Positions 1-64,000 of a stretch of 64,000 nucleotides of DNA are shown here, in pieces. The DNA is from Megasphaera massiliensis (lineage in GTDB: Bacteria; Bacillota; Negativicutes; Veillonellales; Megasphaeraceae). The notes under the pieces were generated by a model, which was given only the letters and a program-made list of their open reading frames with translations, was not told the DNA's origin and ran no database searches. Within the stretch, counting starts at the first letter, position 1, and each line of letters opens with the position of its first letter. A program made the position numbers and the translations under genes. Where the stretch lies: positions 70,096-134,095 of the forward strand of contig NZ_HF954537.1 of assembly GCF_000455225.1 (NCBI RefSeq), in the 5' to 3' direction.

Positions 1-971
1 CGGCTGAAGCCGATGCGGCCCGACAGGCTAAGTGGCAGACCGAAAAGGCCGGCAACGAATGGAGCGATGAGGAAGCGGCCCGGCTGAAGGGCTATACTTG
101 CTCTTCTTGCGGGGCTGAAATCGTCTGCGATGACAATACGATGGCTACCGAATGCTGTTATTGCGGCAATCCGACCCTCATTCCCAGCCGTTTTTCGGGG
201 ATGCTGCGGCCCGACTTCATCATTCCTTTTAAAAAGACGAAAGATGAAGCCATTGCGGCCTTAAAACGCTTCTATAGGGGCCATTGGCTTCTTCCCAAGG
301 CCTTTACGGTGAACAACCGCATCGAAGACGTCCAGCCCATGTACGTCCCTTTTTGGCTGTTCAATGCCAAGGTTACGGCGTCGGCCTCCTTTCGGGCTGA
401 AGACGATTCTTATCTCGAGACGGAACATGAACGCATCGTCGAGACAAGGGTCTATCAGTGCGACCGCATCGGTCAGCTGACTTTCAACCGGATTCCCGTC
501 GACGGCAGTAAGAAAATCAATGACCTCTATATGGAGAGTATCGAGCCCTTTGACTACAGCGAAATCGTGCCCTTTAACTCGGCCTACTTTGCCGGCTGCT
601 TAGCCGATAAGTACGACGTCGATGCCGAAGCCGCCGTGCCTCGGGCCGATTCCCGCTTAGAGAAAAGTTCCTTTGACCTCCTCAGCAATACCGTCGTCAA
701 TCATCAGCGCCGCTCCTTCGAAGGGGGCTTCGTCCATAAAGATGAAGACTCGGTGGAATACGCTATGGCACCGGTATGGATCTTGACGACGCGCTATCAG
801 GACAAGCCCTATACCTTTATGATGAACGGCCAGACGGGCCGCTTTGTCGGTTCTCTGCCCTATGATAAGGTGAAATCCTACTGGGCTTTTCTGATCGCCA
901 TGCTGGTTACGCTGCCGGTATTCTATCTGATTGTTCACGCCATTATGGGTGGTAAACCGTGGCCAATATAA
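1..971 (+). CDS. Zinc-ribbon membrane protein (5' end outside window)
   Basis: Partial gene: the reading frame is open from the first bases of the window, so the true start lies upstream. The visible part has a CxxC...CxxC zinc ribbon (CSSC then CYCG), a soluble region of about 230 residues with several conserved Trp/Tyr stretches, and one hydrophobic membrane segment near the C-terminus ending in KPWPI. It resembles TFIIB-type zinc-ribbon proteins of Firmicutes that often stand beside TPM-domain genes, and a TPM gene follows after 12 bases, so the two are probably co-transcribed. The function is unknown. A role in handling membrane or envelope proteins would be a guess from context. Confidence 0.75.
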   Translation, partial: AEADAARQAKWQTEKAGNEWSDEEAARLKGYTCSSCGAEIVCDDNTMATECCYCGNPTLIPSRFSGMLRPDFIIPFKKTKDEAIAALKRFYRGHWLLPKAFTVNNRIEDVQPMYVPFWLFNAKVTASASFRAEDDSYLETEHERIVETRVYQCDRIGQLTFNRIPVDGSKKINDLYMESIEPFDYSEIVPFNSAYFAGCLADKYDVDAEAAVPRADSRLEKSSFDLLSNTVVNHQRRSFEGGFVHKDEDSVEYAMAPVWILTTRYQDKPYTFMMNGQTGRFVGSLPYDKVKSYWAFLIAMLVTLPVFYLIVHAIMGGKPWPI

Positions 972-983
972 GGGGGGAGTCTT

Positions 984-1775
984 GTGTTGAAAACTATCAT
1001 GCGGACGGCCCTGTTGGTCCTATCCTTTTTGATCCTCATGGGGACGGCCCTGGCGGAAGGCGTTCCAAATGTTGTCGATCAGGCCGGCGTCCTTACGAAG
1101 TCGCAGCAAAGCCAACTGGAGAGGTCCTTAAAGAACGTCAACTTTACGTACGATGTGCGCCTGGCCGTTTACATCGTTCGTTCGACGCACGGCATGAAAA
1201 TCGGTGACTATGCCGACCATGTCCTCGATGAGCAGTACGGCGATGGAAAAAATGGCAATATGGTCTTCGTGGTAGCCATGGACCAGCGCCAGTGGTATAT
1301 CGTGACGGACCGTACCATGCGCGACAAGGTCAGCGATACGGATGGGTTGAAGCATATCGAAGATGCCGTCCTGCCCCTCTTAAAGAAGGGAAATTACATG
1401 GAGGCCTTCGAGGAATATGCCCATTCGTCGGGCCAGCTCTTGGCCTACTATAACGATCAGGGCAAGGCCTATGATAAGGACGATGCCTATCAATGGCTGG
1501 ATTTGGCGACGGCGGCTGTCTTGGCCGCGCTGGCTGCCATGATCTTCCGCAGCTACCTCATCATGAGGATGAGCAACGTCCGAAGGGCAACGGCTGCCGA
1601 TACCTATTTTGATTCGCACAGCTTCCAGTTGTCTGAGCAGACCGATACCTTCTTATTCCTCACGGTACAGCGCATTCCCAAACCTCGCCGTCGTGATGAC
1701 GATGACAGCGGGCCGGGAAGCTTCAATCTGGGAGGAGGCGGAGGCGGCCATGGCGGCCGCGGAGGTTCCTTTTAA
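984..1775 (+). CDS. TPM domain-containing protein with Gly-rich tail
   Basis: Exported or membrane-anchored TPM (YgcG-type) protein of 263 residues. It has an N-terminal signal peptide ending near ALAEG, a TPM domain at about residues 27-150 (the VPNVVDQAGVLT start is typical), a membrane helix near 170-190, and a C-terminal tail of Gly repeats (GGGGGGHGGRGG). Gly-rich tails are common in this family. The start may be GTG at 984 or TTG at 987; the GGGGGGAG ribosome site sits slightly better for the second. It is the distal gene of a pair with the zinc-ribbon gene and is followed by a strong terminator. TPM domains are proposed to act in protein or phosphate-related processes at the membrane; the exact role is not known. 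Confidence 0.8.
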   Translation: MLKTIMRTALLVLSFLILMGTALAEGVPNVVDQAGVLTKSQQSQLERSLKNVNFTYDVRLAVYIVRSTHGMKIGDYADHVLDEQYGDGKNGNMVFVVAMDQRQWYIVTDRTMRDKVSDTDGLKHIEDAVLPLLKKGNYMEAFEEYAHSSGQLLAYYNDQGKAYDKDDAYQWLDLATAAVLAALAAMIFRSYLIMRMSNVRRATAADTYFDSHSFQLSEQTDTFLFLTVQRIPKPRRRDDDDSGPGSFNLGGGGGGHGGRGGSF

Positions 1776-1792
1776 AAGACGATGATATACGA

Positions 1793-1842
1793 AACGACCT
1801 GTTGATGAAAGAACGATGCTTTCGTCAACAGGTCGTTTTTTT
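1793..1842 (+). terminator. Rho-independent terminator after TPM gene
   Basis: The stem AACGACCTGTTGA pairs perfectly with TCAACAGGTCGTT, can extend through GAAAG/CTTTC, and is followed by seven T. It ends the zinc-ribbon/TPM operon and separates it from the convergent hydrolase gene. Confidence 0.9.
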
Positions 1843-1851
1843 GATGGATTA

Positions 1852-2622
1852 TTACGATTCTGGTTGGAAGAATTCGATGATCTTATGGATGGCCAGGGCC
1901 ATATGATTGGGATTTTGGAAGGGGTGGTTGGCGTCTTCGACGGGGTAGAATTCGATGACGTTATTTTCGGCAAATTGCCGGGATAAGGCGATGGGAATCA
2001 TTTCATCCTTCGTCCCGTGGATGATGAGGATGTCGTCGGCGACGTCGAAGTATTCGTGGTCATTGACGTCAAAACTCTTTAAATCATCCATGAAGGCCTG
2101 GTCGATTTTCATTTTTCGTTCGAAGCCGACTTGGATTTCCTTACCCTTTTTGAGTTTGGCAAAGCCTTCTTCGGCGATGTGGTTGCTCATGCTGTCATAC
2201 ATGTTGACGCCTGGGCTGCGCAGGGCGATTTTTCGGAAAGGATTGCCGACTTCGAGGATGTAGCGCAGGGTAAGATAAGCGCCGAAGCTGGTGGAATAGT
2301 TGTAAAGGAATTTCGCGCCCAACGTGTCTTTGGCATAGTTTGTGACCAAGGTCAAATAGGTCATGCATTCGGGAACGGCCAGTTTTTTGCGGGCGTCTTC
2401 ACCGTGGCAGGGCCAGTCAAAGGCGATGATGGCAAAATCTTTATACTTCGAGGTCAGCTGTTCGGCAAAGTGGGCCGTGCCGGCCGTGTCTTTGCTGCTG
2501 CCGAAGCCGTGGGTGACGATGGCTACGTGGTCGAAGGTGCGTTCATTTTTATGGCTGTCGTGAACGAAGAGCCGGCAGCGGACGCTGTAGCCCTCTTCGT
2601 TGATATCAAAATGTTTTTCCAT
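1852..2622 (-). CDS. Alpha/beta hydrolase
   Basis: Cytoplasmic alpha/beta-hydrolase of 256 residues without a signal peptide. The oxyanion-region motif HGFGSS is at residue 38. The nucleophile elbow reads S-T-S112-F-G, a variant of GxSxG in which the first Gly is Ser. The acid Asp206 (HGTKDEMIP) and His233 (DANHPF) complete the triad. The family includes esterases and acyl peptidases of the serine aminopeptidase (Hydrolase_4) type; the substrate cannot be told. The ribosome site GAGGCATTCCC is weak, but the ATG at 2622 gives the expected N-terminal strand. It stands alone, downstream of tatAC on the same strand and separated from it by a terminator. Confidence 0.8.
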   Translation of the reverse strand: MEKHFDINEEGYSVRCRLFVHDSHKNERTFDHVAIVTHGFGSSKDTAGTAHFAEQLTSKYKDFAIIAFDWPCHGEDARKKLAVPECMTYLTLVTNYAKDTLGAKFLYNYSTSFGAYLTLRYILEVGNPFRKIALRSPGVNMYDSMSNHIAEEGFAKLKKGKEIQVGFERKMKIDQAFMDDLKSFDVNDHEYFDVADDILIIHGTKDEMIPIALSRQFAENNVIEFYPVEDANHPFQNPNHMALAIHKIIEFFQPES

Positions 2623-2678
2623 GGGAATGCCTCTTTTATCTGGATTCGTCTGTACGACGTTCGCCCTTAGTATACCAT

Positions 2679-2707
2679 AAAAAAAGACTGCCGCGTAAGG
2701 GCAGTCT
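2679..2707 (-). terminator. Terminator of tatAC
   Basis: On the minus strand the arms AGACTGCC/GGCAGTCT are followed by a run of seven T (seen as A on the plus strand). It lies 18 bases past the tatC stop. Confidence 0.85.
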
Positions 2708-2724
2708 GAAGGGGTATGAGTCTG

Positions 2725-3429
2725 TCAGGTCCGCAGGCCGTATTTGATGATCAGCCGGCTGATTTCTAAGAGGACGATCATGGGCATGGCTAAGAGGCAC
2801 TGCGATAAAATATCCGTCGTCGGCGTGATGACGGCAGCGGCTACGAAGGATAGGAGAATAATGTATTTCCGCTTTTTCGCCAGCATGTCCGAGCTGATGA
2901 GGCCGAGTTTTGCCAAGACGATGAGCACCAAGGGCAGGTTGAAGATGAGGCCGAAGGGCAAGACCAGCATGAAGACAAAATTGAGGTAGCTTTCCATGGA
3001 GAGCAGGGGCTGGACGGCATCTGACGAAAAGTTGAGGAAAAACTGGAGCCCCCTGGGGAGGACGATGAACCACGAGAAGGCGATGCCCGACAGGAAGAGG
3101 CTCAAGGACGTCGGCACTAAAAAGAAGAGCAGGCGCTTTTCGTGGGTCGTAAAGGCCGGGACCAAAAAGGCCCAAAATTCGTAAAAAAGAACCGGCGCGG
3201 TGATGATGGCGCCGGCAGTTAACATGACTTTGAAATAGATGAAAAAGGCTTCGGCCGGTTTCATAAAATAGAGCTTTCCTGCCGGCGCTGACAGAAAGGC
3301 CATGATCTCATCGAGCCAAAAGTTGCTGAGAATCATGCCGACGGCCAGCATGGCGATGGAAATGATGAGGCGGCGGCGCAGTTCCGACAGATGCCCCGTG
3401 AGGGGCATGACGGCTTCTTTACTTTCCAT
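2725..3429 (-). CDS. tatC: Sec-independent protein translocase TatC
   Basis: Integral membrane subunit of the twin-arginine translocase, which binds the signal peptide of folded cargo. At 234 residues it is of normal length and shows about six hydrophobic helices. Family landmarks are the N-terminal HLSELRRRL stretch, the MKPAEAFF motif in the first periplasmic region and [12 protein letters not shown]-type sequence (here [12 protein letters not shown]). The start overlaps the end of tatA by 11 bases, so the two are translationally coupled. With only one TatA-like gene here, the system looks like a minimal TatAC type. The neighbouring divergent gene encodes a probable Tat cargo. Confidence 0.95.
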
Positions 3430-3634
3430 GATTTTCAGTCGATGCCGGCGATACGGCTTCGGAAACCGTTTCTTTGATGTCTTCTTTGGCAGCGGCCGGT
3501 TCGTGGACGGCTTCTTTGAATTCCTTCAGGCTCTTGCCGAGGGCATTGCCGATGCTGGGCAGTTTGCCCGGCCCGAAGATGACCAGACCGATGACTAAAA
3601 TGAGGACTAATTCAGGAACACCTAAACCAAACAT
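3419..3634 (-). CDS. tatA: Twin-arginine translocase subunit TatA
   Basis: Small TatA/E protein of 71 residues with a single N-terminal transmembrane helix ([14 protein letters not shown]), the hinge FGPGKLP, an amphipathic helix ([15 protein letters not shown]) and a charged, disordered tail. It forms the pore-like component of the Tat translocon. The ribosome site GGAGG lies just before the ATG. The promoter must lie in the 190-base AT-rich gap shared with the divergent Tat-signal gene at 3824. Confidence 0.95.
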
Positions 3635-3823
3635 AAGAAAAACCTCCTTGCTTTTTTTATCAGTATAGGTAAAAAATGTGGCCTTTGGGTAAAGAAAGAA
3701 TCGCTTTTTTGTAAAATTATCCCTCGCTATTTATTTTTTCTTTATCTTTTCTCAGCATATACATTTTTTATACAAAACGGACTTATACTGTCCTTAGTTT
3801 GTACTTTTAGGAGGGATTATACC

Positions 3824-4981
3824 ATGGAACAACATAATTTTTCACGACGGACATTTTTGAAGATGGCTGCAGGAACGGCTGTAGGTGCGGCCTTATTCTC
3901 CATGCCCGACCTTTCTTTGGCGAAAGGGAGCGGGTCGAGTCTTTCAAAACAAGAATTGACGCCCCTATCGTTTAGCCAGTTGCCGAAAGACGCCGAAGTC
4001 TGTGCCAAAGCATCGAAATTGGTTACCCGTAATTATTCTTACATATTGGAACAGGCTCGTCAACTGAAAGACGGCTGGCTGCGCGATACGGTAACGACCA
4101 TGATCCAGCATCCGACGCCGATGTTCATGCAGCAATATACGTCGGCTTCGTCCATCAGCATGCTCTATTCGAAGCTGGCAGCAGCCGGTCTTATCGATAC
4201 CGGAAAAATCGACGTCCAGCATCTGCTGCCGCCCTTCTCGGGTAAGGTACAGCCCTTCATGACGGCACCGGGCAGCGGCTACGGCAGTCACCATCCCTAT
4301 CCGGGCGGCCTGTCCACCCATGTCAGTGCCAACGTCCATATTACGGAAAGCATCATCCGTACCTATGAAGAAGTGTTCTGCTACAGCGTGAAGTCTGACA
4401 TTGCCTTAGCCGGTCAGCTCCTCCACGATATCATGAAACCCTTCGTATTCCAGTGGCAGGCCGACGGCTCGTCCTTAAAGGAATACACCATTGCCGGTCA
4501 AGGCGCTCATCACGTCCTGTCCATTGCCGAATCGATGTACCGCAGCCTGCCGGCGGAAGAAGTCGTCGCTCAGGCCTGTGCCCACGGCGCACCGAACGAT
4601 GCCAAAGGGGAAGCCGACGTCGTATCGTGGATCAAAGCGGCGGCCATCATCGCTCAGAAAGATCCCATTGCCTACGGCGCCCTCAATAAGATGGGCGACG
4701 GTCTTCCGGCACCGCATCGTCAGGAAGGCTATATCGTTCACCTCGGCGACCACGATTGGGTCCTCAGCTCCCCGTCTGCTCAGAAAACATCAGCCCTCTT
4801 AAAGAAAATCGCCGTTCAGAAATACGGCATGAGCGACAGCGACAGCAACGGTGCAGCCTTCAATTACTTCAAGAATTATGCCGAAGCTCAGCTGTCCTGT
4901 ATGTATCTCAACATGCTCCATTCCGAACCGAATGGGGAAGCACTCGTCGCCCAAGCGGTGGGTAATGTAATTCTGAAATAA
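3824..4981 (+). CDS. Tat-exported protein with HD-like motifs
   Basis: Predicted secreted protein of 385 residues. The N-terminus carries a clear twin-arginine signal (S-R-R-T-F-L-K at residues 7-13) followed by a hydrophobic Ala/Gly-rich segment and a likely cleavage site near residue 34. The mature part contains spaced residues typical of HD-superfamily metal-dependent phosphohydrolases: His166, His201-Asp202 (QLLHDIMKP), His229/His230, His254 and Asp280. It is divergent from tatAC across a short shared control region, which supports it as a principal Tat cargo. Export through Tat fits a protein that folds around metal in the cytoplasm. The HD call is by eye and the substrate is unknown. 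AGGAGG lies 9 bases before the ATG. Confidence 0.75.
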   Translation: MEQHNFSRRTFLKMAAGTAVGAALFSMPDLSLAKGSGSSLSKQELTPLSFSQLPKDAEVCAKASKLVTRNYSYILEQARQLKDGWLRDTVTTMIQHPTPMFMQQYTSASSISMLYSKLAAAGLIDTGKIDVQHLLPPFSGKVQPFMTAPGSGYGSHHPYPGGLSTHVSANVHITESIIRTYEEVFCYSVKSDIALAGQLLHDIMKPFVFQWQADGSSLKEYTIAGQGAHHVLSIAESMYRSLPAEEVVAQACAHGAPNDAKGEADVVSWIKAAAIIAQKDPIAYGALNKMGDGLPAPHRQEGYIVHLGDHDWVLSSPSAQKTSALLKKIAVQKYGMSDSDSNGAAFNYFKNYAEAQLSCMYLNMLHSEPNGEALVAQAVGNVILK

Positions 4982-5079
4982 CAAGGGTCTTGTGATGCAT
5001 ACTTTATAATTGACAGCGCCATCTTTAAACTTTAAAATAGACGGAGGTAATGTCTACTCAGAAAGGAGTTATCCCGTTT

Positions 5080-6408
5080 ATGTTCAAAAATGGAGCACAA
5101 GTTGGATTGCTATTATTCGGTATGTTCTTTGGCGCCGGGAACCTTATTTTCCCGCCGTCCTTAGGCTTTCAGGCCGGTCAGGCTTTCACGCCGGCCATCC
5201 TCGGTTTTCTCTTATCCGGCATCGGCATGCCCGTCGTTGCCGTCATCATGGGGACCTTTAATCCAGGAGGCTTCCGAGCCGAAATGAATCGCAAGATTTC
5301 GCCCTTATTTTCTCTTATTATTTTAACGTTGATGTACTTGGCCATTGGACCTTTGATGGCCATTCCCAGAACGGCAGCGACGTCCTTTTCCATCGGCATC
5401 CTGCCCATTACCGGTGACGGCATGATACCCCTGGCCATCTTTACGGCCCTGTATTTTGCCTGCGGATGGTGGCTGTCCATTACGCCGTCGAAACTCCTCG
5501 ACCGCGTCGGCAAGGTATTGACGCCGATCTTCGTCGTCATGATCATTCTGATCATCATCGTCGGCATGATCGCCTATACGACGCCGTCGGAAGCGGTTCC
5601 CATGGGAAAATACGCGGCCTCGGCCTTTGGCACCGGCTTTATCGAAGGCTATAACACCGTCGATACCCTGGCTTCCTTTGCCTTCTGCATCATCGCCATC
5701 GGCGCCTTGAAGCGGATTCAGTTCACTTCGAAAAAGGAACACATGGCCAGTGTCTGGATGGCCGGCGCCGCCGTTGCCGTCCTCATGGGCTGCTTGTACC
5801 TGGGGCTGGCCCTCCTCGGCAATCATTTTCCCATTCCCCAGTCGGTCTATTCCGACCCTGGCGTCAACCTCGGCGCCTACGTCTTGTCCCAGACGTCGTT
5901 CCAGATTTTCGGCACCGTCGGCATGGCCTTCCTGGCCGTCATGGTCACCTTGACCTGCTTTACGACGACGGTCGGACTCATCGCTGCCGTTTCGACCTTC
6001 TTTGCCGAAGAATTTACCGTCCTGTCCTATAAGCAGTACGTCACCCTCATCTGTGTCGTCAGCTTCCTGTTAGCCAATTTGGGTCTGAACCAGATCATTC
6101 AGATTACCCTGCCTTTGCTGCTCTTCGTCTATCCCATTGCCATCGTCGTCGTTATGCTGACCATTCTCAATAAATTCGTCAGCCTGTCGAAGTTAGGCAT
6201 GCGCTGCACCGCAGCGGCAGCCGGCATGGTATCGGCCATCGACATCGCCTATCAGTTCTTCGGTGTCCAGGCAGCAGGGACGTTGATTCAGGGACTGCCC
6301 TTAGGGGACAGCGGCTTAGGCTGGCTGGCACCGGCGTTAGTGTGCATGGCCTTGTCTTTGGTCCTTCCCGGCAAGATTACCGGTGACAGTGCCTTAGCCA
6401 GTGAATAG
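5080..6408 (+). CDS. brnQ: Branched-chain amino acid carrier, BrnQ family
   Basis: LIVCS-family secondary carrier for Leu, Ile and Val, about 442 residues, with roughly twelve hydrophobic helices. The family hallmark LLFGMFFGAGNLIFPP follows directly after the N-terminus. I chose ATG at 5080 because AAAGGAG lies 11 bases upstream and because BrnQ proteins start just before this hallmark. An in-frame ATG at 5050 with GGAGG two bases away would add ten residues and cannot be excluded. It is a single gene. Import of branched-chain amino acids fits an organism that ferments amino acids to branched acids. Confidence 0.92.
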   Translation: MFKNGAQVGLLLFGMFFGAGNLIFPPSLGFQAGQAFTPAILGFLLSGIGMPVVAVIMGTFNPGGFRAEMNRKISPLFSLIILTLMYLAIGPLMAIPRTAATSFSIGILPITGDGMIPLAIFTALYFACGWWLSITPSKLLDRVGKVLTPIFVVMIILIIIVGMIAYTTPSEAVPMGKYAASAFGTGFIEGYNTVDTLASFAFCIIAIGALKRIQFTSKKEHMASVWMAGAAVAVLMGCLYLGLALLGNHFPIPQSVYSDPGVNLGAYVLSQTSFQIFGTVGMAFLAVMVTLTCFTTTVGLIAAVSTFFAEEFTVLSYKQYVTLICVVSFLLANLGLNQIIQITLPLLLFVYPIAIVVVMLTILNKFVSLSKLGMRCTAAAAGMVSAIDIAYQFFGVQAAGTLIQGLPLGDSGLGWLAPALVCMALSLVLPGKITGDSALASE

Positions 6409-6413
6409 TAACC

Positions 6414-6534
6414 TAAATCCAAGCTTTCAGATAAAACCAGGGCTTCCCACGAGGGATATTCAGGCCTATGAGACGAAGTGTTCAAGCCCCTTGTCCATAG
6501 CGATTTGCATCTTTGGTGAAACTTGGGTTTTTAC
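6414..6534. other. Possible structured RNA region downstream of brnQ
   Basis: The long gap between brnQ and the ZIP gene has no credible reading frame. AAATCCAAGCTTTC near 6415 can pair with GAAACTTGGGTTT near 6517, with wobble pairs, enclosing about 90 bases. Inside, GGGCTT can pair with AAGCCC, and CCTATG with CATAG. The 3' arm runs into five T on the plus strand. I could not match this to a known riboswitch, 6S RNA or SRP RNA, and its strand is uncertain. Confidence 0.3.
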
Positions 6535-6560
6535 AACGTAATATAATCGAAGTCAGGAAA

Positions 6561-6607
6561 GGCTATAATTTATTGTTGCACCCGTCACGATGATTATAGT
6601 CTTTTTT
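6561..6607 (+). terminator. Terminator-like hairpin upstream of ZIP gene
   Basis: GGCTATAAT and ATTATAGTC can pair (one G-U) and are followed by six T. A TATAAT lies just upstream at 6542-6547, so this could end the brnQ transcript or attenuate a short leader before the ZIP gene. Confidence 0.55.
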
Positions 6608-6767
6608 GCTGTCCCGTTTGTGATTTCCTTTCCGCCGAGCCGAGCGAAATGAAAACGGCTGGAAATTGCGGATTAATCCCATTTTCAACGCCTTTCGGGT
6701 CATTGACAGGAGGGCCGCAGATAGGTAAAATGAAAGGAAAAATATAGGAAATGAAAGGGGTTTTACT

Positions 6768-7559
6768 ATGGACAGTACAATGAACAGTGCCATTATTGGC
6801 ATTTTAATTCCTTTTGCCGGGACCTCCTTAGGGGCCGCCTGCGTCTATGCCATGAGGGGGGAATTGAACCACCAGGTTCAGCGTGGTTTGACGGGCTTTG
6901 CCTCGGGCGTCATGATTGCCGCCTCGATTTGGAGTCTCCTCATTCCGGCCATGGAAGAATCGGCTCATTTAGGCCGCTTTGGTTTCGTGCCGGCTGTCGT
7001 CGGCTTCTGGCTGGGGATCTTTCTGCTCTTGGCCTTGGACCGCCTCGTTCCTCATCTTCATATGTACAGTGAAGAGGCCGAAGGGCCGCACAGTCATTTG
7101 CAGCGGACGACGATGCTGGTCTTGGCCGTCACTTTGCACAACATCCCTGAAGGGATGGCCGTCGGCGTCGTCTATGCCGGGCTCCTCGCCGATCAGACCG
7201 GTATCAGTGCCGCCGGTGCCCTGGCTTTGTCACTCGGCATTGCCCTCCAGAATATGCCCGAAGGGGCCATCATTTCCATGCCTTTGAAGTCGGCCGGAAT
7301 GGGATCCCATAAGGCCTTTATCGGCGGTGTCCTTTCCGGTATCGTCGAACCGATCGGGGCTGTCATTACCATCGCCCTGACGGCTTTTATCCTGCCTGTC
7401 TTGCCGTATCTCCTCAGTTTGGCAGCCGGCGCTATGTGCTATGTCGTCGTCGAAGAATTGATTCCGGAAATGTCGGCCGGCGAGCACTCTGATATCGGCG
7501 TCTTGTCCTTTGCCCTGGGCTTTACGGTGATGATGGCCATGGACGTAGCCCTGTCCTGA
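6768..7559 (+). CDS. ZIP family divalent metal transporter
   Basis: Membrane importer of 263 residues in the ZIP family (zinc, iron or manganese uptake), closest in form to the GufA/ZupT-like group. It shows eight hydrophobic helices, the metal-binding HNIPEGMAVG motif in helix 4, the paired QNMPEGAIIS motif in helix 5, and a His-containing loop (HLHMYSEEAEGPHSH) between helices 3 and 4 that may hold metal in the cytoplasm. The N-terminus reads MDSTMNS; the downstream ATG at 6780 is possible, but 6768 follows an AGGGG stretch at good distance. Single gene, preceded by a leader with a terminator-like hairpin. Confidence 0.88.
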   Translation: MDSTMNSAIIGILIPFAGTSLGAACVYAMRGELNHQVQRGLTGFASGVMIAASIWSLLIPAMEESAHLGRFGFVPAVVGFWLGIFLLLALDRLVPHLHMYSEEAEGPHSHLQRTTMLVLAVTLHNIPEGMAVGVVYAGLLADQTGISAAGALALSLGIALQNMPEGAIISMPLKSAGMGSHKAFIGGVLSGIVEPIGAVITIALTAFILPVLPYLLSLAAGAMCYVVVEELIPEMSAGEHSDIGVLSFALGFTVMMAMDVALS

Positions 7560-7588
7560 CCGGCCGTATCGGAAGAAGGTGAGGGGAC

Positions 7589-8659
7589 ATGAAGGTCCGC
7601 ATTACCGATGAATTGGCTCAGCAAATCGTCGATTCGGCGAAGGCTGTCATCGGCTGGAATATCAATTTTATCGACCGTCACGGCCGCATCATGGCCAGTA
7701 CCGATGAGAAACGGATCGGTACGTATCATAAAGTGGGGGCAGCGGCAGCCAGGCTGCGCCAGGTTCAAACCGTTCATGAGAACCGACCGGAAGACGGTGT
7801 CAGTAAGGGCGTCAACTACCCGATTATCATGGACCGGCAAGTCCTCGGTGTCATCGGTATTACGGGTGAACCGGAAGTCGTCAGCCAGTACGGTTTTTTG
7901 CTGACCAAGATCTGTGAAGTATTCCTTAAAGAATACGGCCTCAATGAAGAGGCCTTCAGCGAGCAGGAATACCGCAGCCGCCAGGTCATGGCCCTTATTT
8001 ATCATGACCGGGATACGATGCAGCAGATGGCTGACGAACGGCCCGAACTGACGGAACATTCCTATGTGGCAGCCGTTTTTCGCTGGCAGGATGGGGCCGG
8101 CCGGACCGACGATTTTCGCAAGGCCATGACGACGGCCTGTGGGGAACTCCGTATTTCCCTCTTTACCTATATCTATCCCGACAGCTTCGTGCTCATCATA
8201 CCGCAAGATATCTATCCTCTTTGGGATAAGCGGCTGTCCCGGTGGAAGGGGCTGTTTTATCCGTCTGTCCGCGTCGGTATCGGGACCGAAGAGCCTTTTC
8301 ACCGCGTCTACGAATCGTATCGCTTTGCCAAATTAGCCCTTCAGGCCGCGGCAGACCGAGAGGCCTTCAGCATCCATGCTGACGACATGAAACTGGCCTT
8401 CTTACTGCAGAGCCTGAGCGCCCCCCTTCGGCGCCGCTATCGACAGGATATCTGCCAGGGCCTGACGGACAGTGAAATTCATTTGCTGCAGGTCTATTAC
8501 CGGCAAAACCTTTCCATTCAGCAGACAGCAGACATCCTCTCTATCCATAAGAATACCCTCCAGTACCGGCTGAAAAAAATCGCCGAGACGACGGGTCTCG
8601 ACCCGCGGTCTTTCGGCGATGCCGTCACCCTGTATATCGCAACGCTGCCATGGTTCTAA
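7589..8659 (+). CDS. CdaR-family transcriptional regulator (diacid/glycerate sensing)
   Basis: Regulator of 356 residues. The N-terminal 130 residues match the putative sugar diacid recognition domain (start MKVRITDELAQQIVDSAK, then DRHGRIMASTD and VLGVIGITGEP). The C-terminus carries the PucR/CdaR helix-turn-helix (SIQQTADILSIHKNTLQYRLKKI). In characterised relatives CdaR activates glycerate, glucarate and galactarate genes. A glycerate kinase gene follows directly, so control of glycerate use is likely. GGTGAGGGG lies upstream of the ATG. The stop codon is inside a terminator stem. Confidence 0.88.
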   Translation: MKVRITDELAQQIVDSAKAVIGWNINFIDRHGRIMASTDEKRIGTYHKVGAAAARLRQVQTVHENRPEDGVSKGVNYPIIMDRQVLGVIGITGEPEVVSQYGFLLTKICEVFLKEYGLNEEAFSEQEYRSRQVMALIYHDRDTMQQMADERPELTEHSYVAAVFRWQDGAGRTDDFRKAMTTACGELRISLFTYIYPDSFVLIIPQDIYPLWDKRLSRWKGLFYPSVRVGIGTEEPFHRVYESYRFAKLALQAAADREAFSIHADDMKLAFLLQSLSAPLRRRYRQDICQGLTDSEIHLLQVYYRQNLSIQQTADILSIHKNTLQYRLKKIAETTGLDPRSFGDAVTLYIATLPWF

Positions 8660-8683
8660 AACCGAAAAATGGCAGCGTTTCTT
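8641..8683 (+). terminator. Terminator overlapping the end of the CdaR gene
   Basis: AACGCTGCCAT pairs perfectly with ATGGCAGCGTT and is followed by TTTCTT. The 5' arm lies in the last codons of the regulator gene, so the glycerate kinase gene probably has its own promoter. Confidence 0.75.
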
Positions 8684-8777
8684 GGTATGGGTAACATAGA
8701 AATGAAAAAACTCCTCTGTTACACTAGAGGCACAATAAATATGTAGATAACTCATAGTGTATAAAGGAGTGGGGAAT

Positions 8778-9923
8778 ATGAAAGTTGTCATTGCCATCGA
8801 TTCATTAAAAAATAGTCTGACGTCGGTCGAAGCCGGGAGAGCCATCGAAGCCGGCGTTCGTAAAGCCTATGGAAGCCAGCCCGTACAGATCGTCGTCAAA
8901 CCCTTGGCGGATGGCGGAGAAGGGACCGTCGAAGCCCTTGTCGAAGGCATGAACGGGGAGCTTCGCAGCGCCGTCGTTCAGGGTCCTTTGGGAAATGATG
9001 TTTCTTGTTCCTACGGATATTTGCCCGAGACGAGAACGGCGGTCATTGAAATGGCAGGGGCTGCCGGTCTCGGTTTGGTACCGGAAGAGCTGCGCAATCC
9101 TCTCTATACGACGACCTATGGTGTCGGCCAGGTCATGGCCAAAGCCATGGAAGGAGGCATCCGCCACTTCATTATCGGCCTTGGCGGCAGTGCGACCAGT
9201 GACTGCGGCGTCGGCATGCTCCAGGCTTTAGGCTATGTCTTTCGCGATAAAGAAGGATAAATCGTCGGGACCGGGGGCCTTGCCGTAGGCGACATCGCCT
9301 CCGTCGACGACAGTCATGTTCTGCCGGCCTTAAAAGAATGCACCTTCGACGTCGCCTGTGACGTGACCAATCCCTTATATGGGGAGTTAGGAGCGGCCGC
9401 TGTCTTTGGCCCTCAGAAGGGGGCGTCAGCGTCCGATGTCAAAGCTTTAGATGAGGCCAGCCGTTCCTTTGCTGCCGTTACCGAAGCCTATTTGGGAAAA
9501 GACTACAGTCAGGCCTCCGGTGCCGGAGCGGCCGGCGGACTGGGCTTTGCCTTCTTGGCGTATCTGAAAGGCAGCCTTCGTTCAGGCATCCAAATCGTAC
9601 TCGATTCTATTAAATTAGCCGATGTCGTCGCCGATGCCGATTATGTCATCACTGGCGAAGGCCGCCTCGATGCCCAGACGGCCATGGGCAAGGCCCCAAT
9701 CGGTGTGGCCAAGCTTGCCAAACAGTACGGGGCTAAGGTCATCGCCCTGGCCGGCTGCACGACGGAAGATGCCGGCGAGTGTAACCGGCAGGGCATCGAC
9801 GCCTTCTTTTCCATCGTCGATAAGGCCATGCCCTTAAAGGAAGCCATGGACCGCGACACAGCTATGGGCAACATGACCCGCACGGCTCAGCAGGTCTTTA
9901 ACCTCATCCGTGCCGTAAGCTGA
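8778..9923 (+). pseudogene. glxK: Glycerate kinase interrupted by an in-frame stop
   Basis: Glycerate kinase of the GarK/GlxK family (glycerate plus ATP to phosphoglycerate). Both halves lie in one frame and total 381 codons, the usual family length. They are split by TAA at 9258-9260, between FRDKEG and IVGTGGLAVGD. Landmarks are the start MKVVIAIDSLKNSLTS, the GGSATSDCGVG motif upstream of the stop, and CDVTNPLYG and ITGEGRLDAQT downstream. A single base change (for example AAA, CAA or GAA to TAA) explains it. ATG at 8778 follows AAAGGAGTGGGG. The adjacent CdaR-type regulator supports a glycerate role. It is either a recent pseudogene or a sequence error. Confidence 0.85.
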
Positions 9924-9927
9924 CGTC

Positions 9928-10605
9928 TCAGCGATATTTCATCGCTTCGGCCTTGGCCAGTTGGTCGCAGCGTTCATTTAAGGCGACGCCGACGTGGCCT
10001 TTGACCCAGTGGAAGGTGACTTTATGAGAGCCGTAGAGCTTATCGAGTTCCATCCATTGTCCTTGGTTTAAGACGGGCTGGCCGTCGGCTTTCTTCCAAC
10101 CGCGGCGCTTCCAATTGACCATCCACTTAGTGATGCCGTTTTTCAGATATTGACTGTCTGTATAGAGGGCGACTTTTGTGCCTTCCGGTGCAAAGCGCAG
10201 GGCCATGATGGCCGCCTGAAGCTCCATGCGGTTATTCGTCGTCGACGGATGGCCGTCCGAGAGTTCGGTCACTTCGCCTGTGGCCACGTTGCGGGCGACG
10301 ACGGCCCAGCCGCCGGGACCGTCGGGGTTGCGCAGGCAAGACCCATCGGTGTAGATGACAAAATCCTGGTCCTCATCGGAGGGCAGGGACGCTGTCGTCG
10401 GTCTTAAGGTCGGAGCCTTTGATCGCACCGGTTTTCGAACCGATAGTACGTCTTCACCGTTCAACCATTTCCAGGCTTCGTCGGCATCGGTAAAACTTTT
10501 ATAGCGAGCCCCCGGGAAGGCATCGACTTGTTTTTTGCAGTCATCCCAAGACATGAATAATCCCGTCTTGCGGCCGTTCCGGACGGCATATACTTTCTTT
10601 TTCAT
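9928..10605 (-). CDS. rnhA: Ribonuclease HI with N-terminal hybrid-binding domain
   Basis: Enzyme of 225 residues that cuts the RNA strand of RNA-DNA hybrids. Residues 1-50 form the eukaryote-like hybrid-binding domain (KVYAVRNGRKTG, then SWDDCKKQVDAFPGARYKSF), joined by a linker to the catalytic domain from about residue 82. The active-site carboxylates are Asp87 (YTDGS), Glu128 (NRMEL), Asp150 (YTDSQY) and Asp214, with His204 in the KGH loop. All catalytic residues are present. It is a single gene, divergent from the EFR1 gene, and its stop lies 4 bases from the end of the convergent glycerate kinase gene. Confidence 0.93.
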   Translation of the reverse strand: MKKKVYAVRNGRKTGLFMSWDDCKKQVDAFPGARYKSFTDADEAWKWLNGEDVLSVRKPVRSKAPTLRPTTASLPSDEDQDFVIYTDGSCLRNPDGPGGWAVVARNVATGEVTELSDGHPSTTNNRMELQAAIMALRFAPEGTKVALYTDSQYLKNGITKWMVNWKRRGWKKADGQPVLNQGQWMELDKLYGSHKVTFHWVKGHVGVALNERCDQLAKAEAMKYR

Positions 10606-10664
10606 GAGACACCTCGTTCTTTCGTCGTCAATTACGGATTTGATTGTACCACAAAAAATAAAAA

Positions 10665-10710
10665 GAAAACAGGCGCAGTCAGTGACTTTAGCGCCTGTTT
10701 TCTATATAAT
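10665..10710 (+). promoter_or_regulatory. Promoter overlapping a 12-bp inverted repeat
   Basis: GAAAACAGGCGC (10665-10676) pairs perfectly with GCGCCTGTTTTC (10691-10702). A TATAAT at 10705-10710 has GTGACT at -35 with a 17-base spacer, and the -35 lies in the loop of the repeat. Read on the minus strand the same hairpin is followed by a T-rich run, so it may also act as a terminator. Operator and terminator roles cannot be separated from sequence alone. Confidence 0.5.
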
Positions 10711-10753
10711 GGAGGTATACAACTTATCGTTCCTCGTGTTGGGAGGGATTTAT

Positions 10754-11578
10754 TTGAAGATTCAGAAAGTCTATGCTGTTTATTTCAGCCCGACCGGTCA
10801 CACGAAGGACATCGTCTGCGCCCTTTCCGGCCAGGTGGCCGAGGCCCTTCAGGTGCCCCTTGAGACGATATCCTTGGACCTTCCGGCTGAGCGAGAAGAG
10901 ACACATCGCTTTTCCGCGGAGGATCTCGTCGTTGTCGGCGGGCCGACCTACGCCGGAAAGCTTCCCAATAAGATTATGCCGACGTACAGAGAAAAATTAT
11001 TCGGTAAAAAAACGCCGGCTGTCGCCATGGTGACCTACGGCAACCGTTCCTTTGACAATTCCCTGGCCGAACTCTGTGCCATTCTGGAAGAAAACGATTT
11101 CAACCTCGTCGGTGCCGGTGCCTTTGTCGCCCAGCATGCCTTTTCTAAGATACTGGCCTCAGGCCGTCCCGATGAGGATGACCTGGCTGACGTCAGGAGC
11201 TTGGCCGGCCGCGTCATCGAAAGCCTTCAAGGGGAAGACTGTCCGACTGATTCCCTGGCCGTTGACGGCGACGCGAAAGCACCTTACTATATTCCTAAAG
11301 GGGAAGACGGGCAGCCGGCGAAATTCTTAAAAGCCGTCCCTAAGACGGATATGGAAAAATGCACATCCTGCGGCCTCTGTGCCCGCCAGTGTCCTATGGG
11401 TTCCATCGATAAGGACCGGCCGGACCGGGTAACGGGCATCTGCATCAAGTGTCAGCGCTGCGTCCAATCCTGTCCCTATGGAGCCAAGTATTTTGACGAT
11501 CCGGCCTTCTTGTCTCATGTGAGGATGCTGGAGCAGAATTATAGGACACGGGCTTTTAATAAAATCTTTACCCGTTAA
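10754..11578 (+). CDS. EFR1-type flavodoxin/ferredoxin fusion protein
   Basis: Protein of 274 residues joining a flavodoxin-like domain (residues 1-160, FMN phosphate loop FSPTGHTKD and VVGGPTYAGKLP) to a C-terminal ferredoxin with two [4Fe-4S] motifs (CTSCGLCARQCP and CIKCQRCVQSCP). This matches the EFR1 family (ferrodoxin) of anaerobes, which transfers electrons within one polypeptide. The partner is unknown. I chose TTG at 10754 because GGGAGGG lies six bases upstream and the protein then starts MKIQKVYAVYFSPTG, as expected for a flavodoxin; any upstream extension lacks family sequence. Single gene with its own promoter. Confidence 0.87.
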   Translation: MKIQKVYAVYFSPTGHTKDIVCALSGQVAEALQVPLETISLDLPAEREETHRFSAEDLVVVGGPTYAGKLPNKIMPTYREKLFGKKTPAVAMVTYGNRSFDNSLAELCAILEENDFNLVGAGAFVAQHAFSKILASGRPDEDDLADVRSLAGRVIESLQGEDCPTDSLAVDGDAKAPYYIPKGEDGQPAKFLKAVPKTDMEKCTSCGLCARQCPMGSIDKDRPDRVTGICIKCQRCVQSCPYGAKYFDDPAFLSHVRMLEQNYRTRAFNKIFTR

Positions 11579-11637
11579 GCACCTTACGTCTCCGCGGCAG
11601 CTGCGTTACATTCGCTGGCAGCAGCCTCGTATGAAAT

Positions 11638-11660
11638 TTGTTTATCATTGGGATAAACAA
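11638..11660. promoter_or_regulatory. Inverted repeat upstream of FMN hydroxyacid oxidase
   Basis: TTGTTTATC and GATAAACAA form a perfect 9-bp inverted repeat around five bases, about 85 bases before the oxidase start. It resembles an operator. The outer TTGT...ACAA recalls redox-sensing Rex sites, but the half-site spacing differs from the usual Rex box. Confidence 0.45.
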
Positions 11661-11743
11661 GGGAAGACTAGTCCTGAAAACGGTTATTTTTGCTTACTAT
11701 TTAAATTTTTTATATATTTTATAAACTGAAGGAGGGTTTTTCT

Positions 11744-12772
11744 ATGGATTTACAAGAAGCTCGCGAACTCGCTCGCAAAAAGATGAAGGGCTGCTTCGTC
11801 TGTCCCGAATGCGACGGCAAGGCCTGTAAGGGGATGATTCCCGGCTTTGGCGGTCTGCGGACGGCAAAATCGTTCCTGCGCAACGTAGAAGCACTGGCCG
11901 AATATGGCCTGGTCATGCGCAGTATGGACAGTGAACTTGACCCCAATCCGGCGGTTACGATTTTCGGTAAAGAAATCAGCATGCCGGTCCTCGTCGCTCC
12001 CGTCGGCGGCGTCATCCTCAATTCCAAGGTCCCCGGTGACCCGGCTACGGTTGAAATGGATTATAACGAGTCCGTTTCCAAAGGCGCCTTCGATGCCGGC
12101 ACTCTGTGCTTTACCGGTGACGGCGGCATGGAATACATGTTTGAATCGGGGATCGTAGCTTCGAAAAAACGGGAAGAAACGGTCATTCCGACGATCAAAC
12201 CGCGCAGCAACGACCAGATCATTGAAAAAATTAAAGTCGCTGAAAAGGCCCATGCCTTTGCCGTTGCCAGCGATATCGATGCGTCGACGCTGATCAATAT
12301 GCATATCTTTGGCCAGCCCGTCGGCCCTAAGAGCGCCAGTGACATTGCCGAGCTGGTCAAATCGACGTCCCTGCCCTTTATCGTAAAAGGCATCATGTCT
12401 CCTGAAGAAGCCGTTGCCTGTGCCGATGCCGGTGCCAAAGGCATCGTCGTCAGCAACCACGGCGGCCGCATCCTCGACGGTATGGTCGGAACGGCCGACG
12501 TCCTGCCGGAAATCGCCAAGGCTGTAAAAGGCCGTCTTACGATCTTCGTCGACGGCGGTGTCCGCCATGGGGAAGACGTCCTTAAGATGTTGGCCCTCGG
12601 TGCCGACGCCGTCCTCATCGGCCGTCCTGTCGCCATCGCCGCTATCGGCGGCCAGGCTGAAGCCGTCAAGCTCTACTTAGATGCTTTGAAACGGGAAATC
12701 ATGGATGCCATGATGATTACCGGCGTTCATGATTTGTCCAACGTATCGCCGGACATCTTAAGACGGTTATAA
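11744..12772 (+). CDS. FMN-dependent alpha-hydroxy-acid oxidizing protein
   Basis: TIM-barrel flavoenzyme of 342 residues in the lactate oxidase/glycolate oxidase/lactate dehydrogenase (FMN) family. Expected active-site features are present: Lys215 (FIVKGI), the catalytic His239 with Arg242 (SNHGGR), Asp270 (FVDGGVRHGEDV) and the phosphate-binding GRP near 293. The N-terminus holds four Cys (17, 20, 23, 28; CFVCPECDGKAC), as in clostridial members of the family, which might bind a metal or be redox active. The protein probably oxidises lactate or another 2-hydroxy acid, which suits a lactate-using anaerobe. GGAGG lies ahead of the ATG and an inverted repeat lies upstream. Confidence 0.87.
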   Translation: MDLQEARELARKKMKGCFVCPECDGKACKGMIPGFGGLRTAKSFLRNVEALAEYGLVMRSMDSELDPNPAVTIFGKEISMPVLVAPVGGVILNSKVPGDPATVEMDYNESVSKGAFDAGTLCFTGDGGMEYMFESGIVASKKREETVIPTIKPRSNDQIIEKIKVAEKAHAFAVASDIDASTLINMHIFGQPVGPKSASDIAELVKSTSLPFIVKGIMSPEEAVACADAGAKGIVVSNHGGRILDGMVGTADVLPEIAKAVKGRLTIFVDGGVRHGEDVLKMLALGADAVLIGRPVAIAAIGGQAEAVKLYLDALKREIMDAMMITGVHDLSNVSPDILRRL

Positions 12773-12793
12773 GCTCTTTTAAAACATGAATAA

Positions 12794-12822
12794 TTGACAG
12801 CCCGCCGGCCTGCCCGTATAAT
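12794..12822 (+). promoter_or_regulatory. Consensus sigma-A promoter for VirK/YbjX gene
   Basis: TTGACA (12794-12799), a 17-base spacer and TATAAT (12817-12822): a full consensus promoter 36 bases before the start codon. Confidence 0.85.
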
Positions 12823-12857
12823 AGGTCTATTGGATTGTACTTGATAGGAGGAATTTC

Positions 12858-13859
12858 ATGCATAGTATTTCCTATTTTTGGCACTTGTCGCGACTCATAT
12901 ACGGACCTCGGAATTTTCAAGAGAACAAGCGGGCTGTCGTTTTTTTTGCAAGGGCGGTCTCGAATCGGGCTTTGTTCGAAGAATTGTACGATTTCTTTGA
13001 CCATTATGAGCCGATGCAGGGCTTTTTTGAGCAGCATGACCCGGACTTCCAGGAAGTCATGACCCGCGTCTTCTTGTTCAAAAATTCGACCATGCGCCAA
13101 CGCCTCGACGCCTTAAAGCATCATTTCACGATTTTGCGGACCTTCTTTTCCGATGATGTCATCCGCGAAATCTATTGGGGCAAAGGCTATACGCTCTGGA
13201 CGTCTGACGACCCGTCGATGCCCCTTGAAGTGCGGCTCATCTTTGATACGGGCCAGCGAAAAGAAGGGTTCTTGTCGCTCTACCTCTATCATGAAGGCCA
13301 GATGATCTACCATTTTAACTTCCGGTTCGATTACAACGGAGACGGTACGCCGTCCATGTATATCGGTACCATCCAAGGCTCGAAGCACGGCCTGGAAACG
13401 ACCAAGATCCTGACCAAGAAGCTCTTTGGCTACCGGCCTAAGAATTTCATCCTCTATTTGATGCGTATCTTTGTCCAGACCTTGGGCATCCGCGATATGT
13501 ACGTCATCACTGACGACGGCTTCTATACCAACAGCCACATGCTGCGCGGCAACCGTTCCAAGAAGACCAACTTCAATGACTTCTGGATTGGGGAAGGGGC
13601 CGTGCCCGATAAAAGCGAATCGTGGTATTTCCGCCTTCCCATTGAGGAAAAGCGCCGTAAGTACGACGAAATTAAGTCGCAGAAGCGCAATCTCTTCCGC
13701 AAGCGGTATCTCCTCATGGATGATATTGTTCCGCCGTACATCGAAGCTGTTCACAAGCTGTTCCGCGACGGTTTTGATCCGGCTCCGTCTGCCGTCGATG
13801 AAGCGTCCATCGTCGATAAACCGGCCGATTACGACCCCATCGAGGCGCCGAAGGGGTGA
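12858..13859 (+). CDS. VirK/YbjX family protein (DUF535)
   Basis: Protein of 333 residues matching the DUF535 family, which includes Salmonella VirK and E. coli YbjX. Family-like stretches are LEVRLIFDTGQRKEGFLSLYLYHE cut in part here as EGFLSLYLYHEG, MYIGTIQGS, and GYRPKNFILYLMRIF. No signal peptide or membrane helix is evident. Proteins of this family have been linked to envelope stress and antimicrobial-peptide resistance in Gram-negative bacteria; the biochemical activity is unknown. Its presence fits an outer-membrane-bearing Firmicute. ATG at 12858 follows AGGAGG and a consensus promoter, so expression is probably strong and independent of the upstream oxidase gene. Confidence 0.82.
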   Translation: MHSISYFWHLSRLIYGPRNFQENKRAVVFFARAVSNRALFEELYDFFDHYEPMQGFFEQHDPDFQEVMTRVFLFKNSTMRQRLDALKHHFTILRTFFSDDVIREIYWGKGYTLWTSDDPSMPLEVRLIFDTGQRKEGFLSLYLYHEGQMIYHFNFRFDYNGDGTPSMYIGTIQGSKHGLETTKILTKKLFGYRPKNFILYLMRIFVQTLGIRDMYVITDDGFYTNSHMLRGNRSKKTNFNDFWIGEGAVPDKSESWYFRLPIEEKRRKYDEIKSQKRNLFRKRYLLMDDIVPPYIEAVHKLFRDGFDPAPSAVDEASIVDKPADYDPIEAPKG

Positions 13860-13929
13860 CTGACCATCTTTAATCAGTAGCCGCCATCCCTTTTAAAACA
13901 GCACAAAGCACCTTTTGCTTCTATCCCAT

Positions 13930-14170
13930 AAGGGGTAACGGCCGTCTGAGAGGGCCTATTCAAAAATGCATCCTTTTTCCAGGACGCAGAGATCTTCTGC
14001 CAGTTCCCGCGTATTCATACGTTCCGGGAGCTGGCTTTTTTCGTGCTTCTTCTAAGGTTTCATAGACTTTGGCCAGGATGGAAAGGCGCGTCTTGTCACT
14101 GACGTCGTCCGATTCCGGCGGCTGCAAAGCCAAGAAGCGCTCCCACGGGCCAAAATCCGGAGAAGCGCTT
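13930..14170 (-). other. Possible decayed gene fragment
   Basis: On the minus strand about 50 codons read like a real protein C-terminal region (for example FGPWERFLALQPP, then RLSILAKVYETLEEARKK). Stops lie upstream in frame and a shift near 14030 would lead into a second reading, RELAEDLCVLEKGCIFE and stop. No start codon or ribosome site was found. It may be a remnant of a lost gene; I do not recognise the family. Confidence 0.3.
13999..14041 (+). terminator. Terminator downstream of VirK/YbjX gene
   Basis: GCCAGTTCCCG pairs with CGGGAGCTGGC (one G-U) and is followed by six T. It lies 140 bases past the stop of the VirK/YbjX gene. Confidence 0.7.
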
Positions 14171-14207
14171 TATCAGGTGAGTCTGTGGAGTTATTTGTGG
14201 CAGTGTC

Positions 14208-15851
14208 TTACGAAGGACGGCCCTTTTGGGCGGTGCCCATGACGACGAGGCGGCCGCCTTGGGCTTCGTAGAGGCGGTGAGAAATGGACAGGACCGTCCG
14301 GTTTTGGGAGGCTGCCTGAAGGGCTTCCAGTACCTGGCGTTCGGTCAGGGCATCGAGGTTGGCCGTGATTTCATCGAGTAAGAGGATTTGCGGATTCATG
14401 ACGACGGCTCGGGCGATGGACAGGAGTTGGAGTTGGCTGCGGGAGAAATATTCTTGTCGGAAGGGCGTGTGAAGTCCCTCGGGGAGGGAAGTGCAGAGAT
14501 CCCATAGGCCGACGAGTCGCAAGGCCTTTTCGACGGCGCCTTTTGAGATGCGCCGGTCTTTGAGGGTCACTTGGTCTTCGATGGTACCGGCGACGTCGTG
14601 GAACTGTTGCTCTACGTAGCCGAAGACTTGGCGTCGAATGGACGGAGCCAGGCGAGAAGGCTCGCAGCCGAAGACACGGATTGAGCCTTCTTGGGGCGCG
14701 TACAGGCCGAGGATGAGTTTGAACAGGGTACTCTTACCGGAACCGGTGCGGCCCGTGATGGTGACCGTTTCCCCTTTCTTGACGGCCAGGGACAGGTTGC
14801 GGAAGACATTTTCACGGCCGTAGCTAAAGGCAGCGTCGTCGATAACCAGCGGCGGGGCGGTAAAATTCAGGTCAACCCTGTCTCCCGGTTCTTCTACGGG
14901 ATGGGCGAAAAATTCTTTCAGGCGGCTGATGCCGGCCACGGCCGACTGAATATTCTGGATCTCCATGCCGATGCTTTCAATCGGCGAGAAGATGAGGCGG
15001 ACGTAGGCAATGAGGGCGACGACGGTACCGACGGTCATGCCGAAGAGGTCCTGCAGGAAGGAGCTGCTGACCGATAAGGCCATCATGATGCAAATGATGA
15101 GCGTCGACAGGGTAATAACGATGGGCGAGTAGATGGCGTCGCAGAAATTGCTGCGTTCCATAGCGGAAAAACTGGCCTCGATCGTCTGTCCGTACCGGCG
15201 CCGCAGGTGGCGCTCCTGCTGGCAGGTGTGGATGGTGCGGATGTTGTGTACCGTTTCCGGGATGAGTTCGTTCGTCCGGCCGATGGCGATGCGGTTGTCC
15301 CGCTGGGCTTTCAGCATGCGCTTTTGGAAGTAGCGGGTCAGGATAAACAAGAGGGGCAGGGCGATGCACAATAAGATTCCCAGGCCGGGACTGAGGTGGA
15401 AGACGACGACGAGGATGCTGAAGATGGTCAGGACGTCGGCAATCATGCTGACGACACCGGAGTCAAAGAGGTCTTCCAGGGTATCGACGTCGTTGACGAA
15501 GAGGGACGTGACGGCGCCCGATTCGTGGTTGACAAAATACGGTGCCGGCAGGATGTCGAGGCGGCGGCACATGGCCGAGCGCAGGCTGTGGGTGATCTTT
15601 TGGCCGAAGATGGTGATCAACGTTTCTTTCAGGGCGTCGACGAGGCAGCTGCCGGCGTTTACGGCAAAATAGACGACGCCTGCCGTCAGTAAGGGCAGGG
15701 CTGTAAAATGGCCGCCGGCCAGGCTGTCCACGATGTACTGCAAAATGAGGGGCGGAGCGACGTTGACGCCGATAGAAGCGGCGATGGAAAGGCACAGTCC
15801 GATGATGAGCCGGACATTGGACCTTACGGTTTGCCAAAATATCTTAGTCAT
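14208..15851 (-). CDS. ABC exporter subunit with consensus Walker B, degenerate signature
   Basis: Type IV (exporter-fold) half-transporter of 547 residues: six membrane helices (1-300), then a nucleotide-binding domain. Walker A is GRTGSGKST and Walker B ends LLLDEITANLD with the catalytic Glu. The signature is degenerate, FSRSQ instead of LSGGQ. The upstream gene shows the opposite defects, so the two should form a heterodimer with one working ATP site, as in BmrCD or TM287/288. I chose ATG at 15851, preceded by GAGGTGA and overlapping the upstream stop by 8 bases; a longer start 63 bases upstream lies wholly inside that gene. The substrate (drug or lipid) is unknown. Confidence 0.88.
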   Translation of the reverse strand: MTKIFWQTVRSNVRLIIGLCLSIAASIGVNVAPPLILQYIVDSLAGGHFTALPLLTAGVVYFAVNAGSCLVDALKETLITIFGQKITHSLRSAMCRRLDILPAPYFVNHESGAVTSLFVNDVDTLEDLFDSGVVSMIADVLTIFSILVVVFHLSPGLGILLCIALPLLFILTRYFQKRMLKAQRDNRIAIGRTNELIPETVHNIRTIHTCQQERHLRRRYGQTIEASFSAMERSNFCDAIYSPIVITLSTLIICIMMALSVSSSFLQDLFGMTVGTVVALIAYVRLIFSPIESIGMEIQNIQSAVAGISRLKEFFAHPVEEPGDRVDLNFTAPPLVIDDAAFSYGRENVFRNLSLAVKKGETVTITGRTGSGKSTLFKLILGLYAPQEGSIRVFGCEPSRLAPSIRRQVFGYVEQQFHDVAGTIEDQVTLKDRRISKGAVEKALRLVGLWDLCTSLPEGLHTPFRQEYFSRSQLQLLSIARAVVMNPQILLLDEITANLDALTERQVLEALQAASQNRTVLSISHRLYEAQGGRLVVMGTAQKGRPS

Positions 15852-17610
15852 GGCGGTCACCTCGCTGGGCTTGCTGCATCCGATATAGTCTTCTATAGTC
15901 GTCGTTGGTTTCATAGAGGGTTTTATGGTCTGCCGTCACGGCCATACCGTCAGGGTTGAGCCAAATGACCTGGTCGAGCTCAGAAAAGAGGGACAGGCGG
16001 TGAGAAATGAGGAGGATGATACAGTCCCTGTAGGATTGTCGCAGGTGCTCGAAAATCTTTCGTTCCGTCGCCATGTCGACGGCGGCAAAGGGATCGTCGA
16101 AAATCATGAGCGGCCGACGATGGAAAAGGGTGCGGGCCAGAGCGATGCGGGCCTGTTGACCGCCGGAGAGGCGCTGGCCTCCTTCGCCGATCGGTGTCTG
16201 AATCCCTAAGGGGAAGGTCTTACAGTCTTCATCCATACAGACTTCGGCAATGACTTTGGTGACGTCCCCGGGAAGGCCGAAGCGAATGTTTTCTTCAAGG
16301 CTTGCCGAAAATAATTCACTGTCGTGGCCGCAGTAGCCGACGATGCCTTCTGCACCGGTCTGACCATTTCCTAAGGGACGGTTACCGAAGAAAATCTCCC
16401 CGCCGTGGGGCTTTTCACCGAGGAAGGTAAGGCCCAATGTCGATTTGCCGCAGGCTACGGGGCCGGTAATGCCGATGATATCGCCGGGGTTGGCAGAAAA
16501 GGACAGGCCCTGATAGACGGGCTTATCGCCCGGTTCATAGGAAAAGGACAGGTCGCGGACCGTAAGGGCGGCCGGCGGAAAGGTCGGTACCGGAGCCGGC
16601 AGGGGCCGGGAGACTGCCAGACGGGGCTGGATGCGGCCCCATGAGACCTGGGCCTTCTGGACGGCGTTGAACAGGCGGGCTGCATGGGAGGTCTTGATGG
16701 ACATCTTGACGAAACAAGACAGGTACGTCGAAAAGGCAGCGATGTCCCACACTTGCCAACCCTCTCCGAGGACGTTGCGGCCGCCGAGCCAGACGACGAG
16801 GATCGTGCCGGTCATAGCGATGATTTTATAGATGGGCTGCATCGTATTTTCCCAGAGATTGGCTAAAATCATCTTCTGTTCATAGTCTTTCAGGTAACGT
16901 TCGTACTGGGCATTTTGCACGTCTTCTTCGCCGTAGACGCGGTAGGTCAGGGCATTGCTGATGCGGTCCAGGGTGATGCCTGACAAGGCGCCGCTGCTTT
17001 CTTTGCTGCGGGCTGCCGTTTCCGCAACCAGGCGCCGCAGGCGATTGGCCAGAAAATAAGCCAGGGGCGGGAAGACCAGGATGCAGAGGGTCAGTTTCCA
17101 GTCGTACACCAAGAGCATGATCAGGTAGGTCACCATGACGACGCCCGTATCGAAGATTTCCGTCGTGAATTTACGCATCCCTTCGACACAGGTGTCGATG
17201 TCGGAAATGACTTTGGTCATCAAGGTTCCCGTATGTTCACCCTCCATGGTCGCTGTCGGCGTCTGTACCAGCTGCTGATAGAGGAGGTCCTTCATGGTCA
17301 GACTGACGTTGTTGGCAAACTTTCGGACGTACAGCCGCTTTACGTAGCGCAGGCTCTGGACGGCAATGATGACCAGGGCGTACATCAGGCAGAGGGCGTA
17401 CATGTCGGATGCCTATTTGGTGCCGCCGAACATGTCGTAGAGGGACTGGGCCAACTGGCCGTCGAACCAGGGGCCGGCGATCATGCCGACGTTGTAGCAT
17501 AGTCCGCTTAGGGTGATGATAAGGAGTAATTTCTTTTCTTTTAAAAAGTAGTAATAAACGGAACCGGGTCCCCGCTGTTTCAAGAGTAACACCTCGCTTC
17601 TATAATCCAT
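15844..17610 (-). pseudogene. ABC exporter partner subunit, interrupted by in-frame TAG
   Basis: Half-transporter partner of the next gene. A 65-codon N-terminal piece (first membrane helix, ending FGGTK) and a 519-codon remainder lie in the same frame, split only by TAG at 17413-17415. The NBD has Walker A GPVACGKST and a perfect LSGGQ signature, but Walker B reads LMIFDDP, with Asp for the catalytic Glu. That pattern complements the partner. The real start may be TTG at 17583, with GAGGTG upstream, rather than ATG at 17610. If the stop is real, translation could restart at ATG 17403, giving a protein without its first helix, which is unlikely to work normally. A sequencing error is possible. 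Confidence 0.82.
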
Positions 17611-17701
17611 CTATCATACACCAAATGGGCGGCATTGGCGAGAAAAAAGGCGGTTATTTTTCGTAATTTGAGAACTCTTTACATTCTTACCTCTTGCGTA
17701 A

Positions 17702-17742
17702 AGTCAAAAAGACGAATATAATATACCTATACGAAAGTCAAA
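17702..17742 (+). promoter_or_regulatory. ctsR operon promoter with CtsR-like heptamers
   Basis: AGTCAAA occurs at 17702-17708 and 17736-17742, on either side of TATAAT at 17717-17722. The heptamer matches the half-site of the CtsR operator (tandem RGTCAAA). Each copy here has only a weak second half, so the site is a plausible but non-classical autoregulatory operator. Confidence 0.65.
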
Positions 17743-17786
17743 AAGAAAAATTAAACCCGTCGATTTTTTTTAAGAGGTGATTTACG

Positions 17787-18242
17787 ATGAGTGTATTAGC
17801 GGATAAAATCGAACAGTTTATCTTACATAAATTATTGGAAGAAAACAATTCCGATATCGTGTTGCGCCGCAATGAGCTGGCTGACGAGCTGCAGTGTGCA
17901 CCGTCGCAGATCAGCTACGTGCTGAGTACGCGATTTTCTAACGACCGGGGCTATCTGGTCGAGTCGCGGCGCGGGTCCGGCGGATTCGTCCGCATCATCA
18001 AACTGACGCCCAAGAAGGAGGACCGCACGCCGGTATTGCTCCACGAACGCCTGCCGGCGGTCAGTATTTCCATGGAAGACCTCGATGCCTTGCTGTATGA
18101 ACTGCTTAAAAGGCGAAGTCTCACCAACAACGAGGCGGTCATCCTCCATTTAACCTTTGAATCACTCTATCGCCGCATCGATGATGAGGCTTCACGCTTA
18201 CTCGTCATCAGCGACATTTTGAAAAATCTGAACCTTCATTGA
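17787..18242 (+). CDS. ctsR: Transcriptional repressor CtsR
   Basis: Class III heat-shock repressor of 151 residues, which blocks clp gene transcription until heat or arginine phosphorylation releases it. The N-terminal winged helix (LADKIEQFILHKLLEENN, then LADELQCAPSQISYVLSTRF) and the glycine-rich wing RRGSGGFVRI are clear; the C-terminal dimerisation helices follow. It is the first gene of the four-gene ctsR-mcsA-mcsB-clpC operon and has its own operator-like sequence upstream. TTAAGAGGTGA lies ahead of the ATG. Length and order match other Firmicutes. Confidence 0.95.
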   Translation: MSVLADKIEQFILHKLLEENNSDIVLRRNELADELQCAPSQISYVLSTRFSNDRGYLVESRRGSGGFVRIIKLTPKKEDRTPVLLHERLPAVSISMEDLDALLYELLKRRSLTNNEAVILHLTFESLYRRIDDEASRLLVISDILKNLNLH

Positions 18243-18264
18243 AGATAGAAAGGACGTGAGGGCC

Positions 18265-18780
18265 ATGCTCTGTGATGCCTGTAAAAAACGCGAGGCTGTT
18301 GTCCATATCGTCAAAATTGAAGACGGGCAGCGTACGGACGTCCACCTGTGTGCTACCTGCGCTAAAAGACAGTCAAACTTTTCGAATATGCGAGATGTCA
18401 ATATTATCGATAATGATTTTTTCCGTAAGATGGCCTATCCCGATTACCAAGGGGCTAGCGGCGATGAACCGCGCTGTGCCAGCTGCGGCATGACCTACGG
18501 GGAGTTTAACCATGTGGGAAAATTCGGCTGCCCCGATTGTTATGAAGCTTTTAAGGAAGAAATTCCGCCTCTCCTGCGGCGCATTCACGGCCACAGCAAG
18601 CACGTCGGCAAGGTGCCGAATCGCGGGACCGGCGTCTTTCGGACGGCAACGCAGGTTAAGCGCCTGCGCCAGCACCTGCAAAAGCTCGTGCAGGAAGAGC
18701 GCTACGAAGAAGCGGCCAAGGTCCGCGACGAAATCCGGGCGCTCCAACGCCAGCTTCCGGCTGATGGAAAGGGGGAATAA
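18265..18780 (+). CDS. mcsA: McsA, activator of the McsB arginine kinase
   Basis: Zinc protein of 171 residues that activates McsB and takes part in CtsR control and metal stress. Four CxxC pairs are present (Cys3/6, 29/32, 71/74, 89/92), and a UVR motif occupies about residues 137-165 (LQKLVQEERYEEAAKVRDEI). I chose ATG at 18265 with AAAGGA ten bases upstream, which gives the usual MLCDACKKREA start; a GTG nine bases earlier sits too close to that ribosome site. The gap to ctsR is 22 bases and mcsB starts three bases downstream. Confidence 0.94.
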   Translation: MLCDACKKREAVVHIVKIEDGQRTDVHLCATCAKRQSNFSNMRDVNIIDNDFFRKMAYPDYQGASGDEPRCASCGMTYGEFNHVGKFGCPDCYEAFKEEIPPLLRRIHGHSKHVGKVPNRGTGVFRTATQVKRLRQHLQKLVQEERYEEAAKVRDEIRALQRQLPADGKGE

Positions 18781-18783
18781 GCC

Positions 18784-19848
18784 GTGGTACGCGATATGCT
18801 CATGGCGCCGCTCTGTCCTTGGCAGGACGGGACCGGTGAATTCCGGGACATCGTCCTCGACAGTCGGGTCCGCTTGAATCGGAATTTAAAGAAATATGTA
18901 TTTCCCGATAAAGCCTCGGATACAGAACTGTCGGCCGTCCTCGACGAAGCCAAAGGACAGCTCGGTACACTGAACACCCTAGGACAGGGCCATTACCGCT
19001 TCATTTCTTTTGAAGACTTGTCGCCTCTCGAACGGGAGGTACTGGCCGTCAAGCATCTGTCGTCAGCCGGCCATATTGAACGGCCGAACCATCGGGGGAT
19101 TCTCCTCCGCGACGACGGTGCCGTGTCGATCATGGTCAATGAAGACGACCATTTCTGTATCCAAGTTGCCGCCCCGGGCTTTGACCTGCGGCGCGTTTGG
19201 GATCAGGCCGCCCAGATCGACGATGCCTTGGAAAGCCACTTGGATTTTGCTTTCCGTGATGACTTCGGCTACCTTACGGCAAGTCCCTCCCTGACCGGTA
19301 CGGGCCTGACCGTCGGCGTGACCCTTCACGTCCCGGCCCTGGTCATGATGAAGCGCTTTAACCGCATCGTCCAAGGGACGACGAAATTTGGATTTACCTT
19401 CTCCGGTATCTACGGGGAACGGAACGACTCCATCGGTAACATATTCCAGATCACCAACCAGATTACCCTGGGGGTGACTGAAGCCGATACGATGGAACAA
19501 CTGCGAAAAATCGTGACCCAGATCGTGCAGGAAGAACAGAACTGCCGCACCTTGGTTTGGGATCACAATAAGAATAACTTGAAAGATAAATGGCTGCGCA
19601 CTTGGGGCACCCTCAGTCAGGCCTGGCTCCTCGATGACCGGGAAACGCTGAACTTTGCCAGCGACCTTCGCTTCGGCATCGACATGGGGGTCATCCCCGT
19701 GCAGCCCCTGGCTTATGAAGCCATTATGGCCGCTTCGGATCCTGCTTGGCTCCAACTTCAGGCAGGCTCGGAATTAAGCGGCGAAGACTTAGAGCACCAA
19801 CGCGCCAAAGCGGTGCAGCAAGTGCTCCGTGAGTACAGAAGGAAGTGA
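18784..19848 (+). CDS. mcsB: Protein-arginine kinase McsB
   Basis: Guanidino-kinase-fold enzyme of 354 residues that phosphorylates arginine in proteins and marks them for ClpC-ClpP degradation. The phosphagen-kinase nucleotide-binding motif SRVRLNRN is at residues 27-34, and a later ITNQITLGVTE segment is typical of McsB. The GTG start lies three bases after the mcsA stop, with AAAGGGGG overlapping the end of mcsA. Length is normal. Its main client unfoldase, ClpC, is encoded next after six bases. Confidence 0.95.
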   Translation: MVRDMLMAPLCPWQDGTGEFRDIVLDSRVRLNRNLKKYVFPDKASDTELSAVLDEAKGQLGTLNTLGQGHYRFISFEDLSPLEREVLAVKHLSSAGHIERPNHRGILLRDDGAVSIMVNEDDHFCIQVAAPGFDLRRVWDQAAQIDDALESHLDFAFRDDFGYLTASPSLTGTGLTVGVTLHVPALVMMKRFNRIVQGTTKFGFTFSGIYGERNDSIGNIFQITNQITLGVTEADTMEQLRKIVTQIVQEEQNCRTLVWDHNKNNLKDKWLRTWGTLSQAWLLDDRETLNFASDLRFGIDMGVIPVQPLAYEAIMAASDPAWLQLQAGSELSGEDLEHQRAKAVQQVLREYRRK

Positions 19849-19854
19849 TTTCCC

Positions 19855-22288
19855 ATGGCGAACAACAGATTTACCAACGATGCCAAAGCTGTGCTTCAGT
19901 TTGCACAGGATACGGCACAGAAATTTCATCATGACTACGTCGGAACAGAGCATATCCTGCTCGGTCTCGTTTTAAATAAAGACGGCATTGCCGGACTGAT
20001 CCTCTCTCAGCTGGGCCTGACGTCAGAGAATGTTACCCGTGCCATTGAACAGCAGGTCGGTTGGGGCACCGATACGACGGGAAAACTGCGCCTGACGCCG
20101 CGTACTAAACGGGTCATGGAAATGGCCGTCCGTGAAGCCAATCGATTGGAACAGAACTACGTCGGAACCGAACACCTCTTGTTCGGCATCCTGGCCGAAG
20201 GAACGGGCATGGCCGTCCAGATCCTCGAAAATATGGATATCGATCCCGACCTCGTGTCCCAGCGCCTGAGCGAGCTCATGAATGACGGCGACGCAGCCGG
20301 CAGTGAGCCCGCCGGAGATAAAAAGGGCAGCGACTTATCCCAGTTCGGCCGCGACCTCAATGAATGGGCCAAAAAGGATAAGGTCGATCCGGTCATCGGC
20401 CGAGAACAAGAAATCAGCCGCGTCATTCAGATTTTAAGCCGCCGGACGAAGAACAATCCGGTCCTCATCGGCGCTCCCGGCGTCGGTAAGACTGCCATTG
20501 CCGAAGGGCTGGCACAGCGTATCATTACCGGCAACGTCCCGGACAGCCTGCAAGACAAGCGCGTCTTTTCCCTGGACCTCGCCAGCATCGTCGCCGGTAC
20601 CAAGTACCGCGGTGAATTCGAAGAACGGATCAAACGCATCTTGGATACCATTTCCCGCGACGATACGATCATCCTCTTCATCGATGAAATTCATCAGCTC
20701 ATCGGCGCCGGTGCCGTAGAAGGCGCTATGGATGCGGCCAATATCCTGAAACCGGCCCTGGCTCGCGGCGATTTGCAGTGCATCGGAGCGACGACGGCTG
20801 ACGAATATAAGAAGCACTTTGAAAAAGATGCCGCCTTGGCTCGGCGTTTCCAGCCCGTCCAGGTCGGTGAACCGAATGAAGACGACGCCGTATCCATCCT
20901 CTTCGGCCTGCGCGATCGCTACGAAGCCTTCCACAAGGCCCGTATCACCGATGAAGCCGTACGGGCTGCCGTCAAATTGTCGGCCCGCTATATTTCCGAC
21001 CGCTACCTGCCCGATAAGGCTATCGACGTCATGGACGAAGCGACGGCACGGGTCCGCATGAAAGTCTATGCGCCGTCTCATGAACTGCAGGTCCTGGAAC
21101 AGAAGCTGGCCGATATCAAGAAGGAAAAAGAAGCCGCCCTCGATGGGGAAGACTTTGAAAAATGCGCCGCCCTGCGCGATGCCGGCAAAAAAATCGCTTC
21201 GGAAATTTCGGCCCTGCAGAAGGAAAAGAAGCAGCATGACGATGAAAAACTCGTCGTGACCGAAAACGACATTGCCGACGTCGTTTCCATGTGGACCGGC
21301 GTTCCCGTCCAGCAGATTACGGAAACGGAATCGCAGCGCCTGCTCCACTTGGAAGAAGAGCTGCATAAGCGGGTCATCAGTCAGGACGATGCCGTTACGG
21401 CCGTAGCGAAAGCCGTTCGCCGTGCCCGGGCCGGACTGAAAGATGCCAACCGTCCTATCGGTTCCTTCCTGTTCCTCGGCCCGTCCGGTGTCGGCAAGAC
21501 GGAATTGGCCCGTACCTTAGCGGCCCAACTCTTCGATAGCCCCGACAACATGATCCGCATCGACATGAGCGAATTCATGGAAAAATACAGCGTCTCCCGC
21601 TTGGTCGGCGCCCCTCCGGGCTACGTCGGCTATGAAGAAGGGGGCGAACTGACCGATGCCGTCCGGGAAAAACCGTACAGTGTCATCCTCTTCGACGAAG
21701 TCGAAAAGGCCAGCAGCGACTTCTTCAACCTCTTGCTGCAGGTCCTCGACGAAGGCCGGCTGACCGATTCGAAGGGTCGGACCGTCGACTTCCGCAATAC
21801 GGTCATCATCATGACCAGCAACCTCGGGGCCTCCCATCTCCGTCCGTCCGGTCCGGTCATGGGCTTTGCTACCGGCGGTGACGGTGACGGCAGTGAAGAA
21901 AAGGCTTTCAACGAAGCGCGAAAGGCAATCCTCGAGGACGTGAAACGCTTCTTCCGGCCGGAATTCTTGAACCGTATCGATGAAATGATCGTCTTCAAGC
22001 CCCCTGGCTCAGTCCGATCTTCGTCAGATCGTCGATATCATGCTCAAAGAGCTGACGGCGCGTCTTGGCGAAAAGGGTGTGGGCCTGAACTGGACGACGG
22101 CCGCCGATGACGTCCTCGTCAAGGATGGGACCGATTTTGCCTACGGCGCCCGTCCGCTGAAGAGAGCTATCCAGAAACTGGTCGAAGACCCGATTTCGGA
22201 AATGCTCTTAAGCGGTGACGTCAAAGACGGCAATACGATTCACGTCGACAGCTTAGATAAGAAGAAGCTCGTCTTTACGACAGAATGA
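19855..22288 (+). pseudogene. clpC: ATP-dependent unfoldase ClpC, one-base frameshift
   Basis: Hsp100 unfoldase that feeds arginine-phosphorylated and damaged proteins to ClpP. It has the Clp-N double repeat (1-145), AAA1 Walker [10 protein letters not shown] near 205, a UVR-like linker ([21 protein letters not shown]) and AAA2 Walker [10 protein letters not shown]. The frame breaks at a C5 run at 22000-22004. With one C removed the sequence continues [15 protein letters not shown] into the second piece, giving an 810-residue protein, the standard length. As read, translation ends at 22110 with an abnormal tail and lacks the C-terminal D2-small domain. Loss of clpC at the end of an intact operon is unlikely, so a sequencing error is the first explanation. 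Confidence 0.93.
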
Positions 22289-22294
22289 TGAAAG

Positions 22295-22336
22295 GGCTTC
22301 GCATGAAGGCAGTGCTTGTCATGCGAAGCCTTTTTT
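22295..22336 (+). terminator. Terminator of the ctsR-clpC operon
   Basis: GGCTTCGCATGA pairs perfectly with TCATGCGAAGCC and is followed by six T. It lies just after the clpC stop and before radA. Confidence 0.92.
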
Positions 22337-22372
22337 ATGAACCGCACTAAAACACAGTGCAAAGGAGAAAGT

Positions 22373-23752
22373 ATGGCAAAAGCAAAAACTCGTTACGTTT
22401 GTACCAGCTGCGGCAGCGTTTCCAGCCGCTGGCTCGGCCGCTGCCCTCAGTGCGGCGAGTGGAATACGATGGCAGAAGAACAGGTGGCTCCTGAGGCCCC
22501 TAAGGCGGCCCAAAGCATGGCCCGCAGCGGACCGGCGTCGCGGGCCACCTCCTTGTCGGACATCGCCTTAGAAGATATGACCCGCGTCGAAACGGGAATC
22601 GGAGAACTCGACCGCGTCCTCGGCGGCGGCATCGTGCCGGGAGCCCTCATCCTCTTGAGCGGTGATCCGGGCATCGGCAAATCGACACTGGTCCTCCAAT
22701 TGGCGGCGGCCGTCTGTGATAAGAACGGCGCCGTCCTCTACGGCTCGGGCGAAGAGTCGGCCGGTCAAATAAAGTTACGGGCTCAGCGCTTAGGCATTGC
22801 CGCGCCGAATCTCGTCATTCAGGCCGATACGTCCTTGGACAATATCTTAAGTGAAGCCCATAAACGGCGGCCGGCCCTGGTCATCGTCGACTCGATTCAG
22901 ACCATGTACAGCCAGTCTGTCGAAGGGACGCCGGGCAGTTTATCCCAAATCCGCGAAGGGACGAGCCGCCTCATGACCTTTGCCAAAAGTGAAGCCATTC
23001 CGGTCATCGTCATCGGCCACGTCACGAAAGACGGAGCCATTGCCGGACCGCGGATGATGGAGCACATGGTCGACGTCGTCCTCTATTTTGAAGGGGAACG
23101 CAACTACCAGTTCCGCATCCTTCGGGGCATTAAGAACCGCTTTGGCTCGACCAACGAGTCGGGCCTGTTCACCATGACCGGCGGCGGCTTGTCAGAACTG
23201 GAAAATCCGTCTCAGCTCCTCCTGGCGGAACGGGCGGCCGACCAAGCCGGCTCTGCCGTTGCCGCCGTCCTCGACGGCATGCGCCCTATGCTGGGGGAAA
23301 TCCAGGCCCTGACGGCCCACTCGGTCTTTGCCGTTCCCCGGAGGACGGCGTCGGGCATGGATTATAACCGCCTCATCATCCTCCTGGCCGTCCTTGAAAA
23401 GCGCCTCGGTGCCGCCCTTGGCAGTCAGGACGTCTATATCAACGTCGTCGGCGGCCTGCGCCTGACGGAAACGGCAGCCGATCTGCCGGTCCTCCTGGCC
23501 GTCTATTCCAGCCTGCGCGACATCTCCATGGACAGCCGGACCGTCGTCATGGGAGAAGTCGGCCTGACCGGCGATGTCCGCCGCGTGCCCCAGGCCCTGC
23601 GCCGCGTCAAGGAAGCGGCGAAAATGGGCTTTCGCACCTTTATCATGCCGAAGGGGAACCTCGAAGACGTCGATCCCGGTGCCTTTCCGAAGGACTGCCG
23701 CTTCGTCGGCGTGGCCACCCTTCGGGAGGCTATTGAAAAGGCCTTTGCTTGA
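22373..23752 (+). CDS. radA: DNA repair protein RadA
   Basis: RecA-like branch-migration ATPase (RadA/Sms) of 459 residues that acts in recombination repair and transformation. It has an N-terminal zinc ribbon (CTSCG...CPQCG), Walker A GDPGIGKST, the RadA-specific motif KNRFG (GIKNRFGS) and a C-terminal Lon-protease-like domain without catalytic function. I chose ATG at 22373 because AAAGGAG lies five bases upstream and the protein then starts MAKAKTRYVCTSCG; the extended frame would run back into the clpC terminator. In B. subtilis disA follows radA; here a Nudix gene follows. Confidence 0.96.
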   Translation: MAKAKTRYVCTSCGSVSSRWLGRCPQCGEWNTMAEEQVAPEAPKAAQSMARSGPASRATSLSDIALEDMTRVETGIGELDRVLGGGIVPGALILLSGDPGIGKSTLVLQLAAAVCDKNGAVLYGSGEESAGQIKLRAQRLGIAAPNLVIQADTSLDNILSEAHKRRPALVIVDSIQTMYSQSVEGTPGSLSQIREGTSRLMTFAKSEAIPVIVIGHVTKDGAIAGPRMMEHMVDVVLYFEGERNYQFRILRGIKNRFGSTNESGLFTMTGGGLSELENPSQLLLAERAADQAGSAVAAVLDGMRPMLGEIQALTAHSVFAVPRRTASGMDYNRLIILLAVLEKRLGAALGSQDVYINVVGGLRLTETAADLPVLLAVYSSLRDISMDSRTVVMGEVGLTGDVRRVPQALRRVKEAAKMGFRTFIMPKGNLEDVDPGAFPKDCRFVGVATLREAIEKAFA

Positions 23753-23810
23753 TTTTGGCGGATCATCCCGATTCTGTTGGGAAAAGCCGGCTTTCAGTAG
23801 GCAAAAAGTC

Positions 23811-23824
23811 TTTACCATGGTAAA
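23811..23824. promoter_or_regulatory. Perfect palindrome upstream of Nudix/restriction pair
   Basis: TTTACCATGGTAAA is a perfect 14-base palindrome, 32 bases before the Nudix start codon, and its right end overlaps a possible -10 (TAAAAT). It could be a repressor site. No matching -35 was found at 17 bases. Confidence 0.4.
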
Positions 23825-23855
23825 ATAGGGAAAAACGAGGAAAGAAGGACGTGTG

Positions 23856-24254
23856 ATGAAGCATTTGGAAGTGGTGGCAGCGATTTTAGAATACGACGGA
23901 AGGATCCTCTGTATGGAACGAGGACAGGGGAAGTTCGACTACGTCAGCTTTAAGTATGAATTCCCGGGCGGGAAAATCGAGCCCGGTGAGGCGAAGCACG
24001 AAGCGATTGAACGGGAACTGCGGGAAGAAATGGACGTCCATGTATCGGTCCGGGAAGAAGACCTCTATATGACCGTCCATCACGACTATCCCGATTTTTC
24101 CATCAGCCTCCATGCCTTTTACTGCCGGCTGGATAATCCTGATTTCATCCGAAAAGAACACGTCGCCGCCAAGTGGTTGGCGCCAAAAGATCTGCCGACC
24201 TTGGACTGGGCTCCGGCGGACGTGCCGATCATGCTTAAATTAGCCGGAAAGTAG
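23856..24254 (+). CDS. NudG-like Nudix (deoxy)nucleotide pyrophosphohydrolase
   Basis: Nudix hydrolase of 132 residues. The Nudix box spans residues 39-61 (GKIEPGE, seven residues, then RELREE). The start KHLEVVAAILEYDGRIL, the LHAFYC strand and the end WAPADVPIM resemble E. coli NudG/MutT-type enzymes that hydrolyse damaged or methylated dNTPs such as 5-methyl-dCTP and 8-oxo-dGTP. The true substrate is not shown by sequence. ATG at 23856 follows GAAGGA; a GTG directly before it is possible. The gene ends 8 bases before a modified-DNA restriction enzyme gene, and the two probably form one transcript. Confidence 0.87.
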   Translation: MKHLEVVAAILEYDGRILCMERGQGKFDYVSFKYEFPGGKIEPGEAKHEAIERELREEMDVHVSVREEDLYMTVHHDYPDFSISLHAFYCRLDNPDFIRKEHVAAKWLAPKDLPTLDWAPADVPIMLKLAGK

Positions 24255-24262
24255 GCGGAGTC

Positions 24263-27139
24263 ATGGCGGAATACGGAGCCCTTGAACAGTGCCTGCGCGA
24301 AGGCTTTATCGACTATACCATCGAAGCCGACCAGCGCTATGTGCCGAAAATCCTGACGAATAATAAAGAAAAGAAACGAAAGGTCCTCGACACCATCTTG
24401 TCGCAGCTCTACGTCTGCGACCAGTTTCTGTTTTCTGTCGCCTTTCTGACCAAGAGCGGCATTGCCTGCCTGAAGGATGCCCTCATCGAAAATCACAGGG
24501 CCGTAGGGAAGATACTGGCCTCGCAGTACCTGAATTTTACAGAGCCCGATGCCTTGCGGGAGCTGTTGAAATTTCCCAATGTAGAACTGCGGATGGTGAC
24601 CGAAGAACGGGCCTTCCATGCCAAAGGCTACCTCTTTCACCGCGCTCAGGCCGGGCCCGAAAACTATACCATGGTCATCGGCAGCAGCAATATGACGGCC
24701 AATGCCTTGACGCACAATCAGGAATGGAACGTCTTTTTTACGTCGGCTGAAAACGGGGCCCTCATCCGTCAGACACAAGAGGAATTCCAAGCCTTGTGGG
24801 ATACGGCGGAAGTCGTCGATGAAGATTGGATCCAGGCCTATCAAAGCATTTATAAACGCCAGAATCCGAGAAAAAGGGGCTTGTATCTGCCCTTTCATAA
24901 GATTCAGCCCAATACCATGCAAAAGGCGGCCCTCGCGGGCATTCAGAAGCTTCGTGACCAGGGGGAAGACCGGGGGCTGTTGATTTCGGCGACGGGGACC
25001 GGCAAGACCTATCTGTCGGCCTTCGATGTCATGAAACTGAGGCCGCGGCGGTTCCTCTTCGTCGTCCATCGCGAGCTCATCGTCAAAAGCGCTCGTGCCA
25101 GCTACGTCAAAGTCGGCGTCGATCCGGCCGACACGGGTCTATTGACAGGGCACGATAAAGACGTCGACAAGCCTTATCTTTTTGCGACGATACAGACCTT
25201 ATCCCGTGATGACATCCTCTATTCCTTTGCTCCCGATGCCTTTGACTACATCGTCATGGATGAAGTCCATCATGGGGGAGCGGCGACGTATCAGAAGGTA
25301 CTTGACTACTTTAAGCCAACGTTCCTCTTGGGCATGACGGCGACGCCGGAACGGTCCGATGATTTCGATATTTACGCCTTGTTTCACCACCAGATTGCCT
25401 ATGAGATCCGCCTTCACGACGCCTTATCCGAAAATATGCTGGTGCCCTTCCATTATCATGGTGTCAGCGAAATCACGGTCAATGGCGAGGTCCTCGATGA
25501 CAACAGTGATTTTACGGCCCTGACCTGTGAAGAACGGGTGCGGCACATTCTCCATTATGCCGACCTCTACGGCAGTGATACGGACCGCGTCAAAGGCCTT
25601 GTCTTTTGCCGCAGCGTCGAAGAAGCGCGAACTCTGGCGGCTGCTTTTGTCAAACACGGCCGACGGGCCGTGGCCTTGACCGGCGCCTCGACAGAGCGTG
25701 AACGGCAGGACGCCATCGGTCATTTAGAAGCCAGGGCCGAAGAAGACGGTGACTATTTGGATTATATCTTTACCTGCGATATCCTTAATGAAGGCGTCGA
25801 TATTCCTCAGGTCAATCAAGTTATCATGCTGCGTCCGACGGCATCGGCCATCGTCTTCGTCCAGCAGCTGGGGCGCGGCCTTCGAAAGTATCCCTATAAG
25901 CGCTATTTAGAAGTCCTCGACTTCATCGGCAACTATGAAAATAACTTTCTCCTGCCCATTGCCCTCTTTGGCGACCGGACCTACGATAAGGATTTTGTCC
26001 GCAGTCTGATGCAGACCAATTTCCTGCCCGGACCGACGTCGGTCCACTTCGACGACATTGCCAAGGAGCGAATCTATGCGGCCATCGACAAAAAGAAGGC
26101 CTTAGCCGATTTAGACGACTTGAAAAACGCCTATCGCGACATGAAATGCCGTTTGGGCAGAGAGCCCATGATGATGGATTTTGTCCGTTTTGGCGATAAG
26201 GATCCGATGCTGTTCATTGCCAAAAAAGAGTCCTTCTATGAATTTTCCCAGTATATGGAGCCGCAGCCGTCGACGCTGAATGACGCCCACCGGGTCGTGC
26301 TGAAGCTGATGAGCTTAGAACTTTCAAATGGAAAACGCATCGAAGAGATCTTGATCCTTCGTCATGTCCTGGCCGGATCGTCGTGGTCGACGGCGGACCT
26401 TGCGGCAGAGATGGAGCGATTGTACGGATTCCTGCCTTCGACGGAAACGATGGACCATGCTGCCCGGGTATTAAGTCTGCAATTTTTTGGCAAAAAGGCG
26501 CAGCAGAAATATGGAGGTTCACCCCTCCTTTCTTTTGAAAACCATGTCTATCGGTCGACTCCGTATTTTGAATCCTTGAAACAGAACGCCGAATTTAAGG
26601 CCTATGTCCACGATGTCCTCGATTACGGGACGTATCGCTTTGAATCCCTGTATATTCAAGATGATCCCGATATCGTCGGCGGTTTTGTACGCTATGGACG
26701 CTATTCCCGAAAAGACGTATCGCGCATTCTCAATTACGATACGAACCGCGAAGGGACGCTGAACGGCTATCAAATCGTCGGACATACGTGTCCCATCTTC
26801 GTTACCTATGAAAAGTGTGACGATATTTCAGCCAATACGAAGTATGAAGACCGATTCATATCCCCGCAGGAGTTCAGTTGGATGACCCGGGCCCGCGTTC
26901 GCCTGACCTCTTCCCAGATTCCGGCTATTCAGGACAGCCGTACGCGGAAGCTGCTGTTCGTGAAAAAGAGCGATGCCGAAGGGTCGAACTTCTACTATAT
27001 CGGCGATTTAAAGGTCCTCGGCGATCCCGTAGAGACGACCATTGCCAACGATGCCGGCGTGCAGCTGCCCATCGTCAATTTTCGATTTGTCATCGATAAG
27101 CCTGTCGAAGAGAAACTCTACACCTATCTTTGTGAATAA
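24263..27139 (+). CDS. SauUSI-like type IV restriction enzyme (PLD-helicase-DUF3427)
   Basis: Large enzyme of 958 residues. Domains in order: a phospholipase D-type nuclease (to about 180; His119-x-Lys121 in FHAKGYLF and GSSNMTANAL), a superfamily 2 helicase (Walker A SATGTGKT at 242-249, DEVHH at 333-337, motif VI QQLGRGLRK near 534-542), and a C-terminal region matching DUF3427 (for example RYSRKDVSRILNYD and FVTYEKCDDISANTKY). This order and length match Staphylococcus SauUSI, which cuts DNA carrying 5-methyl- or 5-hydroxymethylcytosine using ATP. A defence role is inferred. It sits in a housekeeping locus beside a Nudix gene. Ribosome site GGCGGAG precedes the ATG. Confidence 0.87.
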   Translation: MAEYGALEQCLREGFIDYTIEADQRYVPKILTNNKEKKRKVLDTILSQLYVCDQFLFSVAFLTKSGIACLKDALIENHRAVGKILASQYLNFTEPDALRELLKFPNVELRMVTEERAFHAKGYLFHRAQAGPENYTMVIGSSNMTANALTHNQEWNVFFTSAENGALIRQTQEEFQALWDTAEVVDEDWIQAYQSIYKRQNPRKRGLYLPFHKIQPNTMQKAALAGIQKLRDQGEDRGLLISATGTGKTYLSAFDVMKLRPRRFLFVVHRELIVKSARASYVKVGVDPADTGLLTGHDKDVDKPYLFATIQTLSRDDILYSFAPDAFDYIVMDEVHHGGAATYQKVLDYFKPTFLLGMTATPERSDDFDIYALFHHQIAYEIRLHDALSENMLVPFHYHGVSEITVNGEVLDDNSDFTALTCEERVRHILHYADLYGSDTDRVKGLVFCRSVEEARTLAAAFVKHGRRAVALTGASTERERQDAIGHLEARAEEDGDYLDYIFTCDILNEGVDIPQVNQVIMLRPTASAIVFVQQLGRGLRKYPYKRYLEVLDFIGNYENNFLLPIALFGDRTYDKDFVRSLMQTNFLPGPTSVHFDDIAKERIYAAIDKKKALADLDDLKNAYRDMKCRLGREPMMMDFVRFGDKDPMLFIAKKESFYEFSQYMEPQPSTLNDAHRVVLKLMSLELSNGKRIEEILILRHVLAGSSWSTADLAAEMERLYGFLPSTETMDHAARVLSLQFFGKKAQQKYGGSPLLSFENHVYRSTPYFESLKQNAEFKAYVHDVLDYGTYRFESLYIQDDPDIVGGFVRYGRYSRKDVSRILNYDTNREGTLNGYQIVGHTCPIFVTYEKCDDISANTKYEDRFISPQEFSWMTRARVRLTSSQIPAIQDSRTRKLLFVKKSDAEGSNFYYIGDLKVLGDPVETTIANDAGVQLPIVNFRFVIDKPVEEKLYTYLCE

Positions 27140-27153
27140 TTGTCTGTTGCTGA

Positions 27154-27184
27154 AATGTCATGAACGGGTCGTCATGGCATTTTT
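27154..27184 (+). terminator. Terminator of the Nudix/restriction pair
   Basis: AATGTCATGA pairs with TCATGGCATT (one G-U) and is followed by a short T run, 15 bases past the stop codon. Confidence 0.7.
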
Positions 27185-27346
27185 GGCGTTACCTTTTAAC
27201 CTTTGAAGGCAGCGAAACGGTCGAGCCAGGTGCCGCCTGCCTTCAGAACCAAAAACTTTACGGGGCAATTGTGGTACATTGTCCGGAAATGTGGTAAACT
27301 AGTGTAGTTACAGTTGAGATGTGGAGAGAGAGGTGTCTTTTTACGT

Positions 27347-28522
27347 ATGGAAGATAAAACGGGTTCAGACTATAAAGAACGGAAACCGAAGAAGTTTAAT
27401 GCCCGCATTGTAGCTGATAATATCATGAAAGGCGTCATCATCCTGATCATGGTCGTCATTTTTGTCATGATTGCCGACCAGCTTATCGGGACGCCGTTTA
27501 TCAGTGCAGAAATCGAAGGGGAATTTTTCCACGGCAGTATTTTTGGGACGACCATCATGGCCGTCATGACTTATATTGTCGGCATCATTCTCGGGGCCCT
27601 CGTGGGCTACGGCATTTCGCCTTTTGCGCTGCGCCTCATTTGGGCAGCCATTCATCGTATCGAATTGGGTCTTAATGATTTTGAAAGCCAGGATATCATC
27701 GTCGGGACGTTAGGTTTGCTTTTTGGACTTATCATTGCAAATTTAATTGGATTGGCCTTCGCTCGACTGCCGATTATTGGCGCTTACGGACCGATTGTAT
27801 TCAATATCGTCTTTGGGTATGCCGGCATGAGCATTGCCGTCCGCAAGAAGAGTGAAATCATTGCCCTCGTCGGCAACCTGCGTCTGGGTCGTCCGAACAA
27901 GGAGCACAAGCGCAGGGAACTGGAATTTTCCGGGAAGCTCCTCGATACGAGTGCCATCATCGACGGCCGCATCGCCGAGATCTGCAGTACCGGTTTTCTC
28001 GAAGGACCGCTCTTGGTGCCGGTATTCGTTTTGGAAGAGCTCCAGCTCATTGCCGATTCGTCGGACTTATTGAAGCGCAATAAGGGACGCCGCGGCCTCG
28101 ATATCTTAAAGCAGATGCAGGAAGACAACTACGTCGAAGTACGCATCATCAATGACGATTTTGACGACGTCCAGGGCGTCGACTCCAAGCTCGTCCGCCT
28201 GGGCCGTAAAATCAATGCCAAGGTCGTCACCAACGACTACAACCTGAATAAGGTTGCCGGCCTTCAAGGCGTCGCCGTCCTCAACATCAACGATTTAGCC
28301 AACGCGTTGAAACCGGCCCGCGTTCCCGGTGAGCAGATGAATGTTCTCATCGTCAAGGCCGGCAAGGAAGAAAACCAAGGTGTTGCTTACCTCGACGACG
28401 GTACGATGATCGTCGTCGAAGACGGTCAGAAATATATCGGCTCGACTATGCCGGTTACGGTTACGTCTGTCCTGCAGACGTCTGCCGGTCGCATGATATT
28501 TGTAAAAATCGCAAATGAGTAG
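27347..28522 (+). CDS. PIN/TRAM-domain membrane protein (YacL family)
   Basis: Protein of 391 residues with about four membrane helices in residues 27-165, a PIN nuclease-like domain from about 197 (LLDTSAIIDGRIAEI, with Asp200 and Asp206 as metal ligands) and a C-terminal TRAM domain (about 325-391) that binds RNA. This is the YacL family, found next to radA/disA and ispD in Firmicutes; its RNA target is unknown. I chose ATG at 27347 since it starts the conserved charged N-terminus before the first helix; a TTG 33 bases earlier lacks support. It is followed closely by ispDF. Confidence 0.9.
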   Translation: MEDKTGSDYKERKPKKFNARIVADNIMKGVIILIMVVIFVMIADQLIGTPFISAEIEGEFFHGSIFGTTIMAVMTYIVGIILGALVGYGISPFALRLIWAAIHRIELGLNDFESQDIIVGTLGLLFGLIIANLIGLAFARLPIIGAYGPIVFNIVFGYAGMSIAVRKKSEIIALVGNLRLGRPNKEHKRRELEFSGKLLDTSAIIDGRIAEICSTGFLEGPLLVPVFVLEELQLIADSSDLLKRNKGRRGLDILKQMQEDNYVEVRIINDDFDDVQGVDSKLVRLGRKINAKVVTNDYNLNKVAGLQGVAVLNINDLANALKPARVPGEQMNVLIVKAGKEENQGVAYLDDGTMIVVEDGQKYIGSTMPVTVTSVLQTSAGRMIFVKIANE

Positions 28523-28531
28523 GTGAAATGT

Positions 28532-29701
28532 GTGAAAGTATCTGTCATCGTGGTAGCGGCCGGTACAGGGAGCCGCTTCGGTTACGAGCGGAATAAGCTC
28601 TTTTATCCGCTGTGCGGCGAGCCTGTCCTGACCCATACCCTGCGGAACATCTTTGCAGCCCGCTCGGTCCATGAAGTGGTCATCGTCCATTCCCGCATCG
28701 ATACCAAGGAGATCCGCCGTATCGTCGATGATCTCCATCCCATTCAGCCTGTGCGCTATACCTTAGGCGGGGCGGAACGAGAGGATTCGGTGTATAACGG
28801 GCTCTTGGCTGTCGGCTCCGATATGGATGTCGTCATGGTCCACGACGGAGCCCGTCCCTTTGCGCCGCCTGATTGGTATGATCAGGGAGCGGTCATGATG
28901 GAAACGGCTCGGGCCGCCATCTACGGGATTCCCTTAAAGGATACCATTAAAGTTCGCGGTGACGACGGCCGGCTCCATACGCTGAACCGCAGCCGCTTAG
29001 TGGCGGCCCAGACGCCGCAGATCTTCCATCGGGACTTATTGATGGAAGCCCATAAACAGGCGCGGCTGAAAGGACTCAAGGCGACGGACGACTCGTCCCT
29101 CGTCGAGGCCATGGGCGTACCCGTCGTCATCCTTGAAGGCAGCGATAAGAACCGTAAGGTGACGACCCGCGACGACATTCCCATCCTGTCCCTGTATTTG
29201 AAAGGGAGGGAGGTCCAGCGCATCGGCACCGGTTACGATGTCCACCGCCTGATCGAAGGGCGGCCGCTCATTCTCGGCGGCGTCGAGATTCCCTTTGATC
29301 GGGGCCTTGAAGGCCACTCCGATGCCGACGTCCTTATTCACGCCGTCATGGATGCCTTATTAGGCGCGGCAGGGCTTCGTGATATCGGGACCTATTTTCC
29401 CGATACAGATGAGACCTTTAAAGACATTTCCAGCCTGGTGCTGCTCTCTAAGGTCCGCCATCTCTTGCAGGAAAAGTGCTGCCGCATCGTCAATCTTGAC
29501 GTAACGCTGTTGGCACAGCAGCCTAAAATCAAACCCTTTGTGCCGCAGATGATTGAAAATATTGCCGAGGCCCTGCGGATTTCTAAGTCGGCCGTTTCCG
29601 TCAAAGCGACGACGACCGAAAAATTAGGATTCGTCGGCCGGGAAGAAGGCATGGCAGCTCAAGCGGCGGCCATGATCCTAAGCTATCAATCGTACCTATA
29701 A
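28532..29701 (+). CDS. ispDF: Bifunctional IspD/IspF of the MEP isoprenoid pathway
   Basis: Fusion of 389 residues. The N-terminal IspD part (2-C-methyl-D-erythritol 4-phosphate cytidylyltransferase) shows VIVVAAGTGSRFG, VHDGARPF and AAQTPQIF. The C-terminal IspF part (2-C-methyl-D-erythritol 2,4-cyclodiphosphate synthase) starts near residue 229 with RIGTGYDVHRL and continues GHSDADVLIHAVMDALLGA. The two enzymes catalyse non-consecutive steps of isoprenoid synthesis. GTG at 28532 with AGGTGA five bases upstream is preferred over GTG at 28523, which overlaps the ribosome site. Separate ispD and ispF are usual in bacilli, so the fusion is a lineage feature. Confidence 0.94.
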   Translation: MKVSVIVVAAGTGSRFGYERNKLFYPLCGEPVLTHTLRNIFAARSVHEVVIVHSRIDTKEIRRIVDDLHPIQPVRYTLGGAEREDSVYNGLLAVGSDMDVVMVHDGARPFAPPDWYDQGAVMMETARAAIYGIPLKDTIKVRGDDGRLHTLNRSRLVAAQTPQIFHRDLLMEAHKQARLKGLKATDDSSLVEAMGVPVVILEGSDKNRKVTTRDDIPILSLYLKGREVQRIGTGYDVHRLIEGRPLILGGVEIPFDRGLEGHSDADVLIHAVMDALLGAAGLRDIGTYFPDTDETFKDISSLVLLSKVRHLLQEKCCRIVNLDVTLLAQQPKIKPFVPQMIENIAEALRISKSAVSVKATTTEKLGFVGREEGMAAQAAAMILSYQSYL

Positions 29702-29725
29702 GTATGTATTTAGGAGGAATTTTTT

Positions 29726-31183
29726 ATGTCACAGGAAGTACGCGTTCGTTTTGCTCCGAGTCCGACGGGACCGTTCCATATCGGCGGCGCCCGTTCGGCA
29801 CTGTTCAACTACCTTGTCGCTAAACACACGAACGGCAAGTTCGTCGTCCGCATCGAAGATACGGACCGCAAACGTTCGACGTCCGAATCGGAAGAAAATA
29901 TTAAAGAAGCTTTGAAATGGCTGGGCATTACCTGGGATGAAGGTATCGATGTCGGCGGTGCCGACGGCCCGTATCGCCAGACCGAACGCCTGGACATTTA
30001 TCAGAAATATACAGATAAGCTCTTGGCTGAAGGCAAAGCCTACTACTGTTTCTGCACGCCGGAAGAATTGGAAGCCGAAAAGAACGCCCAGCTGGCTAAG
30101 GGCGAAACGCCGGTATACTCGGGAAAATGCGCCGATCTTCCGAAAGAAACGGTCGAACAGTATTTAAAAGAAGGCCGTCCTCATGTCATTCGCATCAAGA
30201 CGCCGAAAAATGAAACCATTGAACTCGACGACCTGGTCCGAGGCCACGTGTCCTTCGACTCCAACAACGTCGGCGACTTCGTCATCGTCAAATCCGACGG
30301 CATTCCGGTCTACAACTACTGTGTCGTCCTCGACGATGCCCTGATGCACATTACCCATGTCATCCGTGCTGAAGAACACTTGTCGAATACGCCGCGTCAG
30401 CTGGTCATCTATAAAGCGCTTGGCTTTGAAGCCCCGCAGTTTGCCCACGTATCGCTGATCCTCGGCGCCGACAAGAAGAAGATGAGTAAGCGCCACGGCG
30501 CCACTTCTGTTCAGCAGTACCGCGATATGGGCTATCTGCCTGACGCCCTGGTAAACTTCCTGGCTCTCCTCGGTTGGACGCCGGACAGCGACCAGGAAAT
30601 CTTCAGCCGCGACGAATTGAACGAACAGTTCTCCCTGAGCCGCGTGGCTAAGAATTCGGCTGTCTTCGATATTGAAAAATTGAACTGGATCAACTTCCAT
30701 TACATGAAAGAACTCGATGAAGATCAGCTCTATACCTTGTGCCTGCCGCACCTCCAAAAGGCCGGTTATGCCAGTGAAAATCCGGATCAGGCCGAAGCCG
30801 ATTGGCTGAAAGCTGTCTGTGCCGCCATGCGCGAACACGTCCAGTACGGCGCTCAGATCGTCGATGCCGCCAAGGTTTTCTTCACCGAAGACTATGCCCC
30901 GGAAAACGAAGAAACGGCAGCCGTCCTCGCCGAAGAAACAGCCCCGGCCGTCCTGTCCATGTTCCGCGATGAACTGACGGCCCTTGATGAAGTCACGGCC
31001 GATACGGTACAGCCCTTGTTCAAAAAGATTCAAAAGGGCCTCAAGGTGAAGGGGAAATTCGTCTACATGCCGATCCGCGTGGCCATTACGGGCGTCATGC
31101 ACGGTCCCGATTTGAACGTCATCGTCGCCCTCATGGGCCGCGAAAAAGTTTTGAATCGCCTGAGTGCCGTCCTTGATAAATAA
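29726..31183 (+). CDS. gltX: Glutamyl-tRNA synthetase
   Basis: Class I synthetase of 485 residues that charges tRNA-Glu, and likely tRNA-Gln when followed by amidation. The HIGH-type motif is in SPTGPFHIGGARSALFN and the KMSKS loop reads KMSKRHG. Length is normal. It follows ispDF after 24 bases with AGGAGG ahead of the ATG and precedes the cysS T-box, the order seen in many Firmicutes. No clear terminator was found before the promoter of the T-box leader. Confidence 0.96.
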   Translation: MSQEVRVRFAPSPTGPFHIGGARSALFNYLVAKHTNGKFVVRIEDTDRKRSTSESEENIKEALKWLGITWDEGIDVGGADGPYRQTERLDIYQKYTDKLLAEGKAYYCFCTPEELEAEKNAQLAKGETPVYSGKCADLPKETVEQYLKEGRPHVIRIKTPKNETIELDDLVRGHVSFDSNNVGDFVIVKSDGIPVYNYCVVLDDALMHITHVIRAEEHLSNTPRQLVIYKALGFEAPQFAHVSLILGADKKKMSKRHGATSVQQYRDMGYLPDALVNFLALLGWTPDSDQEIFSRDELNEQFSLSRVAKNSAVFDIEKLNWINFHYMKELDEDQLYTLCLPHLQKAGYASENPDQAEADWLKAVCAAMREHVQYGAQIVDAAKVFFTEDYAPENEETAAVLAEETAPAVLSMFRDELTALDEVTADTVQPLFKKIQKGLKVKGKFVYMPIRVAITGVMHGPDLNVIVALMGREKVLNRLSAVLDK

Positions 31184-31196
31184 TAATGATTATATC

Positions 31197-31225
31197 TTGA
31201 CAGATAAGTGATTATTGGGTACTAT
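31197..31225 (+). promoter_or_regulatory. Promoter of the cysS T-box leader
   Basis: TTGACA (31197-31202), a 17-base spacer and TACTAT (31220-31225), 14 bases after the gltX stop. Confidence 0.7.
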
Positions 31226-31274
31226 ATACGTACATATTAATTAATAACATGTATCAAATAGTATGTTTGAATAC

Positions 31275-31507
31275 GCATCTGCGATGAGCAAAATGAGTTG
31301 CAGTGGCATCCGCCAGAGAGAAAAAGCCGTGGCTGAGAGCTTTTTCAGGTCATAAGACTGCAACGCTGCCTTTGTGAGCAGGCCGGGTGAATGGAGTAAT
31401 CCGGTCCGGGTGCGCCCGTTACTGCGCAGTAAAGATTACGGCTGTGCCGTAAAAACAGAGTGGAACCGCGGGCCACCGTCTCTGTCATAAGGGATGGTGG
31501 CTTTTTT
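31275..31507 (+). promoter_or_regulatory. T-box leader (tRNA-Cys sensing) of cysS
   Basis: The T-box core AGAGTGGAACCGCGG lies at 31457-31471, with UGGA to bind the tRNA acceptor end. The terminator GCCACCGTC/GATGGTGGC plus six T follows at 31472-31507. The upstream part holds a long stem I with TGC triplets at 31359 and 31367 that could be the Cys specifier. Uncharged tRNA-Cys should stabilise the antiterminator and allow cysS transcription. The 5' limit of stem I is approximate. Confidence 0.93.
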
Positions 31508-31533
31508 GGTTTAATTTTCAGGGGGGTAACAGT

Positions 31534-32975
<1,442 letters not shown>

Positions 32976-32979
<4 letters not shown>

Positions 32980-33461
32980 AATTCAAACAACTCCAAGCCT
33001 TAAAAAAACGGGCCTACGAGGCCTTTGCCGAAGGCAAGCGCCTCGATGTCCCTGAAAGCGATGCCGCCCGTCTCGATTCCATCAACCTGGCCTTCGTCGG
33101 CGACGCTTATTATGCCTTGACCCTTCGCAAGCGCCTGGTGGAAACGGGGATTCCCCAGGTACAGGTCCTCCACGGCCTGGCCGCGGAATTCGTGTCGGCT
33201 AAGGCCCAGGCCTGGGTCTACCGCCGCCTTCGCGACAGCCTCACAGAAGAAGAAAAAAGCGTCTGTCAAAGGGCGCGGAACGCCCATACTATGGCGCCTA
33301 AAAGTGCTACCGTTGCCGAATACCATGACAGTACGGCCCTTGAAGCATTAGTCGGCTTTTTAGTCATGGCCGGGCAGGAGGAACGGTTGGCTGAGATCAT
33401 GGAACAGATTTATGAAGAAACCAAGGCTTACTGCAGCCAAACCAGAGGAGGTAAGGAATGA
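32976..33461 (+). CDS. mrnC: Mini-ribonuclease III (MrnC)
   Basis: Dimeric RNase III-like enzyme of 161 residues without a double-stranded RNA-binding domain, which matures 23S rRNA ends. The RNase III signature-like stretch is LAFVGDAYYALTLRKRL, and the second acidic cluster is in STALEALVGFLVM. GTG at 32976 overlaps the cysS stop (GTGA). It lies between cysS and rlmB as in B. subtilis. Confidence 0.92.
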
Positions 33462-34210
33462 GCGCGGATACACTGATCATCGGCCGCAACAGCGTCACCG
33501 AAGCCTTGAAGGCAGGCCGGTCCATTACCAAGATATACGTCGCGTCGGGCAATGAAACGAAGCCCTTGCAGCGCATTCGCGATTTGTCAGCCGAGGCGGA
33601 TATCCTCGTCGAAGAGACGCCGTTAAAGGTCTTGAACCGCCTGGCGCCGGATAACCGTCACCAAGGCGTCGTGGCCTTTGCCAAAGCCGTTGAATATGCC
33701 GACCTCACGGACGTCCTCATCGCCGCCGATGAAAAGGGCAAGGTTCCCTTTTTGGTTCTCCTCGACGGCCTGGAAGACGTCCACAACGTAGGCGCTATCA
33801 TCCGGACCGCCGAATGTGCCGGTGCCGATGCCGTCCTCTTGCCGAAACGCCGGTCAGCGCCGATCAATGAAACGGTGGGTAAGACGTCGGCCGGGGCCAT
33901 CGAATACCTGCCGCTGGTGCAGATAGGGAACATTTCCCAGACGCTGAAACAACTCAAAAAACGGGGGTTTTGGGTTATCGGCGCCGATATGGAGGGGGAA
34001 ACCGATTACTTCCACAGCTCTTTGACCGATCCCGTCGTCCTGGTCATCGGAAGTGAAGGACGGGGGATTTCTCATTTGGTCAAGGAGACCTGTGACGTCC
34101 TGGTCCAAATTCCCATGTTTGGCCACGTCAATTCTTTAAACGCCTCCGTAGCAGCGGCACTGCTCATGTATGAAGTCGTGCGCCAGCGTCAGGCGAATAC
34201 CATCAAATAA
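33458..34210 (+). CDS. rlmB: 23S rRNA (guanosine-2'-O-)-methyltransferase RlmB
   Basis: SpoU-family methyltransferase of 250 residues. It has an N-terminal substrate-binding domain (IIGRNSVTEAL) and the three SPOUT motifs: NVGAIIRTAECAGADAVLLP, VIGSEGRGISHLV and IPMFGHVNSLNASVAAALLMYE (shown in part). It probably modifies G2251 of 23S rRNA. The start overlaps mrnC by four bases (ATGA). The yacP gene that follows in B. subtilis is absent here; sigH comes next. Confidence 0.93.
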   Translation: MSADTLIIGRNSVTEALKAGRSITKIYVASGNETKPLQRIRDLSAEADILVEETPLKVLNRLAPDNRHQGVVAFAKAVEYADLTDVLIAADEKGKVPFLVLLDGLEDVHNVGAIIRTAECAGADAVLLPKRRSAPINETVGKTSAGAIEYLPLVQIGNISQTLKQLKKRGFWVIGADMEGETDYFHSSLTDPVVLVIGSEGRGISHLVKETCDVLVQIPMFGHVNSLNASVAAALLMYEVVRQRQANTIK

Positions 34211-34224
34211 GTGAGGTGACGATA

Positions 34225-34932
34225 ATGCAGGCAGCGTCTCATGAAACTGAAAAAAATGACCGCTTTGCAGGCATGAGTGATGAAGAAATCGTCAGGATTG
34301 CCCAGTCCGAAAAGGACGGGCAGGCTACCGATTATATCGTCCACAAGTACCGTAACTTTGTAAAATCGAAGGCTCGCGCCTACTTTCTTGTCGGTGCCGA
34401 CCGGGATGACATCATCCAGGAAGGAATGATCGGCCTTTATAAGGCGACGCGGGATTTTCGCGGTGATAAATTGTCGTCCTTTCGGGCCTTTGCCGAACTA
34501 TGCATTACCCGGCAGATCATTACGGCCATTAAGACGGCGACGCGGCAGAAACACATACCTCTCAATTCTTACGTATCCCTCAATAAGCCCATCTATGATG
34601 AAGATTCCGACCGGACCCTTCAGGATATCTTGTCGGGCATTCGCGTCAGCGACCCGGAAGAGCTCATCATCGGACGGGAAGAATTCAACGACATTGAGAT
34701 GAAGATGAACGAAATCCTCAGTGATCTGGAATGGAACGTCTTGACGGCCTATTTAGACGGGAAATCGTATAATGAAATGTCACGGGAACTCCATCGCCAC
34801 GTAAAATCCATCGATAATGCCCTCCAACGGGTCAAACGCAAGTTGGAACACTATCTGGAAACACGCAATGAAGAAGAAACAGAAAAGATTGAGAAAGAGC
34901 CGAAATCAACTATTGATAGAAAGGCTAAATAA
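34225..34932 (+). CDS. sigH: RNA polymerase sigma factor SigH
   Basis: Sigma-70 family factor of 235 residues. Region 2 shows YFLVGADRDDIIQEGMIGL and FRAFAELCITRQIITAIK, and region 4 shows LDGKSYNEMSRELHRHVKSIDNALQRVKRK, shown here in part, matching SigH of Firmicutes. In B. subtilis SigH drives early sporulation and competence genes; no sporulation gene is visible here, so a role in competence or stationary phase is more likely if the host does not sporulate. ATG at 34225 lies five bases after GTGAGGTGA; an in-frame GTG at 34216 overlaps that site. Confidence 0.92.
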   Translation: MQAASHETEKNDRFAGMSDEEIVRIAQSEKDGQATDYIVHKYRNFVKSKARAYFLVGADRDDIIQEGMIGLYKATRDFRGDKLSSFRAFAELCITRQIITAIKTATRQKHIPLNSYVSLNKPIYDEDSDRTLQDILSGIRVSDPEELIIGREEFNDIEMKMNEILSDLEWNVLTAYLDGKSYNEMSRELHRHVKSIDNALQRVKRKLEHYLETRNEEETEKIEKEPKSTIDRKAK

Positions 34933-34976
34933 GTGTACAATAATACTGTTAGCGTCATTGTGTGAGGAGGATTAAC

Positions 34977-35213
34977 GTGATCACTGCATTAGAAATCATC
35001 GTTGTCATTTTGGCACTGCTCATCATCGGTGTTGTCGTAGCGCAGAAGAGCAAGACCCAGGGGATGGGTGCAGGCTTTGGCGGCGGTGCCGACGACTTGT
35101 TTGGCAGTCGTGCCCGCGGCATGGATGCCTTGCTTTCCAAAATGACTATCATCTTATCGGTATTGTTTGCCGTCTGTACCTTCGTGTTGGGCAGATTGAT
35201 GCATACCTTTTAA
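34977..35213 (+). CDS. secG: Preprotein translocase subunit SecG
   Basis: Two-helix membrane protein of 78 residues that assists SecYE in export. The first helix (ALEIIVVILALLIIGVVVAQ), a Gly-rich loop (GMGAGFGGGADDLFG) and the second helix (TIILSVLFAVCTFVLG) match SecG. The GTG start at 34977 follows GAGGAGG by six bases. The secG-rnr-smpB order is conserved in many Firmicutes. Confidence 0.93.
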   Translation: MITALEIIVVILALLIIGVVVAQKSKTQGMGAGFGGGADDLFGSRARGMDALLSKMTIILSVLFAVCTFVLGRLMHTF

Positions 35214-35223
35214 TGAAACTAAT

Positions 35224-35255
35224 GAGGGCTGTCGCATATGCGGCGGCTCTTTTTT
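35224..35255 (+). terminator. Terminator between secG and rnr
   Basis: GCTGTCGCA pairs with TGCGGCGGC using two G-U pairs, flanked by GAG/CTC, and is followed by a T-rich run. Confidence 0.6.
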
Positions 35256-35282
35256 ATAAGCGGACATGTCGGGAGGAGCACT

Positions 35283-37628
35283 ATGGATTTAAAGCTGGCT
35301 CATGATATAATAAATATATGTACTGCCATGGCCCCCGAAGGGGCGACCGTCGAAGACTGTGCCGAACAGCTCGGCATTGCCGGTGCGAGACTGGCTGACG
35401 TATTTGAAACATTTGATGAATTGGTGAGGAGTGAGAAGCTCATGAGAATTACAGGCGATCGATATATTGCTGCCAAAACGCCGCAGGAAATTACCGGTAT
35501 CTATAAGGGATACACGCCGACCTTTGGTTTTGTCATCAGCGAAGATCTGACGGAGGACGTCTATATTTCCGAGCAGAACCGCAACACGGCCATGAATAAC
35601 GACAAGGTCACGGTCCGTATCATCCATGCCGGGAACGGCCGCCACAAGCAGGAAGGGGAAATCATTTCCATCGTCGAACGAGCTAACCAGACCTTAGTCG
35701 GTACCTTCCAATTGGAAAAACACAGCGCTTTTGTAAAGCCTGATGATGAACGGATTCGTGAAGATATCTACATTCCTCTCGATAAAACGGGCAATGCCCG
35801 CAGCAGTGCCCGCGTCTTGGTGACGATTACCAAATGGCCGACACGGAATCGCAAGGCCGAAGGGGAAGTGACGGAAGTTCTCGGCTATAACGGCGACCGC
35901 GACCTCGACATCAAGGTTATCATGGCCCGCCACGGCCTGCCTTTTGCCTTTCCGGAAGAGGTAACGGCCGAAGCCGATGCCATCGACCAGACCGTCGTCC
36001 TCGAAGACGGCCGCCGCGACTACCGCGACCGTCAGCTCATTACGATTGACAGTGAAGATGCTAAAGACCTTGATGATGCCATCGACGTCGTAAAACTGCC
36101 CAACGGCCATTTCCGCCTGGGCGTCTACATTGCCGATGTCAGCTACTATGTCCGTCCTCACTCGGCCATCGATGAAGAAGCCTATAATCGGGGCACCAGT
36201 GTCTACCTCGTCGACCGGGTCATCCCCATGCTGCCTGAAGTCCTGTCCAACGGTATTTGCAGCCTCAACGCCGGGGAAGACCGCTATTCCATGACCTGTG
36301 TCATGGAAATCGATGATAAGGGCAAGGTCGTCAAATCCGACATCGGACCGGCTGTCATCCGCGTCAAGCGCCGCTGTAACTACGTCGAAGTCCGAAAAGC
36401 CCTGGTCGACGGCATCATCCCTGAGGATTTGCAGCCCTTCATGCCCATGCTTCGGGATTTGCAGGAACTGTCGGCAATCTTAAAGAATATGCGCCTTCGC
36501 CGCGGGGCCATCGACTTTGATTTCCCGGAATACAAGGTCATCCTCGACCCGGAAGGCGTACCCCTTCGCTTAGAAAAACGGGAACGGACCCTGGCCGAAC
36601 AGATCGTCGAAGAAAGCATGCTCATTGCCAATGAAACCGTCTCTTGCTATCTCCGCGACAGCGATAACCCGTCGGTGTACCGAATCCATGAAATTCCCGA
36701 ACCGGAACGGCTGGATATGATGCGTACCGTCCTGTCGAGCTTCAACCTGCCCGTACCCGATTCGGAACACGTCAAACCGGCTGATTTCCAAAAACTGCTG
36801 GAAAGTACCAAGGGTACCGATGAAGCCGCCGTCGTTCAGACCATCGCCCTGCGCTCCATGCAGCAGGCCCGGTACGCTACGGCCAACGCCGGCCATTTCG
36901 GTCTGGCCTCGGATTGCTATACCCACTTTACGTCGCCGATCCGCCGCTACCCGGACCTCATGGTCCACCGCCTCATTCGCCAGTATCAGCGCCGCGGCAA
37001 ACTGCGGGAAGAAGAAGCGCAGCAGTCCTTGTCCTTCCACACCATGGCCGCCAATCAGGCCAGCTCGCGGGAACGCATTGCCGTCGAAGCCGAACGGGAA
37101 ACGGACGACCTCAAGAAATGCCAGTACATGCTGCCCTTCATCGGCCAGCCTTTCGAAGCCCATGTCACAGGGATCACGTCCTTTGGTCTCTTTGTAGGCC
37201 TCGAAAACGGTATCGAAGGTTTGATCCACATTTCCCTGTTGACCGATGATGCCTACGAATTCGACGAAACGTCTTATACGCTTCGAGGTCAGTTCGGCGG
37301 CAAGATTTATCGTCTCGGCGACGCCATGGAAGTCACCTTGGCTCAGGTCAACGTCGAAAAAGGAGAAATCGACTTCGTTCCCGGCCGTTATGAATCGCTG
37401 GAAGACGTCCAAAAGTTGATGGCCGCCAGTAGTGAACGGCGCCATAAACGAAAGAGCAGCGACAACAAGGAAGGCAAGACCAAGCGCAATTGGTTCGCCG
37501 GCGCAGGCGGCTCGAAGAAAGATAAAAAGAAGGATAAGAAAATCCGCAAGGATAAGAAGAACAGCCGTAAAAACGACCGCAAAGGCAAGAATACCAAAGT
37601 GCGCCGCAATAAAAAGAGTAAGAAGTAG
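35283..37628 (+). CDS. rnr: Ribonuclease R
   Basis: 3'-5' exoribonuclease of 781 residues. It has an N-terminal winged-helix and cold-shock domains, an RNB catalytic core (IDSEDAKDLDDAIDV with the metal-binding aspartates), an S1 domain (FEAHVTGITSFGLFVGLENGIEG, shown in part) and a long, strongly basic tail of Lys/Arg repeats from about residue 715. RNase R degrades structured RNA and works with tmRNA-SmpB in trans-translation; smpB follows at 12 bases. I chose ATG at 35283 with GGGAGGAG upstream; an earlier in-frame start would lie inside the terminator after secG. Confidence 0.95.
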   Translation: MDLKLAHDIINICTAMAPEGATVEDCAEQLGIAGARLADVFETFDELVRSEKLMRITGDRYIAAKTPQEITGIYKGYTPTFGFVISEDLTEDVYISEQNRNTAMNNDKVTVRIIHAGNGRHKQEGEIISIVERANQTLVGTFQLEKHSAFVKPDDERIREDIYIPLDKTGNARSSARVLVTITKWPTRNRKAEGEVTEVLGYNGDRDLDIKVIMARHGLPFAFPEEVTAEADAIDQTVVLEDGRRDYRDRQLITIDSEDAKDLDDAIDVVKLPNGHFRLGVYIADVSYYVRPHSAIDEEAYNRGTSVYLVDRVIPMLPEVLSNGICSLNAGEDRYSMTCVMEIDDKGKVVKSDIGPAVIRVKRRCNYVEVRKALVDGIIPEDLQPFMPMLRDLQELSAILKNMRLRRGAIDFDFPEYKVILDPEGVPLRLEKRERTLAEQIVEESMLIANETVSCYLRDSDNPSVYRIHEIPEPERLDMMRTVLSSFNLPVPDSEHVKPADFQKLLESTKGTDEAAVVQTIALRSMQQARYATANAGHFGLASDCYTHFTSPIRRYPDLMVHRLIRQYQRRGKLREEEAQQSLSFHTMAANQASSRERIAVEAERETDDLKKCQYMLPFIGQPFEAHVTGITSFGLFVGLENGIEGLIHISLLTDDAYEFDETSYTLRGQFGGKIYRLGDAMEVTLAQVNVEKGEIDFVPGRYESLEDVQKLMAASSERRHKRKSSDNKEGKTKRNWFAGAGGSKKDKKKDKKIRKDKKNSRKNDRKGKNTKVRRNKKSKK

Positions 37629-37640
37629 GAGGAATCACTA

Positions 37641-38114
37641 GTGTCAACATCACCGACTAAAGGTGTGAAATATATTTCAGATAACCGCAAGGCCCGTCAC
37701 GATTATTTTATTCATGAAACGTATGAAGCCGGCATCGCCCTGACCGGTACAGAAGTCAAATCCCTGCGCCAGGGCAAGGTCAACTTGAAAGACAGCTTCT
37801 GCCGCATTGAAAACGGCGAAGTCCTGCTCTTAGGGATGCATATCAGCCCGTACGAACAGGGAAATCGCTTTAACCATGACCTGCTGCGGACGCGCAAGCT
37901 CTTGCTCCACAAGTATGAAATCATAAAATTATTGGGCAAGATTCAGGAAAAAGGCTATACCCTCATTCCCCTCAATCTCTATTTTAAGAAGGGGAAAGTC
38001 AAGGTAACCGTGGCCTTAGCGACAGGGAAGAAACTGTACGATAAACGCCAGGCCTTGGCTGAAAAAGAAGCCAAACGCGATATTGAACGCCGTATGAAAA
38101 ACAGAAATTACTAA
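37641..38114 (+). CDS. smpB: SsrA-binding protein SmpB
   Basis: tmRNA-binding protein of 157 residues, needed to rescue stalled ribosomes. Typical sequence: [39 protein letters not shown] and the basic C-terminal tail [19 protein letters not shown] at 37641 follows AGGAGG, which overlaps the rnr stop. No tmRNA gene follows, although it often does; the next gene starts 18 bases downstream. Confidence 0.96.
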
Positions 38115-38132
38115 AGATAGGAGTATTACGTT

Positions 38133-38462
38133 ATGAATTCAGAAGATCCCAAAATTCTCTCGGATCACGAACGAGACAACTTCAGCGGACCGACCATTGA
38201 TGAAGACGGTACGGTCCACGACCAGCAGTCCCTTTATGAAGAACGGCTGCGGGAACAGCAGAACGCGCAGCAGCAGCGAATCCATATCGTGACCAGCGGT
38301 CTGTCATGGCGCGTAAAATTAGCCATCGGCGTCATCGTCTTCTGCGTCGTCGCCGTCATCATCGGTGCCTTGGGACTCATCGTCATGGCCATGCCTTATC
38401 TGCTCGGCATCTTTGTCATCTACTGCCTGTACAGCATCCTGAGCTCCATCCTGCACCGCTAG
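38133..38462 (+). CDS. Small membrane protein of unknown function
   Basis: Protein of 109 residues that I do not recognise. The first 55 residues are polar and acidic with a Gln-rich stretch (EERLREQQNAQQQR). Two hydrophobic segments follow (LAIGVIVFCVVAVIIGALGL and MAMPYLLGIFVIYCLYSIL), so it is probably an inner-membrane protein with a cytoplasmic N-terminus. It lies tightly between smpB and polA, with a GATAGGAG ribosome site, and is probably transcribed with them. Conservation at this place would be needed to suggest a function. Confidence 0.7.
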   Translation: MNSEDPKILSDHERDNFSGPTIDEDGTVHDQQSLYEERLREQQNAQQQRIHIVTSGLSWRVKLAIGVIVFCVVAVIIGALGLIVMAMPYLLGIFVIYCLYSILSSILHR

Positions 38463-38493
38463 ACTATATATTAAAGAAAGGGCCAATTAGAGT

Positions 38494-41073
38494 ATGAAAG
38501 AGAATATCGTCATCATCGACGGCAGCAGCCTGCTCTATCGGGCTTTTTTTGCCATTCCCCATCTGAGTGATCCTCAGGGACGTCCGACCAATGCCGTCTA
38601 TGGTTTTTTGAATATGTTATTGAAGCTCTACAGCGAACTCGATCCGCAGTACGTCGCCGTCGCCTTCGACAAGGGAAAGTACACCTTCCGCAACGACTTG
38701 TATGACGGCTATAAGGCGACCCGTAAGGAAGCGCCCGACGACCTGCGCCCTCAGTTCGCCTTGATCCGCGAAGTCCTCGACTGCCTGGGTATCTCCGTCC
38801 TCGAACAGGAAGGCTATGAAGGGGATGACATCATCGGTACCCTTGCGAAAAACATGGCCGCTGAAGGCTATGCCGTCGACGTCGTTACCGGTGACCGCGA
38901 TGCCCTCCAGTTAGTCACTGACGACGTTACAGTCTATCTGACCAAGAAGGGCATTACCCAGATGCTGGCTGTCACGCCGGCCGTTATGGAAGCAGAATAC
39001 GGCTATACGCCGGCTCAGGTCATCGAAATGAAGGCCCTCATGGGCGATACGGCCGACAACATTCCCGGTGTCCCTGGTGTCGGCGAAAAAACGGCCTTGA
39101 AGCTCATCTCCCAATTCAGCAGCGTCGCCGGCGTCTATGAACACCTCGACGAGGTGAAAGGGAAGAAGCTTCAGGAAAAATTGGCCGACAATAAGGATAA
39201 GGCCCTCTTGTCCAAAGATTTGGCGACCATTCGCTGCGACCTCGACCTGACCTATACCATCGACCAGTTCCAGCCCCAGCCTCGTCAGGCTGACGTAGCT
39301 GAACTCTTTAAAAGCCTGGGCTTCCGCAATCTCTTGGAACGTTTTGCCGCCTTTGACCGCTTTTCTCACCTCAGCACAGGAACGGAGTCCGAAGAAGCTG
39401 CAGTCACGGCCGTCGATGCGCCGCCGACTGAAAGCTTGAAGGGGAAAATCGTTGCCGTAGCCGCCGAATTTGACGATCATCAGCCCGTTCCGGGGATTAC
39501 GGGCCTTGCCATGGCGACGGAAGAGGGGGCTTTTACCGTGCCTCAGGGGGACTATGCAGCCTACCTCACCGTGTTGCCGGAAGCTAAAGCCGTCATTACG
39601 GCTGATGGAAAAAATCTCATCAAGGCCGTTTCCGCCGTGACTTCGGGTCGACTGCCTTTAAAGGACATCATCCTGGCAGCCTACCTTTTGGATCCGACGC
39701 GGACGTCTTACGGCCTGACCTATATTTCAGAAACCTTCGACGTCAGCCTTCAGGAACCGGCTGGTGACGATGTGCAGCGGCTGGTCAGTGATGCCGCCTT
39801 TGCCCTTGCCGTTTGGCCGAAAGTTGAAGCACAACTGAAAGAAGGGAATCTGACCGACCTCTACGATTCCATCGAAGAACCTCTGGTCCGTACCCTGGCA
39901 GTCATGGAAATGAACGGCTTTACTGTCGATACGGAACGGCTCATGGCTATGAAGAGCGAGTTATCGACCCAGGCCGATGCCTTGGAAGAAGCTATTTACG
40001 ACGACGCCGGCGAAACGTTTAACATCAGCTCACCGAAACAGCTCGGCGTCATCCTCTTTGAAAAATTGAAGCTGCCGGTCATTAAAAAGACCAAGACCGG
40101 TTATTCTACGGACAGTTCCGTCCTCGATGCCCTTTTAGATAAGCATCCCATGATTGATAAGATCCTCCGCTTCCGGGCCTTGAAGAAGCTCATCTCGACC
40201 TATCTCGACGGGCTGGAACCGCTCATTTCTTCGGAAACAGGACGTATCCATACCCATTTCAACCAAATGGTGACGGCAACGGGCCGTCTCAGCAGTTCCG
40301 ATCCCAACTTGCAGAATATCCCCATCCGGACTGAACAGGGCCGCAAGATACGGTCCATCTTCATTCCCGGCAAGGGCTATGACTATATCGTATCGGGCGA
40401 CTACTCGCAGATTGAGCTGCGCCTTTTGGCTCATCTCTCTCAGGACCCGACCATGATCGACGGCTTCCAAAAAGGGCAGGATATCCACCGCCGGACGGCA
40501 TCGGAAGTTTTCGGCATTCCCTGGGACGAAGTTACGCCGGAAGAACGGTCTCACGCCAAGGCCGTCAACTTCGGCATCATTTACGGCATCAGTGACTTCG
40601 GTCTGGCCCGCAACATTTCCATTTCCCGTCAGAAAGCCAAGGATTATATCGATTCCTACTTTGCTCGCTACAGCACGATTCACGCCTATATGAACGGCCT
40701 CATCGAGTCGGCTAAACAGAGCGGCATGGCCGTCACCATGTTCGGCCGCCGCCGGGCCCTGCCGGACATCAACAGTAAGAATTTCACGCGCCGTTCCTTT
40801 GCCGAACGGACGGCCATGAATACGCCTATCCAGGGCAGTGCCGCCGATATCATCAAGTTGGCTATGAACGCCGTTCAAGATGAGCTGGAAAAGCGGAAGC
40901 TGAAAAGCAAGCTCTTGGTCCAGGTTCATGACGAACTGGTCTTAGAAGTGCCGGCTGCCGAAAAAGAGGAAATCGAAAAACTCTTAAAAGATACGATGGA
41001 ACACATCGTCGACCTTTCCGTTCCCCTCGTCGTAGACATTCACAGCGGCGCCAACTGGGAAGAAGCGAAGTAG
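38494..41073 (+). CDS. polA: DNA polymerase I (3'-5' exonuclease site lost)
   Basis: Family A polymerase of 859 residues for lagging-strand and repair synthesis. The 5'-3' exonuclease domain (1-290; DGSSLLYRAFFAIP, VPGVGEKTALKLI) and the polymerase domain (about 480-859; DPNLQNIPIRTEQGR, VSGDYSQIELRLLAHLS, VQVHDELVLEVP) are intact. The middle domain lacks the proofreading residues: the expected Asp-x-Glu is replaced in IVAVAAEFDD, and later Asp ligands are not evident. Loss of proofreading is common in Firmicutes PolA. It overlaps no gene; mutM follows after eight bases, a conserved pair. Confidence 0.95.
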   Translation: MKENIVIIDGSSLLYRAFFAIPHLSDPQGRPTNAVYGFLNMLLKLYSELDPQYVAVAFDKGKYTFRNDLYDGYKATRKEAPDDLRPQFALIREVLDCLGISVLEQEGYEGDDIIGTLAKNMAAEGYAVDVVTGDRDALQLVTDDVTVYLTKKGITQMLAVTPAVMEAEYGYTPAQVIEMKALMGDTADNIPGVPGVGEKTALKLISQFSSVAGVYEHLDEVKGKKLQEKLADNKDKALLSKDLATIRCDLDLTYTIDQFQPQPRQADVAELFKSLGFRNLLERFAAFDRFSHLSTGTESEEAAVTAVDAPPTESLKGKIVAVAAEFDDHQPVPGITGLAMATEEGAFTVPQGDYAAYLTVLPEAKAVITADGKNLIKAVSAVTSGRLPLKDIILAAYLLDPTRTSYGLTYISETFDVSLQEPAGDDVQRLVSDAAFALAVWPKVEAQLKEGNLTDLYDSIEEPLVRTLAVMEMNGFTVDTERLMAMKSELSTQADALEEAIYDDAGETFNISSPKQLGVILFEKLKLPVIKKTKTGYSTDSSVLDALLDKHPMIDKILRFRALKKLISTYLDGLEPLISSETGRIHTHFNQMVTATGRLSSSDPNLQNIPIRTEQGRKIRSIFIPGKGYDYIVSGDYSQIELRLLAHLSQDPTMIDGFQKGQDIHRRTASEVFGIPWDEVTPEERSHAKAVNFGIIYGISDFGLARNISISRQKAKDYIDSYFARYSTIHAYMNGLIESAKQSGMAVTMFGRRRALPDINSKNFTRRSFAERTAMNTPIQGSAADIIKLAMNAVQDELEKRKLKSKLLVQVHDELVLEVPAAEKEEIEKLLKDTMEHIVDLSVPLVVDIHSGANWEEAK

Positions 41074-41081
41074 GTGAGTTT

Positions 41082-41906
41082 ATGCCGGAATTGCCGGAAG
41101 TAGAAACGATACGTTCCTTTATCGAAAACAAGGTACAGCATAAGGGCATCACGGCCGTCGACGTATCCCTGCCGCGGCTCATCCGCAATACGACGGCAGA
41201 AAATTTCGTTTCGGCCCTGACCGGAACGGAAATCGAAGGCGTCAGCCGCCGTGGAAAATACCTTTTTCTCCGCTGCAGCGGCCCTTGGTCGGTCTTGGTG
41301 CACCTTCGGATGACGGGCAGCCTCCTCTATGAAGCTATGCCTGGAGAGTATGCCGGACGGGCCGTTCACGTCGTCTTTTCTCTGACGGAAGGCCGACTCC
41401 TGTATCGCGATATCCGAACCTTGGGCTGTTTATGGCTCGTACCGACAGAAGGACCGACGGGGATCAAAGGCTATGACAACCTCGGTCCCGATGCCATCAG
41501 TCCGGCTTTTACAGCAGAGGGCTTGTATCGTTTCTTAAAGGAAACGCGCCGGCCGGTAAAGACGGTCCTTCTCGACCAGACCAAGGTGGCCGGCATCGGC
41601 AATATTTACGTCGACGAAGCCCTGTTCCGCGCCGGAATCCGTCCCCTGCGCCGAGGCTGTAAGGTTACGAAAAAAGAAGCGGTGAAACTCCATGAGGCTA
41701 TCACGGCTGTTCTCCAAGAAGGCCTCGCACACGGCGGTACGACGATACGGAATTTCATCAGCGGCAATGGCAAAGAAGGGCAGAACCAGGAAAACCTCCG
41801 CGTCTACGGCCGCGAAGGGACGCCGTGTACGGTCTGCGGCACGACTATTGAATACGTAAAACTAAACGGCCGCGGCACCCATTACTGCCCGACATGCCAG
41901 AAGTGA
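41082..41906 (+). CDS. mutM: Formamidopyrimidine-DNA glycosylase
   Basis: Base-excision repair enzyme of 274 residues that removes 8-oxoguanine and formamidopyrimidines. The catalytic N-terminus PELPEVETIR, the helix-two-turn-helix (QTKVAGIGNIYVDEALFRAGI, shown in part) and the C-terminal zinc finger (CTVCGTTIEYVKLNGRGTHYCPTCQ in part: two CxxC pairs) are complete. Directly downstream of polA. In many Firmicutes coaE comes next, but here it is about 7.5 kb away. Confidence 0.96.
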   Translation: MPELPEVETIRSFIENKVQHKGITAVDVSLPRLIRNTTAENFVSALTGTEIEGVSRRGKYLFLRCSGPWSVLVHLRMTGSLLYEAMPGEYAGRAVHVVFSLTEGRLLYRDIRTLGCLWLVPTEGPTGIKGYDNLGPDAISPAFTAEGLYRFLKETRRPVKTVLLDQTKVAGIGNIYVDEALFRAGIRPLRRGCKVTKKEAVKLHEAITAVLQEGLAHGGTTIRNFISGNGKEGQNQENLRVYGREGTPCTVCGTTIEYVKLNGRGTHYCPTCQK

Positions 41907-41946
41907 GGAGCCGGCTTAACGCTAGATGTCATTCACATACAAAAGG

Positions 41947-41976
41947 GAGTTGTCTTTTTAGACGGCTCTCTTTTTT
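41947..41976 (+). terminator. Terminator after mutM
   Basis: GAGTTGTCT pairs with AGACGGCTC (two G-U pairs) and is followed by TCTTTTTT. It ends the polA-mutM transcript. The remaining roughly 180 bases before the next promoter hold nothing I recognise. Confidence 0.75.
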
Positions 41977-42154
41977 CGTGACGGAGTGTCTTTCTTGCAC
42001 GTATCCTTTCTCGATTCGCTTGGCCCGTTGGGGCGTTGCGGGATTGAGGCCTGTCGACGGATTCCATCGGCATACGGCATTGAGGGTGTGTGGCGTACTT
42101 CGTTGGAGGGTCGTTTTTCAGTATTGGAATTTCATTATCTTTAATATGTAATTA

Positions 42155-42183
42155 TTGACATGATTGTGGAGAGGCGGTACAAT
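42155..42183 (+). promoter_or_regulatory. Strong promoter of secreted hydrolase gene
   Basis: TTGACA (42155-42160), a 17-base spacer and TACAAT (42178-42183), about 49 bases before the start codon. Confidence 0.8.
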
Positions 42184-42231
42184 GATAATACAATATCAGA
42201 TGGTAGTATCCTATCGTTAGGAGGTTTTGTT

Positions 42232-43065
42232 ATGCGTCATTTTAAACGACTGTTGGGCCTTTCTTTACTGACCTTGGGCCTCTTCTCTATGGGGACCGGT
42301 GTCGGTGCCGCTCAGTCCCAAGACGTCACCATTGACGGCAATCACGGAAAACTGTCGGCTGTCCTTCAGCGGCCTGACGGAAAGAGCGAATATCCTTTAG
42401 TCATCATCATGCACGGCTTCATGGGGAATAAGGAGCGGCCCCTTCTGACGAAACTCGCCGATGACTTAGAAAAAGACGGCATTGCGTCCATCCGCTTCGA
42501 TTTTAACGGTCATGGGAAGAGCGAAGGACGATTCCAAGATATGACCGTCCTCAACGAAATCGAAGACGCCAAAGCCGTCTATGACTATGCCGGTAAGCTT
42601 CCCGGCGTGACGGGAATCGCCCTGGCCGGTCACTCTCAAGGCGGCGTCGTTGCCAGTATGACGGCCGGCGAACTGGGGACACAGAAGGTGAAAGCCCTGG
42701 CCCTCATGGCGCCGGCCGCCGTCCTTCGGGAGGATGCCATTCGCGGCCAGCTTTTTGGGATTCACTACGATCCCCTCAATCCGCCGGAAACCATCAAGGT
42801 ACGGGATTATCAAGTCGGAGCCAACTACGTCAAAACGGCTCAGACCCTTCCCATTTATGAAACGGCGTCCCAGTATCAGGGCCCGGCCTACATGATTCAC
42901 GGTACAGGTGACGTCATTGCGCCTTATACGTACAGCCAGCGTTATCAGCGCATCTACTTTAACGGCCAACTTCATCTCATCGACGGCGAAGACCATGTCT
43001 TCAGTCACGATACAGACGGGGCTGCCCGGGCGGTCGCCGATTTTTTCAAAGAACAACTGACATAG
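42232..43065 (+). CDS. Secreted alpha/beta hydrolase (esterase-like)
   Basis: Exported serine hydrolase of 277 residues. A Sec signal peptide covers about residues 1-27 (basic MRHFKR, hydrophobic core, cleavage after GVGAA). The triad is Ser135 (GHSQGG), Asp227 (GTGDVIAP) and His255 (GEDHVF), with HGFMGNKE as the oxyanion region. The form recalls feruloyl/cinnamoyl esterases of gut anaerobes such as Est1E, but other acyl esters are possible. GGAGG precedes the ATG at 42232; the frame continues upstream through the promoter, so earlier starts are ruled out. Single gene with its own promoter and terminator. Confidence 0.85.
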   Translation: MRHFKRLLGLSLLTLGLFSMGTGVGAAQSQDVTIDGNHGKLSAVLQRPDGKSEYPLVIIMHGFMGNKERPLLTKLADDLEKDGIASIRFDFNGHGKSEGRFQDMTVLNEIEDAKAVYDYAGKLPGVTGIALAGHSQGGVVASMTAGELGTQKVKALALMAPAAVLREDAIRGQLFGIHYDPLNPPETIKVRDYQVGANYVKTAQTLPIYETASQYQGPAYMIHGTGDVIAPYTYSQRYQRIYFNGQLHLIDGEDHVFSHDTDGAARAVADFFKEQLT

Positions 43066-43095
43066 AATCCTTGCCTCGGGATTTTCACCGATAAG

Positions 43096-43140
43096 AAAAC
43101 CAGCACCATGGCGATGGTTGTCGTCATGGTGCTGGTTTTT
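43096..43140 (+). terminator. Bidirectional terminator between convergent genes
   Basis: AAAACCAGCACCATG pairs perfectly over 15 bases with CATGGTGCTGGTTTT. T runs lie on both sides, so it can serve the hydrolase (plus) and the glycosyltransferase (minus). Confidence 0.88.
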
Positions 43141-43195
43141 GTGTATCTTGTTGTTTAGCGGATTATTTCAAGTATCGATGCTGCGATACAGCTCT

Positions 43196-44872
43196 TTATC
43201 GAGCCGCGTCCTGAGCGGCAGGGCCGTTTAAGAGAACCGTGTAGTCTTCGTCGGTAATGCGCCGAGCCGGAGGTGTTCCGACGACGCGCAGGGCTTCTTC
43301 CAAGTATTTCTTTTCGACGACGATGACGGCCGGCTTATCGCTGTTCCAGAGGGCATACAATTCGTTGCTGCCATAGTACATGCCCGTCCGCTCCGTGTGA
43401 TGGATGCCGAAGTTCAATTCGCCCATGAAGTTGCCCGTGGCAATGGGACGGTCGAGGTAATAGACCAGGCCCGGGATGAAGTAGCCGTACATGATGATGG
43501 GCGTACTGTCCGGTACGTTCAGCTTTTTAATATCCTGACTGACCGTATAGGCCGTCTGGTGGTCGTGGATCTGGCCTTGAATCTGATGGGCACCGAGGCC
43601 GAAGCCATAGGCCATGATGGTGAGGATGACGAACACCGAAAGGAAGCTTCGCCGCTTGTGCCACGACCAGGCTGCGGCTGCCGTCCCGATGAGGAGGGAG
43701 GCGATGAGCAGGCCGCCGTGACTGAAGAAGTCGGCAATCGTCAGAAAATCGGTGTGCATGAGGTAGACGACGCCGGCTGCCGTAAAGAGGAGGCAGAGCA
43801 GGGAGTTGATGAGGAAACTGTGGCCGAGCCAGGAGTTTTCGCGGCGGCACCGTTCCAGGGAAGCTGCCAAGAGGACCGATAAGGGCAGCCAGCAGGGCAG
43901 GATATACGTCGGCAGTTTGGAATCGGAAATGCTGTAAAAGACGTAGATCAGGCCGGCCCACAAGGACAGGAGGATGAGATCCTGTTTGTGACGCAGCGTG
44001 CCCGGCGCGCGGAAGATGCCTTTTTTACTGAAAAAGGTCGCCAGAAAGCCCGTCCAGGGCATGAGACCGGCAATGAGGACCGGGACGAAGTAGTACCAAG
44101 GATGGAAGCGTTCGTGCATCTTGGTGGCAAAGCGAAGGAAGTGTTCGCGGATGAAGAAGAAATAGAAGAAATCCGGGTTGGCTTTCGATACGAGGTAGTA
44201 CCAAGGGACGGAAATCGCCAGGAAGAGCAGGATTCCGGGCACGTAGAAAAGTTTTAAAAAGAGCCGCGGCCGCCGCGTGCACAGGGCATACCAAAAGAGG
44301 ATGCCCACGGGAAAGGCGATGGCAATGAGCCCCTTGGTCAGCATGCCAAGCCCCATGGAAGCATAGAAGAGGAGGAGATATTTCTTCTCTTCCGTCCTTT
44401 CAAAGAGATAAAAGGTGACCAGGCAGGCGTCGACGAAAAAGGTCAGGGCCATGTCGAGGACTCCGATGGAGGCGACGATGAGCTGGAGTGCCGACGTAGC
44501 CAGGATGATGGCGGCCATGAGGCCCGTTCGTCCGTTGTACATGGTTCGGCCCAGGACGTAGGCTAAGATGACGTTTCCAAAACCGGTCAAGGCCGGCAGG
44601 ACGCGGCCTGTAAATTCCTTAAAGCCGAAGAGTTTCATAGCCAGGGCCGTCACCCAATACTGGAAGATCGGTTTTTCAAAGTAGGGCATGTAATTGAAAT
44701 GGGGTGTCAGATAGTCGCCGGACAGGACCATTTCCATGGGAATACGATGGTAGCGGCCCTCGTCGAGCTCGATGAGATGGTACGAGTCGATGTGGGCGAA
44801 GTAGAGAAAAGCGGCGGCCAGCAGGAAAAAAACGAATACCAGGCGCCGGTGGTGCCGTAAGGCAGAAAGCAT
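43196..44872 (-). CDS. ArnT-like family 39 glycosyltransferase
   Basis: Membrane glycosyltransferase of 558 residues with about twelve hydrophobic helices and the GT39/ArnT signature in its first periplasmic loop (ELDEGRYHRIPMEM with Asp37-Glu38, then YFEKPIFQYW). Relatives move aminoarabinose or another sugar from an undecaprenyl-phosphate carrier to lipid A, or mannose to proteins. A lipid A target is reasonable for a diderm Firmicute but is not shown. No arn synthesis genes are nearby. The ATG at 44872 follows AGGAGG (minus strand). Single gene. Confidence 0.87.
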   Translation of the reverse strand: MLSALRHHRRLVFVFFLLAAAFLYFAHIDSYHLIELDEGRYHRIPMEMVLSGDYLTPHFNYMPYFEKPIFQYWVTALAMKLFGFKEFTGRVLPALTGFGNVILAYVLGRTMYNGRTGLMAAIILATSALQLIVASIGVLDMALTFFVDACLVTFYLFERTEEKKYLLLFYASMGLGMLTKGLIAIAFPVGILFWYALCTRRPRLFLKLFYVPGILLFLAISVPWYYLVSKANPDFFYFFFIREHFLRFATKMHERFHPWYYFVPVLIAGLMPWTGFLATFFSKKGIFRAPGTLRHKQDLILLSLWAGLIYVFYSISDSKLPTYILPCWLPLSVLLAASLERCRRENSWLGHSFLINSLLCLLFTAAGVVYLMHTDFLTIADFFSHGGLLIASLLIGTAAAAWSWHKRRSFLSVFVILTIMAYGFGLGAHQIQGQIHDHQTAYTVSQDIKKLNVPDSTPIIMYGYFIPGLVYYLDRPIATGNFMGELNFGIHHTERTGMYYGSNELYALWNSDKPAVIVVEKKYLEEALRVVGTPPARRITDEDYTVLLNGPAAQDAAR

Positions 44873-44966
44873 AAGATCCCTCCTAATGGTAATGATACTT
44901 TATGGTACAGAGACAGCTTAAACAATTCATAAATAGAACGACAACGTTACGTATATTTTGGCGGGG

Positions 44967-45866
44967 TTACCCTTTTTGGTACTCCTTAATCCGCTGGTGG
45001 AGCAGGCGGGCAAATTCCTCGACGTAGTAGGTACTGTTGTCCTTATGCCAAAAGAGACAGTAATGGCGCATCATGGGACTGCCGCCTCGATAGAGGGGCA
45101 GACAGCGCGAGGCCGTGCCCGACGGCGGCGTCGGTGAAAAACTTTCCAAAGGCAGATAGCCGCGGTTGCCGGCCACGAGGAGCCGTGCTTCTTCGATGGT
45201 ACGGGCAAAGAGAAAATTATCGGCAAAGCCCAGGGTCTCGGTATAATAGGCAGCTTCTGACGCTTCCTGATTTTCCGCCGTGACCAGGATGCAGGGGAAG
45301 CGCTTCACGTCTTCCAAGGTAAGGAATTCCTGTTGACTCCGGGGATTCTGACGAGATATCTCGGCATAGACCGTACCCTTTATGAGAATGTCATTTTCGT
45401 ATAAGTCGGAAAAGGCCCGGCGCTGGTCGCTGAGAACCAAGTCGGCTTTTCGCGTACGCAGTTCCCAGTACAGGGATTCGTGAGTTCCATTGAAGATATG
45501 GATGGTCACTTCCGGGTAATCAGCAGAAAATGCGGCAATCGTTTCATAGAGCTCGCTGCCGACGTAGTTGTTCAGATAGCCGATAGATAGGTGCAGCTCT
45601 TTATCTTCGCCTTGCCTGCGGGTTTCCGCCTTGAACGCTTCGATTTCTTGAAGCAGTTCCTTTCCGTGGCGGTAGAAATAGTCACCGGCCGGCGTCAGGG
45701 AAAAATGCCGATGATGGCGAATCAATAAAGGAACGCCTAAGTCCTCTTCGAGGGCCTTGATCTGCTGCGATACGGCAGATTGGGAAATTTCCAAGGCATA
45801 GGAGGCTTCGGTAAAGCTCTTGGCGTCGACGACGGCCATGAAGTATTTCATTTGGCGAAACAGCAT
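44967..45866 (-). CDS. LysR-family transcriptional regulator
   Basis: Regulator of 299 residues: N-terminal winged helix-turn-helix (FRQMKYFMAVVDAKSFTEAS, then LEISQSAVSQQIKALEEDLG) and a C-terminal effector domain. I chose ATG at 45866 with AAAGGAGTGAG upstream; an earlier ATG would add 18 residues outside the conserved domain. It is divergent from an SDR oxidoreductase gene across about 190 bases, the usual layout of a LysR regulator and its target, so it probably controls that gene. The effector is unknown. Confidence 0.9.
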   Translation of the reverse strand: MLFRQMKYFMAVVDAKSFTEASYALEISQSAVSQQIKALEEDLGVPLLIRHHRHFSLTPAGDYFYRHGKELLQEIEAFKAETRRQGEDKELHLSIGYLNNYVGSELYETIAAFSADYPEVTIHIFNGTHESLYWELRTRKADLVLSDQRRAFSDLYENDILIKGTVYAEISRQNPRSQQEFLTLEDVKRFPCILVTAENQEASEAAYYTETLGFADNFLFARTIEEARLLVAGNRGYLPLESFSPTPPSGTASRCLPLYRGGSPMMRHYCLFWHKDNSTYYVEEFARLLHQRIKEYQKG

Positions 45867-46060
45867 GGACTCACTCCTTTCTTTTGAAACGTTACTGCTA
45901 TTATACCGTAGTTTTGACATAAGTAAAACTAATGGAACGCCTTTTGATTTCGAATTGTGTTAAATGGACGAATTCGGTACAATACCAATGTCGACAGGAA
46001 CCAGCATCCTGCCACTATCCATGATTTATCATGTATTGTATATATAGGAGGAATCTCTCG

Positions 46061-46906
46061 ATGAATGCAAATGAAAAGGAAGTCGTCGTCTTAGTCGGTT
46101 CCGGCCAGATCGGCCAGGCCATTGCCCGCCGCGTCGGAAGCGGCCGTCACATCGTCTTGGCCGATGTGAATCAGGGACAGGCTGACCGGGCGGCTGCAGT
46201 TTTAGAAAATACAGGCTTTAAAACGAGCACTCTGGCCGTTGACATTTCGTCGCGCTCGTCCATTTTGGCCCTCATCGATCATGCCAAGCAGTTCGGCGCC
46301 ATTAAGTTTCTCATCAATGCCGCCGGCGTATCGCCGTCTCAGGCATCGATCGAAACGATCTTGAAAGTAGACCTCTACGGCACGGCGGTCCTGTTGGAAG
46401 AATTTGGCAAGGTCATCGAAGCCGGCGGTTCGGGTATCATCATTTCGTCCCAGTCCGGCCATCGATTGGGAGCCTTGTCTCAGGAAGAAACGGATCAACT
46501 GGCCCTGACGCCGACGGAAGGACTGTTGGACCTGCCCTTTCTCAAAACTATCACAGATACGTTGAAGGCCTATCAGTATTCAAAGCGCTGCAACGTCCTG
46601 CGGGTCATGGCCGAAGCCACGAACTGGGGGAAACGAGGCGCGACGGTCAATTCCATCAGCCCGGGTATCGTCATTACGCCCCTGGCTAAGGACGAACTGA
46701 ACGGTCCGCGTAAAGACGGCTACCGCAAGATGCTGTCCCTCAGCCCGGCCGGCCGCGCCGGTACGCCCGATGAAATCGGTGACTTGGCGGAATTTCTCAT
46801 GAGCCACAAAGGCCGTTTCATCTCCGGCAGCGACATCCTCATCGACGGCGGTACGACGGCTTCGTACTGGTTCGGTGATTTGCAGTATTTGAAAGAGACA
46901 CACTGA
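46061..46906 (+). CDS. Short-chain dehydrogenase/reductase
   Basis: NAD(P)-dependent SDR of 281 residues. The nucleotide-binding motif is VGSGQIGQAIA (residues 12-22), the NAAG motif is at about 86-89, and the catalytic Ser130 and Tyr171-x3-Lys175 are present. The region before Tyr is longer than usual (about 40 residues after Ser), as in the SDR subgroup that carries an extra loop. ATG at 46061 follows AGGAGG. Divergent from a LysR regulator and followed by a terminator, then an iron-dependent alcohol dehydrogenase. The substrate is unknown. Confidence 0.87.
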   Translation: MNANEKEVVVLVGSGQIGQAIARRVGSGRHIVLADVNQGQADRAAAVLENTGFKTSTLAVDISSRSSILALIDHAKQFGAIKFLINAAGVSPSQASIETILKVDLYGTAVLLEEFGKVIEAGGSGIIISSQSGHRLGALSQEETDQLALTPTEGLLDLPFLKTITDTLKAYQYSKRCNVLRVMAEATNWGKRGATVNSISPGIVITPLAKDELNGPRKDGYRKMLSLSPAGRAGTPDEIGDLAEFLMSHKGRFISGSDILIDGGTTASYWFGDLQYLKETH

Positions 46907-46931
46907 TATTTTTTCGATAAAGCCTGATATC

Positions 46932-46968
46932 AAAGCACGGCTGCTTGACAGACAGTCGTGCTTTTTTT
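46932..46968 (+). terminator. Terminator after SDR gene
   Basis: AAAGCACGGCTG pairs with CAGTCGTGCTTT (one G-U) and is followed by a T run. Confidence 0.85.
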
Positions 46969-47087
46969 GCGGCCTGTTTTGCATTGTCGTATAGGAAAGG
47001 GATGTATTAAGATTTTGAAAAAGGGATTCTGCCGGGGGCGGCGAATTACATATATATAGAATCATTCTTTAAGAAGGGAGTTTTACG

Positions 47088-48266
47088 ATGAACGATTTCG
47101 TATTTCAAAATAAAACAAAAATTTACTTTGGGAAAGATCAATTAACCCACCTCGGTGAAGAAGCGGCGGCTTTTGGCAAAAAAGTCCTCCTCGTCTATGG
47201 CAGCGGATCCATTAAACGCATCGGCCTTTACGATAAGGTCATCGATGTTTTGACCAAAGCCGGCATGACCCTTTCCGAACTGGGCGGTGTCGAACCGAAT
47301 CCGCGCCATACGACGGTCAATAAGGGCGTCAAGATTTGCCGGGAAGAAGGCATCGATGTCATCCTGGCTGTCGGCGGCGGTTCGACCATCGACGCTTCGA
47401 AAGTCATGGCAGCCACGGTAGCCGCCGATACAGACGACTGCTGGGATTTGGTCATGAAGAAGGTCGTAAGTCCGAAGGCCCTGCCCCTCATGACGGTCCT
47501 GACCATCGCTGCTACGGGGTCTGAAATGAATGCCGGCGCCGTCATCAGTAACGTCGATACGAAGGATAAGCTGCCGTACTTTTCGCCGGCTGTCCAGCCT
47601 GCCGTATCCTTCCTCGACCCGACCAACACCTTCAGCGTGCCGGCTTACCAGACGGCTTCCGGAAGCGTCGATATCATGGCCCATATCTTTGATATGGTGT
47701 ACTTTTCAAGACAGCCTCGGATGGACATGATCTACCGCGTCCAGGACGAAGTGCTGAAAACCGTCGTGAAATTTGCTCCCATTGCCCTTAAGGAACCGGA
47801 TAACTACGAAGCCCGAGCCAACCTCATGTGGGCGTCGACGTGGGCCCTCAACGGCTTTTTGGCCGGCGGCGTTTCTCAGATGACGTCGTGCCACCGCATG
47901 GAACACGAACTGTCCGCCGTCTACGACATTACCCATGGTCACGGCCTGGCCATCCTCATCCCGCGTTGGCTCAAATATGTCATGAACGATGACAATGCTT
48001 GGCAGATTAAGCGTCTGGGAACCAACGTCTTTGGCCTCGACGACAGCCTGTCCGATCGAGAAGGGGCTGAAAAGGCTATCGAAGCCTTGTCGGATTTCTT
48101 CTTTAAGACCTTAGGCCTCGACAGCCGCCTGTCCGATCTCGGCATTGACGACAAACACTTCCGGGATATGGCCGAAAACGCCTGCAAACAGCTCGGCGGA
48201 ACCCTCCACGGCTTCATCGACCTCACGCCTGACGACATCGTGAAGATCTACGAAATGTGCCTCTAA
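47088..48266 (+). CDS. Iron-containing alcohol dehydrogenase (butanol dehydrogenase type)
   Basis: Group III alcohol dehydrogenase of 392 residues, like clostridial BdhA and E. coli YqhD. The NAD(P)-binding GGGSTID motif, the TIAATGSEMN segment and the metal-site motifs (SGSVDIMAHIFD, then CHRMEHELSAVYDITHGHGLAIL in part) are all present. It probably reduces aldehydes such as butyraldehyde or other short-chain aldehydes in fermentation. AAGAAGGGAG precedes the ATG. Single gene flanked by terminators. Confidence 0.92.
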   Translation: MNDFVFQNKTKIYFGKDQLTHLGEEAAAFGKKVLLVYGSGSIKRIGLYDKVIDVLTKAGMTLSELGGVEPNPRHTTVNKGVKICREEGIDVILAVGGGSTIDASKVMAATVAADTDDCWDLVMKKVVSPKALPLMTVLTIAATGSEMNAGAVISNVDTKDKLPYFSPAVQPAVSFLDPTNTFSVPAYQTASGSVDIMAHIFDMVYFSRQPRMDMIYRVQDEVLKTVVKFAPIALKEPDNYEARANLMWASTWALNGFLAGGVSQMTSCHRMEHELSAVYDITHGHGLAILIPRWLKYVMNDDNAWQIKRLGTNVFGLDDSLSDREGAEKAIEALSDFFFKTLGLDSRLSDLGIDDKHFRDMAENACKQLGGTLHGFIDLTPDDIVKIYEMCL

Positions 48267-48319
48267 GATTCATTTATAAGGTCTAGAGAGAATATTGTTT
48301 CGACAAATTAGAACTAATG

Positions 48320-48353
48320 AAAGCATAGCTGTATTTTGCGGCTATGCTTTTAG
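48320..48353 (+). terminator. Terminator after alcohol dehydrogenase
   Basis: AAAGCATAGC pairs with GCTATGCTTT around a short loop, followed by a T-rich run. Confidence 0.75.
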
Positions 48354-48391
48354 CTTTTAATATAAACTAGATTTATGAGGGTATATTTAAG

Positions 48392-49078
48392 ATGGATTTG
48401 AACACGTTTATGGCTATTTTATCTGTAATAGCAGCAGGTTGTTCAGCTGGAACAGCCGTTTTTATGTATCGCTTTAATAGAGGGCAGGCTGAGAAGAAAT
48501 TCAAAAGTGATTTATATAATACGGTGGTACAATTGGCTGGCTTTGTTAATTATGTGCAGAACCTATATGAGTTTCACAGTGTGCTGACTAATGCCCATGC
48601 CCATGGAATTGCCCAGCAGGTTATGCATGTCAATAAGGACATTATAGATACGACACAATCTTTTTATTTTAATGACATGTTTTCTATGAAAGTGAAATGT
48701 AAAGTGAATGGTTTTTTAGAATGCTACTTGGGATGGAAAGCTTTCAAGCCTATCGAATATGGAGAGATTTTTTTAGAAACGGAACTCATATATGCATTGC
48801 AACAGGGGGCTCTAGAGGCGTTAAATTCTATAAAAGAAGAATATAAAAGTGATTCGAAATTTACTGATATAATGAATGAAATGATGGACGATTATGACAA
48901 GACATATGCTCAATGTAAAGAGCGTAATAATAGAATAAAATACATAGGAGATAATTTAAACGTTATATTTTATAAAGATATTCTGGTAAATGATTTAACG
49001 AGAGTTGTTAATGCCGAGATTTTGACAAGAAAAAAATTCATTCTAAAATTGTGGACACTTGTTTTGGAATTTTTTTGA
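48392..49078 (+). CDS. AT-rich orphan gene, single-span membrane protein (5' part)
   Basis: Protein of 228 residues that I do not recognise. One N-terminal membrane helix (FMAILSVIAAGCSAGTAVFM) is followed by a basic segment and a long soluble helical region (for example LETELIYALQQGALEALNSIKEE in part). Base composition is clearly AT-rich, with codons ending in A/T, unlike all neighbours, so recent transfer is likely. The frame stops just after a T7 run at 49070-49076. One extra T would join it to the next fragment, for about 290 residues in all. It lies in the accessory block between mutM and coaE. Confidence 0.65.
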   Translation: MDLNTFMAILSVIAAGCSAGTAVFMYRFNRGQAEKKFKSDLYNTVVQLAGFVNYVQNLYEFHSVLTNAHAHGIAQQVMHVNKDIIDTTQSFYFNDMFSMKVKCKVNGFLECYLGWKAFKPIEYGEIFLETELIYALQQGALEALNSIKEEYKSDSKFTDIMNEMMDDYDKTYAQCKERNNRIKYIGDNLNVIFYKDILVNDLTRVVNAEILTRKKFILKLWTLVLEFF

Positions 49079-49260
49079 ATGATAGGATGGGAAGTAAAAA
49101 ATATAAGGATGTTATAGAATTCTTATTTTATTCTGAAATTATCGGATATAGGTTTGGGACAGAGCAAGCTATGAGATTGGCTAATGATGCAGGGAAAGAA
49201 ATGTCATATAAAATGATATATGATTTTTTCTATGCTATGATTGTTGAGGAGTACCCATAA
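49075..49260 (+). pseudogene. 3' part of the AT-rich orphan gene in a shifted frame
   Basis: About 60 codons (LNDRMGSKKYKDVIEFLF..., ending VEEYP) with the same AT-rich composition as the gene upstream. There is no ribosome site for the first ATG at 49087, and the frame joins smoothly to the upstream gene if the T7 run had eight T. It is therefore most likely the C-terminus of the same gene. Separate translation by coupling at the overlapping stop is less likely. Confidence 0.55.
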
Positions 49261-49409
49261 AGAATGAACAAAAGTGATGAAAAACACAGCAATCAATAAA
49301 AGTGTGATTACGATATGGGTCCTTTTATTGGGGAAACAAGGCAGCGTTGGACAGGAAGTCATTCTGCCAGTATAATAGAAATATATTGCACGGAGAGGGA
49401 GAGATTTTT

Positions 49410-50018
49410 ATGCTTCATATCGGATTGACCGGCGGCATTGCGTCGGGGAAGAGTACCGTTGTGACCATGCTCAGAGAGTATGGTGCCGGCATCGTCGATT
49501 GCGACGTCATCGCTCATGACGTTGTCCTGCCGGGGACGAAGGGCCTTGCCGCCGTTGCCGCTGCTTTTGGGCCTAAGGCTCTTTGTGAGGACGGTTCTAT
49601 GGACCGGGCCTATATCGGCAGTTTGGTCTTTCAAGATAAGGAGAAAAAGGCAAAACTCGAAGGCCTGCTGTTTCCCCTCATCCATGACGGCATCGAACGG
49701 GAAATCCGAAAAATCGAAGAAGATAAAAAAAATCCGGTCATCTTTCTTGACATGCCTTTACTTTATGAGATAAAATACAATTCGTACGTTGACGAAACAT
49801 GGCTCGTATACGTCAATCCGAAGACTCAGCTTTTGCGGCTGATGAAGCGCAACGGGTATTCGGAAGAAGAGGCGTTGGCGCGGATTCACGCCCAACTTCC
49901 CATCGACGAGAAACGGTCTTTGGCACAGGTTGTCATCGATAATAACGGGTCGCCTGAAGCGACGCGGACACAAGTGAAAGCCGCTTGGCAGGACTTGATG
50001 GACCGCATTGAAATGTAG
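49410..50018 (+). CDS. coaE: Dephospho-CoA kinase
   Basis: Last enzyme of coenzyme A synthesis, 202 residues. Walker A is GLTGGIASGKST, followed by DCDVIAHDVV and the substrate-site segment FLDMPLLYE. All are typical. ATG at 49410 follows GAGGGAGAG; upstream in-frame codons lie in AT-rich intergenic DNA. The lytic transglycosylase gene begins nine bases downstream, a common Firmicutes pair. Confidence 0.95.
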   Translation: MLHIGLTGGIASGKSTVVTMLREYGAGIVDCDVIAHDVVLPGTKGLAAVAAAFGPKALCEDGSMDRAYIGSLVFQDKEKKAKLEGLLFPLIHDGIEREIRKIEEDKKNPVIFLDMPLLYEIKYNSYVDETWLVYVNPKTQLLRLMKRNGYSEEEALARIHAQLPIDEKRSLAQVVIDNNGSPEATRTQVKAAWQDLMDRIEM

Positions 50019-50027
50019 GGAAAAGAC

Positions 50028-50603
50028 GTGAGAAAAAAGGGAAGTACCAAAGGGACAATCATCATAGCAGCACTGTTGCTTTTCTTTTCGGCATCGTATT
50101 TCTATTCATGGAAAGACGATGTCATGCGCAAGTTCGTCTACCCCCTTCAGTACGATTATCTCGTTCGGCAGTATGCTTATGAAACCAAGATCGATCCGGC
50201 CCTGGTGGCCTCCGTCATCTTAGTTGAGAGCAAATTCGACGAACGGGCTTCGTCTCAACCCGGCGCCCATGGCCTGATGCAGGTCATGCCCGATACGGCC
50301 CAATGGATTGCCGATGAGATGGGAATGACTGACTACACGCCGGATAAACTCAGTGACGTCCGTACCAACATAAGGCTGGGAACATGGTATCTCGCTTATC
50401 TTTTGAAAGAGTATGATGGGAATCAAATACTGGCTCTGGCTGCGTATAATGCCGGTCGGGGACACGTCGATTCTTGGGTCCGGGAATATGGCTGGACAAA
50501 AGATTTTCAAGAAATTGAAAAAATACCCTTTTCAGAAACGCGGGAATATGTTAGAATAGTTTTGTTGAACGAAAAGCACTACAAGCAGCTTTATGATTTT
50601 TAA
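50028..50603 (+). CDS. Membrane-anchored lytic transglycosylase (SLT domain)
   Basis: Peptidoglycan-cleaving enzyme of 191 residues. An N-terminal signal anchor (TIIIAALLLFFSASYFYS) is followed by a Slt70-type catalytic domain: the catalytic Glu in SVILVESKFDERASS, the GLMQVMPDTA motif and the LALAAYNAGRGHVDSW motif. It acts in the periplasm on glycan strands. The GTG start at 50028 follows coaE closely with a weak ribosome site (AAAAGACGTGAG). The stop is five bases before tRNA-Leu. Confidence 0.92.
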   Translation: MRKKGSTKGTIIIAALLLFFSASYFYSWKDDVMRKFVYPLQYDYLVRQYAYETKIDPALVASVILVESKFDERASSQPGAHGLMQVMPDTAQWIADEMGMTDYTPDKLSDVRTNIRLGTWYLAYLLKEYDGNQILALAAYNAGRGHVDSWVREYGWTKDFQEIEKIPFSETREYVRIVLLNEKHYKQLYDF

Positions 50604-50608
50604 GTTAT

Positions 50609-50693
50609 GCGGTTGTGGCGGAATGGCAGACGCGCTGTCTTCAGGCGGCAGTGATCTTCGATCGTGCGGGTTCAACTCCCGCCAACCGCACCA
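50609..50693 (+). tRNA. tRNA-Leu (anticodon CAG)
   Basis: Class II tRNA of 85 bases with encoded CCA. The acceptor stem GCGGTTG/CAACCGC is perfect. The anticodon stem CTGTC/GGCAG encloses the loop TTCAGGC, with anticodon CAG. The long variable arm (GATC/GATC) fits Leu, and the T arm is GCGGG-TTCAACT-CCCGC. It reads CUG codons. Confidence 0.97.
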
Positions 50694-50702
50694 TTCATTA
50701 CT

Positions 50703-51398
50703 ATGGATAACACATTGATTGAAACACTCAAACAATGGAATATCATGACTGTTCTCCCACTTACGGTGGGAGATTTTCAGTTATTGGAAGAATATCGCAT
50801 GGTTGAAAAAGACGGCAACCCCGTCGAATATCGCCTGTTCACTTATGAAAATAAGGAGAACGGCTGGACTGTGCGGGCTATCTTCAATCCCGAATCGGAA
50901 GAATACGCCGTTCGGGTCGATATCGGCATGTTGGAATTTGCCTTTATCGAATTTATCACCGGGTCCTTCGACGCCTTTCGTAAAATGGTGGAAGAGCGGC
51001 TGGCCCGGATCATTCATGATTCCTATGTGGAACGCAGGAAAAACTTCGGTGTCATTCTGAAAAACAAGGGACTGCCCGACCTTTCCTGGGATGACTTTCT
51101 GCCTGAATCGTACGACGGGTTTCGGCGGCTTATCAAGCCGGACGAGGCCGTTCGCATCATCAACGGCTCTTATATGATCTTATCCTATTACGATAAGGCA
51201 TCGCGAAGCGGGCTGTCCTTGATGTACAACGTCCTGCGCGACGATTTCTTTGCCGAACGGCGGGTGCAGAACTTCCCCAATCTGGTCCACGACTTCGATA
51301 CGTCGACGTTGCGGGAATTGGAAGCAGCCTTGCGCAAGCGGTTACTTCCGGTCCTCGATGATATCGGTGCCGACCGGGACAAGTCGTTGTCAGAATGA
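50703..51398 (+). CDS. Hypothetical protein downstream of tRNA-Leu
   Basis: Soluble protein of about 231 residues that I do not recognise, with no signal peptide or membrane helix. Its composition and codon use match the neighbours, so it is a real gene. The start is uncertain: ATG at 50703 lies only ten bases after the tRNA and has no ribosome site; ATG at 50745 or 50799 could also serve. A terminator-like hairpin (50753-50777) lies over codons 17-25. The region with SWDDFLPESYDGFRRL and SYYDKASRSGLSLMYNVL is the best landmark for searches. Confidence 0.7.
   Translation: MDNTLIETLKQWNIMTVLPLTVGDFQLLEEYRMVEKDGNPVEYRLFTYENKENGWTVRAIFNPESEEYAVRVDIGMLEFAFIEFITGSFDAFRKMVEERLARIIHDSYVERRKNFGVILKNKGLPDLSWDDFLPESYDGFRRLIKPDEAVRIINGSYMILSYYDKASRSGLSLMYNVLRDDFFAERRVQNFPNLVHDFDTSTLRELEAALRKRLLPVLDDIGADRDKSLSE
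50753..50777 (+). terminator. Terminator-like hairpin inside the 5' end of a gene
   Basis: TCTCCCAC and GTGGGAGA form a perfect 8-bp stem around five bases and are followed by four T, 60 bases after tRNA-Leu. It may trim or end the tRNA transcript or attenuate the downstream gene. Confidence 0.4.
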
Positions 51399-51441
51399 CC
51401 AGACAGTGGTATACTAAAAGTAATTTAGATGTTTCGATGCG

Positions 51442-51465
51442 AAGAGTGGGTGAGAGCCCACTCTT
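51442..51465 (+). promoter_or_regulatory. Leader hairpin before rimP-nusA operon
   Basis: AAGAGTGGG pairs perfectly with CCCACTCTT around TGAGAG, about 40 bases before rimP. Similar short hairpins stand ahead of rimP in other Firmicutes; NusA-mediated autoregulation is possible but not shown. Confidence 0.5.
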
Positions 51466-51502
51466 AACTTTTACCTAACAGAAATTTTTTGAGGACAGGC
51501 TG

Positions 51503-51973
51503 GTGAATACGATGAGACGTGAACACATTGAAGATTTGATTGCTAAAGAAGTAGAAACGATTATTGCGGGATCTGATATCGAGTTAGTCGATGTCGAATA
51601 CGTGCGTGAGCGGGACTGGTACTTGCGCGTGTTTATCGATAAAGAAGGCGGCGTCGACCTGGAAGACTGCCAGGCTGTCAGTGAAAAACTGAGCCGGGTC
51701 CTCGATGAAAAGGATCCGATTCGCGAAAATTATCTCCTCGAAGTATCGTCGCCCGGACTGGACCGCATCTTGCGGAAGGATAAAGACTTTATCCGCTATG
51801 CCGGCCGATTGGTTGATATTCATTTTTTCAAAGCTTGGAACGGCGTCAAGGATGTGACGGCTGAACTGGTCAAAAAGACGGCAGACGATAAGCTCGTCGT
51901 TCTGATCGATGGGGAGGAACACGAGATAGACAGGAAAGAAATATCGCAAGTCCGTTTGCATATTGATTTTTAG
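51503..51973 (+). CDS. rimP: Ribosome maturation factor RimP
   Basis: 30S subunit assembly factor of 156 residues. Landmarks are ELVDVEYVRERDWYLRVFIDKEGGV (in part) and LEVSSPGLDRILRKDKDF. GTG at 51503 lies seven bases after GAGGA; an in-frame ATG three codons later is the alternative. First gene of the rimP-nusA-ylxR-ylxQ-infB-rbfA-nrnA-truB-ribF operon. Confidence 0.94.
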   Translation: MNTMRREHIEDLIAKEVETIIAGSDIELVDVEYVRERDWYLRVFIDKEGGVDLEDCQAVSEKLSRVLDEKDPIRENYLLEVSSPGLDRILRKDKDFIRYAGRLVDIHFFKAWNGVKDVTAELVKKTADDKLVVLIDGEEHEIDRKEISQVRLHIDF

Positions 51974-51987
51974 TGGAGGTTATTACC

Positions 51988-53133
51988 GTGAATAAAGAAT
52001 TGCTCAATGCTATTGCTTACTTATCCAAAGAGAAAGGCGTATCTTCGGATGTCATCTGCGACTCTCTGGAAGCCGTCTTGATTACGGCTTACAAAAAGGA
52101 GCCCGATGCCAATCCGACGGCAGAAGTTACCTTGGACCGCACGACAGGGGATTACCAGATCCGGGCTGCCAAGACCGTCGTCGATGACGTCGAAGATGAA
52201 AACATCGAAATTTCTCTCGATAAGGCACGGCTCATCGATCCCGGCTATGAAGTCGGCGACATCGTCAACGTCGATGTCACACCGGCCAACTTCGGCCGCA
52301 TCGCCGCCCAGGCTGCCAAACAAGTCATGATTCAGCGCCTGCGTGAAGCCGAACGCAATATCGTCTATGATGAATTTTCCGACCGCATGGATGACATCAT
52401 TACGGGAATCATCCAGCGTATCGAAAATAAGAGCGTCTATGTCGATCTCGGGAAAGCCGAAGCCATCCTGCCGGCGTCGGAACAGATTCCGACGGAAACC
52501 TACACCGTAGGCCAACGCATCAAATGCTACGTCGTCGAAGTTCGCAAGACGACGAAAGGCGCTCAGATCCTCGTATCCCGGACCCATCCGGGCCTGCTCA
52601 AGCGCCTCTTTGAATTGGAAGTACCGGAAATTTACGAAGGCGTCGTCGAACTGAAATCCGTAGCCCGCGAACCGGGCCGCCGTTCTAAAGTCGCCGTCTA
52701 TTCCCGTGATGAAAACGTCGATTCCGTCGGCGCCTGTGTCGGTCCTAAAGGCGTTCGCGTCCAAAACATCGTTTCGGAACTGCAGAACGAAAAGATCGAC
52801 ATCGTCAAATGGGATGAAGATCCGGCCGTCTATATTGCCAATGCCCTCAGCCCGGCTCAGGTCATTTCGGTTACCGTCGACGAAGCTGAAAAATCTTCGG
52901 GCGTCGTCGTTCCCGACTATCAATTGTCCCTGGCTATCGGCAAAGCCGGCCAGAATGCCCGTTTGGCAGCGAAATTGACTAACTGGAAAATCGACATCAA
53001 GAGCGAAAGCCAGGCAGCTGAATCTTTCGACGAAGAGGCTCCGGAAGCGGCAGAAGCCGACGACTTGGACGTCCTCAGCGAAATGGCCCTGCCTTCAGAT
53101 GACGATACGACCGTACCGACGGAAGGAGAATAA
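51988..53133 (+). CDS. nusA: Transcription termination/antitermination factor NusA
   Basis: RNA polymerase-binding factor of 381 residues: N-terminal domain (1-125), S1 domain (about 130-200), and two KH domains (ACVGPKGVRVQNIVSEL and LSLAIGKAGQNARLAAKL). The tail is short and acidic (about 340-381, rich in Glu/Asp). There are no extra C-terminal AR repeats, as usual outside proteobacteria. GTG at 51988 lies eight bases after TGGAGG; the frame open upstream overlaps the rimP stop and is not used. Confidence 0.95.
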   Translation: MNKELLNAIAYLSKEKGVSSDVICDSLEAVLITAYKKEPDANPTAEVTLDRTTGDYQIRAAKTVVDDVEDENIEISLDKARLIDPGYEVGDIVNVDVTPANFGRIAAQAAKQVMIQRLREAERNIVYDEFSDRMDDIITGIIQRIENKSVYVDLGKAEAILPASEQIPTETYTVGQRIKCYVVEVRKTTKGAQILVSRTHPGLLKRLFELEVPEIYEGVVELKSVAREPGRRSKVAVYSRDENVDSVGACVGPKGVRVQNIVSELQNEKIDIVKWDEDPAVYIANALSPAQVISVTVDEAEKSSGVVVPDYQLSLAIGKAGQNARLAAKLTNWKIDIKSESQAAESFDEEAPEAAEADDLDVLSEMALPSDDDTTVPTEGE

Positions 53134-53136
53134 ACG

Positions 53137-53397
53137 ATGAAGACCCGAAAAACTCCGATGCGCGTCTGTGCCGGCTGTCAGGAACTCAAGAGCAAGAAAG
53201 AGATGATCCGCGTCGTCCGCACGCCGGAAGGTACGGTCGAAATCGACAAGACCGGCAAGAAGTCCGGCCGCGGCGTCTATCTTTGCCCGGACAGCGAATG
53301 CCTCGAAAAAGCGTATAAAGAGCATCGCCTGGAGCGGTCGTTAAAGACCAAGGTATCGAATGATATTTATGAAGCATTGAGAAAGGACCTGTTGTGA
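53137..53397 (+). CDS. rnpM: YlxR (RnpM) family RNA-binding protein
   Basis: Small basic protein of 86 residues with the YlxR signature PMRVCAGCQELKSKKEMIRVV (in part) and GRGVYLCPDSECLEKAYK. The B. subtilis member binds RNase P RNA and tunes its activity. It starts three bases after nusA and overlaps the next gene by four bases, so it is translated as part of the nusA-infB operon. Confidence 0.92.
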   Translation: MKTRKTPMRVCAGCQELKSKKEMIRVVRTPEGTVEIDKTGKKSGRGVYLCPDSECLEKAYKEHRLERSLKTKVSNDIYEALRKDLL

Positions 53398-53699
53398 GCG
53401 ACAAAATCCTCAATCTCTTAGGCCTTGCCTGCCGGGCCGGTAAGACCGTCTGCGGTGATGGAGCCGCACAGAAAACATTGAAAAAAAAGAGCGTACCTTT
53501 ACTGTTTCTCGCAGCCGACGGCGGCAATGACAACGTCACCAAATACCGCCGCCTGGCCGAAAGAAAAGGGATCGCCGTCATTGATACATATACAAAAGAT
53601 GAATTAGGAAGCGCTGTCGGCAAAGCCCAGAACGTCATCGTTCTGGTCGACGATAAAGGATTTGCGGCAGCCATAGAGAAAGCGAAGCGTGATATATAG
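53394..53699 (+). CDS. L7Ae-like ribosomal protein (YlxQ)
   Basis: Protein of 101 residues of the L7Ae/L30e family (YlxQ), which binds kink-turn RNA. LNLLGLACRAGKTVCGDGA near the start and VIVLVDDKGFAAAI near the end are typical. The GTG start overlaps the ylxR stop (GTGA). The exact target is unknown; it always stands between ylxR and infB in Firmicutes. Confidence 0.9.
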   Translation: MSDKILNLLGLACRAGKTVCGDGAAQKTLKKKSVPLLFLAADGGNDNVTKYRRLAERKGIAVIDTYTKDELGSAVGKAQNVIVLVDDKGFAAAIEKAKRDI

Positions 53700-53713
53700 A
53701 AGGGGGTAACTAG

Positions 53714-56206
53714 ATGACGAAACGATTATACGAAGTCGCGAAAGAATACGGCGTTTCTACGACAATCGTTAGAAAAACGTTAGAAGATCATCAGATTAAA
53801 GCCGGTAATTTTACCAGCATCGATGATAAGATGAAGGGCATCCTCGACGCAGCCTTTAAAAAAGGTCCCAAGGGAGATGCCAAGGCAGACCGCAAACCGG
53901 AAAGGAAGCCGGAAAGCAGACCGGAAAGAAAAACGGAAAAGAAACAGGAACATAAAACGACAGGGGAAGGAAATAGCCGAACAGTGAACGAAACGAGCCG
54001 ACAGAATAAAAACAGAAAACAGAGCAACCCGCGCAGACAGAACAGCCAGAACAATCAGGGAACGCAGAATACCCAGAACCAGAATGCCAAACGCCAACAG
54101 GGGCAGCAAGGTCAACAGGGCCATAACGCTAAAAATACCCAGGCCGGTCAAAAGCAGGGTGCTTCCCGCCAGCATCAGAGCGGCAATAAAGGCGGCCAGC
54201 AGAACCGTCAGGGCGGCGATACGAAACGTACCCGCTACTTCGGCAACTCCCAGCAGGGCGGAAACGAAGGCGCTAACCGCAGCGGCGGCAACAATAAGAA
54301 CAACAATCGCCGCGGCGGCCAGCAGAACCGCAACAACCGCAATAACGGCGGCAGCCGTCCGCATACGCTCTTGTCCAACGTATTAAACAAGGGCAAGCAT
54401 AAAAACAAGCGGAATCAGAAAAATCAGGCTCCTGTCGCGGCTGAAATGCCGAAGAAGAACTATCCGACGTCGGTTGAACTGCCGGAAACGATCATCGTTA
54501 AAGATTTCGCAGAACGGTTGGGCCGCGATGTCGGTGAAGTCATGAAGAAACTCCTCATGGGAGGTATCATGGCGACGATCAACCAGGAACTCGACTTTGA
54601 TACGGCCTCTTTGATTGCCGATGAATTCGGCGTCACCGTTACTATGGAAGCTCCGCCGGAAGATCCGACGGAAATCGAAGAAATCATCGATGCCCCGGAA
54701 ACCCTGAAAACCCGTCCGCCTGTCGTCACCATCATGGGTCACGTTGACCACGGTAAAACGAGCCTTCTCGACGCCATCCGTCAGACCAATGTCACCAGCC
54801 ACGAAGCCGGCGGCATTACCCAGCACATCGGGGCTTACCAGGTCCGTTACGAAGGCAAGAAGATCACCTTCATGGATACGCCGGGCCACGAAGCCTTTAC
54901 GGCCATGCGTGCCCGCGGCGCTCAGGTTACAGATATTGCCGTCCTCGTCGTCGCTGCAGACGACGGCGTCATGCCTCAGACGATTGAATCCATCAACCAT
55001 GCCAAATCGGCAGGCGTACCGGTCATCGTCGCCATCAATAAAATCGATAAAGAAAGTGCCAACCCGGAACACGTCATGCAGCAGCTGACCGAATACGGCC
55101 TCATCAGTGAAGACTGGGGCGGCGATACTATCATGGTTCCCGTTTCGGCCCATAAGAAAATCGGTCTCGACGAACTCCTCGAAAACATCCTCGTCTTGGC
55201 AGAAGTACAGGATCTTAAAGCGAACCCGAACCGTCCGGCCCAAGGCGTCGTCATCGAAGCCAAACTCGATAAGGGCCGCGGTCCTGTGGCGTCTGTCCTC
55301 ATCCAGAAAGGGACCCTTCGCGTCGGCGATACGATCATCGTCGGCACGGCCTTCGGGAAAGTTCGTGCCATGAACAACGAACGGGGCGAACGGGTCAAGA
55401 AAGCTGAACCGTCCCTGCCTGTCGAAATCCTCGGCCTCAATGACGTCCCGGAAGCCGGTGACATCTTGAACGTGACCGACGAAAAGACGGCTCGTTCCGT
55501 TGCTGAAAAACGAATGGAAAAGAAACGTTCGTCCGAACTCCACGTCAATGCCAAGGTTACCCTTGACGACTTGTTCAACCAGATCCAGCAAGGGGAATTG
55601 AAGGAACTGCCGCTTATCATCAAAGGCGACGTCCAAGGTTCCGTCGAAGCGCTCAGCCAGTCCTTAATGGGCATCAAGAGCGACGAAGTCCGCATTGCCA
55701 TCGTCCACTCCGGCGTCGGCGCCATCAACGAATCGGATATCATGCTGGCTTCGGCTTCGAACGCCCTTATCATCGGCTTTAACGTCCGTCCCGATGCGGC
55801 TGCCCGTAAAATGGCCGAACACGAAAAGGTCGACATGCGGATGTACCGCGTCATTTACGACGCCATCAACGACGTCGAAGCGGCTATCAAGGGCATGCTC
55901 GAAAAGAAATACGAAGAAAAGATTATCGGCCGTGCCGAAGTCCGTAAAGTCATTACGACGCCGAAGGTCATCGTCGGCGGCTCCTATGTCAAGGAAGGGA
56001 AGATCACCAGCACGTCTAAGATCCGCCTGATCCGTAACGGCATCGTCGTTCACGAAGGCGAAATCGACGGCCTGCGCCGCTTTAAAGATGACGTCAAGGA
56101 AGTCGCTTCGGGCTACGAATGCGGCGTTACCCTTGAAAAGTACCGCGACATCAAGGAAGGCGACGAAATCGAAGCCTACGAAATGGTCGAAGTCGAACCC
56201 GAATAA
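53714..56206 (+). CDS. infB: Translation initiation factor IF-2
   Basis: GTPase of 830 residues that places initiator tRNA on the ribosome. It has an N-terminal IF2N domain ([20 protein letters not shown]), then a low-complexity spacer (about residues 55-240; first Lys/Arg/Glu, then Gln/Asn/Gly/Arg repeats), a second IF2N-like domain ([17 protein letters not shown]), the G domain ([14 protein letters not shown] near 342, [12 protein letters not shown]) and the C-terminal tRNA-binding domains. The spacer is unusually rich in Asn and Gln. The start follows GAAGGGGG. Confidence 0.96.
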
Positions 56207-56221
56207 AGGAGGGGACATTCG

Positions 56222-56569
56222 ATGGGAGAATTACGAGTACGAAAAATCCAGGAATTTATTAAACAGGAAGTATCGAAGATGCTCCTGAATGAATTAAAAG
56301 ATCCGCGCATCGGTTTCGTCACCGTTACCGATGCCCGCATCACCGGCGACTTGCGCGACGCGACGATTTACGTCAGCCTCTTTGGCGACGACGAAGCGAA
56401 AAAAAAGACCTTAGAGGCCTTGAAACGCGCCACCGGCTATATTCGGACGGAAGTCGGAAAACGCCTCGGCATCCGCTATTCGCCGTCCATTGTATTTAAA
56501 GAAGATACGTCCCTTGACTATGGGATGAAAATCGATAAGATTCTGCACGACATTGAAAAGAAGGACTGA
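56222..56569 (+). CDS. rbfA: Ribosome-binding factor A
   Basis: 30S maturation and cold-shock factor of 115 residues with the KH-like fold: ELRVRKIQEFIKQEVSKMLL, DPRIGFVTVTDARITGDLRDA (in part) and the end SLDYGMKIDKIL. AAAGGAGGGG precedes the ATG. It follows infB after 15 bases, the standard order. Confidence 0.94.
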   Translation: MGELRVRKIQEFIKQEVSKMLLNELKDPRIGFVTVTDARITGDLRDATIYVSLFGDDEAKKKTLEALKRATGYIRTEVGKRLGIRYSPSIVFKEDTSLDYGMKIDKILHDIEKKD

Positions 56570-56573
56570 TGAC

Positions 56574-57518
56574 ATGAATTGTTCCGCCCAGGAAATCTAT
56601 ACCCTCCTTCACCACTATGACCACATTTTGGTGACGGCCCATGTCAGTCCTGACGGCGATGCCTTAGGGAGCGTCTTGGCTTTGTGGCATTGGTTGAAAG
56701 CAGAAGGGAAGGATGCCGTCATGGTCATCGACGATGACATTGACGACCGCTATAACTTCCTCGACGGCTTGTCGGCTATTTGCCGGCCCGACCAGGTCAA
56801 AACCGATGCCTCGTGGCTGACGGTCGTCCTCGATGCGACAGGGTTAGGACGGATCGGTAAGACAGCCGACCTCGTCTGCGGCAAGGTTTTGAACCTCGAT
56901 CATCACGTCTCGAATGAGCATTTTGCCCAGTGGGAATATTTTAAGCCCGACTATGCGGCGACGGGAGAAATCTTGACCTACCTCTTTGACCAGTGGCATA
57001 TCACGTGGTCTCCGGCCATAGCCGATGCCCTCTATACGGCTATCGCCACAGACTGCGGCTTCTTCAAGTTTAACAACACGACGGGCCATACCCTGCGCAT
57101 GGCAGCCGTCCTCGTCGACAACGGTGCTCAGCCCGACGTCATTTCAGACCATCTCGACGCTCGGTCGCTCAACAAGCTCCGGGCCTTGTCGAAGGTTCTC
57201 GATCAGCTGGAACTCTTTGCCGACGGCCGCATTTCCTGCCTGTCCTACACGCCGGAACTCCTTTCCATCATCGGCGAGCACACGGGCATTTATATCGACT
57301 ATGCCCGCCGCATCAAGGGCGCTGAAGTGGCCTTTACGGTAAAATACATCGGCCCTGAAGAAACGCGGGTCAGCCTGCGCTCGAAAGGCATCGACGTCAA
57401 TGCTGTGGCCGCTTCTTTCGGCGGCGGCGGGCACATTCGGGCTGCCGGCTGTACCATCGAAAAGCCTTTAGATGAAGCTAAGGCGATCATCGTAAAGGAA
57501 ATTGAAAAGCGCTTATGA
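56574..57518 (+). CDS. nrnA: DHH-family phosphoesterase NrnA
   Basis: Bifunctional nanoRNase/pAp phosphatase of 314 residues. The DHH domain has the HVSPDGDALGS and LDHHVSN metal sites, and DHHA1 ends with GGGGHIRAAGC. It degrades short oligoribonucleotides and 3'-phosphoadenosine 5'-phosphate. I chose ATG at 56574 four bases after rbfA; a TTG inside rbfA is in frame but has no ribosome site. The stop overlaps truB. Confidence 0.92.
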   Translation: MNCSAQEIYTLLHHYDHILVTAHVSPDGDALGSVLALWHWLKAEGKDAVMVIDDDIDDRYNFLDGLSAICRPDQVKTDASWLTVVLDATGLGRIGKTADLVCGKVLNLDHHVSNEHFAQWEYFKPDYAATGEILTYLFDQWHITWSPAIADALYTAIATDCGFFKFNNTTGHTLRMAAVLVDNGAQPDVISDHLDARSLNKLRALSKVLDQLELFADGRISCLSYTPELLSIIGEHTGIYIDYARRIKGAEVAFTVKYIGPEETRVSLRSKGIDVNAVAASFGGGGHIRAAGCTIEKPLDEAKAIIVKEIEKRL

Positions 57519-58396
57519 TACATGGAATCATTAATGTACTGAAGCCGACGGGAATGTCGAGCCACGACGTCATCGGCTGCCTGCGGCGCATTTACGGCAT
57601 GAAGAAGATGGGCCACGCCGGTACCCTCGACCCCTTGGCAGCCGGTGTCCTGCCGGTCTATGCCGGGCAGGCGACGCGCCTCATCGAATACGGCGACAGC
57701 GACGTCAAGTCCTACCATGCCGAATTCGTCCTGGGTCTGGAAACCGATACCGAAGACAGTACGGGGACGGTCGTCGAACGGCTGCCGGTTCCGGATCTTT
57801 CCGAAGCAGATGTCCGCCGCGTCCTGGCCTCTTTCTGCGGCGATATCGAACAAGCGCCGTCGAAGTATTCGGCCATTAACGTCAACGGCGTCAAGGCCTA
57901 TAAATTGGCCCGCCAGGACCGGGATTTCACCTTGCCTGTGCGGCAGGTGACAATCCACAGTCTGGAACTCCTGTCCTTTGACGGCCGGCGCGGTACCTTT
58001 GCCGTGACTTGCTCTAAGGGAACCTATGTCCGATCCCTCATCCGCGATTTGGGGACGGCCCTTGGGACCTGCGCCTGCATGACCTATCTTGTCCGAACCC
58101 GGGCCGGTCTGTTTACCATTGAAGAAGCAGCGACCTTAGAAATGTTGGAACAAGATCCTGCGTCTTATGTCCTTCCGGCCGACATGGCCATTCACGATAT
58201 AAGGCGGGCTAACTGCTCGACCAAGCAGTGTGATTTTCTCCTTCAGGGGCGGCCTGTGCCCTTTGCCGGGCCGAACCTCACCGATGGAGACGTGCTGCGT
58301 GTCTATGGCCCTGACGGGCGATTGATGGGCATCGTCCGCTACGATGAACAGCACCATATCCTGCGTCCCCATAAGATGTTTGCAGACGGATTGTGA
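57515..58396 (+). CDS. truB: tRNA pseudouridine-55 synthase TruB
   Basis: Enzyme of 293 residues that makes pseudouridine 55 in the T loop of tRNAs. The catalytic Asp lies in GHAGTLDPLAAGVLPV; IINVLKPTGMSSHDVI and TCSKGTYVRSLIRDLG are further hallmarks. The start overlaps nrnA (ATGA). A C-terminal PUA-like part is present. Confidence 0.95.
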   Translation: MIHGIINVLKPTGMSSHDVIGCLRRIYGMKKMGHAGTLDPLAAGVLPVYAGQATRLIEYGDSDVKSYHAEFVLGLETDTEDSTGTVVERLPVPDLSEADVRRVLASFCGDIEQAPSKYSAINVNGVKAYKLARQDRDFTLPVRQVTIHSLELLSFDGRRGTFAVTCSKGTYVRSLIRDLGTALGTCACMTYLVRTRAGLFTIEEAATLEMLEQDPASYVLPADMAIHDIRRANCSTKQCDFLLQGRPVPFAGPNLTDGDVLRVYGPDGRLMGIVRYDEQHHILRPHKMFADGL

Positions 58397-58407
58397 GGTA
58401 ACTAACG

Positions 58408-59346
58408 ATGGAAATATTCCACTCCTTTCAGGAAATAACCGGCTTTACGGGCGCCGTCGTGGCCCTCGGGACCTTTGACGGCATCCATAAAGGCCATCAG
58501 ATGGTCATGAAGACAGCCATCAAGCGGGCTGCTGCCGGCGGTGTGAAAACCATGGTGGTCACCTTCACGGCTCATCCCATGTCGGTCTTATGCCCGGAAA
58601 AAGAACCGCTTCGCTTGGCGACAATCGCCCAAAAGGCAGAATACATTGAAGCCGTCGGCATCGACGGCTTGGTCCTCCTGCCCATGAGCGAAGGGCTCCT
58701 GCGTGAATCGCCGGAGGAATTCTGCCAAAATCTCGTGACTTATATTCATCCGTCGGTCATCGTCGTCGGCTCCAACTTTACCTATGGGGCTAAGGCGGCC
58801 GGCAATACGGACACGATGAAAGCCTTTATGGCGGACTACGCTATTCCCGTTGAAGCCCTGGATCTTCTCGAACGGCCGGGAGGTACGACGCCCATTAGCA
58901 GCACCGTCATCCGCCGGCTCATCCAAATGGGCCACATGGAGACGGCTGAAAACCTTCTGGGCCGCCCCTTTGCCTTGACCGGGACCATCGTACCCGGTGA
59001 CCACCGCGGCCGGACCATCGGCTTTGCTACGGCCAATATGCTCATTCCCATCAACATGGCCATTCCGCCGGACGGCGTCTATGTGACCGAATTGTGGTGG
59101 GATGGAGAAGGGCACCCGGCCATGACCAACATCGGCGACAACCCGACCTTTGAGAACCAGTACCGCCGCATCGAGACCCACGTCCTCGACTGGGATAAGG
59201 ATCTTTACGGTAAGAACGTCAGTCTGCGTTTTCGAAAGCGCCTGCGCGGTGAAGAAGTCTTTGCCTCGGCAGACGACCTCATCGCCCAGATGAAAGAAGA
59301 CGAAAAGGCAACGCAGCAGTTTTTTGCAGCTGATAAAAATGAATAA
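58408..59346 (+). CDS. ribF: Bifunctional riboflavin kinase/FAD synthetase
   Basis: Enzyme of 312 residues that makes FMN and FAD. The N-terminal nucleotidyltransferase domain shows ALGTFDGIHKGHQ and VVGSNFTYG...; the C-terminal kinase domain (about 185-305) shows GRTIGFATANM and NIGDNPTF. Last gene of the nusA operon, followed by a terminator. FMN supply would serve flavoproteins such as the hydroxyacid oxidase. Confidence 0.95.
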   Translation: MEIFHSFQEITGFTGAVVALGTFDGIHKGHQMVMKTAIKRAAAGGVKTMVVTFTAHPMSVLCPEKEPLRLATIAQKAEYIEAVGIDGLVLLPMSEGLLRESPEEFCQNLVTYIHPSVIVVGSNFTYGAKAAGNTDTMKAFMADYAIPVEALDLLERPGGTTPISSTVIRRLIQMGHMETAENLLGRPFALTGTIVPGDHRGRTIGFATANMLIPINMAIPPDGVYVTELWWDGEGHPAMTNIGDNPTFENQYRRIETHVLDWDKDLYGKNVSLRFRKRLRGEEVFASADDLIAQMKEDEKATQQFFAADKNE

Positions 59347-59354
59347 AAACCGTT

Positions 59355-59412
59355 AACAGGAAAAGGTTTTGCTTACGAATTTCTTAATTCGAGCAACTTT
59401 TCCTGTTTTTTT
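59355..59412 (+). terminator. Terminator of the rimP-ribF operon
   Basis: AACAGGAAAAG pairs perfectly with CTTTTCCTGTT; the arms enclose a further paired region (GAATT/AATTC) and are followed by a T run. Confidence 0.9.
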
Positions 59413-59446
59413 CATAAAAAATGTAGAATAACACACTCTGAAGTGG

Positions 59447-59485
59447 TATAATAAAAAACATTACGACGGGTTGTTATACGTCGTA
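59447..59485 (+). promoter_or_regulatory. Extended -10 and inverted repeat before aminotransferase 1
   Basis: TGG-TATAAT (the -10 is 59447-59452) is followed by a perfect inverted repeat TACGACG/CGTCGTA (59462-59485). The repeat sits where a repressor would block transcription start. Confidence 0.5.
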
Positions 59486-59519
59486 TCGAAAGCAAGTCAA
59501 TAGATAGGAGTGAAGTTTT

Positions 59520-60710
59520 ATGGTAATGTTTTCTGAAGAAGCAAAAAGTTTGCACGCATCTGACATCCGTGAAATCCTGAAAGTCACTGAAAATCCGGAA
59601 ATTATTTCCTTTGCCGGCGGCCTTCCGGCTCCGGAACTGTTCCCGATTGATGAAATGATGAAGGTGGACGTGGAAATTTTGAAGAAAGAAGGGCGTCAGG
59701 CCGTGCAGTACAGCACGACGGAAGGCTACATTCCGCTGCGCAAACAGATTGCTGCCCGCATGAAATCGTCCTTTAATACGGACTGCACCTATGAAGACAT
59801 TATCATTACCGCCGGCTCTCAGCAGGGCCTGTCTCTTCTCGGCCAACTCTTTTTGAACGAAGGCGACGTCGTCCTCGTTGAAAGCCCGACCTACATGGGC
59901 GCCACGACCGCCTTTGCCGTCAATTTTCCCCAGTTCGTCGAAGTCGAAACGGACGACAAGGGCATGGTACCGGAAGCCTTGGAAAAGGCTATTGAAAAGT
60001 ACGGCGACCGCGTACGCCTGATGTACGTCATCCCGGAATTCCAGAACCCGACGGGTATCACCTGGCCTCTGGAACGGCGTAAAGCCGTCATGGATATCAT
60101 GAATAAACACGATATCCCGGTCATCGAAGACGATCCGTACGGCGAACTTCGCTATGAAGGCCAGACCATGCCGACCTTGAAATCGATGGATACCAAGGGC
60201 AACGTCATCTTCCTCGGTTCCTTCTCGAAAATCTTCATGCCGGGCCTTCGTATCGGCTGGATGGTCGCTCATCAGGACATCCTTGAAAAAGCGGTCATGC
60301 TGAAACAGACCGTCGACCTCCAGTCTTCGTCCTTTGCTCAGCGCCAGGCTTCGTACTACATCGACATGTACGACCTCGACGCTCACGTCGCCAAGATCCG
60401 CGAACTCTACGGCAAACGCCGCACCTTGATGTACGATTCGATGAAAAAATACTTCCCTCAGGGCCTTTCCTTTACCTATCCGGAAGGCGGCCTGTTCACT
60501 TGGGTTACCCTTCCCGAAAACATCGATGCCAAGGCCATCATGCCGGAAGTCATCGAAAAGAAAGTCGCTTATGTCCCGGGCGGAGCCTTCTATCCTAACG
60601 GCGGCAACGGCAATCACTTCCGCTTGAACTACTCCAATATGCCGGAAGACCGCATCGTCGAAGGCATTAAACGCTTAGCTGAAGTTTTGAAAGAAAAGAT
60701 GGGAAAATAA
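59520..60710 (+). CDS. PLP-dependent aminotransferase 1 (MocR-less, LysN-like class I)
   Basis: Fold-type I aminotransferase of 396 residues. It shows AGGLPAPELFP at the N-terminus, the YSTTEGYIPLR substrate segment, FQNPTGITWP, DDPYGELRY, the PLP Lys237 in GSFSKIFMPGLRIGW, and the Arg for the substrate carboxylate in NHFRLNYSN. The subgroup includes 2-aminoadipate/aromatic/branched-chain transaminases; the amino acid used cannot be assigned. A close paralogue follows on the same strand. ATG at 59520 lies eight bases after AGGAGTG. Confidence 0.9.
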   Translation: MVMFSEEAKSLHASDIREILKVTENPEIISFAGGLPAPELFPIDEMMKVDVEILKKEGRQAVQYSTTEGYIPLRKQIAARMKSSFNTDCTYEDIIITAGSQQGLSLLGQLFLNEGDVVLVESPTYMGATTAFAVNFPQFVEVETDDKGMVPEALEKAIEKYGDRVRLMYVIPEFQNPTGITWPLERRKAVMDIMNKHDIPVIEDDPYGELRYEGQTMPTLKSMDTKGNVIFLGSFSKIFMPGLRIGWMVAHQDILEKAVMLKQTVDLQSSSFAQRQASYYIDMYDLDAHVAKIRELYGKRRTLMYDSMKKYFPQGLSFTYPEGGLFTWVTLPENIDAKAIMPEVIEKKVAYVPGGAFYPNGGNGNHFRLNYSNMPEDRIVEGIKRLAEVLKEKMGK

Positions 60711-60730
60711 TTAAACTTTGCAGGAAATGA

Positions 60731-60760
60731 GACGCTCTCTCCCGAGGGCGTCTTTTCTTT
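60731..60760 (+). terminator. Terminator after aminotransferase 1
   Basis: GACGCTCTC pairs with GAGGGCGTC (one G-U) around TCCC, followed by a long T-rich run. Confidence 0.88.
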
Positions 60761-60901
60761 TTTTATTTTTTTAAAAATTTTTTACATGAATTACTTAATA
60801 TTTTATGGAGTTTACTTTTGGTATTATCAGTAATTGACCATAATACCCACGAATTTATAGGTTTGCATAAATGAGAATGTAGCTATGACATAAACGTTTA
60901 A

Positions 60902-60930
60902 TTGCATAAAAGTAATTTAAATGATACTAT
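60902..60930 (+). promoter_or_regulatory. Promoter of aminotransferase 2
   Basis: TTGCAT (60902-60907), a 17-base spacer and TACTAT (60925-60930) in an AT-rich gap, 47 bases before the start codon. Confidence 0.6.
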
Positions 60931-60977
60931 ATAAACATAGATATGCGCTATGCACAATTATGAAGGAGTGAGTGAAT

Positions 60978-62165
60978 ATGCAATTTTCCAACTTAGCTAT
61001 GAATTTGAAAGCCTCTGAAATCCGTGAACTCTTGAAACTGACGACCATGCCGGAAATTATTTCCTTCGCTGGCGGCCTGCCGGCTCCGGAACTGTTCCCG
61101 ACAGAAGATCTCAAAAAAGTTGACGAAGCTGTATTGACCAAAGAAGGCCAGGCAGCCCTGCAGTACGGCACGACCGAAGGTTACACACCCCTTCGCGAAC
61201 AGATCGCAGGACGCATGAAAAAATCCTTCATGGTCGACTGCACCCCTGAAAACATCGTCATCACGTCCGGCTCCCAGCAGGGTCTGTCCCTCTTGGCTCA
61301 GATTTTCCTCAACCCCGGTGACGTCGTTCTCGTAGAAAGCCCGACCTACCTCGGCGCTATCAACGCTTTTAAACTCTGTGGTCCTGAATTTGTCGAAGTT
61401 CCGACGGACGACAAAGGCATCATCCCGGAAGAACTCGAAAAAATCTTGGCAAAATACGGCGACCGCGTCCGCATGATGTATGTTATTCCTGAATTCCAGA
61501 ACCCGACGGGCATTACCTGGCCGATGGAACGCCGCAAAGCTTTCATGGACATCATCAACCGCTATGACTTCCCGGTTCTCGAAGACGATCCGTACGGCGA
61601 ACTCCGTTTCGACGGCGACAAAGTTCCGTCCCTCAAATCGATGGATACCAAGGGCAACATCATCTTCCTCGGCTCCTTCTCGAAGATCCTCATGCCGGGC
61701 CTGCGTATTGCCTGGATGGTTGCTGATCCGGTCATCATTGATAAAGTCGTTAAGCTGAAACAGGCTGTTGACCTCCAGTCCTCGTCCTTCGGTCAGCGCC
61801 AGACTTCCTTCTTCATCGATATGTACGATCTCGATGCTCACGTTGCAAAGATCAAAGAATTGTACAAAAAACGCCGCAATCTCATGTGCGATTCGATGAA
61901 AGAATACTTCCCTGAAGGCATCACCTTTACATACCCTGAAGGCGGCCTGTTCACGTGGGTAACGTTGCCCGAAGGCATGGATGCGAAAGAACTCATGCCT
62001 AAAGTCCTAGCGAAAAACGTTGCCTACGTGCCGGGCGGTCCGTTCTACCCGCATGGCGGCAATGCTAACCACTTCCGCCTCAACTACTCCAACATGCCGG
62101 AAGAACGCATCGTAGAAGGTATCAAACGCTTAGCTGAAGTACTGAAAGAAGAATTGGCAAAATAA
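60978..62165 (+). CDS. PLP-dependent aminotransferase 2 (paralogue)
   Basis: Fold-type I aminotransferase of 395 residues, closely similar to the preceding gene along its whole length, with all the same motifs (AGGLPAPELFP, GSFSKILMPGLR, NHFRLNYSN). It is thus a tandem duplication. Differences cluster near the substrate pocket region (for example GAINAFKLCGPEF for GATTAFAVNFPQF), so substrate range may have shifted. ATG at 60978 lies nine bases after AAGGAG; a GTG six bases earlier is too close. It has its own promoter, separate from gene 1. Confidence 0.9.
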   Translation: MQFSNLAMNLKASEIRELLKLTTMPEIISFAGGLPAPELFPTEDLKKVDEAVLTKEGQAALQYGTTEGYTPLREQIAGRMKKSFMVDCTPENIVITSGSQQGLSLLAQIFLNPGDVVLVESPTYLGAINAFKLCGPEFVEVPTDDKGIIPEELEKILAKYGDRVRMMYVIPEFQNPTGITWPMERRKAFMDIINRYDFPVLEDDPYGELRFDGDKVPSLKSMDTKGNIIFLGSFSKILMPGLRIAWMVADPVIIDKVVKLKQAVDLQSSSFGQRQTSFFIDMYDLDAHVAKIKELYKKRRNLMCDSMKEYFPEGITFTYPEGGLFTWVTLPEGMDAKELMPKVLAKNVAYVPGGPFYPHGGNANHFRLNYSNMPEERIVEGIKRLAEVLKEELAK

Positions 62166-62185
62166 GCCTAAAAATGATATGATAT

Positions 62186-62217
62186 AAGGGAGCTGTCGCT
62201 TTGCGGCAGCTCCCTTT
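62186..62217 (+). terminator. Terminator after aminotransferase 2
   Basis: AAGGGAGCTGTCGC pairs with GCGGCAGCTCCCTT (one G-U) around three T. The T run is short (three), so termination may be partial. Confidence 0.75.
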
Positions 62218-62249
62218 GTACGTTCACTCAAGGAAGGATGCCTTGTTTC

Positions 62250-64000
62250 ATGCTTCAAATTGAATCATTGTTAAAACAGTATTTTGGCTATTCGTCATTC
62301 CGGCCGGGCCAGCACGAAGTCATTCAGACCCTGCTCGACGGCCGCGATTGCCTGGCAATCATGCCGACCGGGGCGGGGAAGTCGATCTGCTTCCAGCTTC
62401 CGGCCCTGATGATGCCCGGCGTGACCTTAGTCATTTCACCGCTCATTTCCCTGATGAAAGACCAGGTAGACAGTCTGGTCAATCAGGAAATACCGGCGAC
62501 ATATATCAACAGCCAGTGTACCTTTGAAGAAGTGAAGGCCCGCTTTGCTGCCATCCGTGCCGGCCGCATCAAGCTGGTCTATATCTCGCCGGAAAGACTG
62601 GAGAATCAGTTCTTTACGGCTTTCATGCAGACCCTGCCCATTTCCATGTTCATCATCGACGAAGCCCACTGCGTCTCTCAATGGGGCCATGATTTTAGGC
62701 CCAGTTACTGCACCGTCCGCGACTGGATCGCAGCCCTTCCCCAGCGGCCTGTCGTCGGGGCTTTTACGGCGACGGCGACGGAAAAGGTCAAGCACGACAT
62801 GATGTCCCTCTTAGGCCTTCAAAAGGAACGCATTTTTATCGGCGGCTTCGACCGGCCCAACCTCTATTTCCGCGTCGTTCATGCCAAGGCTAAGATGGAG
62901 TTCACCTTGTCCTACATTGCCAAGCATAAAGAGGACAGCGGGATCATCTATGCGGCGACGCGCAAGGAAGTCGACCGCATCTGTGATGAACTGAATCGGC
63001 GGGGCATCAAGGCCGGCCGTTACCATGCCGGTCTCAGCGACGAGATGCGCCGTTCCATGCAGGAAGCCTTTACCTACGATAAAATCCAGGTCATCGTAGC
63101 GACCAACGCCTTCGGCATGGGCATCGACAAGAGCAATGTCCGCTACGTCATCCATTACCAGATGCCGAAAAACATCGAAAGTTACTACCAGGAAGCCGGC
63201 AGAGCCGGCCGCGACGGGGCACCGGGGGACTGTATCCTCCTCTTTAACCGCCAGGATATCATGATCCAGAAATTCCTCATCGAGCAATCGACTCGCGACG
63301 CCAAACAGCAGGAGGTCGAATTCCGCCTGCTCCATGCCATGGTTCGCTACTGTGAAGGCAACCACTGCCTGCGCCATTATATTCTGTCGTATTTTGGTGA
63401 GCATCCGTCGTGGGAGCACTGCGATAAATGCGGCAATTGTGACCAGGAAACGGTCGAAGAGGACATGACCGAACAGGTGCGCAGCATCTGCCTCTGCGTC
63501 GACGAACTGAAAGGGCGCTTTGGCCTGACCATGGTGTCCGACATCCTGAAAGGGAGTCAGAATGCTAAGATTCGCCGCTATGGCTTTGACCGCAATGCCG
63601 TCTTCGGCATGCTCGGTAATTTTTCCCTGTCCGAAGTTCGCGATATGGTGCGCCAGTGCATCGACGACGGCTATCTCGAGCAGTCTGACGGAAAGTATCC
63701 CGTCGTCTCCCTGACGGCAGACGGAAGGCAGGCGATGGGGGGCCATAAACGCATCGTTCAGCAGAAACGAGTCGTTGAAGAGATTCCGGCGGCCATTCCC
63801 AAACGCCGGCAAAAACGCAGTGCCGGGACCTTTGACGAAGAGACCCTGCGCCCCTTGTTCGACACCCTGCGGGCCGTTCGCCGCGACTTAGCCAAGGACG
63901 AAAACATTCCGCCCTTCGTCATTTTTTCCGATGCCACCTTGTGGGATATGGCAGCCCTTAAGCCGAGCAGCCTCGACGCCATGGGTGACATCAAGGGCGT
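62250..64000 (+). CDS. recQ: ATP-dependent DNA helicase RecQ (3' end outside window)
   Basis: Superfamily 2 helicase; about 583 codons are visible and the frame is open to the window edge. The helicase core has FRPGQ, Walker A GAGKS (residues 41-45), DEAH (137-140) and motif VI QEAGRAGRDG. The zinc-binding RQC region follows (C-x-G-N-H-C, then CDKCGNC), then the winged helix, and a C-terminal HRDC domain has begun (FDEETLRPLFDTLRAVRRDLA). The protein unwinds recombination and fork intermediates. ATG at 62250 is preferred; ATG at 62238 overlaps the AAGGAAGG ribosome site. Confidence 0.94.
   Translation, partial: MLQIESLLKQYFGYSSFRPGQHEVIQTLLDGRDCLAIMPTGAGKSICFQLPALMMPGVTLVISPLISLMKDQVDSLVNQEIPATYINSQCTFEEVKARFAAIRAGRIKLVYISPERLENQFFTAFMQTLPISMFIIDEAHCVSQWGHDFRPSYCTVRDWIAALPQRPVVGAFTATATEKVKHDMMSLLGLQKERIFIGGFDRPNLYFRVVHAKAKMEFTLSYIAKHKEDSGIIYAATRKEVDRICDELNRRGIKAGRYHAGLSDEMRRSMQEAFTYDKIQVIVATNAFGMGIDKSNVRYVIHYQMPKNIESYYQEAGRAGRDGAPGDCILLFNRQDIMIQKFLIEQSTRDAKQQEVEFRLLHAMVRYCEGNHCLRHYILSYFGEHPSWEHCDKCGNCDQETVEEDMTEQVRSICLCVDELKGRFGLTMVSDILKGSQNAKIRRYGFDRNAVFGMLGNFSLSEVRDMVRQCIDDGYLEQSDGKYPVVSLTADGRQAMGGHKRIVQQKRVVEEIPAAIPKRRQKRSAGTFDEETLRPLFDTLRAVRRDLAKDENIPPFVIFSDATLWDMAALKPSSLDAMGDIKG

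Follow-up and report, generated by a model that had tools for sequence, protein, structure and literature searches.

A Nudix hydrolase gene recurrently linked to SauUSI-type and other modification-dependent nucleases forms a candidate restriction module in Megasphaera massiliensis

The window studied here, a stretch of 64,000 nucleotides from contig NZ_HF954537.1 of Megasphaera massiliensis, contains a Nudix hydrolase gene directly upstream of a gene for a SauUSI-type type IV restriction enzyme. This pair is real and occurs widely, and it seems not to have been described as a system before; its parts are known, but their specific combination is new, making it a variant of type IV restriction. 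On balance, the two genes probably constitute one modification-dependent restriction module, in which a nuclease for modified DNA is joined by a pyrophosphatase that would clear modified dCTP from the nucleotide pool and thereby protect the host. The original prediction, of one defence module with a Nudix protein removing modified dCTP, is supported in this respect by recurrent linkage, by gene fusions and by the published substrates of the relative 3GWY. Both open reading frames are intact and lie on the same strand, with the 8 base separation that had been described. The features of the locus, numbered from the first base of the window, are as follows.

23798..23826, + strand: promoter-like site TAGGCA-17-TAAAAT, with TG before the -10, 5' of the Nudix gene (consensus match only)
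23856..24254, + strand: Nudix hydrolase gene, 132 aa (PADLOC PDC-S07, 1.3e-42; PDB 3gwy, 1.9e-42)
23970..24038, + strand: Nudix box G39-x5-E45-x7-R53-E54-L-x-E57-E58, catalytic residues complete in the alignment
24255..24262, + strand: intergenic gap of 8 bp, from the ORF coordinates
24263..27139, + strand: SauUSI-type type IV restriction enzyme gene, 958 aa (PADLOC mREase_IV, 4.2e-214; PDB 7clg, 3.3e-206)
24554..24799, + strand: PLD nuclease domain with HxK (H119, K121) and GSxN (GSSN), from domain match and motif reading
24899..25885, + strand: SF2 motor with Walker A SATGTGKT from residue 242, DEVH from residue 333, and Helicase_C, from domain match and motifs
26309..27130, + strand: DUF3427, including the SRA modified-base reader (domain match, 8.3e-78)
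about 27146..27190, + strand: putative terminator, a hairpin followed by a T run, 3' of the SauUSI-type gene (folding -16.3 kcal/mol, z -3.1)

The promoter scan offers weak support for the upstream site, with 3 sites found against 2.5 expected in shuffled sequence, and the same consensus scan found no promoter-like site between the two genes. The suggestion that the pair shares one terminator agrees with the folding of the single strand (z -3.1), but the hairpin is absent from the consensus terminator scan.

The classification of the larger protein as SauUSI-like holds, since it has the domain order PLD-ResIII-Helicase_C-DUF3427 and its best PDB match is SauUSI itself (7clg). The active site of SauUSI is formed by His-119 and Lys-121, and its pocket, which reads both 5mC and 5hmC, by Tyr-831, Phe-841, Asp-858 and Trp-868 (PMC7913695). 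In the alignment, the equivalents of Y831, F841, D858 and W868 are all kept in the window protein, while I842 is replaced by V and M829 by N. The smaller protein bears only a loose resemblance to NudG, to which it had been likened: it scores 87.1 bits against a cut-off of 156 for the NCBIfam NudG equivalog (PRK10546). With an intact Nudix box and a match to the subfamily represented by 3GWY and PDC-S07, it is instead assigned by sequence to that subfamily and not to the NudG equivalog. The catalytic G/E/R/E/E/E residues are kept in 129 of the 129 aligned Nudix sequences that cover the box. As their motifs are complete, both the Nudix protein and the nuclease look active.

Linkage of the two genes extends well beyond the genus. 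Among 80 SauUSI homologues collected with the nuclease alone as the query, and therefore blind to the Nudix gene, 75 have an adjacent Nudix gene, across several phyla and both domains, which overturns the possibility that the pairing is confined to one genus; the hosts of the homologues include Bacteroidota, Bacillota, Spirochaetota, Actinomycetota, Pseudomonadota and archaea. The Nudix gene lies upstream in 52 of the linked loci, where most copies overlap the nuclease gene by a few bases, downstream in 20 and in convergent orientation in 3. This variety of layouts implies that gene order has been reshuffled repeatedly while adjacency has been retained. The distance matrices of the two proteins are correlated (r = 0.85, n = 70 pairs; permutation maximum 0.27), and both genes are present on plasmids of Lactiplantibacillus, Latilactobacillus and Hymenobacter; no SauUSI was found in viral contigs. 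Of the five loci without an adjacent Nudix gene, L083 is a short contig in which the gene is incomplete, and L059 and L060 are the same DNA. The genomes of L021, L059 and L062 carry a related Nudix gene elsewhere. A non-homologous pyrophosphatase standing in for the Nudix protein at these three loci was also considered, and none was recognised beside the nuclease on inspection by eye.

Within Megasphaera and its relatives, the Nudix gene is found in 7 of 17 family genomes and DUF3427 in exactly the same seven, a coincidence with a chance of 1 in 19,448, and the two genes are adjacent in every carrier. In four of these (G000, G009, G006 and G002) the pair directly precedes the PIN/TRAM-IspDF genes, with radA on its other side in G000 and G009. 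These neighbours are missing from the stretch read in G004, G011 and G012, which places the pair elsewhere in those genomes. The pair is gained and lost as one unit in the family.

The association was quantified in 298 Bacillota genomes drawn evenly, a Nudix gene within 3 kb of a nuclease domain being counted as linked. Linkage was found for 11 of 14 full SauUSI genes, 7 of 26 divergent DUF3427 genes and 9 of 15 SRA-HNH loci, against an expectation of 0.01-0.02 for each. This leaves 3/14 full SauUSI, 6/15 SRA-HNH and most divergent DUF3427 genes without an adjacent Nudix gene. Viewed from the other side, 27 of the 101 Nudix matches in these genomes are linked to DUF3427 or SRA-HNH nucleases and 74 are not, which implies that the wider Nudix family also has other roles; many of the unlinked genes, where inspected, have metabolic neighbours. 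The linked genes are concentrated among the top-scoring matches (11 of the best 20, compared with 1 of the last 21).

SauUSI is not the only partner. Relatives of 3GWY adjoin SRA-HNH enzymes in 13 loci on viral contigs that were found via the Nudix protein, and 23 of 33 SRA-HNH loci found on viral contigs without a Nudix query, about a third of them near-copies, also have the Nudix gene; most of the plasmid SRA-HNH genes inspected are without one. An AF2 model of the SRA-HNH partner, built from a diverse alignment (pLDDT 89.7), matches the SRA of SUVH5 bound to 5mC DNA (Z 13.8), the HNH of EcoKMcrA (Z 12.5) and the SRA of SauUSI (Z 10.2). The model thus confirms that the Nudix-linked, McrA/TagI-like nucleases combine an SRA reader fold with HNH. 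The search for fused Nudix domains, which had been proposed as a check, did reveal fusions, and these are to HNH or SRA-HNH nucleases. A single chain with HNH and a C-terminal NUDIX domain (Pfam) is present on P. polymyxa plasmid pSb31l and in genomes G585 and G621; G856 and G832 have a C-terminal NUDIX after a stretch resembling the SRA-HNH queries, with no Pfam HNH match, and L274 has an N-terminal Nudix fusion in which the Nudix box is degenerate.

A third association involves McrBC. In genome G443, probably that of B. fragilis NCTC 9343, a Nudix gene whose product is 99% identical to 3GWY is divergent from a pair of McrB-like and McrC-like genes. The N-terminal domain of this McrB, which also has an AAA domain, matches the 5mC-binding domain of E. 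coli McrB (3ssc, 1.9e-29), and the McrC carries PD-(D/E)XK. A Nudix gene is 7 bp away from an McrC gene in G679, and coordinates alone place the two side by side in G616. Beyond these three cases such linkage is sparse, most McrC genes having no adjacent Nudix gene, and McrBC is consequently the weakest of the three partnerships.

Published biochemistry already exists for the nearest characterised relative of the window Nudix. The B. fragilis protein 3GWY (Q5LBB1), annotated as 'CTP pyrophosphohydrolase', is also its closest solved relative, at 51% identity, and was screened by Xu et al. in 2016 against 74 compounds (PMC5158307). Its kcat/Km values (M-1 s-1) were 6.7e6 for 5-Me-CTP, 4.8e6 for 5-Me-dCTP, 4.4e6 for 5-MeOH-dCTP and 8.5e4 for 5-OH-dCTP, with cleavage at the alpha-beta position and canonical NTPs hydrolysed much less (PMC5158307). 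Inactivity on modified cytosine nucleotides, which would have counted against the module, is therefore not what this relative displays, 5-Me-dCTP and 5-hydroxymethyl-dCTP being among its best substrates (PMC5158307). By extrapolation from 3GWY, the window Nudix is predicted to be a C5-substituted (d)CTP pyrophosphohydrolase. The substrates of 3GWY and the targets of SauUSI coincide, and this appears to have gone unremarked in print.

Several known systems resemble parts of the locus. SauUSI of S. aureus (PDB 7CLG; PMC7913695) shares with the window protein its domain order, length, HxK, Walker A, DExH and most of the SRA pocket, but uses Met829 as its base-flipping intercalator where the window protein has Asn. 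It too has a Nudix gene directly upstream, the product of which is identical to PDB 5x1x throughout the aligned region; yet papers present SauUSI as a stand-alone enzyme, unlike the paired gene of the window, and no mention of a Nudix partner was found in the literature searched. The B. fragilis protein (PMC5158307) has in common with the window Nudix its Nudix box, its PADLOC family and a type IV restriction neighbour, but is partnered by McrBC rather than SauUSI and in divergent orientation. PDC-S07, the PADLOC phage defence candidate whose model matches the window Nudix, is in contrast to the pair a single-gene entry, with no mechanism and not joined to SauUSI, SRA-HNH or McrBC. E. coli NudG (Orf135), a CTP/dCTP/5-methyl-dCTP pyrophosphohydrolase, has the same fold and a related substrate (PMC5158307, PMC3744803), although the window protein falls below the equivalog cut-off. 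Eukaryotic DCTPP1-type cleaning works alike, acting on 5-methyl-dCTP in the pool (PMC4491611), but the enzyme is MazG-like, of unrelated fold and without a nuclease partner. The literature searched contained no relevant paper pairing a Nudix protein with type IV, modification-dependent, McrBC or 5mC-specific restriction. The pairing thus appears, as first supposed, to be undescribed as a system, the nearest report being from S. suis, where PDC-S07 and 'RM type IV' were co-localised in 23 of 23 co-occurrences (PMC12813430).

In the proposed mechanism, the SRA domain of the SauUSI-type enzyme would flip out 5mC or 5hmC, and the enzyme would translocate on ATP and cut with its PLD domain. There would be no cognate methyltransferase, the host DNA being safe only through the absence of 5mC and 5hmC in the target context. 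By clearing the host's nucleotide pool of 5-methyl- and 5-hydroxymethyl-dCTP, the Nudix protein would leave the nuclease no target in host DNA, and so achieve through metabolism what R-M systems achieve with a protective methyltransferase. We infer that self-protection is the purpose of the Nudix protein, although sequence cannot separate this from starvation of the phage for its precursors; self-protection is the most economical reading, phage starvation uses the same chemistry, and both may operate. From T4 biology, bacterial CMP kinase is not known to accept 5hm-dCMP, so that without a phage kinase a host may contain little modified dCTP. A host C5-methyltransferase was considered as a universal source of 5-methyl-dCMP, but is not general, as none was detected in 4 of the 7 pair-bearing Megasphaera genomes. 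Considerations in favour of a module are the intact genes, the recurrent linkage to three unrelated chassis that read 5mC or 5hmC, the fusions, the joint inheritance and the substrates of 3GWY; those against it are the nucleases without an adjacent Nudix gene, the unlinked majority (74/101) of Bacillota Nudix genes, the possible scarcity of modified dCTP in hosts and the four pair-bearing Megasphaera genomes in which no C5-methyltransferase was detected.

The main rival is a two-layer attack on phage, in which the Nudix protein destroys phage 5-hm-dCTP and 5-Me-dCTP, the nuclease cuts whatever modified DNA slips through, and protection of the host is secondary. The same linkage and substrate data fit this account, and in PADLOC the Nudix protein is listed on its own as a candidate for phage defence. 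In phages with complete replacement of cytosine, such as T4 (by dCMP hydroxymethylase and the gp1 kinase) and XP12, the modified nucleotide is formed ahead of polymerisation, making the triphosphate a real target. However, with less modification on the phage DNA the adjacent nuclease would be less effective, and the two parts would thus partly oppose each other; moreover, tight fusion or overlap with the nuclease suits protection from that nuclease at least equally. This rival is considered a possible, if rather doubtful, explanation. It is highly improbable that the protein is a generic house-cleaning Nudix of the MutT/NudG type, acting on oxidised nucleotides and merely neighbouring a restriction gene: its family likeness to NudG and MutT and the 74 of 101 Bacillota relatives unlinked to these nucleases accord with such a role, but adjacency in 75 of 80 loci in varied orders, the fusions and the three unrelated nuclease partners do not, and the idea was already disfavoured by the activity of 3GWY on oxidised 5-OH-dCTP, about 50-fold worse than on 5-Me-dCTP (PMC5158307). 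Nudix domains are known in other conflict systems (PMC7159879), but a role as regulator or effector of the nuclease, through hydrolysis of a signal nucleotide or depletion of dCTP after infection rather than cleaning of modified dCTP, is most unlikely, given that the subfamily, where measured, acts on the same base as is read by the partner nucleases, with canonical NTPs hydrolysed much less (PMC5158307), and that the pair in the window has no neighbouring gene for a sensor or signal synthase.

Returning to the restriction module with a protective pyrophosphatase, its recurrence suggests a more general principle, the case for which seems evenly balanced: that unrelated modification-dependent enzymes (SauUSI, SRA-HNH and McrBC) share a dedicated sanitiser of the dNTP pool in place of the methyltransferase of R-M systems, an undescribed 'restriction-sanitation' in which self is defined as a clean nucleotide pool. 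The usual view is that type IV enzymes work without a partner, the host simply being without the mark. If the principle is true, excluding that mark would be an active task, as evinced by the linkage of a modified-dCTP pyrophosphatase to three unrelated type IV chassis. It would also explain the orphan defence candidate PDC-S07, give a role to the structural-genomics proteins 3GWY and 5X1X, and provide an extra gene to be weighed in work on restriction by SauUSI.

The Nudix group to which the Megasphaera protein belongs has a further possible partner in the Schlafen-group-3 helicase (PADLOC PDC-S41), which is encoded a few bp from Nudix relatives in the Bacteroidales genomes represented by loci L149, L152, L166 and L169. 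On the L. plantarum plasmid NZ_CP028230.1 (L178:5877-7957), the Nudix-SauUSI genes are immediately followed by one gene for a MazG-like pyrophosphohydrolase and one for a GIY-YIG/Schlafen-group-3 helicase, which constitute a second nucleotide-pyrophosphatase/nuclease-like pair at this locus. An EVE-like protein, a putative reader of modified bases recognised with a weak Pfam score, is encoded approximately 50 bp from a Nudix gene in another locus (L193:3844-4371); this Nudix protein shares 65% identity with the SauUSI-linked Nudix of L061. Two fusions were also observed: a Nudix-SRA-HNH protein (L274:2617-3834), the Nudix box of which is missing catalytic residues (RHVKEKLG vs REUxEExG), and a TM1586-type nitroreductase joined to a Nudix domain (L161:5099-6172).

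The S. aureus record NZ_CP077890.1 (L175), labelled as a plasmid, is a 30-kb linear sequence in which the chromosomal Nudix-SauUSI region is present as inverted copies and the SauUSI reading frame is broken; it is probably a fragment of a chromosomal assembly. A stretch of a Jeotgalicoccus genome recurs almost unchanged in a 'Sporosarcina psychrophila' MAG (L059 and L060, SauUSI homologue loci without an adjacent Nudix gene), and this is likely to represent contamination.

Bacteroidota SauUSI homologues (L012, L037) have an additional C-terminal Peptidase_S24-like domain of the LexA/UmuD type, spanning residues 1004-1140 approximately, which may link the SauUSI-type nuclease to a damage response.
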